Shown one piece after another: positions 1 through 64,000 of a DNA stretch of 64,000 bases; the first letter of the stretch is position 1, and every line of letters starts with the position of its first letter. Location: the NCBI GenBank assembly GCA_947627535.1, contig CANQWM010000004.1, forward strand, positions 1-64,000, given 5' to 3'. The translations under genes were made by a program, and so were the position numbers. The notes under the pieces were generated by a model. That model was not told where the DNA came from. It did no database searches and saw only the letters and a program-made list of their open reading frames with translations. The stretch comes from an uncultured Acetatifactor sp. GTDB lineage: Bacteria; Bacillota; Clostridia; Lachnospirales; Lachnospiraceae.

Positions 1-60
1 TTATTTTACACTGAGGTATTTTTTTCTCAACCTTCTTTCTTGGAATTCCCTATACTTGAA

Positions 61-222
61 TTATACAGGAAGCTCCTTTTGTAGAAATTTGGACGGAACA
101 CAGCCCCGGTTAAGACAGGTTCCGCCAAGTTCCTTCTTTTCAAACAGGACGACGGAAAGACCATGCTTTACTGCCTCAAACGATGCGGAATATCCGGCCG
201 GTCCTCCGCCAACTATTGCCAT
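61..222 (-). pseudogene. N-terminal fragment of dihydrolipoamide dehydrogenase (E3)-like flavoprotein, truncated after the redox CxxxxC motif
   Basis: Reverse strand translates MAIVGGGPAGYSASFEAVKHGLSVVLFEKKELGGTCLNRGCVPSKFLQKELPV*. It has the FAD-binding GGGPAG and the E3 active site GGTCLNRGCVPSK, then stops. Another frame continues E3-like text (RSFLYNSSIGNSKKEG*). Confidence 0.75.
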
Positions 223-230
223 GTCATAAA

Positions 231-590
231 TTATAGCTTCTCCTTTAAAGAATCATATTCCTGCGCGCTCATAAGGCTGTCAGGAAGGCAGGCACAGCAT
301 GCTTTTATGAGCCATATTTCCGACGGCTTTTCCGATACCTTCTCAGGCTCGTCCAAAAGCATCTCATTAATCTCCGATACTTCACCGTCAACAGGGGAAA
401 TAAGGTCCGAAACAGTCTTAATGCTTTCGATGTCACCAAAACGCTCACCAACGGAAAGACTGTCTCCCACATCAGGAAGATTTAAAAATACTATACTGCC
501 GAGTTTTTCTATTGCATAGTCGGTAAGACCTATTTCGGCGTTTTCTCCTTCTGTTTTGATCCAGAGATGATTTTTTGAATAATATGTCAT
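231..590 (-). CDS. GcvH-like lipoyl-domain protein
   Basis: MTYYSKNHLWIKTEGENAEIGLTDYAIEKLGSIVFLNLPDVG...FGDIESIKTVSDLISPVDGEV: H-protein fold signature with lipoyl-lysine motif ESIKTVSD. Confidence 0.85.
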   Translation of the reverse strand: MTYYSKNHLWIKTEGENAEIGLTDYAIEKLGSIVFLNLPDVGDSLSVGERFGDIESIKTVSDLISPVDGEVSEINEMLLDEPEKVSEKPSEIWLIKACCACLPDSLMSAQEYDSLKEKL

Positions 591-838
591 CGTTTTTCAC
601 CCATATGCTTAATCAACGCGTCCATCAGTTTCCCTACATTTTTTGATTTGGAAACCTCAGCAAGCGTAAATTTGATTTCAAACGCATCCTCAATGTCGCT
701 TATCAGATTCAGATGAGAAAGGCTGTCCCATTCCTCAATGTCTGCGGCGGTGGTTTCTTCTTTTAGTTCCACCTCTGCGTTGTCAAATACATCCCTTGCA
801 ATTTCCGTGATCTTCTTCAATACTTCTTCTCTTTCCAT
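587..838 (-). CDS. Acyl carrier protein
   Basis: 83 aa, acidic, phosphopantetheine motif EEWDSLSHLNLI; overlaps the start of the GcvH-like gene. Confidence 0.9.
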   Translation of the reverse strand: MEREEVLKKITEIARDVFDNAEVELKEETTAADIEEWDSLSHLNLISDIEDAFEIKFTLAEVSKSKNVGKLMDALIKHMGEKR

Positions 839-839
839 G

Positions 840-2564
840 TCATTCCATCTCCTTAATATAATTTTTATTTTCTTTGTATTTATCTACATCCATCACATAA
901 TTGTTTTCCGAAATTTCCTCAAATCCCATTTCCTTATAGATATCCTTGACCATACTGTTTTTCGCAGTTTGGATGTATTCACCATAAACCCGTTTATATC
1001 CAAGTTTTCTCGCTTCTCGTATCAGACAATTGACTATATATTCCTCCATTCCTCTCTTCAATACGCGGCAGCTCATCAGCCATGTGTCTATAAACAACTC
1101 GTCTCCGTTTTTCTTTTTCATTATAACCACGCCAACCAGGCCGTGATCACCGAACCTGTCTTTAAGCGTGTAATATAGGGTGACATAATCCGGGTCATGA
1201 GCTATAGACTGAATATCCGCTTCCGTGTAACGGACCGTCCGCAGGTTAAACTGATTGGAACGCTGGGTAAGCTGAGCAATTCTTGAATACTTTGATTCCT
1301 CAAACGGCTTTGCCGCACCTATCATCCCGAGACTTTCCAGATAGCCTTCAATAGTTTCAAAGGACACTTTTAACTTCGTTCTTTCAAATTCCGCCTGATA
1401 AAGCTTTGTACGATCGGATCCTGTGCCCGTAAAGGAAGCCGTTTCAAAATAATTCTGCTCCTGCAGGAAACCAAGATAAAGTGCCGGATCTTCCGGGAGC
1501 TCCGGCACTTCGATTTCTGGTATCATCTGTCGTACAAGATTTCGCTCAAACGGATTGTCGTCTATAAATACCATTGAGTCCATACCAATATTCAATGTCT
1601 TTTGTATCAATCGTATATTGGCTGCCTTATCATCCCAGTTAGCGACAAAGAGAGCGATATCCGAGAGCCGAAGAACCATCTCCCCATGTTGCTCAAACGG
1701 CTCTTTTGCAGTACTTTCATCGTTTTTGCTGCACACGCACAGAATGATCCCGCACTCCTTAAGTTCCTTTAGCCAACGCTGAAAGTCGGTAAAGACGTGG
1801 CCCCTGCCGAGTTCTCCGATCTCTATGTTGTCAACACCATCGTCACCTATTATTCCGCCCCACAACGTGTTGTCCAGATCTAAAACAACACATTTCTTTA
1901 TTCTTCCTGCCAGTGCTTTCAAAACATCCGTAACCGCTTTTGCAACAAAAGGGAGTGCATTCATAGAGACATTCATTTTTGCGTTGTAGTAAAGCGGCGC
2001 ATCATAAAACTTCCCATTTCCGAGTTGAATCTGAACGGAAAGAATGTCTAATGGATATACATTCCTACGGGTTGCCATCGACTCAGAGAGCATGAAATTA
2101 AGTTTTCTGATCTGATATGCGAATGTAGAGCCAACCTTACAGGAATAGTTGCCCAGCGCCTTGTCGTCAATCTCGGTAAAATTCATTTGCAAAATATTTG
2201 CCCCGCTGTGCTGCGATATCAGGTCCCAGTACATCATGATCTTTGACATCACCGATGCAGCAAATTCCGGGCGCACTTCCGGCGAAAGATCCAAAAACTC
2301 CTCATATAGCTTGTCCGTTGCAATCCACAGAAGGATGCAGTCCGGGCAGAAGCAATAAACCTCGGAATCAGGATCCAAGAGTTGAGGTTCCATCTGGTTG
2401 TAGTCAGCATCATAGACGGACAAAGGCAGTCCTTCCAGAAAAGCATACCCACGAATCGCCGTAGCCAAAAACTGAGTGGAAACATTTCCCAGCAGAGCAA
2501 GTTTCTTGATTTCCCCTTCTGCCTGATCTTTTGAATGTTTTCGTAATTCTTTAAATGAATACAT
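840..2564 (-). CDS. FkbH-like protein (HAD-IIIC domain plus C-terminal acetyltransferase-like domain)
   Basis: CVVLDLDNTLWGGIIGDDGVDNIEIG and DSMVFIDDNPFERNLVRQMIPEIEVPELPEDP are characteristic of FkbH-family proteins. Confidence 0.92.
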   Translation of the reverse strand: MYSFKELRKHSKDQAEGEIKKLALLGNVSTQFLATAIRGYAFLEGLPLSVYDADYNQMEPQLLDPDSEVYCFCPDCILLWIATDKLYEEFLDLSPEVRPEFAASVMSKIMMYWDLISQHSGANILQMNFTEIDDKALGNYSCKVGSTFAYQIRKLNFMLSESMATRRNVYPLDILSVQIQLGNGKFYDAPLYYNAKMNVSMNALPFVAKAVTDVLKALAGRIKKCVVLDLDNTLWGGIIGDDGVDNIEIGELGRGHVFTDFQRWLKELKECGIILCVCSKNDESTAKEPFEQHGEMVLRLSDIALFVANWDDKAANIRLIQKTLNIGMDSMVFIDDNPFERNLVRQMIPEIEVPELPEDPALYLGFLQEQNYFETASFTGTGSDRTKLYQAEFERTKLKVSFETIEGYLESLGMIGAAKPFEESKYSRIAQLTQRSNQFNLRTVRYTEADIQSIAHDPDYVTLYYTLKDRFGDHGLVGVVIMKKKNGDELFIDTWLMSCRVLKRGMEEYIVNCLIREARKLGYKRVYGEYIQTAKNSMVKDIYKEMGFEEISENNYVMDVDKYKENKNYIKEME

Positions 2565-2577
2565 ATTTACCTCTGTC

Positions 2578-3753
2578 TCAACGCCTTTTTATTACAGTCT
2601 TCACGGAGCTTTTTATGGTCTCCATTAACCTTTTTGACTTATTTGAACCCTTCATACTCCAAACTACTTTGCTGAACGGCTCGTCCTCAATCCTTTTGAA
2701 AAATTCTTCTCTTCCGGAATGAATCTTGACCCGTCCCTCAATCATGGGATTTCCTTTTATCGCTTCCCCAAGCGTTCGCTCTTCCATGACAAAATTGTCC
2801 GCACCATTTTTTAAAAGTTCCTCTCCCTTCCGAGAGTTTACCAATGCTACCGATACGCCATATTTTTCCTCTTCGGCCGTGTATTTTAACCCCCAGAAAT
2901 CTCCCATCGAAATATCCGCAATTCTCGGGAAAGACTTATACCGGCAATTTGCACAGGAACGCCTTATATGTATTCTCATGGAAACATACGAATTCACCCA
3001 CGGATCTGTTATTTTGTTGCCGTAATACTTCCTTCCGTTTTGAAATCTGACCATAGTGCCCAGATTTGGCCAACCCCTTGATTTATTTTTTAAATGTACC
3101 TCTGTTACCTCGGAATTGTACTTTTTCTCGAGTTCTTCTATAAACTTCCTGAATACCAGCGGGGAATTTATCCCAAGACAGATAAAATCCAAAGTATAAA
3201 GGTTCTCATACTCTTTTCCAACATATCCATACAGTGCGCTTACCTGACAGGGCGCTCCGCAAAATAAAACCTTTTTGCCGGAATCCAAAAGATTTTTTAC
3301 CTGCTTATAGATCCCTTCTGTGTCGCTCTGGAAATATTTTGTCCGCATTATCTTTTTCAGTCCATCGCAGGTGCTCGAAATCATATGATGTGCGCCCTTC
3401 CAATCGTCATCGTACACACATCCCACAATATAGCCGCCGTTTTTCAGGAACGCATCCGCCAGACCATAATAAAGAGCGCCTGAGGTACTGTTATATCGGA
3501 TTTCCTTATCCTTATGATAAACTTTATACACCTTTGGATCCCTGTAATTCTCCGAGGAAGCATAGTGGCATTCCAATACCGGACAGGTTGTGTCGCACAA
3601 CCCACAGCCCACACAGAGATCCTTTTTGATCTTCGGAAACCAAAAACCTTCTTTATCCGTATCATATGTTATCGCGCCAACAGGACATATATCCCCACAA
3701 GCCTTACAGCCCACACAATCCTGCCTTGAAATTTTATCTATCATGGTTTCCAA
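2578..3753 (-). CDS. Coenzyme F420 hydrogenase/dehydrogenase beta-subunit (FrhB)-like Fe-S protein
   Basis: Two 4Fe-4S motifs near the N-terminus (CVGCKACGDICPVGAI, CVGCGLCDTTCPV) followed by an FrhB-like body (FCGAPCQVSALYGY, RRSCANCRYK, ADISMGDFWG). Confidence 0.88.
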   Translation of the reverse strand: METMIDKISRQDCVGCKACGDICPVGAITYDTDKEGFWFPKIKKDLCVGCGLCDTTCPVLECHYASSENYRDPKVYKVYHKDKEIRYNSTSGALYYGLADAFLKNGGYIVGCVYDDDWKGAHHMISSTCDGLKKIMRTKYFQSDTEGIYKQVKNLLDSGKKVLFCGAPCQVSALYGYVGKEYENLYTLDFICLGINSPLVFRKFIEELEKKYNSEVTEVHLKNKSRGWPNLGTMVRFQNGRKYYGNKITDPWVNSYVSMRIHIRRSCANCRYKSFPRIADISMGDFWGLKYTAEEEKYGVSVALVNSRKGEELLKNGADNFVMEERTLGEAIKGNPMIEGRVKIHSGREEFFKRIEDEPFSKVVWSMKGSNKSKRLMETIKSSVKTVIKRR

Positions 3754-4394
3754 TTTACCTCCATAACAGACTTCGCCGGGTTACCCACTGCCAATGTTCC
3801 CGGACGAACCTTACCCGCTACCAAAGACCCGGCGGAAACTACAGCGCCATCTTCTATCCTGCTTCCCCTGATGATCGTACATTTAAGTCCTATCCACACA
3901 TGATCGCCAATCTCAACAGGCCGCGGAGGATTGGTTTGATTCCCTTCGTCATCCAGAAGCGCGTGGTGGTCATAATCATAAATGTACACCTCCCGCGCGA
4001 TCAGAACGTCATTTCCAATTGTAATACGATTTGCCGCAAGGATAACAGAACTGGAATTAATATAGGCGGAACCGATGGAAACAATTGCATTTTTCTTTAG
4101 TTCAATTGTCGCACGATAACTTAACGCTGTATTTCCTGATATCTCCAATATTGCGCCTTCCATCATGCGGATATATGCCTCAGCCCTGGAATGCTCCGGC
4201 AGATTAGCGTTCACCTGGAAATTTCCATCATGAAGTATTATTTTTGAACCCTTTTTCATGTCAAAAACGGAATGTTTAAAAGGAATCAAAAGACCTTTTC
4301 CCATTCTCTTAACTTTTTTACTGAAAAAATTGTACCAGATAAACTTCGGCAAGCTAACTTTTACGAGTAGTCTCAGTTTGTTTCGTTTGTTCAT
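3741..4394 (-). CDS. Hexapeptide-repeat (LbetaH) acyltransferase
   Basis: ITIGNDVLIAREVYIYDYDHHALL...VEIGDHVWIGLKCTIIRGSRIEDGAVVSAGSLVAGKV, GNPAK. Confidence 0.88.
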   Translation of the reverse strand: MNKRNKLRLLVKVSLPKFIWYNFFSKKVKRMGKGLLIPFKHSVFDMKKGSKIILHDGNFQVNANLPEHSRAEAYIRMMEGAILEISGNTALSYRATIELKKNAIVSIGSAYINSSSVILAANRITIGNDVLIAREVYIYDYDHHALLDDEGNQTNPPRPVEIGDHVWIGLKCTIIRGSRIEDGAVVSAGSLVAGKVRPGTLAVGNPAKSVMEVNWKP

Positions 4395-4426
4395 GATTAA
4401 CCTCTATCCATGTATTCCCCCATATA

Positions 4427-5080
4427 TCAAACTCTCCAATCCACATCAAGAACCGGCCTGGCAGGGTTTCCAACAGCCATACAACCCCCCCGAATTTTGC
4501 CGGTTACAACGGAGTTTGCAGAAATGACAGCTCCATCCCCGATTTTGCTTCCCTTCAAAATGGTGCATTTTGAAGCCAACCAGACATGATCGCCTATCAC
4601 AATCGGGCCCGGCGGGTTCGTATGAATACCTTGTTCATTTAAAATATCATGATGGTCATAATCCAACATTATTACTTCCGGAGCAATCAAAACATCATGT
4701 CCTATCGTAGTATTTTTTGCCGCGACAATTCGACTGAAACAATTGATGGCAGCCGAACCTATGTTTATTTTTGCATCTGGCTTTATTTCAAAAGTCGCGC
4801 TGAAATAAAGGGTTGCCTGACCATCAATTTCCAAAACAGCATTTTTGTCCAACCTGACGTATGCCTCCGATTTTGAATGCCTGGGGGCATAGTAGTTGAT
4901 CTTAACATTCCCGTCATGCAGTATAATCTTTGCTCCCTTCGCAAGATCAAATACAGAATATCGAAACGGAATCAGAAATCCCTTTCCCTGCCGCTCCACT
5001 TTCCCGCTGATAAAATTATACCAGATAAATTTAGGCAAGCTTACCCTTGATAATTGCATGATTTTATTTTTCAGTCCCAT
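4427..5080 (-). CDS. Hexapeptide-repeat (LbetaH) acyltransferase, tandem paralog
   Basis: Shares SLPKFIWYNF, KIILHDGN, YDHH, IGDHVW and GNPA with the neighbouring gene. Start trimmed to MGLKNKIMQL. Confidence 0.87.
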   Translation of the reverse strand: MGLKNKIMQLSRVSLPKFIWYNFISGKVERQGKGFLIPFRYSVFDLAKGAKIILHDGNVKINYYAPRHSKSEAYVRLDKNAVLEIDGQATLYFSATFEIKPDAKINIGSAAINCFSRIVAAKNTTIGHDVLIAPEVIMLDYDHHDILNEQGIHTNPPGPIVIGDHVWLASKCTILKGSKIGDGAVISANSVVTGKIRGGCMAVGNPARPVLDVDWRV

Positions 5081-5093
5081 AAAACACCTCAAG

Positions 5094-6050
5094 TCAATAA
5101 TTATATATATAATTCGGATTATCGTCATAGCAGCCTGTAACCTTTAACAAAACCAGACCTCTATCCAATCCGTCTATCTCCCGCATCTCTGTTTCTGTCA
5201 GAGAGAAATCAAAGATATTTAAGTTTTCCTCCATATGCGCACGGCTGAATGTACTGACCACCGGTATAACGCCGTTCTGATAGTGCCATCGAAGAATCAC
5301 CTGGGTGGCACTTTTTCCGTATTTTTCTCCTAAAGCATTCAAGTATCCTCCCATTTTTCTATCCGGCTTGGCGCCTCTGGCTGTCGGGGTGTGAGCCATC
5401 AGCTGAATTCTGTGATTTCTGCAATATTCCCGCAGCTCAATCTGCGCATGAAAGGGATGCATTTCCGTCTGTATGATCATAGGCATCGGCAACCCGGCTT
5501 CTTCAATTTTATGTAAATGTTCAAGTTTCAGGTTACATGCGCCAAATGCACGGAATTTTCCCTTGCCGCAAAGTTCCACAAGCTGTCGATAATATTCCAG
5601 CCAATTGCCTTCCGGCCAATGAAAAAGATATACATCCACGCAGGATGCCCCCCCTAAGTTCCTCAATGAAAGATCAAGATTGCCTTCCACAGTATTGGGG
5701 GAACAACTCCTCTCCACATCCATTGAACTGCACTTTGTCACCAGCCGAACATCCGGCTTGTTAGCAACTGTCTCTCCAATATATTTTTCCGAATAACTAT
5801 AAATCCGGCCGGTATCAAACATTCTAAACCCAACATCATAAGCCTGATTCAGGTATTTTTTACAAAACAGATTCCCTTTCAGGTCTCTGTTAATTTTTAA
5901 ATGCTTTATTGACGACATAATTTTTCGAATATTATCTTTAAGAAACAACCTTTTATTTCTTGCATATCTCCAGATTACCCCCGTTCCATATGCTATCCAC
6001 GGAAGCGTTAATCCGCTGTCTAACACATACACCCGTTCTAACTTTTCCAC
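5094..6050 (-). CDS. Aldo/keto reductase
   Basis: MFDTGRIYSYSEKYIGE, DVYLFHWPEG, ATQVILRWHYQNGVIPVVSTFSRAHMEENLNIFDFSLTETEMREIDGLD. Confidence 0.88.
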   Translation of the reverse strand: MEKLERVYVLDSGLTLPWIAYGTGVIWRYARNKRLFLKDNIRKIMSSIKHLKINRDLKGNLFCKKYLNQAYDVGFRMFDTGRIYSYSEKYIGETVANKPDVRLVTKCSSMDVERSCSPNTVEGNLDLSLRNLGGASCVDVYLFHWPEGNWLEYYRQLVELCGKGKFRAFGACNLKLEHLHKIEEAGLPMPMIIQTEMHPFHAQIELREYCRNHRIQLMAHTPTARGAKPDRKMGGYLNALGEKYGKSATQVILRWHYQNGVIPVVSTFSRAHMEENLNIFDFSLTETEMREIDGLDRGLVLLKVTGCYDDNPNYIYNY

Positions 6051-6071
6051 ATTTATACCTCCAGTCTTCGT

Positions 6072-6941
6072 TTATACAATTTTGCTGATGTCTTTCCATA
6101 CGTTTTGAGTAAAATATTTTCGTTTCTCCGGCGTCAGGAACAAACCGTTCGTATAAAAAGAATCATCATAATAGCGCTCATCATCTATATAATCAAGAAA
6201 AGGCATACCTTCCTTCACAATAGTCCGCAGATTATCATAGACAAATCTTTCTATAAATTCATCCGATATATGCTTACGAAGTCTCTTACTCATAGGCGGA
6301 ATCACAATGGCCGGCTTAAGCCCTTGCTCAATACAGTTATCGATGACTTTTTTTAAATCATTCTCCTTTTCCCTGAAGACATCCTGATAATATTCCGCCT
6401 GACCAGCATTTTTCAGATCGGTCAGGTATTTATTTTCAGATATCCAGTTTTCGATCAATCTCTCCATCGAATCCTGAGGATGAAAATTGCTTTGATCAAA
6501 CACTCTTTTCGTTCTGCGTTGCAATCCCTTTACAATTCTTAACACAAGATTTTTGCTTTTTAGCATTATCGGGAATCTTTTATAAAGCGAGTATTTCCAC
6601 TTCGGCAGATCCACATCGGAAGCCGGAAGAATTGACACATATTTTTCGGAAAAACTGTTTTTATATAAATAATCATTACTCCCAAACGAGAGCGGACATA
6701 CTACTACTACTACTACTACTCCGCCCCTTTTTATGTGACCGCCATAATGCTTTATAATTCTGGCATCATAGCGAAAATCTTCCGGTGCAACAGCCATGTT
6801 GAATCCGGATATTTCCGGTACAGCTGACCAGTCAAAATCATAATAGCTTGGTCCCGAACCGATATTCACGACATCCAACTCTTTCGGAATGGATGCAAAT
6901 CGATCTGACAACTCATTAAGATCTTTTTTCCTACTATACAC
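6072..6941 (-). CDS. Hypothetical protein, possibly SGNH/surface-polysaccharide-associated
   Basis: Intact 289-aa ORF within the collinear cluster; contains a VVVVVV run encoded by a trinucleotide repeat. Confidence 0.6.
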   Translation of the reverse strand: MYSRKKDLNELSDRFASIPKELDVVNIGSGPSYYDFDWSAVPEISGFNMAVAPEDFRYDARIIKHYGGHIKRGGVVVVVVVCPLSFGSNDYLYKNSFSEKYVSILPASDVDLPKWKYSLYKRFPIMLKSKNLVLRIVKGLQRRTKRVFDQSNFHPQDSMERLIENWISENKYLTDLKNAGQAEYYQDVFREKENDLKKVIDNCIEQGLKPAIVIPPMSKRLRKHISDEFIERFVYDNLRTIVKEGMPFLDYIDDERYYDDSFYTNGLFLTPEKRKYFTQNVWKDISKIV

Positions 6942-6984
6942 CTATATGCTCCTCCTACTTATCGCCGCACAACATTTGGAAAAA

Positions 6985-8514
6985 TCACAACGCCATGTGC
7001 TTTGCGATCTTCTGCATAATATTCCTTATGTATCCTTTTTCCTGCGCATTAAGTGAAAATGCCCAAATTGAGACGACGAAAACTACAAAATATAAACATC
7101 CAAAAATAAATATTGAGCTATAGCAACTTTTTACCAAGCCAAAATAATTCAATGCTGCGCCGAACAAGAACGGCATCATCCATCCCGGCAACAGGCGCAC
7201 CATTTCCCGGTAATACGCGCGCATATCAATCTTAACAACCTTTTGATAATATAAGCTCTGTACAAAAATACAGATGATAACCTCGCAGGCAAAAGTTCCA
7301 AATGCACTGCCAATTGCACCATACCACCTTGCCAACGGGATGCTGATCAGTAAATTTAAAACACAAACCGCAATGTTGATCAAAATCTGAACTTTGTGCA
7401 TATTCTTTGCCCGTGCAATATCCTGACCCAGCCATTGGCTGGTTGCCACCATTATGGGAAACATAAGAAGGATACCGACATAGTAAGAATTTCTATATTC
7501 CGTTCCAGCCCAAAGGCTAATAAATGGTCTTCCAAAGATAATAAAGGAAGACATGATAAAGACAACTACTTGTGCAAGAATACGTGAAATCCGGACAAAC
7601 AGTGAAGAAAGTGCTACTTCTTCTTTATGTGCCACCAATCTGTTGATTTCAGTAATAAACACATTGCCGACCGCACCGGCAATTGTCATATAATATGAGT
7701 TAAACTGACTACCAACGGAATAGACCGCAACTTCATTCGCACCCTTAAACCGTGCCAGCAGCAATTTATCGACCTGCCAGTTTAACTGATCCATAATACC
7801 CTGCAAAGCTATGAACCCCGAAAACACCACAACGCTGCGTAAAAGATTTCTGTCAACGGTGGAAAATTCCGCACTAAAGCCTAATTTTTTTACTGCGTAA
7901 AAGGCGTTGAATACCAGCATTCCTATGGTAAAGGCCAGACTCGTCAATAGCACTACGATCGATCCGCCGCCTGCCAGCAGTAAAGGAATTGTAATCACGG
8001 GCACCATGATAGTATGCAGCAAGTCAACCAGTTTGCCAATTACGAACTTTTCATACGCAATAATGGTAGACGAAAAAAGTGCATTGAGTGATGTAAACAA
8101 AATTAAAAATGCCAGAACAACAAAAGATTTTTTCAGAATCACATATTCTTTCGGAAGAAGGCGAGCGCCAAACAGGGGCTCGGAAAAAACACTCAGCAGC
8201 AGCCCGCCAAACATTCCTATGACCCCCAGCACGGAAAAAATTTTTAGAAACATGCCATTAATTTTTTCCAAGTTGTCGCTTTTTTTCGCCTTTGCCTGTA
8301 CATAGAAGCGCACATAAGCAGCATTCATACCCGCATTGAAGATGGTCAAATACCCGGTAAAGGACACACAGAGCGAATAGATTCCGTATTCACTCTGTCC
8401 TAGAGATTTCAGTATTATAGGTGTATAAAGGATGCCGGAAAGGAATTTTGCCGCAATCGAAAAATAAGCGAAAAAGACTCCCAGCGTCATCTGTTTTTTA
8501 CGTTCATTCTCCAT
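6985..8514 (-). CDS. Polysaccharide flippase (Wzx/MVF-type)
   Basis: 509 aa, multiple hydrophobic segments, N-terminal FAYFSIAAKFLSGILYTPIILKSLGQSEYGIYSL typical of polysaccharide exporters. Confidence 0.88.
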   Translation of the reverse strand: MENERKKQMTLGVFFAYFSIAAKFLSGILYTPIILKSLGQSEYGIYSLCVSFTGYLTIFNAGMNAAYVRFYVQAKAKKSDNLEKINGMFLKIFSVLGVIGMFGGLLLSVFSEPLFGARLLPKEYVILKKSFVVLAFLILFTSLNALFSSTIIAYEKFVIGKLVDLLHTIMVPVITIPLLLAGGGSIVVLLTSLAFTIGMLVFNAFYAVKKLGFSAEFSTVDRNLLRSVVVFSGFIALQGIMDQLNWQVDKLLLARFKGANEVAVYSVGSQFNSYYMTIAGAVGNVFITEINRLVAHKEEVALSSLFVRISRILAQVVVFIMSSFIIFGRPFISLWAGTEYRNSYYVGILLMFPIMVATSQWLGQDIARAKNMHKVQILINIAVCVLNLLISIPLARWYGAIGSAFGTFACEVIICIFVQSLYYQKVVKIDMRAYYREMVRLLPGWMMPFLFGAALNYFGLVKSCYSSIFIFGCLYFVVFVVSIWAFSLNAQEKGYIRNIMQKIAKHMAL

Positions 8515-8728
8515 CGTGACGACTCCCAGTATTTAAAAGCAGCCCCGTAAAAACATACGGACTGCGCCAATAACCCCGACTAGGGATATAAAACAGTCTC
8601 TTAATCAGCTTTTCAATTAATATAACCTGTGTTAATTAACCGAACCTAATTTCAATTTATGATGTCCAAAAATACGGTGTTTTTATAGTCCAACTTATTT
8701 AAAAATACATTATCAACATAGACCATCC

Positions 8729-9925
8729 TCACTTTCCGGCGTTCTGTTTAAGCCATATTCTTGATTTATCACGCAGTTCCTCCAATTTTTCAAGCGAAAT
8801 ATCATAATCTATAGGTTGCAACATTTCTATGTATTGTAAAGTTTCCTTTTCCTTGGTATCGCAAAATCTCTGTGTTGCTTCACAAAGTTCAAGGATACTC
8901 TTAATGCGGGAGTTCATGCTCACAGCAATCGATCTGTCGAACACAAAAAATTGTGTCCTAAAAATTATTGAAAATACAACTGCATGAAAACTATCGGTAA
9001 AAACAGCATCTGCATACCGAATTAGAGAAAGAAAATCCTCAACGCTTACTTCAAACAGCCGCTCTTCATTTCTTCTGTTATTACGAAAATCCTCAAAAGG
9101 ATAATCTCGTGTTAAGTATGGCATCGTTAACAGTTTTAATCCTTTCCTGCATGCATATTCTCTCGCTAATTTTCGTGGGCGTTGTTCCCCACCCAAAAAA
9201 TAACAGAACACATATCTCTCTTTATATAGATTGGGTGAACAAAGATCATTCCATTGGTTCTCCTCAAGAAGCAAGGTCGGATCCACTACCCATTCAATCG
9301 GCTGTTCACACAAGTCACTTATGAGGTCAACATCCGATTTTTCCCTCACGGAAATAGCATCAAAATCTTTTAATGCCATCCTGAAAAAGACCTGTTCATT
9401 TCCATCCAGTGAATTCTTAGATATAGATGCAGCATACGATATTTTTTTCTTTCCCTTAGGAACAAATGTCAAAAAGTATGCTTCCTTTTCCGTCGTCCTC
9501 CATACCTGATCGCTCCCGGTAATAAATACTGAGTACTGAAAAATTTCTCTCGCATTTTCTGAATCTTGATTTAGTTTCAGGTTTCTGAAATCCTCATCGT
9601 TTAAAACTGTCCTATTGTGCGGTACAAATTTGCGGCCGAATTCCACCACAATTTTTCTCCTCCTTTTTACCCTTGCAAACTCCCTGCGTTTCCATGTCTT
9701 CTGGAGAACTTTCTTGATGAAGAAAGCCAGTTTGCTCTGAAATCCTTCATGTTCCTGTAAAGCCAGCCAGAAAGATCCCCCAGGCCGTTTATACGAAAGC
9801 TGCTCAGCGCAGATGACATTTTCATTCAAGTACCTTGTAAGTGCATAAGCCTGGAGATTGCCTCCATAGTTTGAACTGTCATAGTATTCTGTAATAATTG
9901 CAACTATTTTCCTTTTTTCAAGCAT
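8729..9925 (-). CDS. Polysaccharide pyruvyl transferase family protein
   Basis: IITEYYDSSNYGGNLQAYAL, FITGSDQVWR, YAASISKNSL, ADAVFTDSFHAVVFSIIFRTQFFVF. Confidence 0.9.
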   Translation of the reverse strand: MLEKRKIVAIITEYYDSSNYGGNLQAYALTRYLNENVICAEQLSYKRPGGSFWLALQEHEGFQSKLAFFIKKVLQKTWKRREFARVKRRRKIVVEFGRKFVPHNRTVLNDEDFRNLKLNQDSENAREIFQYSVFITGSDQVWRTTEKEAYFLTFVPKGKKKISYAASISKNSLDGNEQVFFRMALKDFDAISVREKSDVDLISDLCEQPIEWVVDPTLLLEENQWNDLCSPNLYKERYVFCYFLGGEQRPRKLAREYACRKGLKLLTMPYLTRDYPFEDFRNNRRNEERLFEVSVEDFLSLIRYADAVFTDSFHAVVFSIIFRTQFFVFDRSIAVSMNSRIKSILELCEATQRFCDTKEKETLQYIEMLQPIDYDISLEKLEELRDKSRIWLKQNAGK

Positions 9926-9987
9926 TGAAACTTTCCTCTCTGGCGCTTTTGCAAATCTATCTGGACAATAATAGAATTATTTACCTA

Positions 9988-11250
9988 TCACCAATCCTCT
10001 TTACACGTCTCAAACACCCACGCGCACACCTCATATATTTTTTCAACATTCTTTTTTATGTCAAAATCAGCAAGTGCTTTTTTCCTTCCTTCTTCCGCGA
10101 TCGTGAGAATGTGTTGCCAATCGGACAGTTCTTCCAAATTGTTTCTCTCATATTTTTCATTTTCTACGTCATCGCAAGCCAAGCAGGATTTCTTTTTTGC
10201 TCTACACAAACTTTCGAAATAAGTGGATAAGTCGCTTTCATTTTCAAATAAACATCCATCTTTACCATGGTGTATGAGCTCACGTCCAACACCCTCTTGT
10301 TGAACCAACGTAAAAAGTGCAGCAGCCATGTATTCCACAGTTACTCGACCAAAGCCTTCTCCTTTGGACGGATTGACTCCGACATCGTAGTTATGTAAAA
10401 TTTCAGGAATCTTGTTAGTAAATCCCTTGAAATGTACATGATCTTCAATTTCAGCTTCTTTCACAATACCTTTCAAATAGTTCAAATATTCATCTGAACA
10501 GTTGCCATATATATCTAAATCAAAATTGTCATATTTGAGTTTCCCTAAAGCTCTGATCAATATTCCTTGCCCTTTTTCAGGAGTAATTTGCCCGACACAT
10601 ATTATCCGCAATATAAAATCATCAGGAGAAAACTGATCGCTTCTTTTCTCTATTTTTTGTATATCTGCTCCATCATAAATGACATGGATTTTGGATGAGT
10701 CAATTCCTCGTCTAACCCAATCCGTCATAACTGTTTTCGAGATTGCGATAAAATAATCAGTTATTTTATTCATATATGAAAACGGATGCAATCTGTTAAA
10801 GGCAAGTTCAAAATGGCCTTCTGTTTTTTCTCTTAAATGCCATACATGGGGAATGTGGTGCCGTCTCGCCAGTATGCCTCCGATATCATTTCGATTAACA
10901 TTGCTATATACCAAATCAAATTGAGTCATATCAAGTCTGCGTTCTATTGTTTTTAATGCCCTAATGTCTGTAAACCAATAACGTACTGCTCTCAATATGC
11001 GAAAAGCAATGTTTCTTTTTTTTCTGTTCACTGGAAGATTATAAGCAAATTGCCTGTGCCCGGCACAAAAATTTGCGATTTCTCTTTCAGCCAACTCCTT
11101 CGAAAGGGCGTTATTATATGCTGTAGCGACAGTTGCTTCTATTCTATATTTCTCCTTCATGCATACTATGAGTTCCAAAAGAGCATCAGCTGCCCCGCCA
11201 AAAGAATATTGGTCAGCTATAAAAAGAATTCTCAACGGTCTATTCAACAT
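9988..11250 (-). CDS. Family 4-like glycosyltransferase
   Basis: RILFIADQYSFGGAADALLEL; IICVGQITPEKGQGILIRAL; GVNPSKGEGFGRVTVEYMAA. Confidence 0.88.
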   Translation of the reverse strand: MLNRPLRILFIADQYSFGGAADALLELIVCMKEKYRIEATVATAYNNALSKELAEREIANFCAGHRQFAYNLPVNRKKRNIAFRILRAVRYWFTDIRALKTIERRLDMTQFDLVYSNVNRNDIGGILARRHHIPHVWHLREKTEGHFELAFNRLHPFSYMNKITDYFIAISKTVMTDWVRRGIDSSKIHVIYDGADIQKIEKRSDQFSPDDFILRIICVGQITPEKGQGILIRALGKLKYDNFDLDIYGNCSDEYLNYLKGIVKEAEIEDHVHFKGFTNKIPEILHNYDVGVNPSKGEGFGRVTVEYMAAALFTLVQQEGVGRELIHHGKDGCLFENESDLSTYFESLCRAKKKSCLACDDVENEKYERNNLEELSDWQHILTIAEEGRKKALADFDIKKNVEKIYEVCAWVFETCKEDW

Positions 11251-11505
11251 AAAATATTATCTCCGTAACTCTTACTTTTATATTGACAAATTTCACTGCC
11301 CAAAACAATTCAAGCAATAAATGCATTTTCTTTTTCATCAACCATATCTTAATCTTTGGTTTTCTTTGTTACTTCAACTACTGTCGATACACAAGCTCCC
11401 AGACTTCGAAATATGTTTGTACCGCATGGTTTTGACGCTTATTTCCAAAGTTTATATCATCATAAAGAGCTACAACAGCAATTTTTTTCATTTTCTGTTT
11501 ATCCT

Positions 11506-12819
11506 TTATTCATATAACACGACGTCTTGGTTGCCTATAACGACAAATGTAAGGCATGTCCACAGCATACTGACCGGTAAATCAAATATTGGCGTATACA
11601 TTGTAAGTCCCATCAAAATAAAAAAGCAAAGCAGCAATCTGGCAAAAGATTTTTTCCGCAACTTTATAAATCGATAGAAAAAATGTGTGTAAAATAAACA
11701 AACAGAAAGGTAAAACCATATTCCTCCCAGTGTTATCATGGTGCCAATGCTACTCATGCCAAAATGTACATAACCAAGATATTTTCCGTTTGCCTCTAAA
11801 GTAGCAGACGCACCCAGTCCCTTACCAAGCAGCCAACCATATTTGGATTTTAATGCATCTATCGCTATTGTGATCCGCTCTATAGAACCCCTGCCTCCAT
11901 TTTTACCTAAAGTTACAAATTTCATTCCAGCTTCTATTATGTAATCCTGAATATAAGAAGCTAATGTTGGAACTGCATTCAAAATAAAGATTGTTGCAAC
12001 TACAAGTAATATAACGCTTGGAATCAATTTGATAAGTTTATTAAGATTCTTTACAACCGTTTCATTTGTTGTTTGTATGATATAATACGACAAAAGATAA
12101 AACGGCATAATGATAAAAAGCGTTTTATTGTCGTTAAGGGTCGAAATGTACAACATCCACATATTTGTTACGAATATGTATATATACATACCTTTTTTTC
12201 GATAGCTTGAAGATATTTTTCTTGCAAAATCAAGATTATAGACCAACATGAAAACGGCAAAAAGGCTGAGTTTATGTGTTCCACATGATCCAAACAAACC
12301 GGAGCAATGGTCCGCATATAAACTGCTAGCGTTAAACCATTCTTGTTTTATCATAAACCCATTTCCGGAACACTGTATCGTTACTATGATCAAATTGGCG
12401 ATCCAAAAGAAGTTTAATAAATAAAAATACGATTTTAAAACTGAACGAAAATCATATTTTGTATTACTGTCTAAGACAATGATGCCAAACAAAATTAAAA
12501 AAACCTTTAACCACTTTTTAAGGTTGTAAGCCAGATATTGGTTGCCGGAACCCAATACTATACTCGCGCATCCTAGAATAAAAACAGTATAAAAGTAAGG
12601 ATTGAAAAAAAAGCTGTTTAAAAGTTCATGCCTATATTTTGATTTGTTTATCAGCAAAAGAATAATAAAGAAAAGAAATCCAATGAACCAAAAAATATCT
12701 CTACCAAAATATCCTGATAAAAGGCCAAATAATAACAAAAAAAACGCAAATAATGACTCAAGAATATAGTCTCTCTTTATTATCAATTTTATTTTACTGT
12801 CAGAATTCAACTTAAACAA
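11506..12819 (-). CDS. O-antigen ligase/polymerase (Wzy)-like membrane protein
   Basis: 437 aa, polytopic; large loop with GSIERITIAIDALKSKYGWLLGKGLGASATL typical of Wzy/O-antigen polymerases. Confidence 0.75.
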   Translation of the reverse strand: MFKLNSDSKIKLIIKRDYILESLFAFFLLLFGLLSGYFGRDIFWFIGFLFFIILLLINKSKYRHELLNSFFFNPYFYTVFILGCASIVLGSGNQYLAYNLKKWLKVFLILFGIIVLDSNTKYDFRSVLKSYFYLLNFFWIANLIIVTIQCSGNGFMIKQEWFNASSLYADHCSGLFGSCGTHKLSLFAVFMLVYNLDFARKISSSYRKKGMYIYIFVTNMWMLYISTLNDNKTLFIIMPFYLLSYYIIQTTNETVVKNLNKLIKLIPSVILLVVATIFILNAVPTLASYIQDYIIEAGMKFVTLGKNGGRGSIERITIAIDALKSKYGWLLGKGLGASATLEANGKYLGYVHFGMSSIGTMITLGGIWFYLSVCLFYTHFFYRFIKLRKKSFARLLLCFFILMGLTMYTPIFDLPVSMLWTCLTFVVIGNQDVVLYE

Positions 12820-13088
12820 TTTATGCCTCCAAATGTATTTCCAACCGCCAAAGATTTGTTTTTAAATCTGCAATTATTTTTTATGCTATATATATAGCAT
12901 AATCATATTGCTTGTTTATTTCTCCGTAATTTTCTTTATTTATTGTAGAGATTTTGTCTTAGTGTTTTGATTCTTTTCACCAATTCACATAATTGGTGAA
13001 ATGGCTTTATACTCCACATTCTCGGCAGTCTAAAGCTGTGCTTGAGCAGTATTCCTCTTTTCGATAGCAAATATGATTGCCATTCCTC

Positions 13089-14969
13089 TCATCTTCTGCT
13101 TGTCATCAACAACTTTATCTGCTTTACCTTTTCCCCTAATATAACTATATAATGGGGTGTTTTAATAAGAGGCAGTACTTGTTTAATAAATCCTTCTTTC
13201 CATCTTGCTGCTTTATAATCTCTAAACAAACATATGGGATGAAATAGATAATGCCAAAATGATTGGCTTGATGCAAGGTTAAATCTTTTCCCATCCTCAA
13301 ACGGAATATTGGCAAAAGTTTTTGCCTGAATAAGCGTCGGTTCAAATGCGAACTTGCAGAATGATTTTGTTGCTTCATCACATTTAATCTGTTGAATACT
13401 CAATCCACTCTCAATAAAGTCATCTACAAATGTCATTGCTCCTCTTTGTAATTGTCCTATCTGCTCAAAGTTCTGCATTTCACATGAAGCATGTAGTGGA
13501 AAAACTTTTTTGCCTTTTGAGACATATCCTGTTGTGGTGCCAGCCGATGGAAAAAGCATTACTTCCAAAATAAACGTCATTGATAAAAATGGTGATGCCA
13601 TAGATTCATCATCAAAACTGAACCAATAGCCATGTGTAGCCATCTCTCTATAATTGTTTCGCACCGTATTGCCAAAATACAATCCCAACAACGGCTTCCT
13701 AATTAAGTTCTCCAGCATATTCTGAATTGTTGCGTGCCAACCAATATCAATAATTGCAATCTTCTCATTTGCTGCCACTCCCATCTGCATCAAATATTCT
13801 TCTGTAAAATCCTTTCTAGAATTGAGTAAATCCATTATGACTTCATTTAATTTTGCAAATTCCTTACATAACACATTCTTGCGTGAGAGTTGAGCAGACA
13901 GGTCGATGTCCCCATCAAGTGTATAATCATCAATATCAAGTGCGTCCAAAACATCACCAATAGTATAATTTCTCCGTGTCATGGTATCAAAAACCGCTGC
14001 AATGTTGTTTTCTTTCTTTACATATGCCGCTCGAAGACTTTTTCTGGAGACTTCCAAATACTCTACATTTTTACTGCCATATAGCTTTCGATAAATTTCA
14101 ATTACCAGATACATATCCCGGGCAAGGAAAAAAACTTTATCAATGCCATTTTCGATGATCTGCTCATGCACCCACGTCGTAAAACCCAATAGCAATGGTC
14201 CCAAAGCCTCATAACCCCACCGAAACAGATCCGATTCTTTGTAGTATTTGAAAAGAGTATTATTCAAAAACGGGAAAAGTGTATTCCCCACCTGAAAAAC
14301 ATCCCTTTTGTTCAAAAAATTGGTGCTCAGATACTGCCTATCCACGTACAAGGTCTTTATTCCTTTAAGTCTGGGAATTAAATTATCGTTTCTTTTGCTG
14401 TCACCAATGTGAACTATTTTTTTAGCAGGTTCACCTAAATCCTGTATTAAATAATCAAACAGATTCCCTGTATGCTTCTTCAGACCAATTTCAGAAGAAA
14501 GATACAGTTTCTTGTAACCTTTATATCCACATTTGTCGAGAATTCGAACAATTATCTCGTGCGGTAAATACATATCTGATGTAATCACCACAATCTTCCC
14601 CTCCGCAAGACATTGGTCATAAATTTCTTTTAATATATAATTAGCCTGGCAATACTTTAGTTCAGTCTGCTCTTCCAGTTGCATCAACTCACTACGAATC
14701 TGCGATTTCAGATCCAACTGATCGTAAATCTGCTGAAACGTAATCTCCTCTTGACTACAAAGTTTTCTTGCCATCTGCTCTGCTCGAACTCGCTTCATAC
14801 GAAATCCCTGGATACCATCTACAGGATGTCGACAGTTGAACCCTTCTTCCACAATATCAAAGATTGCTTTTGGCTCTGACACATTTCGTTTAACTAATGT
14901 ATCAAAAATATCAAATGAGACAACTGGATACTTTTTTATTTTTTCATATATCCATAATGGATCAAACAT
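13089..14969 (-). CDS. HAD-family hydrolase, large bidomain protein of polysaccharide loci
   Basis: VVSFDIFDTLVKRNV, VVITSDMYLPHEII, KIVHIGDSKRNDN (HAD motifs) followed by a ~400-aa C-terminal region containing FLARDMYLVIEIYRKLYG. Confidence 0.82.
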   Translation of the reverse strand: MFDPLWIYEKIKKYPVVSFDIFDTLVKRNVSEPKAIFDIVEEGFNCRHPVDGIQGFRMKRVRAEQMARKLCSQEEITFQQIYDQLDLKSQIRSELMQLEEQTELKYCQANYILKEIYDQCLAEGKIVVITSDMYLPHEIIVRILDKCGYKGYKKLYLSSEIGLKKHTGNLFDYLIQDLGEPAKKIVHIGDSKRNDNLIPRLKGIKTLYVDRQYLSTNFLNKRDVFQVGNTLFPFLNNTLFKYYKESDLFRWGYEALGPLLLGFTTWVHEQIIENGIDKVFFLARDMYLVIEIYRKLYGSKNVEYLEVSRKSLRAAYVKKENNIAAVFDTMTRRNYTIGDVLDALDIDDYTLDGDIDLSAQLSRKNVLCKEFAKLNEVIMDLLNSRKDFTEEYLMQMGVAANEKIAIIDIGWHATIQNMLENLIRKPLLGLYFGNTVRNNYREMATHGYWFSFDDESMASPFLSMTFILEVMLFPSAGTTTGYVSKGKKVFPLHASCEMQNFEQIGQLQRGAMTFVDDFIESGLSIQQIKCDEATKSFCKFAFEPTLIQAKTFANIPFEDGKRFNLASSQSFWHYLFHPICLFRDYKAARWKEGFIKQVLPLIKTPHYIVILGEKVKQIKLLMTSRR

Positions 14970-14978
14970 CTCCTATAT

Positions 14979-16034
14979 TCACCCTTCAATACGTTTTCTC
15001 ATGACATCGACCGTCCTTGCAATTCCAGTTTGAAGATCAAACTGCGGTTGCCACCCTAATGCCTCCAATTCTTCTGCAATAAGCACCGAATTTACCATTA
15101 GATTATAACCCTTTTTCTCTGTATCAGAGGGATTACAAAACTCAATACTCGTCTCTGCCTTGTGCGCCAACGCCTCTGCCACATCACAAATAGATACAAC
15201 GGAATCCTTATTCGAAATGTTATAGGCTTTTCCTTTTTCCCCGTTTATAAGCACAGTCAAGATTGCTGACGCGCAGTCCAGCGTGTAGCAATACGACCGA
15301 AGTTGATTGCCCGAACTTTTCATTACGATTGGTTCCCCCCGCAATGCATTGCGAGTAAACTGTGCAACTGCCCGATCATCTGAATCCGTCATGGTTGGTC
15401 CATAGATATGTCCTGGACGTACAATTACCGTGTCCACACCATATTCCTCCCCATATGCGATACATAATGTTTCACCCGCCCGTTTGGAGCTTGGATACGC
15501 CGCACGCAGATTCAAAATATCCACATATCCATAATCACTTTCATTAAATGGACAATTATTCTGTTTCTGTCCGTAAACCTCACTGGAAGAAATATACAAA
15601 AGCCGCTTTGTGTCATTGTGCATTGCCATATTTAGCAGACAATTTAGCCCAATTAAATTGCTTAACATGGTTTCCACCGGCTGAATTCTGTACATTTCAG
15701 GACTCGAATTGCTGGCCCCATGAATGATATAGTCAGCAGAAAATCCTAACTCTTTATCTTTGGTTGCGTCATATTGCAGAAAAAAATAGTCGGTGCCCTC
15801 TGAGAAAGGGTAAAACCGTTTTTCCATACGACCTTGGCTCCGACCTGCCAAAAAAATCCTAATACCGGCCTCACTTGTCCTGTTCAGGTGAAACAGCAGA
15901 TCCACCACTGCAGAACATATCATCCCTGTAGCGCCGGTAATCAATATGGACTTATGAAATAACTCTGAAACATGCGGAACATACCGTATTACCTTCTCAA
16001 CATCATCCCAATAAGTACCGTCATATTTGAACAT
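14979..16034 (-). CDS. NAD-dependent epimerase/dehydratase (SDR)
   Basis: ILITGATGMICSAVVDLL, LLYISSSEVYGQ, YPSSKRAGETLC. Confidence 0.9.
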   Translation of the reverse strand: MFKYDGTYWDDVEKVIRYVPHVSELFHKSILITGATGMICSAVVDLLFHLNRTSEAGIRIFLAGRSQGRMEKRFYPFSEGTDYFFLQYDATKDKELGFSADYIIHGASNSSPEMYRIQPVETMLSNLIGLNCLLNMAMHNDTKRLLYISSSEVYGQKQNNCPFNESDYGYVDILNLRAAYPSSKRAGETLCIAYGEEYGVDTVIVRPGHIYGPTMTDSDDRAVAQFTRNALRGEPIVMKSSGNQLRSYCYTLDCASAILTVLINGEKGKAYNISNKDSVVSICDVAEALAHKAETSIEFCNPSDTEKKGYNLMVNSVLIAEELEALGWQPQFDLQTGIARTVDVMRKRIEG

Positions 16035-16047
16035 ATCCAGTTCCCAT

Positions 16048-16770
16048 TCACCCTTTCAGCCAATCTGCTTTTTTACTCTGTAACATCGCTTTAAAAATCT
16101 CTATATCGTCTACTGTTGTCAGTTTTATATTTTTATCAGAACCTGCTGAAAAATAAAGCCGAACACCAAGCTCCACCATCATTGTATTTGTATAAGAAGT
16201 TCCGTAAATCCCGATATCTTTTTCAAACGCTTCATGGTATTTTCCATCCAGAAGATCAAAACGGTATGCTTGAGGGGTGACCACTCGGCGCAAGGTCTCT
16301 CGGGGGATGTACTGTAACGTAGAAACGCTGTCATCCACCACAAAAATCTGCTCATTATAGGGCATAGAGGATACCGCATTCCCATATTTCTGGCATTTTG
16401 CAATTGCATCGGAGAGCACGGCTGGATCAACCATCGGCCGGATCCCGTCATGAATAATCACTATGTCATCAGGCTTGCACTTATCCTCCAAATTGTATAC
16501 ACCATTTCGGATGGACTCTTGGCAAGTTGTCCCACCAGACACTATCCACTGCAGTTTTGAAATGCCAAATTGTTTGGCGTAGGCCCAAAGAACATCATGC
16601 CAACCGTCAATGCACACTACTTCAATGGCATCGATTTGTGGATGGCATTGAAATGCCTCTAACGTGTAAATCAAAATAGGCTTGTCCTTTATGTGGATAA
16701 ACTGCTTGGGAATATCCTGGTGCATCCGTGTGCCGGAACCTCCGGCAATAATCAAGGCTATGTTTTTCAT
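16048..16770 (-). CDS. IspD/TarI-like cytidylyltransferase
   Basis: NIALIIAGGSGTRMHQDIPKQFIHIKDKPILIYTLEAFQ; VIIHDGIRPMV; RRVVTPQAYRFDLL. Start trimmed to MKNIALI. Confidence 0.88.
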   Translation of the reverse strand: MKNIALIIAGGSGTRMHQDIPKQFIHIKDKPILIYTLEAFQCHPQIDAIEVVCIDGWHDVLWAYAKQFGISKLQWIVSGGTTCQESIRNGVYNLEDKCKPDDIVIIHDGIRPMVDPAVLSDAIAKCQKYGNAVSSMPYNEQIFVVDDSVSTLQYIPRETLRRVVTPQAYRFDLLDGKYHEAFEKDIGIYGTSYTNTMMVELGVRLYFSAGSDKNIKLTTVDDIEIFKAMLQSKKADWLKG

Positions 16771-16821
16771 AATCAACACACCTCGTATAATATTTTTTAA
16801 TATCAACAATTTGAGTATTCG

Positions 16822-17589
16822 TTAATCTCTTTTAAGCAAAACTCGTCTTAGCGCATGTACATCCTCTTCATTTGTTTTAACATACTTAGGTGTCATATAA
16901 TCCTCCCCATATGATGAAACTAGTATTTCATGATAATTGACCGAAATCATGATTTCTGTGTTTTCATATGAAACAATTTGATAAGACATCATGGTTTCTT
17001 TCGGCAAAATCAACCCTATCGCGGCATATTGATCCAACGCACGATGTATTTCTTATAAAAAAGTTTCTACAAAACCAATTCATCCACTTGAATCTTGATA
17101 CGGGCAAAAACAATGCGCCGAATCTCGAAATCGCATTATACACCCACCATTTCCATCCCTTATCTCCCAACGTTGCAAAAACATAATAAAGAAAGTAATT
17201 ATCGCTTGTTTTATCCTATAGCAAATCATATGTTCAGAAATGTAATCATAAATAAAAATATCCAACCATACCAATGGTTTGCCCTTTCGCTCCATGACCA
17301 ATCGCGGAATTCGGTCTGTATAATCATCGAAGTATGTCTCTTCATCTAATTTTGTTCCCTTGAGTATCCCTTCTATCTTTTCATACTCGCTCCGCAGCAT
17401 AGACACATCCACATCATCATCCCAGGGGATAAAGCCCTTCTCGCGAACTGCTCCCAAAAGAGAACCTCCATGTTATGAATATTAAATTCCTCTGTCCACA
17501 CATATTTTGTGGAACCTCGTCATCAATTCTAATAATTCCGCTTGAATATCCTCAATTGAGAAATTATGGTCAGACATAACACTGCTCAT
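16822..17589 (-). pseudogene. Disrupted LicD-family phosphotransferase
   Basis: LicD pieces in three frames: [62 protein letters not shown]... then [20 protein letters not shown]... then MDQYAAIGLILPKET...EILVSSYGEDYMTP. Two in-frame stops and at least two frameshifts relative to the intact paralog at 17689-18582. Confidence 0.88.
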
Positions 17590-17688
17590 GCAACATTCCT
17601 CCTATCTTCATAAAGGAATGCTGCTCCACAACACATACTCAGGCTGATTCTTTTTGCCATACCAATATGTATTTCAAACTTCTGATAT

Positions 17689-18582
17689 TCAGAAAGATTT
17701 ATTACCCCCCGAATTTGTCCACCGAACTTGCGCTTTTTCTATGTGTTCCATATACTTCCGCTGTATATCTTTGTTCACCTCGCGTACAATACTTTCATGT
17801 GGTTCTCTTTCTTCAAGCGGTGGCGGCATCATATAATCCAAGCCATAGGAAGATACCAGAATTTCCTTATAATATTTGCTTGCCATAAACTGTGTGTCTT
17901 CAAAAGGCAATTCTATGTATTCCTCCATATACTCCTTTGGCAGGATGATCGGAACTGCACAAACTTGATCGAAGGGTCGATGGATTAATTTTTTTTTCCC
18001 TGTAAAAGCATTTCTTCCGAATCGATGATACATTTCCATTTTAAAATTATGCGGAAAAAGCCGTCCAAAATAATAAATCAGGTATAGTAAAACAATCTTG
18101 GCAACGCCATGTTTTTTTACTGTAGAATTCTTCACCGTATCTTTCGTCCTGCAAAGGGCAGACAGGAAAAAAAGCATATATATTTTTATTTTCTGCAATA
18201 ATCGGTTTTCTGAAATATAGTTATATTCTATGAAATCAAGCCATACCATCGGTTCGTCGCCATACTCTTTTCGAAAAAGCTTCGGACATTGGGTAATCTT
18301 ATCTGTGAGCCAATAATCGGGCATACTTGTCCGTACCACTTTTTTAAATTTATCAAATTCTTCCCTGGTCATCGTAATATCTACATCGTCGTCCCAAGGG
18401 ATGAATCCATGATGTCGGACAGCACCTAACAAAGTCCCCCCGTGAAGCGAATAATGAATACCGTGTTGCTTACAAACTCTGTCAAAATCTTTGAGCATTT
18501 TCAGCATACATTCATGTATTCTTTGTATTTCATCAACCTGTTCTTTTTTCATATTTGTCAAATTGATCTGTGTTTCTTCCAT
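17689..18582 (-). CDS. LicD family phosphotransferase
   Basis: [55 protein letters not shown]. Confidence 0.92.
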   Translation of the reverse strand: MEETQINLTNMKKEQVDEIQRIHECMLKMLKDFDRVCKQHGIHYSLHGGTLLGAVRHHGFIPWDDDVDITMTREEFDKFKKVVRTSMPDYWLTDKITQCPKLFRKEYGDEPMVWLDFIEYNYISENRLLQKIKIYMLFFLSALCRTKDTVKNSTVKKHGVAKIVLLYLIYYFGRLFPHNFKMEMYHRFGRNAFTGKKKLIHRPFDQVCAVPIILPKEYMEEYIELPFEDTQFMASKYYKEILVSSYGLDYMMPPPLEEREPHESIVREVNKDIQRKYMEHIEKAQVRWTNSGGNKSF

Positions 18583-18701
18583 GTTTCTTCACGCTTTCCT
18601 TATTTGAACTCCAAAAATCATCTTACTTGATACCACGCATGTAACTCTTCGACAAAGACGAGCCATATTCTTTTGTGGACGTTCTCAGCTTTATCTGAAA
18701 C

Positions 18702-20057
18702 TTATATTTTATTGCCCATTTCTATATGTCCAACCCATCCGTTGGCTGCCTTAAAGCGCTTGATCACATTCTGAGGAAGATTCCCTATGCTTGTCCCCTG
18801 ATTTTGGTTTAAAGAACAGACGATTTGATCATATGTAAAATCTACAAGTTTATATTTTTTACAATCGAAGGCCTTGCATACTGATGGGATCTTTTGATAA
18901 TCAAACCCCATAGCCCATGCCGCTACACAATCAACCGCTACAGGATTTGAGCCTGTCAACAAAAATCCGGCCTCAACTTTATCCGGCGCTAATGGACCGT
19001 TTCCCTCGCCTGCGAAGATTCCATCCACGATGGCGATATACTTTTTCCGATTGAACATATCATCTTCGCGTAAGCTGCCATCTTGATTTGCATAATACAT
19101 CACTTTATTCAAATCAATGATCGTTCTCCACAGTGTGTCATTACCATACCATCCACCGCTGCGAACCGATTTTCTGTTATCGCCCCATACTTTAATCGCT
19201 ATATTTTTCAGTGGAACCAGCAGAGGCGTCAAAAATTTACAGCAATGTACTATCTTTTTGGCATAGACAGTAACTGCACTTTCTAATTTTCGGCTTGCTT
19301 CACTGTTGTCAAATTGATCGCCGCCCTCGGCAGGTGTTCCCGTACTATGATGGGGCAATAAATTTTTATTTGTATTGATGCCAACAAGGTTTTTGAGACA
19401 ACAAGTCATACCTGCTTTCTTATGAGCCTTCAACTTTGGAACATTAATAAACACATCTGCAGATATTACTGTTTTTGAAACACTATACCAATTGTCCGAA
19501 CCATTATGAGCATTATTTGTTTCTTTTATATCGTAATCAGCGCCATAGAATCCCTGAGAACCTGTTTGTTTGCCCCAAAATTCGCTTGCTCCATCTTTAA
19601 GATTACACATTACCTTTCCCAATGGATCTCCGGGCAGTTTTTGACTTTTTAAAATAATTCCATTTGATGCGTTAAACCATTCTTCATCCCGCAGATCAAT
19701 AAGTTGAAAGGTGATGCCGCTCTCATTGCATAATGATCTCCAATCCTGTACCGGAAAATGTTGAATCAATGCATCGAATCTGGTAGGTGTCATTGGTGCA
19801 TCTGCGATAATAATTTCTCCGCTTCTTTGCAGTTTTTTACATACTGCCTTTATCACAGCGGTCATTACCACAGGATGAGTAATAACATAGTCCCAATCAT
19901 CGGAGTTGTCATGTTTTTCCTGAACAAAATTAGGCTTAATCACAACCTTTTGCCCGGGCGTAATAATATCAAGTACATGTGTTTCTTCAATGATCCCTTG
20001 AATTTGGGTCTCATCATACTCCATGTCCGTAAAGAGATATACTTGATTTTCAGCCAT
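18702..20057 (-). CDS. DUF362 domain-containing protein
   Basis: GQKVVIKPNFVQEK, IIIADAPMTPTRFD, VFINVPKLKAHKKAGMTCCLKNLVGI, GSNPVAVDCVAAWAMGFDYQKIP. Confidence 0.85.
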   Translation of the reverse strand: MAENQVYLFTDMEYDETQIQGIIEETHVLDIITPGQKVVIKPNFVQEKHDNSDDWDYVITHPVVMTAVIKAVCKKLQRSGEIIIADAPMTPTRFDALIQHFPVQDWRSLCNESGITFQLIDLRDEEWFNASNGIILKSQKLPGDPLGKVMCNLKDGASEFWGKQTGSQGFYGADYDIKETNNAHNGSDNWYSVSKTVISADVFINVPKLKAHKKAGMTCCLKNLVGINTNKNLLPHHSTGTPAEGGDQFDNSEASRKLESAVTVYAKKIVHCCKFLTPLLVPLKNIAIKVWGDNRKSVRSGGWYGNDTLWRTIIDLNKVMYYANQDGSLREDDMFNRKKYIAIVDGIFAGEGNGPLAPDKVEAGFLLTGSNPVAVDCVAAWAMGFDYQKIPSVCKAFDCKKYKLVDFTYDQIVCSLNQNQGTSIGNLPQNVIKRFKAANGWVGHIEMGNKI

Positions 20058-20085
20058 CTATTGATTCCTCTTTCTACTGATTGTT

Positions 20086-21303
20086 TTATAAACTCTCAAA
20101 AAATCTCGCATACCCCTCGATCAGCGCCTTGCTCGTATGCTCCCAACTTAGCTCATTCACAACGCGGCTGCGACCATATTCCCCCATTTGTCTGCGACGC
20201 TCCGGGTCTTCGAGCAACTCTACGATTTTATTCGCCATGTCCTCGGCATCGTTATTTTGGGCATATAGCGAAGCCTCCTGCGCTGAGTAGCGTCCCTCGG
20301 TTAAATCGAACTGTACAATAGGCTTTGCCAGCGCCATATACTCAAGAATCTTATTCATAGTGCTCTTATCGTTCATGCTGTTATATTTGTCGCAGTTAAC
20401 ACAGACATCCGCTGTATTGAGATATTTGAGCATCTTTTCATCTGGTACGCGCCCGATAAACTCGACACAATCGTCAAGCTGCATTTCATGAGCCTGCTTT
20501 TTAAGAGCTTCAAGATGCGGTCCACCTCCAACAACGCCCCAAAAAACACTGTATCCGCGCTGCTTAATGATCTTAGCCGCTTCCAGAAGATACTCGATGC
20601 CCTCCTGCTGACCAATAACGCCGAGATATCCTACCATATACTTGTGACCGCGCTTTATGCTCTCGGCAGGTGGCTGTATTTTCATGCGTTCCAGCTTTGG
20701 TCCGCTACGCAGAACAACTACCTTTTGCGGATCCATTTTGCCGCGTTCTATAGCGATTTTCTTATAACTTTCGTTGGTAACAAACGCAAAAGAGCAGTGT
20801 TTATATGTCTGTCTTTCAAAGAAAAGCTGGCTCCAGTACAAAGGCCCACTGGCATGCCCAAATTTTGCTTCAAACAACTCAGGACATATATCGTGGTGGT
20901 CAAACACGTATTTAACACCATATTTTTTAAACTTTTTTGCGACCATATAGATATCATCAGGCGGGTTACACCCTTGTATCACATCAAATCCGATTTCTTT
21001 GTATATTTTCCTTGCAAGCCGTATTTCCTCACGAAGTGCAGTATAATATTCTTTTAAATAACCGACAGCACCATTACCTTCGGTCGGAAGATAATGCCTG
21101 AAAATATGTACGCCGTCAAGGAATTCCTCTTCCTTTGTATATTCCTTCCCCTTGGGACAGATGACAGACACCGTGTACCCATTTCCCACTAAAGTAGTAG
21201 CCTCCTGCCATACTCGTGTATCGAACGGAACAGGAAGGTTTTCTACGATAATTAAAATTTTCTTACCATTCTGCGTTAGAGCCTGGCCTTTCATAAGCAA
21301 CAC
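20086..21303 (-). CDS. Family 4-like glycosyltransferase
   Basis: ILIIVENLPVPFDTRVWQEATTLVGNGYTVSVICPKG; VGYLGVIGQQEGIEYLLEAA; LEYMALAKPIVQFDLTEGRYSAQE. Confidence 0.92.
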   Translation of the reverse strand: MLLMKGQALTQNGKKILIIVENLPVPFDTRVWQEATTLVGNGYTVSVICPKGKEYTKEEEFLDGVHIFRHYLPTEGNGAVGYLKEYYTALREEIRLARKIYKEIGFDVIQGCNPPDDIYMVAKKFKKYGVKYVFDHHDICPELFEAKFGHASGPLYWSQLFFERQTYKHCSFAFVTNESYKKIAIERGKMDPQKVVVLRSGPKLERMKIQPPAESIKRGHKYMVGYLGVIGQQEGIEYLLEAAKIIKQRGYSVFWGVVGGGPHLEALKKQAHEMQLDDCVEFIGRVPDEKMLKYLNTADVCVNCDKYNSMNDKSTMNKILEYMALAKPIVQFDLTEGRYSAQEASLYAQNNDAEDMANKIVELLEDPERRRQMGEYGRSRVVNELSWEHTSKALIEGYARFFESL

Positions 21304-21304
21304 T

Positions 21305-22966
21305 TCACCTACTTTTAGTTATTTTGGCATTTTGAATTATCATCTGGTATTTACCCCGTTCGGTAAGCTGTAATGACTGAACAAACTTCACCTTACATTT
21401 GATACCTGGGGCAAGTTTACTGCTGACATTATTTTGGATTAGCCTCATAGTCGAAGCCGATTTGTATCTGTCAGGTAAGAGAACGTTAAGTACACATCGT
21501 CCGGGAACCGTTTGAACAAATTGATAGCCCTCCACAGCATCAAATGTTTTGTCGTGGAAATTGATAGCCGCAACCGACACCTGCTCCCCATTTGAACCAT
21601 AAAGGATATCTCGGTCACGATGTCCCCATATATGGTAAAATAATAGAGGTTTTACCCCCCCCGATTTTCTGACAACCATTTGGTATTTCCCTCTGGAAGT
21701 CATTTCAAGCTCTCCGACAATACAAACCTTGCACAAAATTGAAGAACCAAATTTTTGATGAACACTCTTTTCAATTTCTGCAATTTTTGTATCCGAAATA
21801 TCAGAAACCGTCGGAACGAGGTTGAGAATACACGAACCTGGCTCGTACTGAATAAATTGATACTTCTCTATTCCTTCAAAGGTTTTGTCGTGAAAATTGA
21901 TAGCTGCCGCTGAAATTTGCTCGCCATTTTTTCCCTCAAGGGTATCTGCATTCCAGTGTCCGTGTATCGTGCACCCGTTCTCAGATATCAGCTCCACACA
22001 ATCATCCACTTCATACCGAATCAGAGGGGTCTTCCCATTTATAAAACCTGTTACAATAGGCTTGCCATCTTCACTTATTTCAGTGATTCCATACAGCGAT
22101 TGAAACACATAACCTCTATCATATTTTTCAGCATAAACTGCCCTTTCTGAATGCCCGTAAAACATAGCAATCGGACATTCGAGAACAGCTCTTATTTCGT
22201 TTTCCTGAAAGTCATACAAATTTTCCGAGATCAGCAGCGCTGCTTTGAACCTGTGTCCAAGCTTTATTCCTGCCTCCTGAGCCAAGCGGCAAAGATTATA
22301 AACAGACGAGGGGTATCCGTAGATGAAATCAGCACCGTAGCGGTCTATCCTCTTGATATATTCTTTTATATTGTCACGGTTAAGTCTGAAAACATTCAGC
22401 CTTATCTCCTGGTACAAGGGATTGATCTCATAAAGCTTTCCATGAAGATCAACGCCGCGCAGAGTTGCCAATTTGCTTGTCCGATAATTATAGCCAAATT
22501 TACTCCAATAGTGATATGTAAAGGCCCATTCGCGATATATTGCGTCCTTTTCCATAAGAACGTGGGTAGGTTCCCCGGTAGTCCCGCCTGTTCTTACATC
22601 ATAAAAATTATCTATATCATCTGCTTTCAGCTTTTCGTAATTTTCTTTAAGAAGCTCTTTTGTAAGAACCGGCAACCTTTTTAAAGCTTCAGGAGAATTT
22701 ACAGACTCCGGCTTAAAGCCAATGCTGTCCATCAGTTCCCTATAATAAGCCGTGTGGCAGTACGCATGCGTAAGAGTCTCCTTCAGATTCTCCATTTGCA
22801 TTTCATTTATTTCCTGCTCAGTCATGCCGTCTGCCTGCTCAAGCACCTCATACTGTTTTAGAAAAACCTTATTTTCAATCAAGCGATTGCGGATTATATG
22901 GGCAAACGGCCTTTTCATCCAATATGGCATATTTTCATTTAGCTTCTTAATTGCAGCTATATTCAT
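21305..22966 (-). CDS. CapK/PaaK-like adenylate-forming enzyme with duplicated C-terminal domain
   Basis: RTGGTTGEPTHVLM, LLISENLYDFQENEIRAVLECPIAMFYGHSERAVYAEKYDRGYVFQSLYGITEI; C-terminal NGEQ(I/V)S(A/V)AAINFHDKTF module occurs twice. Confidence 0.88.
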   Translation of the reverse strand: MNIAAIKKLNENMPYWMKRPFAHIIRNRLIENKVFLKQYEVLEQADGMTEQEINEMQMENLKETLTHAYCHTAYYRELMDSIGFKPESVNSPEALKRLPVLTKELLKENYEKLKADDIDNFYDVRTGGTTGEPTHVLMEKDAIYREWAFTYHYWSKFGYNYRTSKLATLRGVDLHGKLYEINPLYQEIRLNVFRLNRDNIKEYIKRIDRYGADFIYGYPSSVYNLCRLAQEAGIKLGHRFKAALLISENLYDFQENEIRAVLECPIAMFYGHSERAVYAEKYDRGYVFQSLYGITEISEDGKPIVTGFINGKTPLIRYEVDDCVELISENGCTIHGHWNADTLEGKNGEQISAAAINFHDKTFEGIEKYQFIQYEPGSCILNLVPTVSDISDTKIAEIEKSVHQKFGSSILCKVCIVGELEMTSRGKYQMVVRKSGGVKPLLFYHIWGHRDRDILYGSNGEQVSVAAINFHDKTFDAVEGYQFVQTVPGRCVLNVLLPDRYKSASTMRLIQNNVSSKLAPGIKCKVKFVQSLQLTERGKYQMIIQNAKITKSR

Positions 22967-24845
22967 GAGTGCTCTCCCACACAGTTATTTTTGATATCAT
23001 CCCTATGCCATGAGATCTGACGCTTACTGCAGTTGTGCCATTTTGCACTCCATACCGTTCTGAATAAACGGTATGTCGCGTGGATACATCAAAATTTTCT
23101 CTACTTTCAAATTCTATTTTGCAGGTGCATACTCCTGCTGAAACAATGACCGAATTGTTCTCGATTTTTGCAGTCACATTCGGCAAAAGCATAAACGTCA
23201 ATGTATAATTGCAGGCTGCTGATAACTCATCCTTAATGCAAAGTTTCCTGTTTCCGTCAAATTCAAATGTTCTGCGATGAATGATAGGACGGTATCCATC
23301 ATGCTCTGCTACAAGAAGCGTTTTCTCCGTCATATTTTCATAGCTTATTAGCTTACACTCCGCTCGCCTGCCCCATAAAAAAGCGCCTAACATTTCTGAC
23401 TGATCTTTTCCGTCAACCGTGACTGTGTTGTGATTTTCGGTCTTTCTGAACGCGTTTCTTGAGTCCAGATTGCAGTGGTAAATATAAGTCCCGGGGTCGA
23501 CAAACATCGGCTCACCGTCGACAAACATCTGAAAGCTCAAAGCGTCTGCATGACCATGGGCGGCGATACTTCCAAACCCGAGTGCGGCATGATCGATGCC
23601 TATTAGGATTTTTCGGTCGTTGCTTCTAAGGATTGTATTCCCGCCATCCTTATAACAAGCACAAAATGGAGATCGATACAACGGCTTTTGTTGAGCAGCG
23701 CTCAGTTCTTCCTCGCTAAAAAGCCAGGTAAGATTTTCGCAGTTCAATTTGCTTAAGTCGGTATACTGCTTGTCCAGCATAACGCTGAGCAATCCAAGCA
23801 TATATTGATAGTGATTTTCTATGCCGCCCTGCAAATCAAGAATTTTGCCCTCATCATCATCACCAAAAACTATGCTCTCGCCATAATCACCCATGCAGTC
23901 TGCAACATATACGCACATCTTTTCAAGCATGGGGGACCATGTATCAGGAACGCTGTACTCGTTTTTGATAAGCAGCCGCATCATCAGCCCCATTGCCTCC
24001 ATATAAAAAGACTGATAATGCAAAGCCAGCTCTTTATTAACTCCATCTGAATAGTTTTGCAGAGGCAGCTCTCTGGTAAGAATATCGACCGCAAGCTTGA
24101 TCCACGGCTGATAAGCACACAGGATTCCCGTCTGACCTATAGCATACGATTCGACGATCAAATGATTGTTCGCAGACGAATACCGTGAATAATGCTTTGT
24201 TATGTAGTCGGTCATATTCAAAATGCCGGTTTGAAGTTTATCAAGCAATTCCTTTGGAGCGTCTGTCGATTTTAAGAAGCAATAGGAATAGCACCAATTA
24301 CTGCATCGAATAGCAACCTCCATTACACTTGTCCAGGATATTCCCCACAAAAAAGGGTTCTCTTCATTCCAATCCTCAAACAGCTCCGTAAACTCATCAA
24401 GATACTTTTTATCATGACTTGCCGCGTAATTTTTTGCCAATAATGCAAACTGAAAATGTCTGTTAAGTTCCCAGTTTGTCCGCGCATCGCCTATATCATC
24501 GCGCTGCTTATATTCAAGCGAATAGCTAAATTTTAAGAGCCAATCGTTCTTTGTCTGAAACCCAGCATACCACCGCTTTTTATAATCAGAATAATTGAAA
24601 TTCCCGAGCAAGGGTATGCTTAAAGCAGTCCTAAAATCCTCATTATCAGTGTTTAATTGCAGTTTTTTTTCATCAATAGTCAGTCCTTTTAATTGTGGGT
24701 TAAAAATCCCGCTTATGACGCTTGTTTTTGACTCGCAAAAAAACTTTTGTTCGTTTCTGCAAATTGCCCTTTGTTTCAGTCTCCAAACTACTTCAGGTAT
24801 GCTCATAGCCTTTAAGCGCCTTATTAACCATGACAAATCAGCCAA
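22947..24845 (-). CDS. Heparinase II/III family protein
   Basis: SSANNHLIVESYAIG; GSIAAHGHADALSFQMFVDGEPMFVDPGTYIYHCNLDSRNAFRKTENHNTVTVDGKDQSEM typical of heparinase II/III-like proteins. Confidence 0.9.
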   Translation of the reverse strand: MADLSWLIRRLKAMSIPEVVWRLKQRAICRNEQKFFCESKTSVISGIFNPQLKGLTIDEKKLQLNTDNEDFRTALSIPLLGNFNYSDYKKRWYAGFQTKNDWLLKFSYSLEYKQRDDIGDARTNWELNRHFQFALLAKNYAASHDKKYLDEFTELFEDWNEENPFLWGISWTSVMEVAIRCSNWCYSYCFLKSTDAPKELLDKLQTGILNMTDYITKHYSRYSSANNHLIVESYAIGQTGILCAYQPWIKLAVDILTRELPLQNYSDGVNKELALHYQSFYMEAMGLMMRLLIKNEYSVPDTWSPMLEKMCVYVADCMGDYGESIVFGDDDEGKILDLQGGIENHYQYMLGLLSVMLDKQYTDLSKLNCENLTWLFSEEELSAAQQKPLYRSPFCACYKDGGNTILRSNDRKILIGIDHAALGFGSIAAHGHADALSFQMFVDGEPMFVDPGTYIYHCNLDSRNAFRKTENHNTVTVDGKDQSEMLGAFLWGRRAECKLISYENMTEKTLLVAEHDGYRPIIHRRTFEFDGNRKLCIKDELSAACNYTLTFMLLPNVTAKIENNSVIVSAGVCTCKIEFESRENFDVSTRHTVYSERYGVQNGTTAVSVRSHGIGMISKITVWESTHEYSCN

Positions 24846-24917
24846 AGCAATACCTCCAAACCATGTACAAATTCAAACTAATTTCATCATTATTCGACTG
24901 CTTCCAATCTATATGTT

Positions 24918-26291
24918 TCAAAACTCCGTCTTAACCATCGTTCGCTCTATCTTATCATCCTGTGCAGGATTGGCATTTATATTTCCCCAGCTAATGCCCT
25001 CGTAATTTCCGTCATAATCAAGCTCCGTAAATTGGCGCACAAGGTCTACAATGCACTTATGCGGATATTTTTGGGGAACTTCCGCGAACTCTTTTTCCTT
25101 ATTTGTTATGACCAAAACATCGCTTTCTGCGCAAACTGTATCCAAATCATCGGAAATTATTTCATGCAAATGCGGAAGCTTTGCGGCTATAAAATCAGCG
25201 TTGGTGCCTGTCAACTGAGAAATACGCACATTCTTATCATAAATATGAATCTCATATCCTTTGCCCAAAAGCACCTCCGCAACGTCAACAATAGGACTGC
25301 ATCTTAAATCATCAGTACCGGACTTGAAACTGAGCCCGAGTATGCCGATTCTGCACTGTCCCTTGCTCTCGATAATGTCCACAGCGTTCTTTTTCTGCCG
25401 CTCGTTTGAGGGATTGATGGCATTTATGACCGGAACGTCAACATACAGATCATGCGCCAGAGTCCTAAGGGCCTTTGAATCCTTAGGCAAGCAGGAGCCG
25501 CCGTAAGCAAAGCCAGGTTTGAAGTAGTACGGCGAAATATTAAGCTGCTTGTCCTTGCAGAATATCTCCATGACCTTATGGCTGTCGATTCCGAGAGCCT
25601 TGCATATATTGCCAACCTCATTTGCAAAGACAATTTTAAGACCATGATACGTATTGTTCACATACTTCATAATCTCGGCAACTTCTATGTCAGTGGAAAC
25701 AAATTCGCCAGGGATATCTTTATAAAGCTCCCTAAATTTGCGCTCGGCATATTCGCTGTCGGTACCTATAAGAGTGAGCGGCGGGTTCATGTAATCATGA
25801 ACGGCAGTACCTTCACGCAAAAATTCAGGATTAGAAACCACAGTAAAATCTTTACCGCGAACTTTCCCAGAAACGTCTGCGATAATTTCACCAACTTTGG
25901 CATTTGTTCCAGGCAATACTGTACTTCGAATAGCAATAATGTGAAATTCATCCTTGTCTGCCAAAGCCTCGCCTATCTGACGCGCTACGCCGTAAATGTA
26001 ATTAAGGTTCAGATGACCCTCTTTGCTGCTCGGAGTACCGACAACTATGAATGAAATTTCTGATTTGTGTACGGCATAGCGGTAATCCATAGTTGCTTCA
26101 AGTAAGCCCCTATCATGCGCATCACGGACCAGATTCTCTATTTCCGCTTCAATAATGGTCGGCTTGCCTTGATTGATCAAATTAACCTTGTTCTCGGAAA
26201 TGTCGTTTCCTATCACATGGTGTCCAAGCTTGGCGCAGCAGGCTGCACCCACACAGCCGACATATCCGAGGCCAAAAATGCTGATATTCAT
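24918..26291 (-). CDS. Nucleotide sugar dehydrogenase (UDP-glucose/GDP-mannose dehydrogenase family)
   Basis: MNISIFGLGYVGCVGAACCAKLGHHVIGNDI; SNPEFLREGTAVHDY; GFAYGGSCLPKDSKAL; GLSFKSGTDDLRCSPIVDV. Confidence 0.93.
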   Translation of the reverse strand: MNISIFGLGYVGCVGAACCAKLGHHVIGNDISENKVNLINQGKPTIIEAEIENLVRDAHDRGLLEATMDYRYAVHKSEISFIVVGTPSSKEGHLNLNYIYGVARQIGEALADKDEFHIIAIRSTVLPGTNAKVGEIIADVSGKVRGKDFTVVSNPEFLREGTAVHDYMNPPLTLIGTDSEYAERKFRELYKDIPGEFVSTDIEVAEIMKYVNNTYHGLKIVFANEVGNICKALGIDSHKVMEIFCKDKQLNISPYYFKPGFAYGGSCLPKDSKALRTLAHDLYVDVPVINAINPSNERQKKNAVDIIESKGQCRIGILGLSFKSGTDDLRCSPIVDVAEVLLGKGYEIHIYDKNVRISQLTGTNADFIAAKLPHLHEIISDDLDTVCAESDVLVITNKEKEFAEVPQKYPHKCIVDLVRQFTELDYDGNYEGISWGNINANPAQDDKIERTMVKTEF

Positions 26292-26375
26292 ATTATAATA
26301 CCTTCCTATCAGTAATTTATTATGTCATATATTTTTCCGATAAAAACCTTTGGTGTCTCTGTCTGCACTGCACTA

Positions 26376-26445
26376 TCATATTCCTGCCTTAAATTCAGCC
26401 ATTGAAATCCATACCGCCAGTTTCAAGGCAGGCTTCGCCATCCGC
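26376..26445 (-). other. Structured repeat element, copy B (between loaP-like gene and sugar dehydrogenase), with micro-ORF
   Basis: Shares the exact 14-mer GCGGATGGCGAAGC (minus strand, 26432-26445) with copy A. Inverted repeat CCTGCCTT/AAGGCAGG (26425-26432 / 26383-26390). Encodes MAKPALKLAVWISMAEFKAGI*. Confidence 0.6.
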
Positions 26446-26486
26446 ACATTTTACAGGTACGGATACATCCCTTCCCTACCTCTTCC

Positions 26487-27005
26487 CTACCTCTTCCCCA
26501 CCACTTCCAGCCCTACCTTCATCTTCACAATCCTGCCGAAAAACTCCACCTCCAGCACCGCCTGCCTGCCGTGCCGGTCGACATACACTACCTTTCCCGT
26601 CAGGTCCTTCAGCGGGCCTTCTGTGATAACCAGTTCCTTCCCGATATACTCTCCTACGCTGATCTCAAAGACCTTGTCCTGATTGATGTGCTTTCTCAGG
26701 AACTCCGTCTCTTCGTCGTACAGCGGGATCGGTCCCTCGTCATCCCCAAGAAGCTTCGTAAACTTCGGCACACTCTTAAGCGCCCGGTACAGTCTCTCGC
26801 TGTCCTCCGTCACAAAGAAGAGATATCCCGGAAACAGGACCATCTGCTTTTTGACCCACGCTCCGTTTTCCCTCCAGGGCTTTTCGTACTTGGGAAGGAA
26901 ACACTCCTCATAGACCTTCTGATCTCCCAGCCTTTTGTCACATATCGTTTTGACCTGTTCCTCCTGCCCGGTGGGGACCCATACCGCATACCACATTTCA
27001 CTCAC
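26487..27005 (-). CDS. loaP: LoaP/NusG-like transcription antiterminator
   Basis: MWYAVWVPTGQEEQVKTICDKRL; QMVLFPGYLFFVTED; C-terminal KOW-like VGEYIGKELVITEGPLKDLTGKVVYVDRHGRQAVLEVEFFGRIVKMKVGLEVV. Confidence 0.88.
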   Translation of the reverse strand: MSEMWYAVWVPTGQEEQVKTICDKRLGDQKVYEECFLPKYEKPWRENGAWVKKQMVLFPGYLFFVTEDSERLYRALKSVPKFTKLLGDDEGPIPLYDEETEFLRKHINQDKVFEISVGEYIGKELVITEGPLKDLTGKVVYVDRHGRQAVLEVEFFGRIVKMKVGLEVVGKR

Positions 27006-27050
27006 CTTTTTCCTGCCCTTCCGGACGGAAGGGCGCGCTTCGCCATCCGC
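27002..27050 (-). other. Structured repeat element, copy A (immediately upstream of loaP-like gene), with micro-ORF
   Basis: GCGGATGGCGAAGC at 27037-27050 followed by an 8-bp perfect hairpin GCCCTTCC-GTCC-GGAAGGGC (27015-27034). Encodes MAKRALPSGRAGKR*. Confidence 0.6.
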
Positions 27051-27170
27051 GCGGGATCCTGCGCAGCTTCCGATCCTCTATGCAGACATCCTCCGACAAT
27101 GTGCTCTGGGCAACAGTTACCTTCCTCTGTCCTTGTCTTGATCCAACACATTTCGTCATGGGGCTCATCA

Positions 27171-28622
27171 TTACATCGCCCCGCTCTTGGCCACAACCGC
27201 CTTCACGGTTTTTGCCAGGATCTTAAGATCCATTCCGAAGCTCCACTCGCTGATGTACTTCATGTCCAGCTTTACCACTTCCTCAAAGTCCGTGATCCCG
27301 CTGCGGCCGCTGACCTGCCATAAGCCCGTGATCCCCGGCTTTGCTGCGAGCCTTGCCATATGCCGGAACTCATACTTTTCCCATTCCGCCACGGTGGGCG
27401 GCCGGGTGCCTACCAGGCTCATATCCCCTTTTAGTACATTGATAAACTGCGGGAACTCATCCAGGCTCCAGTCGCGGATAAAATTTCCGATCCCTTTTTT
27501 ATAGGTTCCGTCCGGTAAAAGCCTGCTGCCGATGATCCTGGGATCTTCATCCAGCTTAAACATAAACCCGTCTTTTACCTTATTCTTGTCCATCAGCTCC
27601 GCTTTCCGCTCTTCTGCGTCCCGATACATGCTGCGGAACTTATACATTTTAAACCGCCTGCCGTTCTGGCCGACCCGTTCCTGAACAAAGAACAGCGGTC
27701 CCGGCGATTTCAGCTTTATAATAGGAGCAAGAAACAGCGCCAAAATCAGGGTAAACAGTGTACCGACCAGGCCGCCCGCGATATCAAGCATCCGTTTCAG
27801 GAACATCTGCCCGTTGGTGGCATAATTGATGCTGGTCGTCATCACCGTATAATTTCCGAAGCGCTCTACCAGCTGCCTGCGGTTCACCGTCCGGTCGCCG
27901 TCCAGAAGCTTTACATGGACGATCACGCCCATCTCTGAAAAATGCTCCAGCAGCTGCGTGGGCTGCTCCATCCCCTCTGGAATATCAAGGAATACCTCGT
28001 CCACACATTCCCTGCGGACATATTCCAGCACGGTCCCGCGGTCCGCCACAACCGGGATACCGGCGATCTTGCCCTCGGTACGGTTTTCATCCAAAAGAAC
28101 CACTCCAAGGATCCGCAGGTTTTCGTAAGTCTGGTTTCTGATATTGTCCAGTACAGCCGCCGCCAGGTCCTTCGTTGTCAGAACCAGCAGCGTGCGTTTT
28201 CCCTTTTCCCTCGCCTTTCGTTTCAGAAAGGTTTTCCAGAGGATCCGGGTAAAATAACCCAATATGCCGTAAAACAGACCCGTAAGGTACATAACGGTAC
28301 GGGAAAACGAGGAACCCTCCCGCACGGAAAAAAGATAAAAGGTTGCACAAAGCTCCACAAGGCATACTTGCTTCAGCGTCATGGCAGCCTCCACAAGATA
28401 TCCTCTTTTCAGGACATTCTTAAACATCTCTGAAAAGATCATCAGTACAACGGCAATCAGGGACAACACCACCGCCATGTTGCGGTAGGTGACATGCGCA
28501 TAAAGGACTCCGAATCCGTGCCGCATGACATATGCCATAAAGAGCGACAAATTCAGACATACCAGGTCCAACATGATAAAATCAAGATGCTTGGCCCAGC
28601 CCTGTGAACGTTTCCGATACAT
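27171..28622 (-). CDS. Undecaprenyl-phosphate sugar phosphotransferase (polyprenyl glycosylphosphotransferase)
   Basis: KRMLDIAGGLVGTLFTLILALFLAPIIKLKSPGPLFFVQERVGQNGRRFKMYKFRSMYRDAE; SLDEFPQFINVLKGDMSLVGTRPPT; KPGITGLWQVSGRS. Start trimmed to MYRKRSQGW. Confidence 0.93.
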   Translation of the reverse strand: MYRKRSQGWAKHLDFIMLDLVCLNLSLFMAYVMRHGFGVLYAHVTYRNMAVVLSLIAVVLMIFSEMFKNVLKRGYLVEAAMTLKQVCLVELCATFYLFSVREGSSFSRTVMYLTGLFYGILGYFTRILWKTFLKRKAREKGKRTLLVLTTKDLAAAVLDNIRNQTYENLRILGVVLLDENRTEGKIAGIPVVADRGTVLEYVRRECVDEVFLDIPEGMEQPTQLLEHFSEMGVIVHVKLLDGDRTVNRRQLVERFGNYTVMTTSINYATNGQMFLKRMLDIAGGLVGTLFTLILALFLAPIIKLKSPGPLFFVQERVGQNGRRFKMYKFRSMYRDAEERKAELMDKNKVKDGFMFKLDEDPRIIGSRLLPDGTYKKGIGNFIRDWSLDEFPQFINVLKGDMSLVGTRPPTVAEWEKYEFRHMARLAAKPGITGLWQVSGRSGITDFEEVVKLDMKYISEWSFGMDLKILAKTVKAVVAKSGAM

Positions 28623-28676
28623 ACCTATCCGACCCCTGTACTTTCTTTTCCGGTCTGCGTAAATTTTTTTCTTACA

Positions 28677-28711
28677 CCCAATACCCCCCCGGAAAACGGA
28701 GGGGCATTGGG
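28677..28711. other. Long imperfect hairpin in intergenic leader
   Basis: Minus strand CCCAATGCCCCTCCG-TTTT-CCGGGGGGGTATTGGG pairs over ~14-15 positions including G-U pairs; no U-tract follows. Confidence 0.6.
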
Positions 28712-28751
28712 CAACCACATGCTGAAAGTTGGTTGACGGGTTCTACCCGCC

Positions 28752-28775
28752 CAATTAATTATGCATAATTAATTG
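28752..28775. repeat. 24-bp perfect palindrome
   Basis: CAATTAATTATGCATAATTAATTG is its own reverse complement. Confidence 0.9.
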
Positions 28776-28800
28776 TTTGAATTTTTGGAACAATAAAACC

Positions 28801-29529
28801 TTAGTTGTTAAGCTGTACCTTTTTTGCACACACAGCCGCGCCTGCCAGAAGGATCAGCGCTGCAAAGCCTGCTACAGGTACGCTCTCGCCGGTCTTGGGA
28901 GACACGGGCTCAGAAGCGGGCGCCTGCGTTGTTGTCGTGCCGCCGTTGTTGTTGCTATTGCTGTTGCTGTTGCTGTTGCCGCTTCCGTTGTTATTGTCGT
29001 CGTCGCTCGACGTATCTTCCGTTACCAGGAACAGTGCATAGTTGGAGAAACTGCTGCTGGTGAAGGTAATGCTGCCATCTGCATTCACAGAAGCGCCTTC
29101 AACCGGTACCCATCCGGTCGCAGTATAATGCATCAGAACATACTTCTGATTCGCTGCAGGTTGAGCAACCTGAAAAGGAATGGTCACGGTAATGGCTCCG
29201 CTTATGCTCGCAGTGGGCTTAATGTCCAGTACGAACACCAGACTCACATCTGAAGCTTTTGTAATACTGGCGGCTTGCACAATCTGCTGCGTCAGAGAAT
29301 TGCTGAGGTCTGCGACCGCATTGCTGACTGCGTTCACAGCTGCTTCGCCGCCGATCGCCTCAGTAGCTGTCATTTCCACTATCTGTCCATCACTGGTTGT
29401 TGCAGATGTGTCTTTCGCCTTGTCCTCCCACTTGTTCATAGTGTCGGAACTTACCTGGGCACAAACTGTCATGCCAAAGGTCAGCGCAAGCGCCATGGAC
29501 AAAGCAACAATTTTTGAAAACTTTTTCAT
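28801..29529 (-). CDS. Secreted, sortase-signal-bearing (SPKTG) surface protein
   Basis: Signal peptide MKKFSKIVALSMALALTFGMTVCAQ; Asn/Ser-rich linker; C-terminal SPKTGESVPVAGFAALILLAGAAVCAKKVQLNN (sorting motif, TM, basic tail). Confidence 0.82.
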   Translation of the reverse strand: MKKFSKIVALSMALALTFGMTVCAQVSSDTMNKWEDKAKDTSATTSDGQIVEMTATEAIGGEAAVNAVSNAVADLSNSLTQQIVQAASITKASDVSLVFVLDIKPTASISGAITVTIPFQVAQPAANQKYVLMHYTATGWVPVEGASVNADGSITFTSSSFSNYALFLVTEDTSSDDDNNNGSGNSNSNSNSNNNGGTTTTQAPASEPVSPKTGESVPVAGFAALILLAGAAVCAKKVQLNN

Positions 29530-29601
29530 CGGATATTTCCTCCTTTCCTCATCGTCATGTGGTTATATCAAGCCTTACGGCAGGATACCTGATGAATGAT
29601 T

Positions 29602-30678
29602 TCACTGGCTCACCTTCTCATAGAAAACCTTCAGGATCAGCTCATACAAAGCCTTCTCGTCCGGATGAAACTGCTCCAGCAGATTGCCCTCCACAGTCTC
29701 CCCTTCCAGGGAGTAAAACCGCTCCGGGGAAAGGCTGTAATCCAGGACCTGGGTGGCCAGATAGCTCACCTCGTCCACGGAGATATCTGTTACCATATAT
29801 TTGCTCAGCGTGCCGTAGAGTTTCACCGGCAGGGTGATGTCTTCCTTCATGGCGTTGACAGCCGTCCGGGCGTATGCCGTCAGATACTGTTTCTGACGCT
29901 CCAGACGCCTTCCGGCGCTGTTAAAGCTTTTCGTATCCCGGTCATGGAGATAATGGTAAGCGGCGTCTCCCTTCAAAAGCACCGTCTCTCCTTCCCGGAA
30001 CTTCCATACGTCCTCCAGCGCTTCCACCTCAACGCCGCCCACGGCATCGTTGATCAGCGGGATGGCACCCATATTGATCGCGCAGTACCCGTGGATCGGC
30101 AGGTCGTAAAACAGGCGGGAAACCGCGTCCCTGCTCCGCTCACAGCTGATGACGCCCCCGTCCCCGTAAGCGTGTTGCAGGGTCAGCTGCGCTTTTTCCG
30201 TCCACAGGTAATGGCCGGTACTGCTATATACGTCGATATCCGCCATAGTGTCCCGGTTAATGCCGATAACGGACACCTGGCTGGTGTGAGGATTCAAAAC
30301 CAACAGGAAGATGGCGTCGGACTGGCCGCCGTCGATTCCCTCTTCCTTGACCTCCACCTCTCCCTTTTCATCAATCCCAAGGAACAAAAACGTCAAAATA
30401 TCCTTGTTGTAGCGGTAGATGCTCCCCTGGTAGCGGACATCCCCCTCCTGCCAGTCATCCTCGGCCTCCTCCGGCCCCGCGTAATCCTCCGGCGTCAGTC
30501 CTTCCACGACGCCTACGGCTCTGCTTAAGTCGGGCGCTTTTCCCTCGTACATGCCGTAAAGCCTGCTGCGGCCCGAGATCTGCAGGCCCAGAAATACCGC
30601 GACCCCAAGCAGTACAAGGATGATAAGGACGATCACTATTCTGATCAGTACCCTGAATATTTTTCTCTTAATTTTCAT
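29602..30678 (-). CDS. LytR-CpsA-Psr (LCP) family protein
   Basis: TFLFLGIDEKGE, SDAIFLLVLNPHTSQVSVIGINRDTMADIDVY, HAYGDGGVISCERSRDAVSRLF, HDRDTKSFNSAGRRLERQKQYL. Start trimmed to MKIKRKIF. Confidence 0.9.
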   Translation of the reverse strand: MKIKRKIFRVLIRIVIVLIILVLLGVAVFLGLQISGRSRLYGMYEGKAPDLSRAVGVVEGLTPEDYAGPEEAEDDWQEGDVRYQGSIYRYNKDILTFLFLGIDEKGEVEVKEEGIDGGQSDAIFLLVLNPHTSQVSVIGINRDTMADIDVYSSTGHYLWTEKAQLTLQHAYGDGGVISCERSRDAVSRLFYDLPIHGYCAINMGAIPLINDAVGGVEVEALEDVWKFREGETVLLKGDAAYHYLHDRDTKSFNSAGRRLERQKQYLTAYARTAVNAMKEDITLPVKLYGTLSKYMVTDISVDEVSYLATQVLDYSLSPERFYSLEGETVEGNLLEQFHPDEKALYELILKVFYEKVSQ

Positions 30679-31645
30679 CCTGTTCCTCCGCGCCGCTGGA
30701 TAAAGCGTCCGCTTCATCGGCCGCCCCATCTACACGAAGCAATACACCCTGTACCAGCCACCGCTTGTCGGCCTTTCCGGAAACACAGGTGGACAGCGTG
30801 ATGATCCGGTCTTTTTCTGTTACCGTTACGTCAGGATTAAAATTGCTGTTCATGGAACGGACCGCCATGACATCGTCCAGGTAATCCCCGAATCCTTCCT
30901 CCGTTTCCGTCTCATATCCCGCAAGCAGATGGATATTGCTGAACTCATACGCGCCGAAGATCCGGTAGACGAATACCTCGTCGGGCGTGTAGACGTAAAT
31001 GTATGGATTTTCCGCGAAATAATCAGCGTCCTCAAATTTATGCAGTCCCGCGAACATGGTGCCGTTTCTCATGTTGTGTCCATAGAGAACCGTGTTATGG
31101 TCCGAGAAATCCTTCGCGTTGGTATTTTCCGTATAGATACAGCCCGGGCGTCCCTTGGAGCCGTCAATGTTGTAATTCAGGTAATAGCTGTTGTCCTCCG
31201 CGTGCTGGAGCACCGGGAAATCGATAGTGGAATCCGGTATGTAAAGCCAGGCGTAAATATCCGGATTGACCTGTTCCTGCAGATCCTCGAAATCAATCTC
31301 CTTTTCCGGGATCTGAATGCCAAAGGCCTCCTCCAGCTTCTGGTTCTTTTCCTCCAGGCTTAATTCCTTCCAGGTTTTCTCAGGCTCCGGCGTGTCCTGG
31401 GGCACGGCGGCTTCGCTTTCCTGTCCGGATGACCCGGAACCCTCCGGATCTTCATCGGTCATGGCGGCCAGGCTTTCCAGAATCGCCGCCTCTCTCCTGC
31501 TCTCCGCAGCGTCCCGGATCAGGATAACGATTGCGATAACGGCCCCTGCAAGGCAGAGTGCAAGCAGAATCTTCCAGACCAGATTTCCCCTCCCCGCGCT
31601 TCGTTCTGCACGGTTTCCGTTCCGATTATTTTTTCCTGCTCCCAT
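30668..31645 (-). CDS. srtB: Class B sortase
   Basis: N-terminal TM; YAWLYIPDSTIDFPVLQHAEDNSYYL; DHNTVLYGHNMRNGTMFAGLHKF; RIITLSTCVSGKADKRWLVQG (catalytic TLSTC). Confidence 0.9.
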   Translation of the reverse strand: MGAGKNNRNGNRAERSAGRGNLVWKILLALCLAGAVIAIVILIRDAAESRREAAILESLAAMTDEDPEGSGSSGQESEAAVPQDTPEPEKTWKELSLEEKNQKLEEAFGIQIPEKEIDFEDLQEQVNPDIYAWLYIPDSTIDFPVLQHAEDNSYYLNYNIDGSKGRPGCIYTENTNAKDFSDHNTVLYGHNMRNGTMFAGLHKFEDADYFAENPYIYVYTPDEVFVYRIFGAYEFSNIHLLAGYETETEEGFGDYLDDVMAVRSMNSNFNPDVTVTEKDRIITLSTCVSGKADKRWLVQGVLLRVDGAADEADALSSGAEEQDEN

Positions 31646-31759
31646 AAAGCCATCCTCCTTCCCGGCAACGGCCTGCGCGCCCTGTTTCCGGCGGCTTTTC
31701 CTGCGCCCGTACCCTTCCGACGGCTCCGGTTTTACTGGTCCGGCATCCGTCCCCGGCTT

Positions 31760-32467
31760 TTACTCTCCGTACCTGCCGTAATACTTCCCATAATATTTCC
31801 CGTAGTATTTTCCGTAATACTTCCCGTAATAACCCTTGCCGCCGAGATCCACCTTGTTCAGCACACATCCAAGAATCCGGCATCCGGCCACGTCCAGCTG
31901 CTCCTTGATCTTTTTGGCAAAGTGATAGCTGATCTCGCCGCAGGCAATGACGATAATGGCGCCGTCGCAGCATTTCGACACCACGGCGGTATCGATCACG
32001 CTGCCGAGAGGCGGCGTGTCAATGATGACCATGTCATAATCCCTTCTGGCGTCCTCCACCATCTTCTGGAATCTTTTATTTCCCAGAAGCTCGCTGGGAT
32101 TCGGCGGAACAGGGCCGCAGAAAACCATATACAGGTTTTTCACGTCCGTACTGCACAGCGTGTCCTGAAACTCGGACTTCCCCACCAGATAATTGACCAG
32201 TCCAAGCCGGACCTTACCTCTTTTATGCCGCTGGCGCATGACGCTTTTTCTCAGATCGGCGTCCACCAGCAGAACCTTTTTCCCCATCTGTGCATAGGAC
32301 TTGGCAAGCTCAAAGGAGATACTGCTCTTTCCCTCGTTTGGCGTACAGCTTGTAACACAGACCACCTTGACGTCCTCGCCGGAAAAATCTATGTTGGTCC
32401 GCAGCGTTTTAAACGCTTCCCGGCTTCTGAAGTCCAGCTCCTCCTGCTTCAGTTCGATGTCCTGCAT
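31760..32467 (-). CDS. CpsD/CapB-type tyrosine-protein kinase (BY-kinase) with Tyr/Gly/Lys repeat tail
   Basis: VTSCTPNEGKSSISFELAKSYAQMGKKVLLVDADLRKS; DMVIIDTPPLGSVIDTAVVSKCCDGAIIV; C-terminal GYYGKYYGKYYGKYYGKYYGRYGE. Confidence 0.92.
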   Translation of the reverse strand: MQDIELKQEELDFRSREAFKTLRTNIDFSGEDVKVVCVTSCTPNEGKSSISFELAKSYAQMGKKVLLVDADLRKSVMRQRHKRGKVRLGLVNYLVGKSEFQDTLCSTDVKNLYMVFCGPVPPNPSELLGNKRFQKMVEDARRDYDMVIIDTPPLGSVIDTAVVSKCCDGAIIVIACGEISYHFAKKIKEQLDVAGCRILGCVLNKVDLGGKGYYGKYYGKYYGKYYGKYYGRYGE

Positions 32468-33276
32468 TATTTTGCCTCCATTTCATCGGAAATATCTTCC
32501 AGTTCGTCACTTCCGTATTCATTCTGCGGCTGTCTTTCGGCGCCGTGCGCCCCCGTCCCGCCGTGGGTTCTCGTCCTGCCCTTGCCGGCGCTCTCCGCCA
32601 CAGGGATCATGGCCAGCGTACTTAAGCCCAGATACTTTTCCACGTCCTCCGAGCTTTTGATCGTATCGTCCAGCAGGAAGCGTACTGTCAGAACCGCCGC
32701 ACACAGAAGAAGACCGATCAGCATTGCCACCAGCGTCCAGGTTCTGACCTTGGGGCTGGAGGGATGCTCCGGCAGGTTCGCCGCGTCCACCAGATTAACC
32801 GCCTGTACATCCGTCACGCTGGTGATATGCTCCGCGGCAATCTCGCGGATCTCATCCGCCAGAAGCTTGGCCATGGTGGGATCCGGGTTGGTCACTGTGA
32901 TGTTGATGCTCCGGGTATTCGTCACCGTCTCCACATCCACCTGATTGGCAAACTGTTCATACGGCACATCCAGCTGGTAAGTTTCGATTGCCTGTTCCAG
33001 CACTGTCCTGCTCTTGATTAACAGCGCGTAATCCATGGTGAGCTGGCTTCCCAGCTGCAGGTCGCTGTAGGTCAGGTTGTTGCTGTTATCCTGCTTGCTC
33101 AGGATATAAATTGTGGTTGTGGACTGATAAAGCGGCGTCACGGCAAAACTGCTGATCAGGTATCCCGCCAGTCCCGCGGCAATGCCGCAGACTATAATCA
33201 ACCACAGCCAGTGCAGCAGAAATCCAAATAAATCCTTCAGGTCTATTTCTATTACGTCGTCATTTGCGCTCTGCAT
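32467..33276 (-). CDS. CpsC/Wzz-type chain-length determinant, kinase activator
   Basis: IDLKDLFGFLLHWLWLIIVCGIAAGLAGYLIS; LPEHPSSPKVRTWTLVAMLIGLLLCAAVLTVRFLLDDTIKSSEDVEKYLGL. Confidence 0.9.
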   Translation of the reverse strand: MQSANDDVIEIDLKDLFGFLLHWLWLIIVCGIAAGLAGYLISSFAVTPLYQSTTTIYILSKQDNSNNLTYSDLQLGSQLTMDYALLIKSRTVLEQAIETYQLDVPYEQFANQVDVETVTNTRSINITVTNPDPTMAKLLADEIREIAAEHITSVTDVQAVNLVDAANLPEHPSSPKVRTWTLVAMLIGLLLCAAVLTVRFLLDDTIKSSEDVEKYLGLSTLAMIPVAESAGKGRTRTHGGTGAHGAERQPQNEYGSDELEDISDEMEAK

Positions 33277-33375
33277 GAATCTTCTCCTCGTCCTCTCCTC
33301 ATCTCACGCCTTCTCCATTCCTGCCCTCCGTCAGGTGGCCGCCGCGTCTTACGCCTTACAGCATCCCGCACATTC

Positions 33376-34104
33376 TCAGGTGGCCGCCCCGCCCTCCAGC
33401 AGATCCGACACCGCGTTTCCGAACAGAAGGGCGTCCGCGTATTCCGGGCTGTATTTTCTGTACAGATAAACGGCACATTTTTTCATGGCAGGGTTTCTTT
33501 TTCTCAGGTCATGGGCGTCCGTCCCCAGATAATCCGCCATCTGCCTGCGAAGCAGCTCTCTGACAAACCGGCCGGCGGGACGCCCGAAATCACCGACGAC
33601 GCTGCCGGCGTTGATCTGGATCCGGCATCCCATCTCCCGGATCTCCCGGACCCTTTCCGTATTTTTCAGAAGACAGCGGTATCTCTCCGCATGGGCCAGC
33701 ACAGGCCGATACCCCATTCCCAGCAGGCCGTCCAGAGAATTCCGGATGTAGGGATACTCTTCCAACGGCAGAAATTCCACCAGGACATATTCCGTACCGT
33801 TCATTGTCCAAAGCCCTCCCCTGTCCAGCTTTTCCTCCAGTCCGCCGCGGTAAAATATCTCCGTTCCGGGATGGAGCCGAACCGGGATCCCCTGCTCCAT
33901 GGCCGCATCCTGCAGCAGCTCCAGCTGCTCCAGAACCGCCTGCCGGCGTGCATGATACCTTCCCTGTTTGTAATGCGGCGTGGCAATGATATCAGAAATA
34001 CCTTCTTCCCAGGCCATGTCCAGCATCCCTAAAGCCTCGTCAAGATCGCGGGCGCCGTCATCCATACCGGGCAGAATATGTGAGTGAATATCCACAAATC
34101 CCAT
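33376..34104 (-). CDS. CpsB/YwqE-type PHP-domain tyrosine phosphatase
   Basis: MGFVDIHSHILPGMDDGARDLDEALGMLDMAWEEGISDIIATPHY; PVLAHAERYRCL; YLGTDAHDLRKR. Confidence 0.92.
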   Translation of the reverse strand: MGFVDIHSHILPGMDDGARDLDEALGMLDMAWEEGISDIIATPHYKQGRYHARRQAVLEQLELLQDAAMEQGIPVRLHPGTEIFYRGGLEEKLDRGGLWTMNGTEYVLVEFLPLEEYPYIRNSLDGLLGMGYRPVLAHAERYRCLLKNTERVREIREMGCRIQINAGSVVGDFGRPAGRFVRELLRRQMADYLGTDAHDLRKRNPAMKKCAVYLYRKYSPEYADALLFGNAVSDLLEGGAAT

Positions 34105-34143
34105 AATTTACCTTCTTTTTTCCGCCGCCTTTTTACAGATGCC

Positions 34144-34205
34144 ATTATATAGTCTCTTTCATGACTACACCAACTCATTATAGTCTCTTTAACGACCATA
34201 GTCAA
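34144..34205 (-). promoter_or_regulatory. Sigma-A promoter of the polysaccharide operon with two tandem operator-like dyads
   Basis: Minus strand TTGACT-17 nt-TATAAT (-35 at 34200-34205, -10 at 34177-34182). Dyads TAGTC-N8-GACTA (34150-34167) and TAGTC-N8-GACCA (34181-34198), 31 bp apart. Confidence 0.75.
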
Positions 34206-34351
34206 GTAAATAACTCTAAAATAAAATTTGTATAAGCAGAGTTTTTTTGGCAAAATTACACAAGCATATGCATACCAAAAAGCGGAAAGGAACGACAAAA
34301 GACATATGAAGAGGCAGTACATACCACATCAGAACAGAAAAAGAGAGAGGG

Positions 34352-34576
34352 ATGGAAATGATAGACTACACTCCGTTTTGGGAAACCTTGAGAAATTCGC
34401 AGGAAACAACCTATTCTTTGATTAACAGACACCATATCTCCAGCGCTACGCTAGACAAACTCCGCAAAAATAAACCCCTGAATACCACTACCATAAACGA
34501 TTTATGCCGCATTCTTCAATGCCGCATTCAGGATATCGCTGTCTATGTTCCTTCCGAGACAGACCAGCCTCTGTAA
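34352..34576 (+). CDS. Small HTH (Cro/CI, XRE-like) transcriptional regulator
   Basis: 74 aa; SLINRHHISSATLDKLRKNKPLNTTTINDLCRILQCRIQDIAVYVP typical of small Cro/CI HTH proteins. Confidence 0.85.
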   Translation: MEMIDYTPFWETLRNSQETTYSLINRHHISSATLDKLRKNKPLNTTTINDLCRILQCRIQDIAVYVPSETDQPL

Positions 34577-34581
34577 ACAAA

Positions 34582-34629
34582 AACCCGGCTTTTCGGGACG
34601 GCACAGCATACCGCCTCAAAAACCGGGTT
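34582..34629. terminator. Possible (bidirectional) terminator region between convergent genes
   Basis: AACCCGG...CCGGGTT inverted repeat with an internal CCCG/CGGG alternative, between the convergent HTH gene and ilvE. Confidence 0.35.
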
Positions 34630-34697
34630 ATTTGTCTGCAGGATTTCATTCCTTATTTTAATATCTTAAAATTTTAATATCTTAAACGGAACCGCTT

Positions 34698-35723
34698 TTA
34701 TTCGATCACGTGGATCCATCCCTCAGGCGCCTCCAGACGTCCCATCTGAATGCCGGTCAGGGTGTCGTAAAGCTTCTGCGTCACAGGACCCATCTGGGTC
34801 ATGCCGCTGGGCAGGCAGATCTCTTTTCCGTGATCCACGATCTTTCCCACGGGAGAGATCACAGCCGCGGTGCCGCAGAGACCGCACTCCGCAAAATCCT
34901 TCACCTCGTCCAGATACACCTCGCGCTCCTCCACCTCAAGGCCCAGATACTCTCTGGCCACATGGACAAGGGATCTGCGCGTGATGGAGGGCAGGATGCT
35001 GTCGGACTTAGGCGTTACCACCTTGTTGTCCTTCGTCACAAACAGGAAGTTTGCGCCGCCTGTCTCTTCCACCTTTGTACGGGTTCCGGGATCCAGATAC
35101 ATATTCTCATCATAGCCTTCCGCATGGGCGGTTACAATGGCGTGCAGACTCATGGCATAATTCAGGCCCGCCTTGATATTTCCCGTTCCGTGAGGCGCCG
35201 CCCGGTCGAAGTCGCTGACGCGGATGGTCAGAGGCTTTACGCCGCCCTTAAAGTACGGGCCCACCGGCGTACAGAAAATGCGGAACTGATACTCCGCCGC
35301 GGGCTTTACGCCGATGACAGGGTTGCTTCCGAACATATAGGGACGGATATACAGCGTTGCGCCGCTGCCATAGGGCGGTACATAAGCCGCGTTCGCCGCC
35401 ACCACCTTCGTCACCGCGTCCACAAAGCGGTCCTTGGGGAAAACGGGCATCTCCAGCCTTGCGGCGCTGGCTTCCATACGCTCTGCATTCAGATCAGGGC
35501 GGAAGGTAACAATATGTCCGTCATCTGTGGTATAAGCCTTCAGGCCCTCAAAGACCGTCTGGGCATACTGAAGAACCCCGGCGCACTCGTTCAGGACAAT
35601 ATCGGAATCCTCTGTCAGGACACCGCCGTCCCAGGAGCCGTCCTTGTAGTTGGAGACATAGCGGTAATCCGTCTTGATATAGCCAAAGTCAAGATTGCCC
35701 CAGTCTATGTTTTTCTTTTCCAT
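34698..35723 (-). CDS. ilvE: Branched-chain amino acid aminotransferase
   Basis: YAQTVFEGLKAYTTDDGHIVTFRPDLNAERM; VEETGGANFLFVT; ECGLCGTAAVISPVG. Confidence 0.95.
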   Translation of the reverse strand: MEKKNIDWGNLDFGYIKTDYRYVSNYKDGSWDGGVLTEDSDIVLNECAGVLQYAQTVFEGLKAYTTDDGHIVTFRPDLNAERMEASAARLEMPVFPKDRFVDAVTKVVAANAAYVPPYGSGATLYIRPYMFGSNPVIGVKPAAEYQFRIFCTPVGPYFKGGVKPLTIRVSDFDRAAPHGTGNIKAGLNYAMSLHAIVTAHAEGYDENMYLDPGTRTKVEETGGANFLFVTKDNKVVTPKSDSILPSITRRSLVHVAREYLGLEVEEREVYLDEVKDFAECGLCGTAAVISPVGKIVDHGKEICLPSGMTQMGPVTQKLYDTLTGIQMGRLEAPEGWIHVIE

Positions 35724-35777
35724 GGATATTACCTTCTTTCCTTAAAAATTTCCTGATTTATTATTATACTTTTCCCG

Positions 35778-36284
35778 TCAAAAGTCAAGAGGCAATCCCT
35801 TTCTTTCATATTTTAAAAACCGGTACGGCACGTCAAAATAAGTCAGCTCATCGCTGTCTGCCGTGATCTCCCATTCCGGGTCCCTGTCCAGATCCGGAAA
35901 GTAGGCGTCAGCCGCATAGGTATGGTCTATTTTTGTCACGTGCGCCGTGTCGGCATAGGGAAGAAGCTGCCGGTAGACGCTCTCGCCGCCGACGACATAA
36001 ATCTCTTCCTTCCGATACCGGGCAAGCTCCCCGAAAAGCGCCTCCAGAGAATGCACCACCTTGGCGCCCTTTACGGCATACCCTGGATTTTCAGACAGGA
36101 TGATGTTCGTGCGGTCCTTCAGCGGAAGGCCCTGGGGAAAGGTCTGGAGCGTCCTGCGGCCCAGCACCACCACCTTGCCTGCAGTCTCCTCCCGGAAGTG
36201 CTTCTGGTCATTGGGAATACTCACAAGAAGCCGGTTTCCGTTGCCGATGGCCCAGTTGTTGTCTGCTGCTACGATCAGGTTCAC
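35778..36284 (-). CDS. folA: Dihydrofolate reductase
   Basis: MNLIVAADNNWAIGNGNRLLVSIPNDQKHFREETAGKVVVLGRRTLQTFP; IYVVGGESVYRQLLPYADTAHVTKID. Confidence 0.95.
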   Translation of the reverse strand: MNLIVAADNNWAIGNGNRLLVSIPNDQKHFREETAGKVVVLGRRTLQTFPQGLPLKDRTNIILSENPGYAVKGAKVVHSLEALFGELARYRKEEIYVVGGESVYRQLLPYADTAHVTKIDHTYAADAYFPDLDRDPEWEITADSDELTYFDVPYRFLKYERKGLPLDF

Positions 36285-36296
36285 ACCGCAACCTCC

Positions 36297-37898
36297 TTAC
36301 TGCCACTTGTCGCAGACCGAATTGATCTGGTCCGCAAACTTTGCCATATCCTTGTTTGCCATTCCGTCGCTCTTCTGCACCAGCGCCAGCAGTCTCTGTG
36401 CAGCCGCCAGAAGCCGCGCGTAAACGCCGGATACGGCCGCGGGACGCGCCTTTTTCTTCACAGGCACAGGCTCCGCCTCATACAGGAGCTTTCCGGAAAG
36501 AAGGTCAAATTCCGTTCCGCTGTAAGGCGCGTATGTCCTCTGTCCATATTCCACTTTCAGACATTCGGCAAATTCCGTACACACGCTGTCCTCTCCGTGA
36601 ACCACAAATACCTTCTTCGGCTTCTCGCGAAATCCCGATATCCACTGGATCAGCCCTTCCTTATCCGCATGACCGCTCATACCCGCCAGCTGGCAGATCC
36701 GGGCCCTCACCTGAATCGGCTCTCCGAACAGCCGCACCTCGTCGGCCCCCTCGATGAGACTGCGGCCCAGCGTTCCCACCGCCTGATATCCCACGAAAAG
36801 GATCGTACACTCCGGCCTCCACAGATTATGCTTTAAATGATGCCGGATCCGCCCCGCCTCGCACATGCCCGACGCGGAGATGATCACCTTGGGCGTCTCG
36901 TTGAAATTGATCTCCTTTGATTCTTCACTGGTGATGGCAAGCTTCAGCCCCGCAAAGCCGATGGGGTTGATCTTCTCCCTCACCAGCTCCATGGCTTCCT
37001 CATCAAAGCACTCCCAGCGGTTTTCCTGAAAAATCTCCGTGGCCTCCACCGCAAGCGGGCTGTCCACATAGACCGGAAAATTCTCGTGCCCCTCCACCAG
37101 CCGGTCCACCTTGATCTTCCGCAGGAAATACAGCATCTCCTGCGTTCTTCCCACCGCAAAGGAAGGAATCACAACGTTTCCGCCCCTGTCGAAGGTTTCC
37201 TTCAGGATTTTCGCCAGCTCCTTTACGTAATCCGGCCGCTGCGTCCCGTGCAGCCTGTTGCCATAGGTGGACTCCATGATGACATAATCCGCTTCCTCCG
37301 TCAGCGTCGGGTCCTTCAGAAGCGGCTGGTTTTTGTTGCCGATATCCCCGGAGAACACCAGCTTTTTCGTCCGCCCGTCCTCCGTAAGCCACACCTCAAT
37401 GCTGGCGGAGCCCAGCAGATGCCCGATATCGGTAAAGCGGATCCTGACGCCGTCGCAGACCTGGATTTCCCGCCCATAATGGCAGGGCACGATCCGCCGG
37501 ATCACTCCCTCGGCATCCTCCATCTTATAGAGCGGCTCCGCGGCTTCCACCGACGCGCTCCGCTTTGCCTTTCTTCCCTTCCACTCCGCCTCCATCATCT
37601 GAATGTGGGCGCAGTCGCGAAGCATAATGCTGCACAGATCCGCCGTGGCGTCCGTGGCGTACACCTGTCCCCGGAAGCCTCTGGCATAGAGCAGCGGCAG
37701 AAGGCCCGAATGGTCTACATGGGCGTGGGTCAGAAAGACATAATCGATCCTGGCCTCGTCCACAGGCAGAGGGACATTCTCAAACACATTGATTCCCTGC
37801 TCCATGCCATAGTCAACCAAAATATGCTTTCCGGCCGCCTCCAGATAATGACAGCTTCCCGTCACCTCATGATCGGCCCCCACAAATACCAGCTTCAT
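36297..37898 (-). CDS. MBL-fold metallohydrolase, beta-CASP/RNA-specificity (CPSF/Ysh1-like) family
   Basis: HAHVDHSGLLPLLYARGF; LVFSGDIGNKNQPLLKDPT; PKVIISASGMCEAGRIRHHLKHNLW; MSGHADKEGLIQWISGF. Start trimmed to MKLVFVGADHEVTGSCHYLE. Confidence 0.92.
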   Translation of the reverse strand: MKLVFVGADHEVTGSCHYLEAAGKHILVDYGMEQGINVFENVPLPVDEARIDYVFLTHAHVDHSGLLPLLYARGFRGQVYATDATADLCSIMLRDCAHIQMMEAEWKGRKAKRSASVEAAEPLYKMEDAEGVIRRIVPCHYGREIQVCDGVRIRFTDIGHLLGSASIEVWLTEDGRTKKLVFSGDIGNKNQPLLKDPTLTEEADYVIMESTYGNRLHGTQRPDYVKELAKILKETFDRGGNVVIPSFAVGRTQEMLYFLRKIKVDRLVEGHENFPVYVDSPLAVEATEIFQENRWECFDEEAMELVREKINPIGFAGLKLAITSEESKEINFNETPKVIISASGMCEAGRIRHHLKHNLWRPECTILFVGYQAVGTLGRSLIEGADEVRLFGEPIQVRARICQLAGMSGHADKEGLIQWISGFREKPKKVFVVHGEDSVCTEFAECLKVEYGQRTYAPYSGTEFDLLSGKLLYEAEPVPVKKKARPAAVSGVYARLLAAAQRLLALVQKSDGMANKDMAKFADQINSVCDKWQ

Positions 37899-37990
37899 CT
37901 TTACCCCGCCTTTCTTCCTGCCTTCTCTTAATTCAGGATAACACAAAACATATGATTGCACAATTATAAAAATTTTTTTGAAATTAATGG

Positions 37991-38019
37991 TTGACAACAG
38001 AACACATATCATGTACAAT
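37991..38019 (+). promoter_or_regulatory. Sigma-A promoter of tRNA-Gly
   Basis: TTGACA-17 nt-TACAAT, 28 nt upstream of the tRNA 5' end. Confidence 0.8.
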
Positions 38020-38047
38020 ATCATTTGTCCGCAGCAATAAAATATGT

Positions 38048-38120
38048 GCGATAGTGGCTCAGTTGGTAGAGCGCCACCTTGCCAAGGTGGAAATCGCGGG
38101 TTCGAGTCCCGTCTATCGCT
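38048..38120 (+). tRNA. tRNA-Gly (anticodon GCC)
   Basis: GCGATAGTGGCTCAGTTGGTAGAGCGCCACCTTGCCAAGGTGGAAATCGCGGGTTCGAGTCCCGTCTATCGCT: acceptor GCGATAG/CTATCGC, anticodon loop TTGCCAA, TTCGAGT T-arm. Confidence 0.97.
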
Positions 38121-38123
38121 CTG

Positions 38124-38157
38124 AAAAAGACTGAAACCTTTCGGTTTCGGTCTTTTT
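38124..38157 (+). terminator. Rho-independent terminator after tRNA-Gly
   Basis: AAAAAGACTGAAACC-TTTC-GGTTTCGGTCTTTTT. Confidence 0.85.
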
Positions 38158-38231
38158 GCGTAAAGACTTTGTACTCGTCCTGCAAAATACAAAAACGCCA
38201 TGAGAAAATAGCTTTGAAAGAGGTGACAGAT

Positions 38232-40256
38232 ATGATCTGTAGAAAATGCGGAAAAATGCTTTCAGACACTGCCAATTTTTGCCCCTACTGCGGCGCTCCC
38301 GTAAAGGAACCCGAACAGGTAGAACCGGCACAGCCAGTTCCTTCCACGCCTGCGGAGTCCGCCGTGCCCCCGGAGGCCCACAGTGCCGACAGTGTCTCGG
38401 AGACCCACGACGTTTCGGAGTCCCAAGGCGTTTCGGAGTCCCAAGGCGTTTCGGAATCCATCGGCGCTTCGGAGTCCAACGGTGCTTCGGAGTCCATCAG
38501 CGTTTCGGAGTCCCAACCTGATTTGCCGGGTAAAACTGACGAAGCGCCCACTGTCCTGCCCGCGGATCCCGTTCCTGCACAGGACGGCGAAACCCCTCCG
38601 GAAACCGCGGCCGCGCCCGTTCCGGACATGGTGATCCGCAAAAAACGGATTTCCGTCTCTGACGGCAGACTGCTTGTGGACGGCACCTATTACCGGAAGA
38701 CCAAGCGCCGCTTTCAAAAGAAAAAGGGACAGATCAGCATTCCCCTGCCCTGCGTGAAAGAAGCCGCCGTCCGGCACACCCCCTGCACGGGGAGGATCCT
38801 GGCCATCCTTCTTCTGTTTCTGATCTTCGCGGCAGGCGCCGGGGTCAGCGGCTATTTTGGCCTGCATACCTGGGAGCTGATGCACACCCCCTACCGCGCG
38901 GAGGAGAAGAAGCAGTTTCAGAACGATCTGAAGCGGCTCGAGGATGGAAATACACAGCTTTCCATACTGGACGCGGATCTGGAGGAAGCGGCCGGACAAT
39001 ACGACACTCTGGAAAGCCAGCTTGCGCTGTACCGCACCCAGCGTCAGGAGGAGGTCGTCCGTTCCATTCTGGCCGACCCGGACTTTGACACACCGGCCCT
39101 GCTTTCCACTGACTATTTTGCCGACGCATACCGCCAGTATCTGTGTGACCTGCTGGACGTGTTTCTGAAGGATGAAAATATCCACGAATGGCTCTACCCG
39201 TACTATTCCTATTCTCTGGAACAGGGGAAGAACAGATACATCACGAACGAAATGCCGTTTTATTCCGCCTCCGGCGTAGACGGGATTTTTTCGGAAGAAA
39301 CCGCTTCTCCCGAAGCCTTCCTGCAGGACTGTTACAACTATGATCTCTATGAGCACATTTATTACACCGGCCGGATCTACATCACCGCCGCGGAATTTTT
39401 AAACCGGGTGCTCCATGTGCCGGACTATGCGGTAAACGGCGCGGTCTTTCTGAAAGCCTACGGCGGAACTCCCGACCCCGGCGCACTGAATGTTCCCGGG
39501 TGGAGGAAGGCGGATTACACGGCCTTCTGGCAGGATGCGGCCGACTATCTGGACGCTCCGGAGCCCTTCTGGACGTCTTACGACATAAGCGCAGAGGATT
39601 TTAACATTGACTGGAACAGCCTGGCAGACGAGCAGGCATACTATGACGCCTATCTGAAATTTATGGAGACGATTGCCCCGGGGCTGGGAGTCTTTGACAT
39701 GGTCACCTATTCCGCCGGAGACGACTCCTACGGGGGCATGTATTACGATATCACCGGCCGGGAAGCCTCCCTCACCGAAATTGTGGCTCTCTACATAGAA
39801 GAACATCCCGAATATCTGGAGGAAACCATACCGGATCTGGCGAAACGTCCCTCCTCGCTGGACGAACAGATCGAGACGGCGGAGACGGAGCTGAAGGAGC
39901 TGGAAGAAAAGGTGAGCGAACTGACCGAAAAACGGGAGGAACTGGCGGCCTTCATGGACAGAGAGGAAGCCATCCGCGCCGATTACAGCCGTCTGGAGCA
40001 GGATATCCAGGCGCAGCAGGAAAAGCTTACCCATAACCTAATGATCTTCGGAGGCATTTTCCTGTTCCTTGTGGTCATGGCGCTCATCAGCTTCATCGCC
40101 TTCATCTGTCTGTTGAAAAAACCGAAACACCTGATGATCCTCAAACTGGAAGACGGCACTGAGGCCGCCTTCAGCTTAAGATTCTGTTCCAGGGGAAAAA
40201 CCGCGGCGCTGCTTGCCCTGCTGCCTACTCAGAAGCAAGACGATCCGCATACTTGA
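38232..40256 (+). CDS. Zinc-ribbon domain membrane protein with Ser/Glu repeat linker
   Basis: MICRKCGKMLSDTANFCPYCGAPV zinc ribbon; (VSESQG)n linker; TM segments ILAILLLFLIFAAGAGVSGYF and LMIFGGIFLFLVVMALISFIAFI. RBS AGAGGTGA upstream of the trimmed start. Confidence 0.85.
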   Translation: MICRKCGKMLSDTANFCPYCGAPVKEPEQVEPAQPVPSTPAESAVPPEAHSADSVSETHDVSESQGVSESQGVSESIGASESNGASESISVSESQPDLPGKTDEAPTVLPADPVPAQDGETPPETAAAPVPDMVIRKKRISVSDGRLLVDGTYYRKTKRRFQKKKGQISIPLPCVKEAAVRHTPCTGRILAILLLFLIFAAGAGVSGYFGLHTWELMHTPYRAEEKKQFQNDLKRLEDGNTQLSILDADLEEAAGQYDTLESQLALYRTQRQEEVVRSILADPDFDTPALLSTDYFADAYRQYLCDLLDVFLKDENIHEWLYPYYSYSLEQGKNRYITNEMPFYSASGVDGIFSEETASPEAFLQDCYNYDLYEHIYYTGRIYITAAEFLNRVLHVPDYAVNGAVFLKAYGGTPDPGALNVPGWRKADYTAFWQDAADYLDAPEPFWTSYDISAEDFNIDWNSLADEQAYYDAYLKFMETIAPGLGVFDMVTYSAGDDSYGGMYYDITGREASLTEIVALYIEEHPEYLEETIPDLAKRPSSLDEQIETAETELKELEEKVSELTEKREELAAFMDREEAIRADYSRLEQDIQAQQEKLTHNLMIFGGIFLFLVVMALISFIAFICLLKKPKHLMILKLEDGTEAAFSLRFCSRGKTAALLALLPTQKQDDPHT

Positions 40257-41559
40257 TCCGGTAGATCCTCCGAAGAGAGTCATTGATCCTTTCTTCGGAG
40301 ATATACCCTTCGTTTACGGCATTGAGAATACCCTGATAGGCTGCCTCCAGGTCCTCCGGCATCAGCAGCATGTCGCAGCCCGCCTGGAGCGCCATAATGG
40401 CCGCTTCCTCGGAGCCGTAATAATCCGAAATGGCACCCATATTCAGAGCGTCCGTGATGATCACGCCGTCAAATCCCAGCTCCTTGCGGAGAATATCCGT
40501 GACAACCACTTCCGACAGGGAACAGGGATCATTGCTGCCGGTGAGTCCGGGCGCCGCCATATGGCTGACCATGACCATGTCCGCACCCGCCTCAATGCCC
40601 GCGCGGAAAACTTCAAATTCCTCCGCCCGGAACTGCTCCGCCGTTCTGTCAGTGGTCGCGATTCCGGTGTGGGGGTCCTGTGTGGTCGCGCCGTTGCCTG
40701 GGAAATGTTTCAGGCAGGACGCGATCTTCTGTTCCTTCAGCCCCTGTATCATGGAAACCACAAAGGGCGACGCCGTCTGGGCGTCCGAACCGTAAACCCG
40801 GTCGCCCATATAGCTGTTCTCCACGCTGGCAATATCCGCCACGGGAGCAAAATCCAGGTTAAACCCGAACCGGCTCAGAGCGGTTCCTATGGTGACGCCC
40901 GCCTGATAGGCGTTGCCGGGATCCCCCGTCTGGCCGATCTTCCCGGCGCTGTCCACCTTGTCCGCAAGCCCTGCGGCTTCAAGCCGCGCCACGCTTCCGC
41001 CCTCCTCGTCGATTGCGAGGAACAGCGGCGCCCTGGCATAAAGGACCGTATTATGCAGCATCTCCTCCAGCTGTTCGGCGGACTGTATATTCTGGGCGAA
41101 ATAGACAAGTCCTCCCACCGGCCATTCCGAGAGCGCATCCTTGGTGCCGTCCCCCGCCTTCACTGCCTTTGACACGCCCGTGATGGCCTCGGGGGTCACA
41201 ATAAAGAGACCTGCCACCTTATCCTCCAGAGGCATAACGTCGATGACCGCGTTTACGACCTCATCCAGCTTTTCCTCCGGAGTCTGCTCCACTACAGGCT
41301 CCTCGGTCTGCACCGGCGCAGGGGTGGGAATGTCTTCTCCGCCCAGCAGCTCGTCAATCGCGTCATCCACCGATCCCTGCTGTTCCTCCTGCTGCCTGTT
41401 GTGCGCTGCCTGTGTGATATATTTTACCGCGGCCACGATTCCCGCCGCGGCCGCCGCCAGAAATACAATCATCACGATATACGCAAGAATCTGATTCCGG
41501 ATCCTGCGCCTTCTTCTGGCCTCCCGCATTTCCGCCTGTTTTTGCTGCTTCTCGTCCAT
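40225..41559 (-). CDS. Glycoside hydrolase family 3, beta-N-acetylhexosaminidase (NagZ)-like
   Basis: FLAIDEEGGSVARL, NLDFAPVADIAS, SCLKHFPGNGATTQDPHTGIATTDR, GFDGVIITDALNMGAISDYYG. Confidence 0.92.
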   Translation of the reverse strand: MDEKQQKQAEMREARRRRRIRNQILAYIVMIVFLAAAAAGIVAAVKYITQAAHNRQQEEQQGSVDDAIDELLGGEDIPTPAPVQTEEPVVEQTPEEKLDEVVNAVIDVMPLEDKVAGLFIVTPEAITGVSKAVKAGDGTKDALSEWPVGGLVYFAQNIQSAEQLEEMLHNTVLYARAPLFLAIDEEGGSVARLEAAGLADKVDSAGKIGQTGDPGNAYQAGVTIGTALSRFGFNLDFAPVADIASVENSYMGDRVYGSDAQTASPFVVSMIQGLKEQKIASCLKHFPGNGATTQDPHTGIATTDRTAEQFRAEEFEVFRAGIEAGADMVMVSHMAAPGLTGSNDPCSLSEVVVTDILRKELGFDGVIITDALNMGAISDYYGSEEAAIMALQAGCDMLLMPEDLEAAYQGILNAVNEGYISEERINDSLRRIYRIKYADRLASE

Positions 41560-41732
41560 CTCTATCTCCCAATCTTTTCTGCCCGGCCAGCGCCCGTCTC
41601 AGCGCTTGGACCGTCTCTAACCATCTTACCCTATTTTTCCCCCTTTTTCTACAGTAAATCTTCCCATTTTCCATTTTTTCGTTCTTTTTACAAAAAATTA
41701 AGAATATGCCATGCAGGATCCGACACGCAAAT

Positions 41733-41778
41733 TGAGAGAGCGTATTGATCTGATCGTCACAATCAATACGCTCTCTCA
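41733..41778. repeat. 17-bp perfect inverted repeat (hairpin)
   Basis: TGAGAGAGCGTATTGAT-12 nt-ATCAATACGCTCTCTCA. Confidence 0.95.
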
Positions 41779-42020
41779 GGCTGTCTCGTCCAATGGAATA
41801 TACCTCTCTTTCCTCTTGGTCCCCCTATTCAGTTGTGTCTTCCATTTCATCCTGTGTGCTTTCCCACTTTTTCCCTTGTATAAGGTGCCGTAACGCACTG
41901 TATCTTATATTCTTCAGTGACTCGTTACCTTTTCCTCTGTGTACTCGCACATTATCCTATGATCTTATCGTCATTGGTTCCTCATGGAAGAAAGTCTGTT
42001 TCTTTTTCTTTGTTGTCTTT

Positions 42021-42049
42021 ATTATATGCCACGGTTTTTGTTTTGTCAA
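42021..42049 (-). promoter_or_regulatory. Consensus sigma-A promoter reading into the 41.7-42.0 kb non-annotated region
   Basis: Minus strand TTGACA-AAACAAAAACCGTGGCA-TATAAT (exact consensus hexamers, 17-nt spacer). Confidence 0.75.
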
Positions 42050-42127
42050 CACATTTTTCAAAAAAATTTTAAATTTTTACAATTTTTTCCATTTCCCGCC
42101 AAATTAAGTGTCAAAACTCCGCCCCGC

Positions 42128-43450
42128 TTAAACAGCCGTCAGGACAAAAATATCATAGATGGCGCGGATTGCAGTCTCAAAGTCCCCATTGTTCACGCCG
42201 ATGATAATATTCAGCTCCGAGGAGCCCTGATCGATCATCTTTACGTTTACATTGTTGTGGGCCAGCGCGGAAAAGATCCTGCCGGCGGTTCCCCGCGTGG
42301 ACTTCATTCCACGTCCCACCACGGCGATCAGCGCCAGATCCGACTCAATCTCTATGGCGTCGGGCTTCACCATCCTGTGGATTCCCGCTACCACCTTCTG
42401 TTCCTTGTCGATAAATTCATCCTGATGTACAAAGACCGTCAGGGTATCAATGCCGGAGGGCATGTGCTCGAAGGAGATTCCCTGCTCTTCAAAAGCGCTT
42501 AAAACCCTTCTTCCGAATCCGATCTCGGAGTTCATCATATCCTTTTCCACGCTGACGGAACAGAAGCCCTTCTTGCCCGCGATCCCGGTAATGACATACT
42601 TCGACTTCTGGCATGTGCTCCCCACGATCCAGGTGCCCTCGTCCTCCGGCGCGTTGGTGTTGCGGATGTTGATCGGGATTCCCTCCTGACGCACCGGGAA
42701 GATAGCGTCCTCGTGCAGGACCCCCGCCCCCATGTAGGACAGCTCCCGAAGCTCCCGGTATGTGATCACGTCGATTCCCTTTGGATTGTCAATGATCCTG
42801 GGATCCGCGATCAGAAAACCGGAGACGTCCGTCCAGTTCTCATACACGTCCACTCCCGCCGCCTGGGCGACGATGGAGCCCGTGATATCGGAGCCGCCCC
42901 GGGAAAAGGTCTTGATCCTTCCGTCCGGCAGCGAGCCATAAAATCCGGGGATCACAGCCTTTTCGCAGCTCTTGAGCCGCTCGGACAAAACCGCCCGGGT
43001 CTTCTCCCCGTCCCAGGTCCCCGTCTCATCCGCAAAAAAGATCACTTCCGCCGCGTCAATAAACGCAAAGCCGATATAAGCGGCCAGGATGATCCCGTTT
43101 AAATATTCCCCCCGGGAAGCCGCATAGTCGCGCCCCGTCTTCTCCTGAAAATTTTTCTCGATGACAGCGAACTCCCCGTCCAGGGACAGATCCAGCTCCA
43201 GGCCGTCGATAATATCCTGATATCTCGCTTTGATCTCCTTCAGGGCAGGTTTAAAATCCTTGCCCGTCTCAGCCAAGGCATAGCACGCATAGAGCATATC
43301 CGTAACCTTTGTGTCTTTCCCGAACCGTTTCCCCGGCGCGGAAGGCACAACATACCTTCTGTTTTCGTCGGCCTGGATGATCGCCGCCACCTTCTTAAAC
43401 TGTTCCGCGCTGGCCAGAGAACTCCCGCCGAACTTAACAACCTTAGACAT
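42128..43450 (-). CDS. lysC: Aspartate kinase
   Basis: MSKVVKFGGSSLASAEQFKKVAAII; FSRGGSDITGSIVAQAAGVDVYENWTDVSG; two ACT-like regions at the C-terminus. Confidence 0.94.
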   Translation of the reverse strand: MSKVVKFGGSSLASAEQFKKVAAIIQADENRRYVVPSAPGKRFGKDTKVTDMLYACYALAETGKDFKPALKEIKARYQDIIDGLELDLSLDGEFAVIEKNFQEKTGRDYAASRGEYLNGIILAAYIGFAFIDAAEVIFFADETGTWDGEKTRAVLSERLKSCEKAVIPGFYGSLPDGRIKTFSRGGSDITGSIVAQAAGVDVYENWTDVSGFLIADPRIIDNPKGIDVITYRELRELSYMGAGVLHEDAIFPVRQEGIPINIRNTNAPEDEGTWIVGSTCQKSKYVITGIAGKKGFCSVSVEKDMMNSEIGFGRRVLSAFEEQGISFEHMPSGIDTLTVFVHQDEFIDKEQKVVAGIHRMVKPDAIEIESDLALIAVVGRGMKSTRGTAGRIFSALAHNNVNVKMIDQGSSELNIIIGVNNGDFETAIRAIYDIFVLTAV

Positions 43451-43534
43451 TTTCTTCTTCCTCACATTCCGCCGTTTTACGCGGCTTGCTCTATCCCGTC
43501 CGCGATCCGCGGCCTGTTCCCAAACTCAAATTTC

Positions 43535-43732
43535 CCGGCGCCGCTTTTTCCGAACTCCGGTCATTTCCGGTCTCGTCTTTCCAGATCTCAATCATTCCCG
43601 GTTCCGTCTTTTCCGAACTCCGGTCATTTCCGATCCCGTCTTTCCAGATCTCAATCATTCCCGGTCCCGCTTTTTCCGAACTCCGGTCATTTCCGGTCCC
43701 GTCTTTCCAGATCTCAATCATTCCCGGCGCCG
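43535..43732. repeat. Tandem repeat, 63-bp unit, about 3 copies
   Basis: CCAGATCTCAATCATTCCCGG recurs with 63-bp spacing (AATCATTCCC starts at 43590, 43653, 43716), with CGAACTCCGGTCATTTCCG between. Confidence 0.9.
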
Positions 43733-43735
43733 CCC

Positions 43736-44944
43736 TTACGGCTCCAGCTCCAGAAATTTGTCGATCAGCTTATGCCCCTGGGCCACAAAATTTCCGGACG
43801 CACGCCCCTGGGCCTCGCTGTAGCTCCAGTCGTGGGACTTTGGATTCCTGCTGTCATAGAGCAGGTAAGGCACGCTGTCGCTGGTATGCGTTCTCACCCG
43901 GATAGGCGTGGGATGATCCGGCAGGACAAGCAGCCGGAAATCCTCTCCCGATGCGGCGAGCTTTTCCACCGCGGGCCCGATGACCCTTTCGTCCAGATTC
44001 CGGATGGCCTGGACCTTCTTCTCCACGCTCCCCTGATGCCCCATCTCGTCGGGCGCCTCCACATGGATATAGGCAAAATCGTACCCGTCCCGCAAAAGCG
44101 CGTTCACGGCCGCGTCCACCTTTCCCTCATAATTGGTGTCAAGGCCGCCGTTCGCGCCCTCCACCAGCGCCACGCCCATGCCCGCACCCACGGCGATCCC
44201 CTTCAACAGATCCACCGCCGAGACCATCATCCCCTTCTTCCCCGTCTTTTCCTGAAAGGAAGAAAGCCTGGGCTTCGTTCCCGCGCCCCAGAACCAGCAG
44301 CAGTTTGCGGGGTTCAGCCCCTGCTTTTTCCGCTCCAGATTGATGGGATGATTCACCAGTATGTCATAGCTTTTTTTCATCATCTCCCGCAGCTTCCCGT
44401 CTTCCGGGAGATACGCTCCGATGGTCTGGCCCAGCACGTCATGGGGCGGCGTAAGCTCCACAACCTTTCCCCCGCTCCAGATCAGACAGTGCCGGTAGCT
44501 GGTGCCCACATAAAATTGATAGGTCTCGTCGGCAAGCGCGTCCGATACCGCCTTTAAGAGAACGGCGCAGTCCTTCGTGCTGATCTCCGAGGAGCTGTGG
44601 TCCAGGATCGTCCTCTCCTCAAAAGGGACATCCTCCTCGGAGAGCGTGACGATATTGCACCGGATGGCGATATCATCGTCCTTCATGGGGACGCCGATGC
44701 TGAGCGCCTCCAGCGGAGAACGGCCGGAATAATATCTGCCGGGATCATATCCCAGCACCGAAAGGTTCGCCGTGTCGGATCCCGGCTTCATTCCCTCCGG
44801 GATGGTGTGTACCGCGCCTATCTCACTGAGTCTGGCAAGACGGTCCAGATTGGGCGTCTGGGCATATTCCAAGGGCGTCTTTCCGCCGAGGGCCTCGATG
44901 GGTTCATCGGCCATGCCGTCACCTAAAACAACCAGATATTTCAT
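43736..44944 (-). CDS. apgM-like cofactor-independent phosphoglycerate mutase / proposed homoserine kinase
   Basis: MKYLVVLGDGMADEPIEALGGKTPLEYAQTPNLDRLARLSEIGAVHTIPEGMKPGSDTANLSVLGYDP; alkaline phosphatase superfamily metal motifs (VLPDHPTP). Confidence 0.92.
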   Translation of the reverse strand: MKYLVVLGDGMADEPIEALGGKTPLEYAQTPNLDRLARLSEIGAVHTIPEGMKPGSDTANLSVLGYDPGRYYSGRSPLEALSIGVPMKDDDIAIRCNIVTLSEEDVPFEERTILDHSSSEISTKDCAVLLKAVSDALADETYQFYVGTSYRHCLIWSGGKVVELTPPHDVLGQTIGAYLPEDGKLREMMKKSYDILVNHPINLERKKQGLNPANCCWFWGAGTKPRLSSFQEKTGKKGMMVSAVDLLKGIAVGAGMGVALVEGANGGLDTNYEGKVDAAVNALLRDGYDFAYIHVEAPDEMGHQGSVEKKVQAIRNLDERVIGPAVEKLAASGEDFRLLVLPDHPTPIRVRTHTSDSVPYLLYDSRNPKSHDWSYSEAQGRASGNFVAQGHKLIDKFLELEP

Positions 44945-45056
44945 ATCAATTCCATGCCTTTCTGTTTTTTTCGCTCTCCGCGCTCTTCTGCCGCTTTCCT
45001 GCCGCTTCCCCGCCGCCTTCCTGCGCTGCAGGCGGCAGCTGCCGCGCCGCTTCCCT

Positions 45057-46274
45057 TTACGCTTCCAGCCTGAGCCTGCGCCCCACGCACAGGCCGTCCA
45101 GCTTCCCATAGCTTTCCGCGAAATCCGCCTCCGTCATCACGGGGGTGATCAGACCGCATTCCTCCGGCACGCCCGGAAGTGTGACCTTCTCCGTACCCGC
45201 TCCGAACAGCGCCCTTGCCCTGTCCGCCCCTTCCGTCTTCACCCGGAGGAAGAACCGCCTGCTTGCCTGATCGATGACTGCCAGCTCCGCTTCCTGCGCG
45301 TCCCAGAAGCACATGATTACCTTGCCGATATGCCTTGCGCAGTCAATCACATCGGAGACCACAGCGCTGGCCGTGGGCAGCTTTCCCGCGCCGCGCCCGT
45401 AATACATGGAGTCGCCCAGCATGTTGCCCCTGACGAAAACCGCGTTGAACACGCCGTTTACCATGTGAAGGGGATGTCCGGCGTCGATCAGGAAGGGAGA
45501 AACCATGGCAAGGGTCTTCCCCTTTTCCTCCCTGCTGATGGCAAGCAGCTTGATGGACATGCCCATCTGTTTCGCATACGCGAAATCCCTGGGCTGTATC
45601 CCTGTGATTCCCTCGGTATAGATCCTGCGGTAGTCCACATTCTTTCCCGTCATCAGCGAGGAAAGGATCGCGATCTTGCGGCAGGCGTCGTGTCCCTCCA
45701 CGTCCGCCTCCGGGTTTCTCTCCGCGTACCCCTTCTCCTGGGCCTCCTTTAAAACCGTTTCGTAGTCCGCTCCCTCATATTCCATCTTGGATAAAATATA
45801 GTTGGTGGTGCCGTTTAAAATACCTGTAATCGCTTCGATCCGCTCCGCCGTCAGGGAATAATTCAACGGCCGTATGATGGGAATCCCGCCGCCCACGCTG
45901 GCTTCAAACAGATAGTTGCAGTTATTCGACTTTGCCAGCGCAAGAAGCTCCGGGCCGTGGGCCGCCACCAGCTCCTTGTTGGAGGTGCACACGCTCTTTC
46001 CCGCCTGCAGCGCCAGCTTTGTAAACTCGTATGCCTTTCCCACACCGCCCATGGTCTCGCAGATAATCCTGATCTCGTCGTCCGCCAGGATCGTCCCGAA
46101 GTCATGGATCACCCTGTCCCCATAAGGGTCGTCGGGAAAATCCAGCAGATCCAGAATATACTTGACCTCCAGCTCCTCTCCCGCCTTTTTATTGACCATT
46201 TCCTTATTTTTTTCGATCACCTCCACGACGCCGCTTCCCACGGTGCCGTAGCCCAGCACTGCTATCTTGATCAT
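45057..46274 (-). CDS. hom: Homoserine dehydrogenase
   Basis: MIKIAVLGYGTVGSGVVEVIEKN; TSNKELVAAHGPELLALA; EASVGGGIPIIRPL; ILNGTTNYILSKM. Confidence 0.95.
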   Translation of the reverse strand: MIKIAVLGYGTVGSGVVEVIEKNKEMVNKKAGEELEVKYILDLLDFPDDPYGDRVIHDFGTILADDEIRIICETMGGVGKAYEFTKLALQAGKSVCTSNKELVAAHGPELLALAKSNNCNYLFEASVGGGIPIIRPLNYSLTAERIEAITGILNGTTNYILSKMEYEGADYETVLKEAQEKGYAERNPEADVEGHDACRKIAILSSLMTGKNVDYRRIYTEGITGIQPRDFAYAKQMGMSIKLLAISREEKGKTLAMVSPFLIDAGHPLHMVNGVFNAVFVRGNMLGDSMYYGRGAGKLPTASAVVSDVIDCARHIGKVIMCFWDAQEAELAVIDQASRRFFLRVKTEGADRARALFGAGTEKVTLPGVPEECGLITPVMTEADFAESYGKLDGLCVGRRLRLEA

Positions 46275-46324
46275 CTTTTCTCCATTTCCGCGCTTATCTT
46301 ACGCGCATAGCGAGTCCGTTATTT

Positions 46325-47383
46325 TCAGTCCGAATCCACCACTTTGTTCTTTCCGGATTTCTTTCCCCGGTAAAGCCTTGCGTCCGCCACATTGATCCAT
46401 TCGTCCACGGTCTGGCCCTCCCGGTATCGTGTGGTGCCGATGGTGACGGTCATGTTGACGGTGGTGTTCCCATCGTACACAAAATCCTTGATCGCCACAT
46501 CCCGGCGGATATTGTCCAAAAGGACGCTCTCCAGGCGCCGGCCCTTCTCATCTTTGCCGCTGTCATCGCCCACGATTACAAATTCCTCGCCGCCCCAGCG
46601 GCATACCGTCCGGTCGCCGCAGTTTTTCTTAATGATCTCGGCCAGGGATCTCAGCACGAAATCACCGCACAGATGCCCGTATCTGTCATTGATCTTCTTA
46701 AAGTCGTCGATATCCAGAATGGCGATCCAGTAGTTCGCCATTTTCCGCTCCGCGTTGATAGCGTCCAGCTGGTCCACCAGATAATGTCTGTTGACCATCC
46801 CGGTCAGCTTGTCGTGGGTGGCCTGCCGCCCCAGCTCCTCCTCATAGTAGGCCGCCATCTTTGTCAGCAGCCCGAACAGCACGGTGATAAACGCGAAAAC
46901 GGCCACGGAGTTCAGCACCATTCCCACAAACTTCATCGTCTCCACCACATCGTACAGACTGCCCGCGAACTTCGTGATCAGAAGGCTTGTCAGGTACAGG
47001 GCGGCGCTGGCGATACAGTAGCCGATGCTCTTGATATGAGACTGTCCCAGTCTCGCGGAAAAGTAGTCCACATAGAACACAATCGCCATACAGCCGACAA
47101 AGTGGAGCTGAAATCCCATCTCCCATCCCGTGCTGATCACGGCCAGGAACATGTGGATCAGGATCTCGCAGAAGGTGGTGCGGATATAAACCGCAGTCTT
47201 TTTGCGTTTCAGCAGGTAAAAGCCCGACGCATAATACAGCACGCTGCCCACATTGACAATGGCCATCAGATACACCTCGATGACCGCAAACAAAATAAGC
47301 AGCCCGGTGTGTGAGACCAGCAGGAAGAGATTCAACATATTCAGATAATTGATCGCCGACTTACGGCTGCTGCCAAAATTCAT
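46325..47383 (-). CDS. Membrane GGDEF-domain protein (putative diguanylate cyclase)
   Basis: Six or so hydrophobic segments; DKLTGMVNRHYLVDQL...ILDIDDFKKINDRYGHLCGDFVLRSLAEII...CRWGGEEFVIV (GGEEF). Confidence 0.9.
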   Translation of the reverse strand: MNFGSSRKSAINYLNMLNLFLLVSHTGLLILFAVIEVYLMAIVNVGSVLYYASGFYLLKRKKTAVYIRTTFCEILIHMFLAVISTGWEMGFQLHFVGCMAIVFYVDYFSARLGQSHIKSIGYCIASAALYLTSLLITKFAGSLYDVVETMKFVGMVLNSVAVFAFITVLFGLLTKMAAYYEEELGRQATHDKLTGMVNRHYLVDQLDAINAERKMANYWIAILDIDDFKKINDRYGHLCGDFVLRSLAEIIKKNCGDRTVCRWGGEEFVIVGDDSGKDEKGRRLESVLLDNIRRDVAIKDFVYDGNTTVNMTVTIGTTRYREGQTVDEWINVADARLYRGKKSGKNKVVDSD

Positions 47384-47489
47384 CTTTCCCCTTTTCTTTC
47401 TGTGCTGTCCGGCATTTGCGCCTTGCTTGCATCTGCGTCTTGCTGTGTCGGGCATTCTCATCTTTTCGTTTCCCTGCCGGGAGTCATTC

Positions 47490-48728
47490 CTAGATCAGCG
47501 GATATTTGTCGGTCAGCGTCTTTACGATAGCCTTCGCTTCCGGAACGCTCTCCTCGCCGCCTTTTATCACCATCGCGATGGCCTCCGCGATCCTGTCCAT
47601 ATCCTCCGTGTTCATGCCCCTGGAGGTGACGGCGGGCGTTCCCAGACGGATTCCGCTGGTCACAAAGGGAGACTGGGGATCGTTGGGAATGGTATTCTTG
47701 TTGCAGGTGATGAAAGCCGCGTCCAGCAGCTTCTCCACCGCTTTTCCCGTGAGTCCAAAATTGGTCAGGTCCACCAGCATCAGGTGGTTGTCCGTGCCGC
47801 CGGAAACGATCTTTACGCCCCTCTCCTGAAGACCCTTGCAGAGGGCCTGGGCGTTGTCGATGATATTCCTCTGATAGGTCTTAAACTCCTCGCTGAGGGC
47901 CTCCTTGAAGCAGACGGCCTTGGCGGCGATCACATGCATCAGGGGGCCGCCCTGAATGCCGGGGAAAATCGCCTTGTTGAAATTATATTTTTCGTTCACC
48001 GCATTGCTGGAAAGAATCATGCCGCCTCTGGGCCCCCGCAGGGTCTTATGGGTCGTGGTGGTCGTCACGTCCGCGTAAGGGATAGGGCTTGGATGCAGCC
48101 CCGCGGCCACAAGGCCCGCGATATGCGCCATATCCACCATGAGCACGGCGCCCACCTCGTCGGCGACCTCCCGGAATTTCTTAAAGTCAATGGTGCGGGC
48201 GTAAGCGGAAGCGCCGGCAATGATCATCTTCGGCTTTGCCTCCTTCGCGATCTCCCGCAGCCTGTCATAGTCGATAAACCCGTCGTCATTTACGCCGTAA
48301 GGCACAATATGGAAATATTTTCCGGACATATTCACCGGGCTTCCGTGGGTCAGGTGTCCGCCGTGGTCCAGATTCATACCCATGATGGTGTCACCGGGTT
48401 TGCAGACGGCGAACTGCACCGCCATGTTGGCCTGGGCGCCGGAATGGGGCTGTACATTCGCATACTCACAGCCGAACAGCTTCTTTGCGCGCTCGATGGC
48501 CAGGTTCTCCACCACGTCCACACACTGACAGCCGCCATAATACCTCTTTCCGGGATATCCTTCCGCGTATTTGTTTGTCAGGGGACTCCCCATGGCCGCC
48601 ATCACGGCCTTACTCACCCAGTTTTCCGAAGCGATCAGCTCGATATGGCTGTTCTGCCGCTCCTGCTCGTCCACAATGGCCTGGGCTGTCTCGGGGTCAA
48701 CCTTTTTTACTTCGTCCAGCGAATACAT
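47490..48728 (-). CDS. glyA: Serine hydroxymethyltransferase
   Basis: [67 protein letters not shown]. Confidence 0.97.
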
Positions 48729-48948
48729 TTCTTTCTTCCTCCTGTCTCTGCGGGATCATGCAACACTCGCGTATGATTATAGCACAGTTTTCGTCACTTG
48801 CAAAGAGAAAACCTCTGAAGCGTCCCTTTGCCGTTTGGTCAGGGCAATATAATCCATGACAAAACAATATAATCTATGGAGTTTCGTCCGACAATTTGCC
48901 ATAATAATAGTAAATTTCGGAACCATTCCAGCAAAGGACGGATCTCTT

Positions 48949-50547
48949 ATGTACAAAACCATTTTTGTGGATCAGTGCGGCTATCTGCCGGGAATGACAA
49001 AACAGGCCACCTTCCGCGCCGACGCTCCCGTTTCGTTCCATGTGGTCACTTCGGACGGGCGCAGGGTCTTTCGCGGAAACGCCGGCCTGCGGCGCGAGAA
49101 CGTCTCCGCCGGGGAGACGGATTATATCGGCGATTTCTCCGCCGTCACAGCGCCCGGCCGCTACCGCATCGTGACGGAAGACTTCAGCGAGTCAGACACC
49201 TTTGAGATCGGGGAGGACGTCTATACCGACGTGTTTCAGAAAGCGTTCGCCTTCTTTTATCTGCAGCGCTGCGGCCACACCCTGCCGGAGCGCGCCGCTG
49301 GGAGCTTCGCCCATCTGGCCTGCCATACGAAGATCGCCTCTGTCTACGGCACCGGCAAAAGAATGGACGTCTCCGGAGGCTGGCACGACGCGGGGGACTA
49401 TGGACGGTATGTGGTGCCCGGCGCCATGGCCGTGGCACAGCTTCTCTATGCCTGCGACGTAAATCCCCTGCTCTCTGCCCTGTACCGGGCGCCGGAGAAA
49501 ACCGATTCCCCTCTGCCGCCCTGCCTGGAAGAGATCAAATACGAACTGGACTGGATGATGAAGCTGCAAAGAGAGGACGGCCAGGTTTACCACAAGGCCT
49601 CCTGCCGCCGCTTCTGCGGCTTTATCATGCCCGACCAGGAGACGGAGGAAATCGTGGTCAGCCCCGTCTCCGTCACGGCTACCGCCGATCTCGCCGCCGT
49701 GACGGCATTGGCCTCCCGCTTCTACCGGGAATACGATCCCGCTTACGCGGACAGGCTCGCCCTTTCCTCCCGGAGGGCCTATGACGCCCTCTCCGGGATG
49801 GAGCTTCCGGGCGGATTCAAAAATCCGCCGGAGATCACCACCGGCGGTTACGGGGACCCGAACGACGCCGACGAGCGCTGCTGGGCCGCGGCGGAGCTGT
49901 ACAAAACCTTCGGAGAGCCCCGCTTCCGGGAAGACTTTGAGCGCCTCGCCAGCCAGCAGATCTATCACGGCTACGGCTGGGGAAACATGGGGACTTACGC
50001 AAACCTCGCTTACCTCACCACGGCTTTTCCCACCGACGAGTCCTTAAAAGAAAAAATCGCGGAGGAAATGACGGCGCTGGGAGAAGAAAAGCTCCGCCTT
50101 TCCGCCGCGGACGGCTACGGCACCGCCCTGGCGCCGAAGCAGTACCACTGGGGCAGCAACCTGGGGGCGGCAAACAGCGGCCTTCATCTCTATGACGCCT
50201 ACCGCCTTACGGGGCGCAGGGAATTTCTCGACGCCGCCGCGGACCAGCTCCACTATCTTCTGGGCCGCAATCCCCTTGGGCTGTGCTACTTAACCGGCTG
50301 CGGCACGGACGCTGTAAAACATCCCCACCACAGGCCCTCCGCCTTCCTTGGGAAAGCCATGCCCGGTATGCTCTCCGGCGGGCCCTGCGGCTACCGGGCG
50401 GATCCTGCGGCGAAGGGCGTCCTGTCCGAGGACATTCCCCCCGCCAGGGCGCTGCTGGATATGTACGGCAGCTACTCTACCAACGAAGTGGCGATCTACT
50501 GGAACTCCGCCTTTGTCCAGCTTCTGGCAAGCGTATCCAGGGGCTGA
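48949..50547 (+). CDS. Glycoside hydrolase family 9, predicted cytoplasmic
   Basis: N-terminal Ig-like cellulase domain (VDQCGYLPGMTKQATF); DVSGGWHDAGDYGRYVVPGAMAV; HYLLGRNPLGLCYLTGCG; YSTNEVAIYWNSAFV. No signal peptide visible. Confidence 0.9.
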   Translation: MYKTIFVDQCGYLPGMTKQATFRADAPVSFHVVTSDGRRVFRGNAGLRRENVSAGETDYIGDFSAVTAPGRYRIVTEDFSESDTFEIGEDVYTDVFQKAFAFFYLQRCGHTLPERAAGSFAHLACHTKIASVYGTGKRMDVSGGWHDAGDYGRYVVPGAMAVAQLLYACDVNPLLSALYRAPEKTDSPLPPCLEEIKYELDWMMKLQREDGQVYHKASCRRFCGFIMPDQETEEIVVSPVSVTATADLAAVTALASRFYREYDPAYADRLALSSRRAYDALSGMELPGGFKNPPEITTGGYGDPNDADERCWAAAELYKTFGEPRFREDFERLASQQIYHGYGWGNMGTYANLAYLTTAFPTDESLKEKIAEEMTALGEEKLRLSAADGYGTALAPKQYHWGSNLGAANSGLHLYDAYRLTGRREFLDAAADQLHYLLGRNPLGLCYLTGCGTDAVKHPHHRPSAFLGKAMPGMLSGGPCGYRADPAAKGVLSEDIPPARALLDMYGSYSTNEVAIYWNSAFVQLLASVSRG

Positions 50548-50570
50548 GACAAAGGCCGCCCCTCTCTTCC

Positions 50571-52175
50571 TTACAGCGGCTGATAGGAAAGGCGCCGGAA
50601 GCAGGCCGCCCCTTCCCTGCCCTCAGTGTCGGCCACGGCATACAGTCCCACCGTACATCCCACAAAGCCTCCTGCCACCTCTGTGGAAAGGTCTCTGATA
50701 TCAAGATCCCTGCAAAGCAGCGCCTTCTCGGCGCCCTGCGTCTGTCCGTCCTGGGGGGCCCACAACTCCAGCGAAGCGGACAGTCCCTCCACCGTCAGGA
50801 CAAGCTGCACCTCCTCCAGGGAAAGGGCAGGCTGCGGGATATCGTCGCTTCCGATGACGACGCTGCAGACTGTGGTATCGCTGCCGCCCCTGCAGAAAAT
50901 GACCTCCGCCTTCAGCTGCTCCCCCATCCGGCAAAGCTCCGTCCGAAGGTGATAGTCGTTGCTCTGCATCAGCGCCAGGCCCGCTCTCCTTCCCTCCGTC
51001 AGATGATCCGTAAGCAGGTCCGCCTGGGCCCGGAAGCTGTGATGCTGCTGGCGCAGCGCCACATAGGAGGGGCTTTTCTTTTCCTTCAGCGTAACGGCGC
51101 CAAACGAAAGCTCCAGACCCTCCCCGGTCAGACGGTACATGTCCTTTCCGGGATTGCGCAGGGTTAAAAATTCCGGCGGAAGCTCCTTCATCCCCCCGAA
51201 CGCATAAGTCCTGCTGCCGAAGGGATCCTCCTTTGTCAGGGAAACATCCGGAAGATTGATCTCTACCTCCTTCGTCAGCATCCCCACGCCGGGATTGACC
51301 ACCGGCCAGTCATTCTCCCAGATCACCTTTGCCAGGAAGGTCTCCCGGCCCATGGTGGTATAGCCCTCCAGCGGGCGCACCGCCAGCATGACCATATACC
51401 ATTCTCCGTTTACGGTCTCTACCAGATCCCCGTGCCCCACATACCGGATGGGATACTCCTTCCCCAGATGCCTGTGGGTGAGAATGGGATTACAGAAATT
51501 GTTCTCGTAAGGCCCCAGCAGATTCCGGCTGCGGCAGATCGTCACCGCGTGCTCCGGGCCGGTGCCGCCCTCGGCGTTCATAATATAATACCATCCGTCT
51601 TTTTTGTACAGATGGGGTCCCTCGGGCCAGACAATATTCTTCATGGCGCCGTTCCAGACATTCCAGGTCTCTCCCACCAGCTTCATCTGTTCCAGATCAA
51701 GCTCCCGGATCCAGATATAATAATCCCCGTTGTACTTACAGCCCTCGGGGTTGGGATGGGTTCCGATATAATAACACTTCCCGTCGTCGTCAAAAAACAG
51801 GCTGGGATCGATGCCGTCCGCGCCCTCCAGATAATGCGGCTCCGACCAGGGCCCCGCGGGATCCTTCGCCGTCACAACATAATTTCCGCCGTGGGACACA
51901 TTGGTGCAGATCACATAGAAGGTCCCCTCATGATACCGGATGGTAGGCGCGAAAAGCCCCTGGGAATGGCCGCTGTCTTTCAGCGGAAGCTGGCTTGCCC
52001 TCTCCATCACGTTTCCGATCTGCTCCCAGTGGGCCAGGTCCCTGCTGTGCAGCACGGGCAGCCCCGGGAAATAGGAAAACGTAGAATTTACAATATAGAA
52101 ATCCTCTCCCACCGCGCAAATGGACGGATCCGGATAAAAACCCGGAAGGATGGGATTAACTGCGGTTACTGACAT
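50571..52175 (-). CDS. Glycoside hydrolase family 43 (beta-xylosidase/arabinofuranosidase-like)
   Basis: NPILPGFYPDPSICAVGEDFYIVNSTFSYFPGLPVLHSRDLAHW; GIDPSLFFDDDGKCYYIGT; WPEGPHLYKKDGWYYIMNAEGGTG. Confidence 0.93.
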   Translation of the reverse strand: MSVTAVNPILPGFYPDPSICAVGEDFYIVNSTFSYFPGLPVLHSRDLAHWEQIGNVMERASQLPLKDSGHSQGLFAPTIRYHEGTFYVICTNVSHGGNYVVTAKDPAGPWSEPHYLEGADGIDPSLFFDDDGKCYYIGTHPNPEGCKYNGDYYIWIRELDLEQMKLVGETWNVWNGAMKNIVWPEGPHLYKKDGWYYIMNAEGGTGPEHAVTICRSRNLLGPYENNFCNPILTHRHLGKEYPIRYVGHGDLVETVNGEWYMVMLAVRPLEGYTTMGRETFLAKVIWENDWPVVNPGVGMLTKEVEINLPDVSLTKEDPFGSRTYAFGGMKELPPEFLTLRNPGKDMYRLTGEGLELSFGAVTLKEKKSPSYVALRQQHHSFRAQADLLTDHLTEGRRAGLALMQSNDYHLRTELCRMGEQLKAEVIFCRGGSDTTVCSVVIGSDDIPQPALSLEEVQLVLTVEGLSASLELWAPQDGQTQGAEKALLCRDLDIRDLSTEVAGGFVGCTVGLYAVADTEGREGAACFRRLSYQPL

Positions 52176-52213
52176 GTTTTTCCTCCTTCTGCTGCCCTGG
52201 GCAGCCCTTGCCT

Positions 52214-53587
52214 TTACTGCAGGAACTTATCGTACGCCGGCTTCGGCTGATAGTTTTCGTCAAAGAGCAGCGGACATTCCGGAAGATCCTCCGTATTTCC
52301 CCCGCCCACGTCGGAACGGGACTGCAGCCAGGAATAGTGGTCCACCGTTCCCCAGAAGGTAAGGCCCGTCACGTTGACTCCCTCCTTCTGATTGACGTTT
52401 TTCAGTGCCCAGTAGATGGTGCCGTAACGGTTCGCCTGCTTTTCAAACTCTTCCGCTTTCGCCTCGTCGCTCCCGTCATAGCCGTCGCTGGCCTTCATGT
52501 CGAACTCCGTGATCTGGACATTCCCGACCACCGCCGCATACCGCTCCACAGCGGTGGAAATATCGCTCATGGCAGGCGACGACATGTTGTAATGTCCCTG
52601 CATACCCATGGCGTCGATACGGGTGCCCTCCCCGGGCGCTCCCTCCTGCTCCTTTACCGCCCGCAGCAGCTCCAGAATCCCCTGCTGCTTTTTGAAGACG
52701 CATTCATTGTAGTCGTTATAGTACAGCTCCAGATCCGCCGGCGCGTACTTGTTTGCATACCGAAAGGCGTTCAGAATATATTCATTGCTTTGATACACAT
52801 GCCACCAGCTGGAATTGCTTCCATGGGTATCGTTGCTCAGCGGCTCGTCCGGGTTCTCCTGATCCGTCCGGTAGGTGCCCGATCCGTCGCTCACGGCTTC
52901 GTTCACCACGTCCCAGCCGTAAAACATTCCCCGATACCTGCTGTCCTCCCCGGTAAAATGGGTGAGCATGGTCCGGATATACCATTCCAGCCTTTTGTTC
53001 ATGGTCTCTTTATCCACGTAATCCTTGTTTTTGTCGTAATCCACATGGAAGAACCATTCCGGCGTCTGGGAATGCCATACCAGCACATGCCCCCGGACCT
53101 TGATGGGATCGTCGGGGTGTTCCTGGTTCCACTCCAGCACCTTGTCAAGGATCGCCTCCGCCCGGGAATAATCCATTTTCGGGACAAGTATGGTCTCGCC
53201 GTTTAATTCGGCTTCCTCCGTCCCGGGACATTTCCCGTTGCTGTAGCCGAACATGGCATCCGGCTTCAGCTCGTTTCCCAGCGTCACCGCGTTAAAATAG
53301 GTAGTGATAATGTCCCACACCTTCTCATCCTGGATCTCTCCCAGGGTCACGGCCGCTCCCACGCGGCAGCCGAGATTTTTCATGACCGCTTCCTTTAGGA
53401 CTGGTGAGGCTTCCCCCTCCGGCGCGCTCTCGTCCTCCCGGGAGGCTTCCTGTCCCTGCCCGCTGCCGGAAAGCTGTCCGCTCTCCTCCGACGCAGGATC
53501 CTTCGCGCCTTCCTTCCCGGCGCACCCCGTCAGTCCGGAAACCAGAAGCGTCATCACCGCCAGCCCGGCCAAAATTCTTTTTCTCAT
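52214..53587 (-). CDS. Glycoside hydrolase family 10 endo-1,4-beta-xylanase, lipoprotein
   Basis: Lipobox LLVSGLTGCAG; GHVLVWHSQTPEWFF; GWDVVNEAVSDGSG; VQITEFDMKA. Confidence 0.94.
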   Translation of the reverse strand: MRKRILAGLAVMTLLVSGLTGCAGKEGAKDPASEESGQLSGSGQGQEASREDESAPEGEASPVLKEAVMKNLGCRVGAAVTLGEIQDEKVWDIITTYFNAVTLGNELKPDAMFGYSNGKCPGTEEAELNGETILVPKMDYSRAEAILDKVLEWNQEHPDDPIKVRGHVLVWHSQTPEWFFHVDYDKNKDYVDKETMNKRLEWYIRTMLTHFTGEDSRYRGMFYGWDVVNEAVSDGSGTYRTDQENPDEPLSNDTHGSNSSWWHVYQSNEYILNAFRYANKYAPADLELYYNDYNECVFKKQQGILELLRAVKEQEGAPGEGTRIDAMGMQGHYNMSSPAMSDISTAVERYAAVVGNVQITEFDMKASDGYDGSDEAKAEEFEKQANRYGTIYWALKNVNQKEGVNVTGLTFWGTVDHYSWLQSRSDVGGGNTEDLPECPLLFDENYQPKPAYDKFLQ

Positions 53588-53658
53588 TTTCTCACTCCAT
53601 TCTTATAGTTTACTTTTTCTTTCCTCAGTGATAAAATCAGGATAGAGGTGAACCTATC

Positions 53659-54582
53659 ATGACAGATGAAACCATCAATTTCAACAGTGTCAACAGTGAT
53701 TTCCCCGGAAACAGGACCATACAGCCGGGCAGCCAGGAGGTGGTGTCCTACCACCTAAGCTCCGCCGTCCGGATCTGGTGCAACGAACAGGATGTGGATT
53801 TTGACGCCCACTGGCACACCGCTCTGGAGATCATCGTCCCCGTGGAAAACTGGTACGACGCCGTCATAGCCGAAACCACCTATCACCTCATGCCCGGAGA
53901 TATCCTCATCATCCCGTCGGGCGAGCTCCATTCCCTGAAAGCGCCCCGGACAGGCACTCGTTACGTCTTCCTGCTGGACATTTCCTCCGTCGCAAAGCTC
54001 CACGGATTTGCAAGCCTTCAGTCCATAATGGACGGTCCCCTGTACATCACCCGGACCACCTATCCCCATATCTATGACGATATCTACCACATTCTGCTTC
54101 AGATGCGAAACGAATATTACAGCAGAAACGAATTTGCGGAGCTGGCCATTTTCTCTCTTCTTCTGAACCTTTTCGTGAAGCTGGGAAACGACCGCGTAAA
54201 CTGCAGAACCCTTTTCCCCAGCACAAGACCCTATAAACAGAAGGAATATGTCAGCAAATTCAACGACGTTATGGAATACATAGACGCCCATTATATGGAA
54301 AACTTCACCCTCGAAGACGTAGCATACGCCACCGGCTTCAGCAAATATCATTTTTCCCGGCTGTTCAAGCAGTACACGGGCTACAGCTTCTGTTCCTACA
54401 TCTGCCGCAGACGGATCAAGGTCGCGGAGGACCTTCTGGAACAGCCGGATCTGTCTATCACGGAGATCGCCATGCAGTCCGGCTTTCCCAGCATTTCCAC
54501 CTTCAACCGCGTGTTCCGCCAGCAGAAGAACTGTTCTCCTTCGGAGTACCGGGAGAAAAACAGCCGCGCCATCGTTTCCTGA
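53659..54582 (+). CDS. AraC family transcriptional regulator (cupin + HTH)
   Basis: FDAHWHTALEIIVPVE...MPGDILIIPSGELHSL; C-terminal FTLEDVAYATGFSKYHFSRLFKQYTGYSFCSYICRRRIKVAEDLLEQPDLSITEIAMQSGFPSISTFNRVFRQQKNCSPSEYR. Confidence 0.94.
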   Translation: MTDETINFNSVNSDFPGNRTIQPGSQEVVSYHLSSAVRIWCNEQDVDFDAHWHTALEIIVPVENWYDAVIAETTYHLMPGDILIIPSGELHSLKAPRTGTRYVFLLDISSVAKLHGFASLQSIMDGPLYITRTTYPHIYDDIYHILLQMRNEYYSRNEFAELAIFSLLLNLFVKLGNDRVNCRTLFPSTRPYKQKEYVSKFNDVMEYIDAHYMENFTLEDVAYATGFSKYHFSRLFKQYTGYSFCSYICRRRIKVAEDLLEQPDLSITEIAMQSGFPSISTFNRVFRQQKNCSPSEYREKNSRAIVS

Positions 54583-54589
54583 AAGCGTC

Positions 54590-55477
54590 TTACTTCTGAT
54601 CCGGTCCGCTGATGACCACCTTCCCGTCCTGGAGCGCGATCTTTACCTTGTTTCCGGACAGCCCCATGGACTCCAGCAGGTCGGAAGGAATCTGAACCCG
54701 TCCCGCCTTGTCCATAATGGCGTATTCCTCCTGGGTATCCTCCTTGCGCCAGTCGATGGAAGTCTCCTTTAACCGCTCCGCATACGCCTCCTTCAGCACA
54801 CGCTCGCTGCTGATCTTGCCGTCCCGGATCGCCACAACGCGCCGTACCTTCTTCGACAGCGCCACATCGTGGGTAACGATCAGGATCGTCTGGCCCGACT
54901 TGTTCAGCTCCGTAAAGATATCGAAGATATAGTTTGCCGTCTTTACGTCCACACTTCCTGTAGGTTCGTCCGCCAGCAGAAGCTTTGGAGAATTGGCAAG
55001 GGCGATGGCAATGGCTACCCTCTGCTGCTCACCGCCGGAAAGCATGTTCATCCGGCTGGATTTTTTATTGGCCATCCCCACCATCTCAAGAAGCTGAAGC
55101 GCCTTCTCCTTTCGCTTCGGGGTGCCGGAAATGCTCATAGGCATCATCACGTTCTCAAGGACGGTGAGAAAAGGGACAAGGTTGCGCCCGTTGTTCTGCC
55201 ATACAAAACCGACAGTATCCCTCTTATACAGCACAAGCTTTTTTTCCGTCATGGTAAAGAGGTTTTTCCCGCCCACGATCAGGGAACCCGCGCTGGGCCG
55301 ATCCAGTCCGCCGATCATATTTAAGAAGGTGGACTTGCCGCTGCCGCTGTTGCCGATAATGGCGGTCAGCTCCCCTTCCTCCACCGTCAGATCCAGCCCC
55401 TGCAAGGCCAGAACCTCCGTCTCCTTTGACTTATAGATCTTCACCAGGCCTTCCGCCTGTATCATATTCTCAGGCAT
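54590..55477 (-). CDS. ABC transporter ATP-binding protein with C-terminal SpoVT-AbrB-like domain
   Basis: [55 protein letters not shown]; then [42 protein letters not shown]. Confidence 0.92.
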
Positions 55478-55480
55478 CGC

Positions 55481-56185
55481 TTACTCCTTTTCCCCGTCCC
55501 CATGGACCTGCTGGCCGGCCTCCAGTTCTATAATCATATCCCCGGCGTCCATCAGGCCCACGTCATGGGTCGTCATCAGAATGGTGATTCCCTCTTTTCT
55601 TGTCATCTCCTGAAACAGCATGGTCACCTGGGCTCCCATGGCGCTGTCAAGCTCCGCCGTGGGCTCATCCGCCAGGATCAGGCGGGGTCTGTGGGCGATG
55701 GCTCTGGCGATGGCGATCCGCTGCTGTTCGCCGCCCGACATCTCCGCCGGCATGTGGCGGGCGCGGTTTCCCAGCCCCACCATGCTCAGGCACTCCTCCA
55801 CTCTCTTATCCCTCTCCCGGCCGGGGCGGATCCCCGCCAGCCGCATGGAAAACTCCACATTCTGGAAGGCGTTCATGGTAGGGATCAGGGATACCGCCTG
55901 AAACACAAATCCCATCTCCCTGCGCCGTAAGTCCTCCCGCTGCCGGTCGGACATTTTTGCCAGCGGGCGCCCATTGATGCTTACCGTGCCGGAAGTGGGC
56001 TCATCCAGGGCGCCGATAATATTCATCAGCGTCGTCTTTCCCGAGCCGGAACGCCCCTTCAGGATCGCCAGATACCCCTGGGGGACAGCCGTGTTAATAT
56101 CCTTCAGCGCCTGAAATTCGCCCCCGGGAACAGGAAAGATCCGGTTCACCCCTTTTACTTCGATCACATAATTCTTCTCGCTCAT
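55481..56185 (-). CDS. ABC transporter ATP-binding protein (MacB/LolD-type)
   Basis: LKGRSGSGKTTLMNIIGALDEPTSG; MSGGEQQRIAIARAIAHRPRLILADEPTAELD. Confidence 0.94.
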   Translation of the reverse strand: MSEKNYVIEVKGVNRIFPVPGGEFQALKDINTAVPQGYLAILKGRSGSGKTTLMNIIGALDEPTSGTVSINGRPLAKMSDRQREDLRRREMGFVFQAVSLIPTMNAFQNVEFSMRLAGIRPGRERDKRVEECLSMVGLGNRARHMPAEMSGGEQQRIAIARAIAHRPRLILADEPTAELDSAMGAQVTMLFQEMTRKEGITILMTTHDVGLMDAGDMIIELEAGQQVHGDGEKE

Positions 56186-56199
56186 ACCGTTCCTCCGGT

Positions 56200-59010
56200 C
56201 TATTCCTCACCCAGTTTCAACGCCTTGGTCACATTCAGCTTAAACAACAGCAGGATCAGCACAACAAAGCAGACGATCATCACGCCGGCGATCACAAGAT
56301 ACAGCCGCATCATATCCGAGGTCTCTGTGATCAGCTTCATGGGAAGCACCTGGTTTGTGGCCGCGTACGCCTGCTGCAGCATGGGAACGAACATCTTCGA
56401 GGCCAGCTTCCCGATCCCGATTCCGGCAAGAACCGTAAACACGCCGGAAAAGATCTGTTCGTTCAGCAGCATATGGATCAGCTCTCCCTTGTGCATACCG
56501 CAGGCGCGGAGCACACCGAAGATCATCTCCCGGGCCCGGATGGACATAATCCAGTAGATCAGATAGCCCACCGCACACAGCAGGATGGTCACCATAAAGC
56601 CCATGGTCAGCACACCGTTGGTCCCCTGCAGCAGCGGGTCCTCCAGCGCCGCCCTCATATCGTCCCCGCGGTTGATATACTTCGCGACGCGGGCGTCGCT
56701 GGACTGGATCCAGTCATACACATACTGGGAATCATATCCCTCCTTCATGCTGATCCATACCTCATAGGGCCGCAGACCCCATTGGTCAAACAGAAGGCTG
56801 TAGTGCGTCACCACCGTATAATTTTCGATGACGGAAGAGGTGCCGTCGGGATTCAGCTCCGTTTTTGTCTTGGCGTAACCCGGCCAGTAATCAAAGAAAT
56901 CCACGATCTTTCCGGTGACGGAACCCGCTCCGTCGACCTGGACCGTGATGGAGTCTCCCTGCTTGTATCCCAGTATGGTCTGAAAATTCCTGGAGACCAG
57001 AAAGCCCTGCTGTTCCACCGCAAGCTCGTTGAGGAATTCATAGTAATGTTTCTGGTTCAGCTCTCCCTCAACCCATGTGAGCCCGCCGAACTCCTTTGTA
57101 TGGATCCCCATCACCGTCGCGCTGTACCGGCCGACAGCGTCACCTTCCTTCTTCTCAAAATACGCCCCCGTCTCATTGACCACCTTCGTATAGGACGCCG
57201 CACCTTCCATGGAAGCGTACTTGGAGAAATCCGGCTCGATGTACTCTCCCAGACTGTTTCCGTGCTCGTCTTTCTTTTGTACCCAGACCTCCTTCAGGAT
57301 CACATCCGCCCCGTCCAGATATTCCGTATTGTCGGCGGCGTTTCTCAGGATCGTCCGCGCCACCGTGGCGTGGTACATGCCCAGCGCCACCGTCATAATC
57401 AGGAAAAGCATGATAAACTGCTGTTTTCTGCCGTTCTTGGCGTTTTCCATAAAGGAAGCGTAGCTGGCCGGCTTCCAGAACCTTTTGCCGACGGTATAGA
57501 TCAACTGTACAAGGTAGGGCTGCAGTCTCAAGAACAGAAGGCCCATTCCCAGGATAAAGAGGGAGGAGCTTATGTACAAAAGCGGATCCAGCGACTCGCC
57601 CCGGAGCACGGCGCTCCCCAGATCGCCGGAATTTTTCCGGAAATTATAATATCCGTAGAGAGACACACCGATCAGGATCACATCCAGAAACAGCTTCTCC
57701 CAGAGTCTCTTTTTCTTCAGCGCTTTCTGCTGCTTCAGATGCACAATGGTAACGCGGCTGTAGCGGATGGCCGGAATCGCAATGGCAAGCAGCGTGACAA
57801 GCATGGCCGCCGCCGCATAAAGCCAGGTCTGGGGCGTATAGGTCACCTCCAGCGTCCGGTTTCCGTCAAACTCCAGGAAATTGCTGGCAGAACCAAGGAT
57901 TCTGCTGAACACGGCCCCCAGCGGGATTCCCACCGCTCCGCCCACAATCGTCAGAAACAGGCTCTGGTAGAGATAAAGCCTTAAAATCTGACCGCCGGAG
58001 CTGCCGCGGCTCTTGATCACGGAAATCTCATTCCGCTCCATCTCGTACATCTGGCCGGAGATCATAAACAGAAACGCCCCCAGCAGAATCAGCACGGGCA
58101 CCTGCAGGATCATAAGCGTGGCCCGGATTCTGTCCTGCTTTCTCACATAGGTCTCCAGAATCTGCCGGTAGTCCGGCTCTTTGAAAATCTTGCGGTAGGA
58201 GCTCTCTCCCGTCAGATAATCCGTCCTTTTTATCAGCCGGTCCACCTGGGAAGCCTTGATATCGCTGTACTCGAACAGCAGGCAGTATCTGCAGGTGATC
58301 GTGTAGTTTCCGGCATTCTCCCCGGTAAACATCTGCCTGAACAGCGACTCGTTCATCAGACAGACATTGGTCATTTCCTCCGGCGTCTCCTGCCAGTAGT
58401 CGTCGAGCCGCTCCTTCTGTCCGAACACGCCCTTGATCAGGATACGGATCTCCTCACCGTTCACGTCCCGCCTGTCCTTAAAGACCAGCGTCTCCCCCAC
58501 AAGAAGGTTCATCTCCACCAGCGCCGATTCGCTGACCACTACCTCGATGCTTCCGTCCTCCGCCAGTCCGGTATCAGAATACATTTCTCCGCTCAGGATT
58601 TCCGCGTGTTCAGGCAGATTGGAACGCATTCCCAGCTGGACCGACGTCCCCTCCACGGCGTCCCTGCCCATGGCGGAGGAGACTGCCGCAGGATCCAGAA
58701 GATAATAATAGATGATCTCCTTCTGGGTCACGCCCAGGTCCGCGCACATATTGGAGAACAGATTTTCCGCCCGCGTGATGGCGCCGCCCCCCACGTCCCT
58801 TTGGGACGAATGCAGCAGGGAAGCCATCGTGGGCCATTTCCCCTCCGTCGAAATATACTTTCTGAATTCGTCCTGAAGCATCCTGTCGTAAGCGGCCGTC
58901 TGGTACAGGGGGAAGCTGACCACAGTGGCGATCAGCAGAATGCTCCCCAGAAGCAGACAGCAGTTCATCCATTTTTTATGCCTCAGTTTCTGCAGCATTA
59001 ATCTAAGCAT
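56200..59010 (-). CDS. FtsX-like ABC transporter permease (936 aa)
   Basis: N-terminal TM, large extracellular region, FtsX-like segment EMERNEISVIKSRGSSGGQILRLYLYQSLFLTIVGGAVGIPLG and C-terminal SIRAREMIFGVLRACGMHKGELIHMLLNEQIFSGVFTVLAGIGIGKLAS. Confidence 0.9.
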   Translation of the reverse strand: MLRLMLQKLRHKKWMNCCLLLGSILLIATVVSFPLYQTAAYDRMLQDEFRKYISTEGKWPTMASLLHSSQRDVGGGAITRAENLFSNMCADLGVTQKEIIYYYLLDPAAVSSAMGRDAVEGTSVQLGMRSNLPEHAEILSGEMYSDTGLAEDGSIEVVVSESALVEMNLLVGETLVFKDRRDVNGEEIRILIKGVFGQKERLDDYWQETPEEMTNVCLMNESLFRQMFTGENAGNYTITCRYCLLFEYSDIKASQVDRLIKRTDYLTGESSYRKIFKEPDYRQILETYVRKQDRIRATLMILQVPVLILLGAFLFMISGQMYEMERNEISVIKSRGSSGGQILRLYLYQSLFLTIVGGAVGIPLGAVFSRILGSASNFLEFDGNRTLEVTYTPQTWLYAAAAMLVTLLAIAIPAIRYSRVTIVHLKQQKALKKKRLWEKLFLDVILIGVSLYGYYNFRKNSGDLGSAVLRGESLDPLLYISSSLFILGMGLLFLRLQPYLVQLIYTVGKRFWKPASYASFMENAKNGRKQQFIMLFLIMTVALGMYHATVARTILRNAADNTEYLDGADVILKEVWVQKKDEHGNSLGEYIEPDFSKYASMEGAASYTKVVNETGAYFEKKEGDAVGRYSATVMGIHTKEFGGLTWVEGELNQKHYYEFLNELAVEQQGFLVSRNFQTILGYKQGDSITVQVDGAGSVTGKIVDFFDYWPGYAKTKTELNPDGTSSVIENYTVVTHYSLLFDQWGLRPYEVWISMKEGYDSQYVYDWIQSSDARVAKYINRGDDMRAALEDPLLQGTNGVLTMGFMVTILLCAVGYLIYWIMSIRAREMIFGVLRACGMHKGELIHMLLNEQIFSGVFTVLAGIGIGKLASKMFVPMLQQAYAATNQVLPMKLITETSDMMRLYLVIAGVMIVCFVVLILLLFKLNVTKALKLGEE

Positions 59011-61238
59011 AATTCCATTCCTTCCGTAAGACCATCCAGCACCCAGTAGTTTTCTGCGTCCGCGCCTCCGGACAGAAAGCTCTGATACCGGATCCCGCCC
59101 GTCTCCAGCTTCACCTTCACATAGCAGTTATTTCCCACCGCCGTCACGGCTGCCCTCGGCACCAGGAGCACATCCTCCATCACGCGCACCTCGGCGCTTA
59201 CCTTAAAGCTGGTATCCGGGATATAGACATAACTCACCCTGTCCTCGGACACCTCCGCCATGGCGGCAAGATCCTCCTGAGGAAGCTTTACCAGAACCTC
59301 TCCCCCGTACATGTCTCCCGTCAGGGACATTCCCCCGGCGGTCACGACCTGTCCCTGGGCCTCGTGCTGTGCCTGGTCTGCGCCCTTGTACTTCACCGTC
59401 ACAGTATTTCCATAGGCGAGCTGATCGTCCGTGTTTGTCACCCGCAGGAACATCACCTTCTGGTCCGCGATGTGGTACAGCCAATCCCCCGGCGATATAA
59501 GCGAATTCTCCTCATAGGGATACAGGCTTCTGACAATGCCGTCTCTTGGCGCGACGATCTGCGTCGTCGCCGCGTCGGCCTTCATGTCCGCCAGCAGCTC
59601 CTCCAGATCCCGGATGGTCTCCTGCCTTGCCTCGATGGCGTCCTTGTTCTTCTCCTCGTCGTCCTCGTCGATCAGATCCTGCAGTCTCTCCCTCTCCCTC
59701 GCAAGCTGCATCTCCTTTCGGTCCATCTCGGCCTGATCCGGCACCACCCGGATCTCGGCCAGCACGTCTCCCTTCTTCACGGCCTGCTGGGCATGGACCA
59801 GATTTTTCATATAATAACAGGTTCCGTATTCGATGGGATTATCCACCCATTCCGAATCGGGGTAGCAGAGGACACCTGTGGTCTCATACTTTGTGCACAG
59901 CCTGCCCCGCGTCACCTTCACGGTTTTCTCCCCCGCCGTCACGTTCTGCTCCGTGCGCACCGGGTCTCCCTCCTTCAGTCCGGAGACGATCTCTGTGTAC
60001 ACGCCGTCGCTGATACCCACGTCCACCTTGGTGTAGACATAGGAATCCCCATCCAGCACATAGACATAAGAGCTGTTCCCTTCCCTCACCAGCGAGTCGT
60101 TGGGGACCGTGAGCACATCCTTGCGCGTCTTGTTCTCCACAACGATCACGGCATACTCTCCCACCGTCAGATCCTGCGTATCCCCCTGGGGATAGAAAAC
60201 GCCATAGACCGTGCCGCCGTTTTCCTTCTTTTTCCGCTCATATTCCTCTGTCGACTCGATGGGGGAATACTCCACCTCGTAACGCTTTCCCCCCGCAATG
60301 GCGTAGACAGCCTCCGCGTTCTGGTAGGCGTTCTTTGTCAGGTACTGGCTGCGGATCTCCAGTCTTTGGGGGTCGCACACCGCCACCAGAGGAATGCCGC
60401 TGGGCGCCGTATCGCCCGAAAACAGCATGTTGGAGTTATAGTAATAATCACTTCCGCTGTTCAATCCGGCTACATAGCCGTCCATGCCGGCAATTAACGA
60501 TCCCAGCTTCTTATCTTCCCTGATCCGTTCCAGACACAGCAGCTTATAGGCGCGGTCCAGCTCATACAGCTCTTTTTGCTCCTTCAGGGCCTGGTCCATC
60601 TCAAGGAGCGTCTGATTCGCCCGGCGGTATCCGTTTTCACAGGCGTCATACCCCCATGTTCGGTCATTGTAATTCGCCAGCCACGCCTCATAGGCCGGGT
60701 TCTTCTTCTGCTCCCCCGTCGTCTCGTCTGTCACGTATTCCTCCGGGCCGTTCTTATAATTTTCCAGAGCCTGCCCGTATACGCGCTGATCCTCCAGGGG
60801 CTGTTCCCTGTTTTCCCTGTCCTCGTCCAGGAACTCCTGATACGCCTTATCCATCTCGGCGATCTCTTCTTCCATGGCCTCGATCTGCTCGTCGATCTCC
60901 TCAAAATCCGCGTGAAGCAGCACGTCGCCCTTTTTTACCGGATCCCCGGGAAGCGCCCCGTAGGAATCAAACGTAAAAACCCCGTCCAGCTGGTACTCTT
61001 CTACATAAGGACAGACCTGCCCGTAATAGGTCTTTACGTCATACAGATTTCTTCTGGCCACAGTCTCATAGACCGCCGCCACGCCTGCAGGCTCCAGAAG
61101 CTCCACGTCCTCCGGCCGCCACTGCTTTGCCGCCTGCTTCTGTCCGCAGCCCGTCTGGGCCAGAACCACACAGGCCAGCGCAAGACACAGCCCTTTTTTT
61201 GCGCCGGTTGGGCGCCGTCCTTCTCTCCTTGCCGTCAT
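58998..61238 (-). CDS. HlyD/RND-type efflux adaptor lipoprotein, extended two-module form (746 aa)
   Basis: Lipobox-like VVLAQTGCGQ; two lipoyl-like modules (GDPVKKGDVLLHADFEEIDEQIEAMEEE; QQAVKKGDVLAEIRVVPDQAEMDRKEMQLARERERLQDLIDE) and IVAPRDGIVRSLYPYEENSLISPGDWLYHI. Confidence 0.85.
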   Translation of the reverse strand: MTARREGRRPTGAKKGLCLALACVVLAQTGCGQKQAAKQWRPEDVELLEPAGVAAVYETVARRNLYDVKTYYGQVCPYVEEYQLDGVFTFDSYGALPGDPVKKGDVLLHADFEEIDEQIEAMEEEIAEMDKAYQEFLDEDRENREQPLEDQRVYGQALENYKNGPEEYVTDETTGEQKKNPAYEAWLANYNDRTWGYDACENGYRRANQTLLEMDQALKEQKELYELDRAYKLLCLERIREDKKLGSLIAGMDGYVAGLNSGSDYYYNSNMLFSGDTAPSGIPLVAVCDPQRLEIRSQYLTKNAYQNAEAVYAIAGGKRYEVEYSPIESTEEYERKKKENGGTVYGVFYPQGDTQDLTVGEYAVIVVENKTRKDVLTVPNDSLVREGNSSYVYVLDGDSYVYTKVDVGISDGVYTEIVSGLKEGDPVRTEQNVTAGEKTVKVTRGRLCTKYETTGVLCYPDSEWVDNPIEYGTCYYMKNLVHAQQAVKKGDVLAEIRVVPDQAEMDRKEMQLARERERLQDLIDEDDEEKNKDAIEARQETIRDLEELLADMKADAATTQIVAPRDGIVRSLYPYEENSLISPGDWLYHIADQKVMFLRVTNTDDQLAYGNTVTVKYKGADQAQHEAQGQVVTAGGMSLTGDMYGGEVLVKLPQEDLAAMAEVSEDRVSYVYIPDTSFKVSAEVRVMEDVLLVPRAAVTAVGNNCYVKVKLETGGIRYQSFLSGGADAENYWVLDGLTEGMELCLD

Positions 61239-62338
61239 TTCAAGATAACCTTTTCCCCTTCCGTCAGACCGCTTTTGATCTCCACGAGACTGTCACCGAA
61301 CAACCCGGTTTCCACCCATCTTGCCTCCCGTATGCCTCCTTCGCCCAGCACATACACATAATATCTGTCGTCGGAAGCGCTTTTCACCGCGTTAAGGGAC
61401 ACCGTCAGCACATTCTGCCTGCTGTCCGAGACCACCGTTATCGCCCCCGAGGTTCCCACCTTCGTGGCGCCGTTCTCCGGGCCCTCGTAAACCTCGAAGA
61501 GCTGGGTATCGCCCCACTCGTCCATTCTGCAGGGAAGAAGCAGGTAATCACCGGCGCCGTCTCCGAAGCTGATCGTCATGGGAACCGTCTCGCCCTCGTG
61601 GAAAAATTTCGCCGCCTCCGGGTCGCTGGCCTCGAACAGACTCTCGGAGGTATCCATCACCGACATGACTCTCTCCCCCAGCTGGGAGGTGGAACCCACA
61701 AGAAAGTCCTTCATGTCATATACGGTGCCGTCCATCGTCGCATAGATCCGGCTGGACTGATAATCCTTCTTCACCAGCGCAAGCTCCTCCCGGTCCGCCG
61801 TAAGCGCGTCGCTGTAGTCCTCCCGCTGATAGCGGTAGCTGCGTCTTACGCCGTCGATCCTGTCGTCCAGATCCTCCCTGCTTCCCCCTGTGGCGAGATA
61901 GCTGACCCAGAGCGAGGAAATCTCATTGTTTTCCTCGTCGTCCAGATATCCCAGAAGCAGCTCATTCCTCGCGATCCGGTATTCCAGATCCTCGATCTTT
62001 CGCTGCAGGTCCTTGCTGGACAGCTCCACGAGAAGCTGGCCCTTTTTTACGGTGTCTCCCTCCTCCACGTAAACGCGGTCCACGACCCTTCCGCCCAGCG
62101 GGAACGTCACCTCCTGCTCCTGGATCTGTCTGTATTTACAATTGACCTTCTGCGTCTTTACCACATCGGCATACGCCGCCTCTTCCAATACATAAGAGAC
62201 CCCGCTGCCGTCGTCCTGCTCCACCACGACCACATCGTCCTCCGGCGTTTCCTGCCGGCCGCAGCCGCAAAGCAGAAAAGCCAGGACGCCCCAGGCGCCG
62301 ATTCCCTTCAGCCAGATGCTCTTTCCCCGCATCCTCAT
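61235..62338 (-). CDS. HlyD/RND-type efflux adaptor lipoprotein
   Basis: LAFLLCGCGRQ lipobox; VTFPLGGRVVDRVYVEEGDTVKKGQLLVELSSKDLQRKIEDLEYRI; SLNAVKSASDDRYYVYVLGEGGIREARWVETGLFGDSLVEIKSGLTEGEKVI. Confidence 0.9.
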   Translation of the reverse strand: MRMRGKSIWLKGIGAWGVLAFLLCGCGRQETPEDDVVVVEQDDGSGVSYVLEEAAYADVVKTQKVNCKYRQIQEQEVTFPLGGRVVDRVYVEEGDTVKKGQLLVELSSKDLQRKIEDLEYRIARNELLLGYLDDEENNEISSLWVSYLATGGSREDLDDRIDGVRRSYRYQREDYSDALTADREELALVKKDYQSSRIYATMDGTVYDMKDFLVGSTSQLGERVMSVMDTSESLFEASDPEAAKFFHEGETVPMTISFGDGAGDYLLLPCRMDEWGDTQLFEVYEGPENGATKVGTSGAITVVSDSRQNVLTVSLNAVKSASDDRYYVYVLGEGGIREARWVETGLFGDSLVEIKSGLTEGEKVILK

Positions 62339-62443
62339 GATAGCCGCTCCTCCTCCATGTTACACAATCTGATAATATTGTAAGCCGTATTTTCGTTTTT
62401 TGCTCGCTAATCCTTGTGGTTTTTTCCCCAATCCTTGCTTTCT

Positions 62444-63349
62444 TTACCGGGGTCTGGGCGCCTGCCCGTACTGCTTTAAAAGCTCGCCCACCCTTCTGCG
62501 GATAAAATCCCTCTGGTCCTCCTTGACGAGGAAGTACAGATAAGCGTCAAACACATAGCTCTGAGGCATCCCCCGGCCCGCGATCTTGAAATTCACGAAC
62601 CCTCTGTCAATATAGCTTCCGATCTCCTCGTTGGAGATGAACGCGGGACGCTTCATGCATTCGGCAAAATCCTTCTGCTGGTTGGAATTGGGACAGTGGA
62701 AAAGATTGCCTACATCGAACTCCAGCTGGGCCCTGGACTGCTGTGCATAATGCTCCGCCCGCAGGGGACAGCCCGGAGAACAGACCTCGTTCACAAGGAT
62801 CTCCACCCGGTCCGCCTCCGGTTCAATGGCCGCAAGGGTCTTCTCATCATGGTTTAAGTCGTAGTCCAGCACGACGAGAAAATAATCCTTCTCCAGCTCC
62901 TTAAGTACCCCCCCTGTTTCGTTGATCCGCTTCGTGGTGGAGGAGATCAGCTTATAGCCCGGATATTCCCTGCGGATATACGATTCCAGCACCGGAACGT
63001 TTACCAGAACCTGATTCATCCCGTTGTCCGCCAGACGCATGATCAGATTGCAGTAGGTATCGTAGACATGCTTTTCCTCCAGAACGGAGTTTGTCCATGT
63101 GAACCGCACGGGGACGCCCCTGCTGTTATACAGCTTTAAGGTGGCCTCGATCTCCCTTTTCCCGGCGAGTCCCATCACCGCTCTTCCGCCGTTCCAGATG
63201 GCGCCCGGAAACGTGCCGTAGACCGAACCGATCCTGTATCCTGGCCGGAAGCAGTTTTGGTATTCCTTCATCAGCGTGATCATCGCCAGATTCAGCTGTC
63301 TGAAGTAACAGAATCCCGGCAGATGCCAGTACACGGTTTTCTGTGCCAT
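62444..63349 (-). CDS. U32-like (peptidase U32/UbiU-type fold) protein
   Basis: VEILVNEVCSPGCPLRAEHY and FVNFKIAGRGMPQSYVFDAYLYFL resemble U32-family motifs. Confidence 0.65.
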   Translation of the reverse strand: MAQKTVYWHLPGFCYFRQLNLAMITLMKEYQNCFRPGYRIGSVYGTFPGAIWNGGRAVMGLAGKREIEATLKLYNSRGVPVRFTWTNSVLEEKHVYDTYCNLIMRLADNGMNQVLVNVPVLESYIRREYPGYKLISSTTKRINETGGVLKELEKDYFLVVLDYDLNHDEKTLAAIEPEADRVEILVNEVCSPGCPLRAEHYAQQSRAQLEFDVGNLFHCPNSNQQKDFAECMKRPAFISNEEIGSYIDRGFVNFKIAGRGMPQSYVFDAYLYFLVKEDQRDFIRRRVGELLKQYGQAPRPR

Positions 63350-63364
63350 AATGTCTCTCCTTTC

Positions 63365-64000
63365 TCAGGGCCATACACCCGGTCTCGGCTTCATGAGCCT
63401 GAGCACATGACTGCTCTCCAGACTGTTTAACAGCGTTGTGGCGGCGTCCACCCTGTACTCCGGCCGGATCAGATAGTGCATGTAGAGCTCCAGGACATAG
63501 AAGAAGTTGGCCGTCCTTCCCTCCAGCTTGAAATTGCGAAATCCCATGGGAACATACTTTTCCCAGATATCCTCCGGCGACACATAGGTGGAATACCCTT
63601 GAATCGTATGGAACTCGTTATGTTCTCCGTACTCGCATTGCCAGGGCTCCAGGGGCGCCTGCCTGTTCGGGGGAAGCTTCCGGTTGTTCAGCATGATGCG
63701 CTGGTTCTTCGCCACATTCTCGTAATGCTTTCCTCTCCTTGGACAGTTGGGTGTACAGATGGCGTTCACCAGGATCTCGCAGCGTCCCTTATCCTCGATC
63801 TTTTCCAGCGCCTCAAAATCATTGTTGAAATTGTAGTCCAGCACAACAAGGTTATAATCCCGCCGCAGCTCCTCATTCACGGCGTCGATATCCCTGATCT
63901 CCTTGCAGGTAGAGCTGTTGATCTTAAAGCCGGGATAATTTTTCCGCACATATTCCTCCAGAAGGGGCGACACCACAAGAACCTCATTCATCCCGTTGTC
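63365..64000 (-). CDS. U32-like protein, tandem paralog, 5' end outside window
   Basis: DNGMNEVLVVSPLLEEYVRKNYPGFK...CEILVNAICTPNCPRRGKHYENVAKNQ...MGFRNFKLEGRTANFFYVLELYMHYL; the frame is still open at the window edge. Confidence 0.65.
   Translation of the reverse strand, partial: DNGMNEVLVVSPLLEEYVRKNYPGFKINSSTCKEIRDIDAVNEELRRDYNLVVLDYNFNNDFEALEKIEDKGRCEILVNAICTPNCPRRGKHYENVAKNQRIMLNNRKLPPNRQAPLEPWQCEYGEHNEFHTIQGYSTYVSPEDIWEKYVPMGFRNFKLEGRTANFFYVLELYMHYLIRPEYRVDAATTLLNSLESSHVLRLMKPRPGVWP

Follow-up and report, generated by a model that had tools for sequence, protein, structure and literature searches.

A conserved two-hairpin leader with a GC-GNA-GC motif beside loaP genes of gut Clostridia, and its possible role in recruiting LoaP

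The loaP locus and the copies of its 14-mer

The window analysed here, the whole stretch of 64,000 nucleotides, carries on its minus strand an exopolysaccharide operon within which sits a 172-codon gene for a NusG paralog. A promoter-like site lies ahead of the first gene of the operon. Before the NusG paralog the operon encodes a Cps4B-like phosphatase, a chain-length protein, a tyrosine kinase, a sortase B, an LCP protein and a glycosyl-1-phosphate transferase, and after it a nucleotide-sugar dehydrogenase, a glycosyltransferase, a DUF362 protein and LicD. A first-pass annotation of this DNA had called the gene LoaP-like, and its match to NF033641, above the cut-off, bears this out (Table 1). 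Its start is more likely the ATG at 26996 than the GTG at 27005.

The gene is flanked by two exact copies of the 14-mer GCGGATGGCGAAGC, which the same annotation had noticed. Both lie on the same strand, one upstream (element A) and the other downstream (element B) of loaP, and they are the only two in the 64-kb window, where no further site was found even when two mismatches were allowed. By a rough estimate about 8 pairs of identical 14-mers are expected by chance in 64 kb, and such a pair is hence not rare; for a pair on one strand that lies within ~700 nt, the roughly estimated chance is ~0.001. In the 14-mer, GCGG forms the 3' arm of a hairpin that lies upstream (P1), and an A and TGGCGAAGC follow.

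Table 1. Features of the loaP locus, in positions of the window
Feature	Position	Strand	Basis or remark
Promoter-like site	34205-34177	(-)	ahead of the operon's first gene
Element A, candidate P0 (GGUAA-C-UG-U-UGC-CCAGA-GCA-CA-UUGUC)	27095..27121	(-)	all core pairs standard
Element A, P1 (CUGCGC-AGGAUCCC-GCGCGG), 1 nt before UGGCGAAGC	27047..27066	(-)	fold -10.5 kcal/mol; R2 match 27028-27072 (site was in training set)
Element A, 14-mer	27037-27050	(-)	exact match
Element A, motif TGGCGAAGC + GCG	27034..27045	(-)	top 8-mer near loaP genes, position frequencies
Element A, predicted pause	Y-1 = 27035, +1 = 27034	(-)	position frequencies
Inverted repeat P2 after element A (hairpin of the first-pass annotation)	27015..27034	(-)	lineage-specific
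loaP (NusG paralog, antiterminator LoaP)	26487..27005	(-)	NF033641, 153 bits (cut-off 125)
Element B, P1 (CCGUAC-CUGUAAAAU-GUGCGG)	26442..26462	(-)	fold z -2.1; R2 E 4.8e-7 (in training set)
Element B, 14-mer	26432-26445	(-)	exact match
Element B, motif TGGCGAAGC + CTG; predicted pause 26430	26429..26440	(-)	exact 14-mer and R2
Inverted repeat P2 after element B (hairpin of the first-pass annotation)	26383..26432	(-)	lineage-specific, shared with L003

A third true copy, L003, is found in the genome (2.85 Mb in 53 contigs) at C1:242145, with GCGGGTGGCGAAGCCTGCC. It precedes a cluster with glycosyltransferases, an acyltransferase and a weak sulfotransferase match, with no loaP there, and element B is ~78% identical to its 3' half over 80 nt. 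A model of P1 and the motif (R2) finds exactly three sites at E < 0.01 in this genome, the next one standing at E = 0.2; all three were in the training set, which makes their E-values flattering, while the lack of further sites stands. The sequence TGGCGAAGC by itself occurs 51 times (28 times for a reversed control). When 30 of these sites were examined, the three real ones had P1 directly 5' of them, and about 4 of the 27 others folded comparably. A generic repeat, an alternative raised in the first-pass annotation, was rejected, as three sites in 2.85 Mb do not make a scattered repeat and the P1 context is largely confined to those three. L004 and L005, which differ from the 14-mer by one mismatch, appear to be coding. 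For the longer 19-mer GCGGRTGGCGAAGCCTGCC, no convincing non-coding copy was found in 60 same-genus genomes; its few near matches are chance-like and lack the P1 context, which indicates that conservation between species is limited to the core motif.

The inverted repeats beside the 14-mers and the micro-ORFs MAKRALPSGRAGKR and MAKPALKLAVWISMAEFKAGI are present in the window as had been described. The downstream inverted repeats (P2) were rejected as a conserved element, since they are lineage-specific and their pairing in the family is 0.57, against 0.49 in shuffled sequences. At L003 a degenerate tandem repeat (about TTTCAATGGTTGAATTTTAATGGCTGAG) occupies L003:1545-1660 between the arms of the P2 stem, and copy B has a single unit of it. 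In copy A (window 27002-27046) the stop codon TGA of the MAK micro-ORF overlaps the GTG start of loaP (GTGA).

A conserved, covarying leader nearly confined to loaP genomes

In its full form, present in most loaP leaders of relatives, in copies in trans and, with a candidate P0, as A in this window, the element consists of P0, a spacer (in most cases 25 to 60 nt), P1 and R - TGGCGAAGC - N Y R CCC, in this order. The P0 hairpin has a 3-nt loop, which varies among leaders (NUY, ACA, AGA, ACC) and is closed by three pairs; beneath these come a bulged U or A, two further pairs, another bulged base and an outer stem that reaches 14 pairs at most. It covaries in the ~80 leaders of relatives where it is found, with double changes at 15 of its 19 pairs and 296 double-changed cells against 107 in shuffled data (0 of 500 shuffles). 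Pairing amounts to 85%, and falls to 34-47% when the partner is slid, with 43 or 37% for a shift of one column. Sequences were selected by the core of P0, which accounts for part of its invariance; the outer stem played no role in the selection.

The motif was recovered by a blind word count. The 8-mer GGCGAAGC is the commonest one in the 500-nt flanks of the family loaP loci (24 of 35), and next in rank come its neighbours, an A-rich word and pieces of ATCGTCGCNTTGCCGCGTTT. It is again the top 8-mer (66 of 80) in named loaP loci found by protein similarity, which include Blautia, Dorea, Mediterraneibacter, Hungatella, Claveliimonas, Clostridium ljungdahlii and C. tetanomorphum; the two sets partly overlap (L048 and L097 give identical matches) and are not independent. 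As a control, 23 core-nusG loci (77 kb) contain it 3+1 times. In the 80-locus set it lies on the sense strand and upstream of loaP with one exception, and the 13 antisense matches are probably GCTTCGCC, as found inside many P0s. Across 72 leaders, the motif TGGCGAAGCNYR is accompanied by G at -10 (72/72), a pyrimidine at -1 (69/72, with T in 64) and a purine at +1 (69/72); GGCGAAGC itself was the search key for these frequencies, and the flanking bases were not. The natural variants GGCGGAGC keep the GNA rule.

Between P0 and the motif stands P1. The 30 nt before the motif in the 72 leaders fold with a mean of -7.4 kcal/mol, against -3.7 for shuffled sequences and -3.6 for a neighbouring window, and in 52 of the 72 the last paired base of P1 lies exactly 1 nt before TGGCGAAGC. 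P1 also covaries (44 double-changed cells against 18 in shuffled data), and none of 500 shuffles reaches the score. After 79 of the 83 P0s near loaP comes GGC-GNA-GC, with a spacing mode of 72-76 nt.

In the genome studied here, the P1 arms of L003 are CCGCAC/GUGCGG. The candidate P0 of element A lies 72 nt before GGCGAAGC, which is the family mode, and that of L003 lies 90 nt upstream of the motif; the two differ by compensation, U-A standing for C-G and A-U for G-C. Both are divergent, and neither was scored when the family P0 model (R1) was run on this genome, so that their homology to the family hairpin is inferred. Element B has no P0 upstream. The idea that the structures beside the 14-mers are LoaP-recognition hairpins holds in part: a conserved and covarying element does stand beside loaP, but its conserved hairpins lie upstream of the 14-mer, P1 directly and P0 ~72 nt further, and not downstream of it.

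The element is conserved beside loaP across Lachnospiraceae and some Clostridium. In the covariance-model search across family genomes, which had been suggested as a check, the matches are nearly confined to genomes with loaP. Among 299 such genomes, the P0 model finds the element in 16 of 30 with loaP and in 1 of 269 without it (Fisher p 2e-17). In the single exception (G110) the element lies ~80 nt from a contig end, and the loaP following it may be missing from the assembly. The P1/motif model, at E<=1e-3, matches 19 of 35 genomes with loaP and 0 of 35 without. Neither the window leader nor any of 11 related loci matched an Rfam family at gathering score, and the nearest match was RAGATH-28 with only 21 of 45 bits.

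Copies in trans precede DegT aminotransferase and glycosyltransferase genes. The loaP-distant copies L190, L196 and L197 stand before genes that read as DegT-type aminotransferases (a close relative was tested in Pfam), and L195 stands between loaP and a DegT-type aminotransferase-like gene. In one genome (G355) a further LoaP-like gene (L272) also has the motif ahead of it. Promoter-like sites before P0 are found in 24 of 81 cases (8.3 expected), and terminator-like sites after the motif in 9 of 63 leaders (0.3 expected), about five of them distinct.

In a same-genus genome (L249, L007, L095) a LoaP element and a variable polysaccharide cluster come directly after a gene with repeated helicase-associated (HA, PF03457) domains, and in the genome studied here the HA-repeat gene also has helicase domains (L094:1480-4008). 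This arrangement marks a conserved left boundary of exchangeable cassettes.

A proposed recruitment of LoaP and its likeness to known systems

The two 14-mers are probably, though by no means certainly, parts of two copies of a LoaP-loading leader that would act in cis on polysaccharide operons. Several results count against this reading. The exact motif is absent in 24 of 116 loaP loci (sets pooled, some redundant), no terminator lies between motif and loaP in most of the leaders scanned, the P0 of the genome studied here is divergent and unscored by R1, and the LoaP leaders of a Thermoanaerobacter-like group (genus tentative) have neither P0 nor P1/motif. In this last group (L206-L208, L211) another conserved leader, TTGTTGTAAACGGTCACTAAAGAAGGATTTTTAATG...CATGTCGAATACATC, stands before loaP and may be the LoaP signal of that branch. 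The loci without the motif and this different leader suggest that the element belongs to one LoaP branch.

Transcription of a full element would first make P0, to which LoaP would bind as an RNA handle. About 70 nt later P1 would form and stabilise a pause, its 3' end being placed ~11-12 nt behind the RNA 3' end at the N-Y/R step after TGGCGAAGC, with the Y after GGCGAAGCN as the predicted pause position. Such a spacing between hairpin and RNA 3' end is the geometry of hairpin-stabilised pauses. At the pause, the non-template strand would show a GC-GAA-GC mini-hairpin in the same register in which the GC-GGTA-GC of ops is shown to RfaH. The N-terminal domain of LoaP would dock on the mini-hairpin and on the polymerase, and the polymerase so modified would read through the terminators of the operon. 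Element B, having no P0, would give polymerase that was already loaded at A a second pause or checkpoint.

The display of the motif to LoaP as non-template DNA is proposed from the pause-like bases, the stability of GCGAAGC, the ops register and the variants that keep GNA; it is a plausible step, which we hold with somewhat more doubt than belief. The oligonucleotide d(GCGAAGC) forms an extraordinarily stable DNA mini-hairpin that melts at 78 C, and belongs to a class with GNA or GNNA loops and at least two G-C pairs (PMC4686876). Against the proposal stands the low stability that the mini-hairpin has in a generic DNA energy model. The LoaP of Bacillus velezensis binds leader ssDNA weakly and nonspecifically, in a polymerase-free assay whose ssDNA was taken from the region 5' of the dfn hairpin (PMC12691694). 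The same 2025 study found an RNA hairpin and no non-template DNA signal, leaving one possible in the active complex, and its text makes no mention of a P1 + TGGCGAAGC module or motif (PMC12691694). Taken as a whole, the recruitment of LoaP in gut Clostridia by two signals, the P0 RNA hairpin and an ops-like GC-GNA-GC DNA mini-hairpin at a P1-stabilised pause, is put forward tentatively.

The closest comparison is the dfn-mln system of B. velezensis. Here LoaP binds a hairpin of the dfn-leader RNA, which is essential, while a downstream pause helps and a terminator follows; at terminators LoaP counters NusA (PMC12691694). Both systems have a loaP gene, a leader RNA hairpin and long biosynthetic operons, and the order of promoter-like site, P0, P1/motif and gene, with terminator-like hairpins in some leaders, matches the layout of the dfn leader. 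In P0, bulges and a conserved core are combined with a 3-nt loop of variable sequence, so that it may differ from the UNCG tetraloop type bound by known LoaPs. Unlike in dfn-mln, P0 is followed by an almost invariant module of P1 and TGGCGAAGC, and the targets are polysaccharide and not polyketide operons.

With RfaH of E. coli and ops the element shares a NusG paralog, surface polysaccharide operons and a short conserved stretch of the non-template strand, here at a predicted consensus pause. In ops (GGCGGTAGCGTG) the pair C3:G8 closes the loop G4-A7 (GGTA, a GNNA loop; PMC5995543). The motif TGGCGAAGCNYR is not an ops element by sequence, and the likeness, one of sequence register only, lies in a putative GC-loop-GC hairpin in the same register to -1/+1, with G-10, Y-1 and a purine at +1. 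In contrast to ops, the loop would be a GAA triloop and not GGTA, an RNA hairpin lies directly behind the predicted pause with a second one 70 nt upstream, and the protein to be recruited would be LoaP and not RfaH.

Two further systems can be compared. In hisL-type pauses an RNA hairpin lies ~11-12 nt behind the RNA 3' end, with a pyrimidine at -1 and a purine at +1. The spacing of P1 and both bases agree with this type, but the element adjoins a dedicated antiterminator gene and carries the conserved GCGAAGC. The EAR or epsC RNA (RF01735) is the leader of Bacillus eps operons and is tied to processive antitermination. The present element is likewise a leader RNA of exopolysaccharide operons with a predicted link to processive antitermination; unlike EAR, the window leader and the 11 related loci stay below the gathering score of every Rfam family.

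Alternative explanations and significance

The module of P1 and TGGCGAAGC could be a mere strong pause for RNA polymerase, NusA or core NusG, at which a P0-bound LoaP would gain time and read no DNA. The P1 spacing and the Y-1/R+1 bases fit a hairpin pause, and the pause between hairpin and terminator in the dfn leader assists LoaP (PMC12691694). A generic pause, however, needs no nearly invariant GCGAAGC across dozens of leaders and would not be limited to loaP genomes, and this explanation appears rather unlikely. That the motif is read as RNA is improbable. LoaP is indeed an RNA-binding NusG paralog (PMC12691694), for which P1-UGGCGAAGC might be a second RNA site, and the P0-loop sequence GCnUYGCC is nearly complementary to GGCGAAGC, with which it might pair. 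But the variants of the P0 loop (ACA, AGA, ACC) and of the motif (GGA) do not co-vary, and the motif is in most leaders followed by A, so that of the GGC/GCC stem only two pairs would form within the RNA.

A leader peptide or upstream ORF (MAKxAL) controlling loaP through translation, one of the earlier suggestions, did not survive the comparison and is very improbable. In 72 of 72 leaders a purine precedes TGG (ATG 57, GTG 14, GGG 1) and the micro-ORF of copy A overlaps the loaP start. Yet no synonymous variation is seen at the codons GCG and AAG, substitutions hit the second codon position, variants read MAE and MVK, ORFs in this frame are as long as those in the other frames, and no Shine-Dalgarno sequence stands at a usable distance because P1 occupies the space. 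A recombination or mobile-element boundary hitch-hiking with exchangeable polysaccharide cassettes, also suggested earlier, keeps the boundary in some genomes, such as the same-genus one where the element follows the helicase-associated-repeat gene before variable clusters, and B and L003 are related copies. As a mobile repeat it falls to the presence of just three copies per genome in fixed orientation, the conserved covarying architecture and the close tie to loaP in unrelated neighbourhoods, and its likelihood is close to nil.

The element is a compact and highly conserved candidate, in dozens of gut species, for the signal by which LoaP finds its operons. If the two-signal proposal is true, recognition of a stable GNA or GNNA DNA mini-hairpin in the bubble would be common to RfaH and LoaP, which stand on distant branches of the NusG paralogs, and the natural variants of the motif make this idea directly testable. 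The element is also a search tool for LoaP regulons, and has revealed polysaccharide clusters in gut Lachnospiraceae that would be targeted in trans. The surface polysaccharides of these bacteria are important for colonisation and for their interaction with the host. In one genome (G321; L051, L078-L083) eight loaP genes pass the cut-off; several of them have a P1/motif of their own and divergent upstream hairpins, which offers a chance to study LoaP specificity inside one cell.
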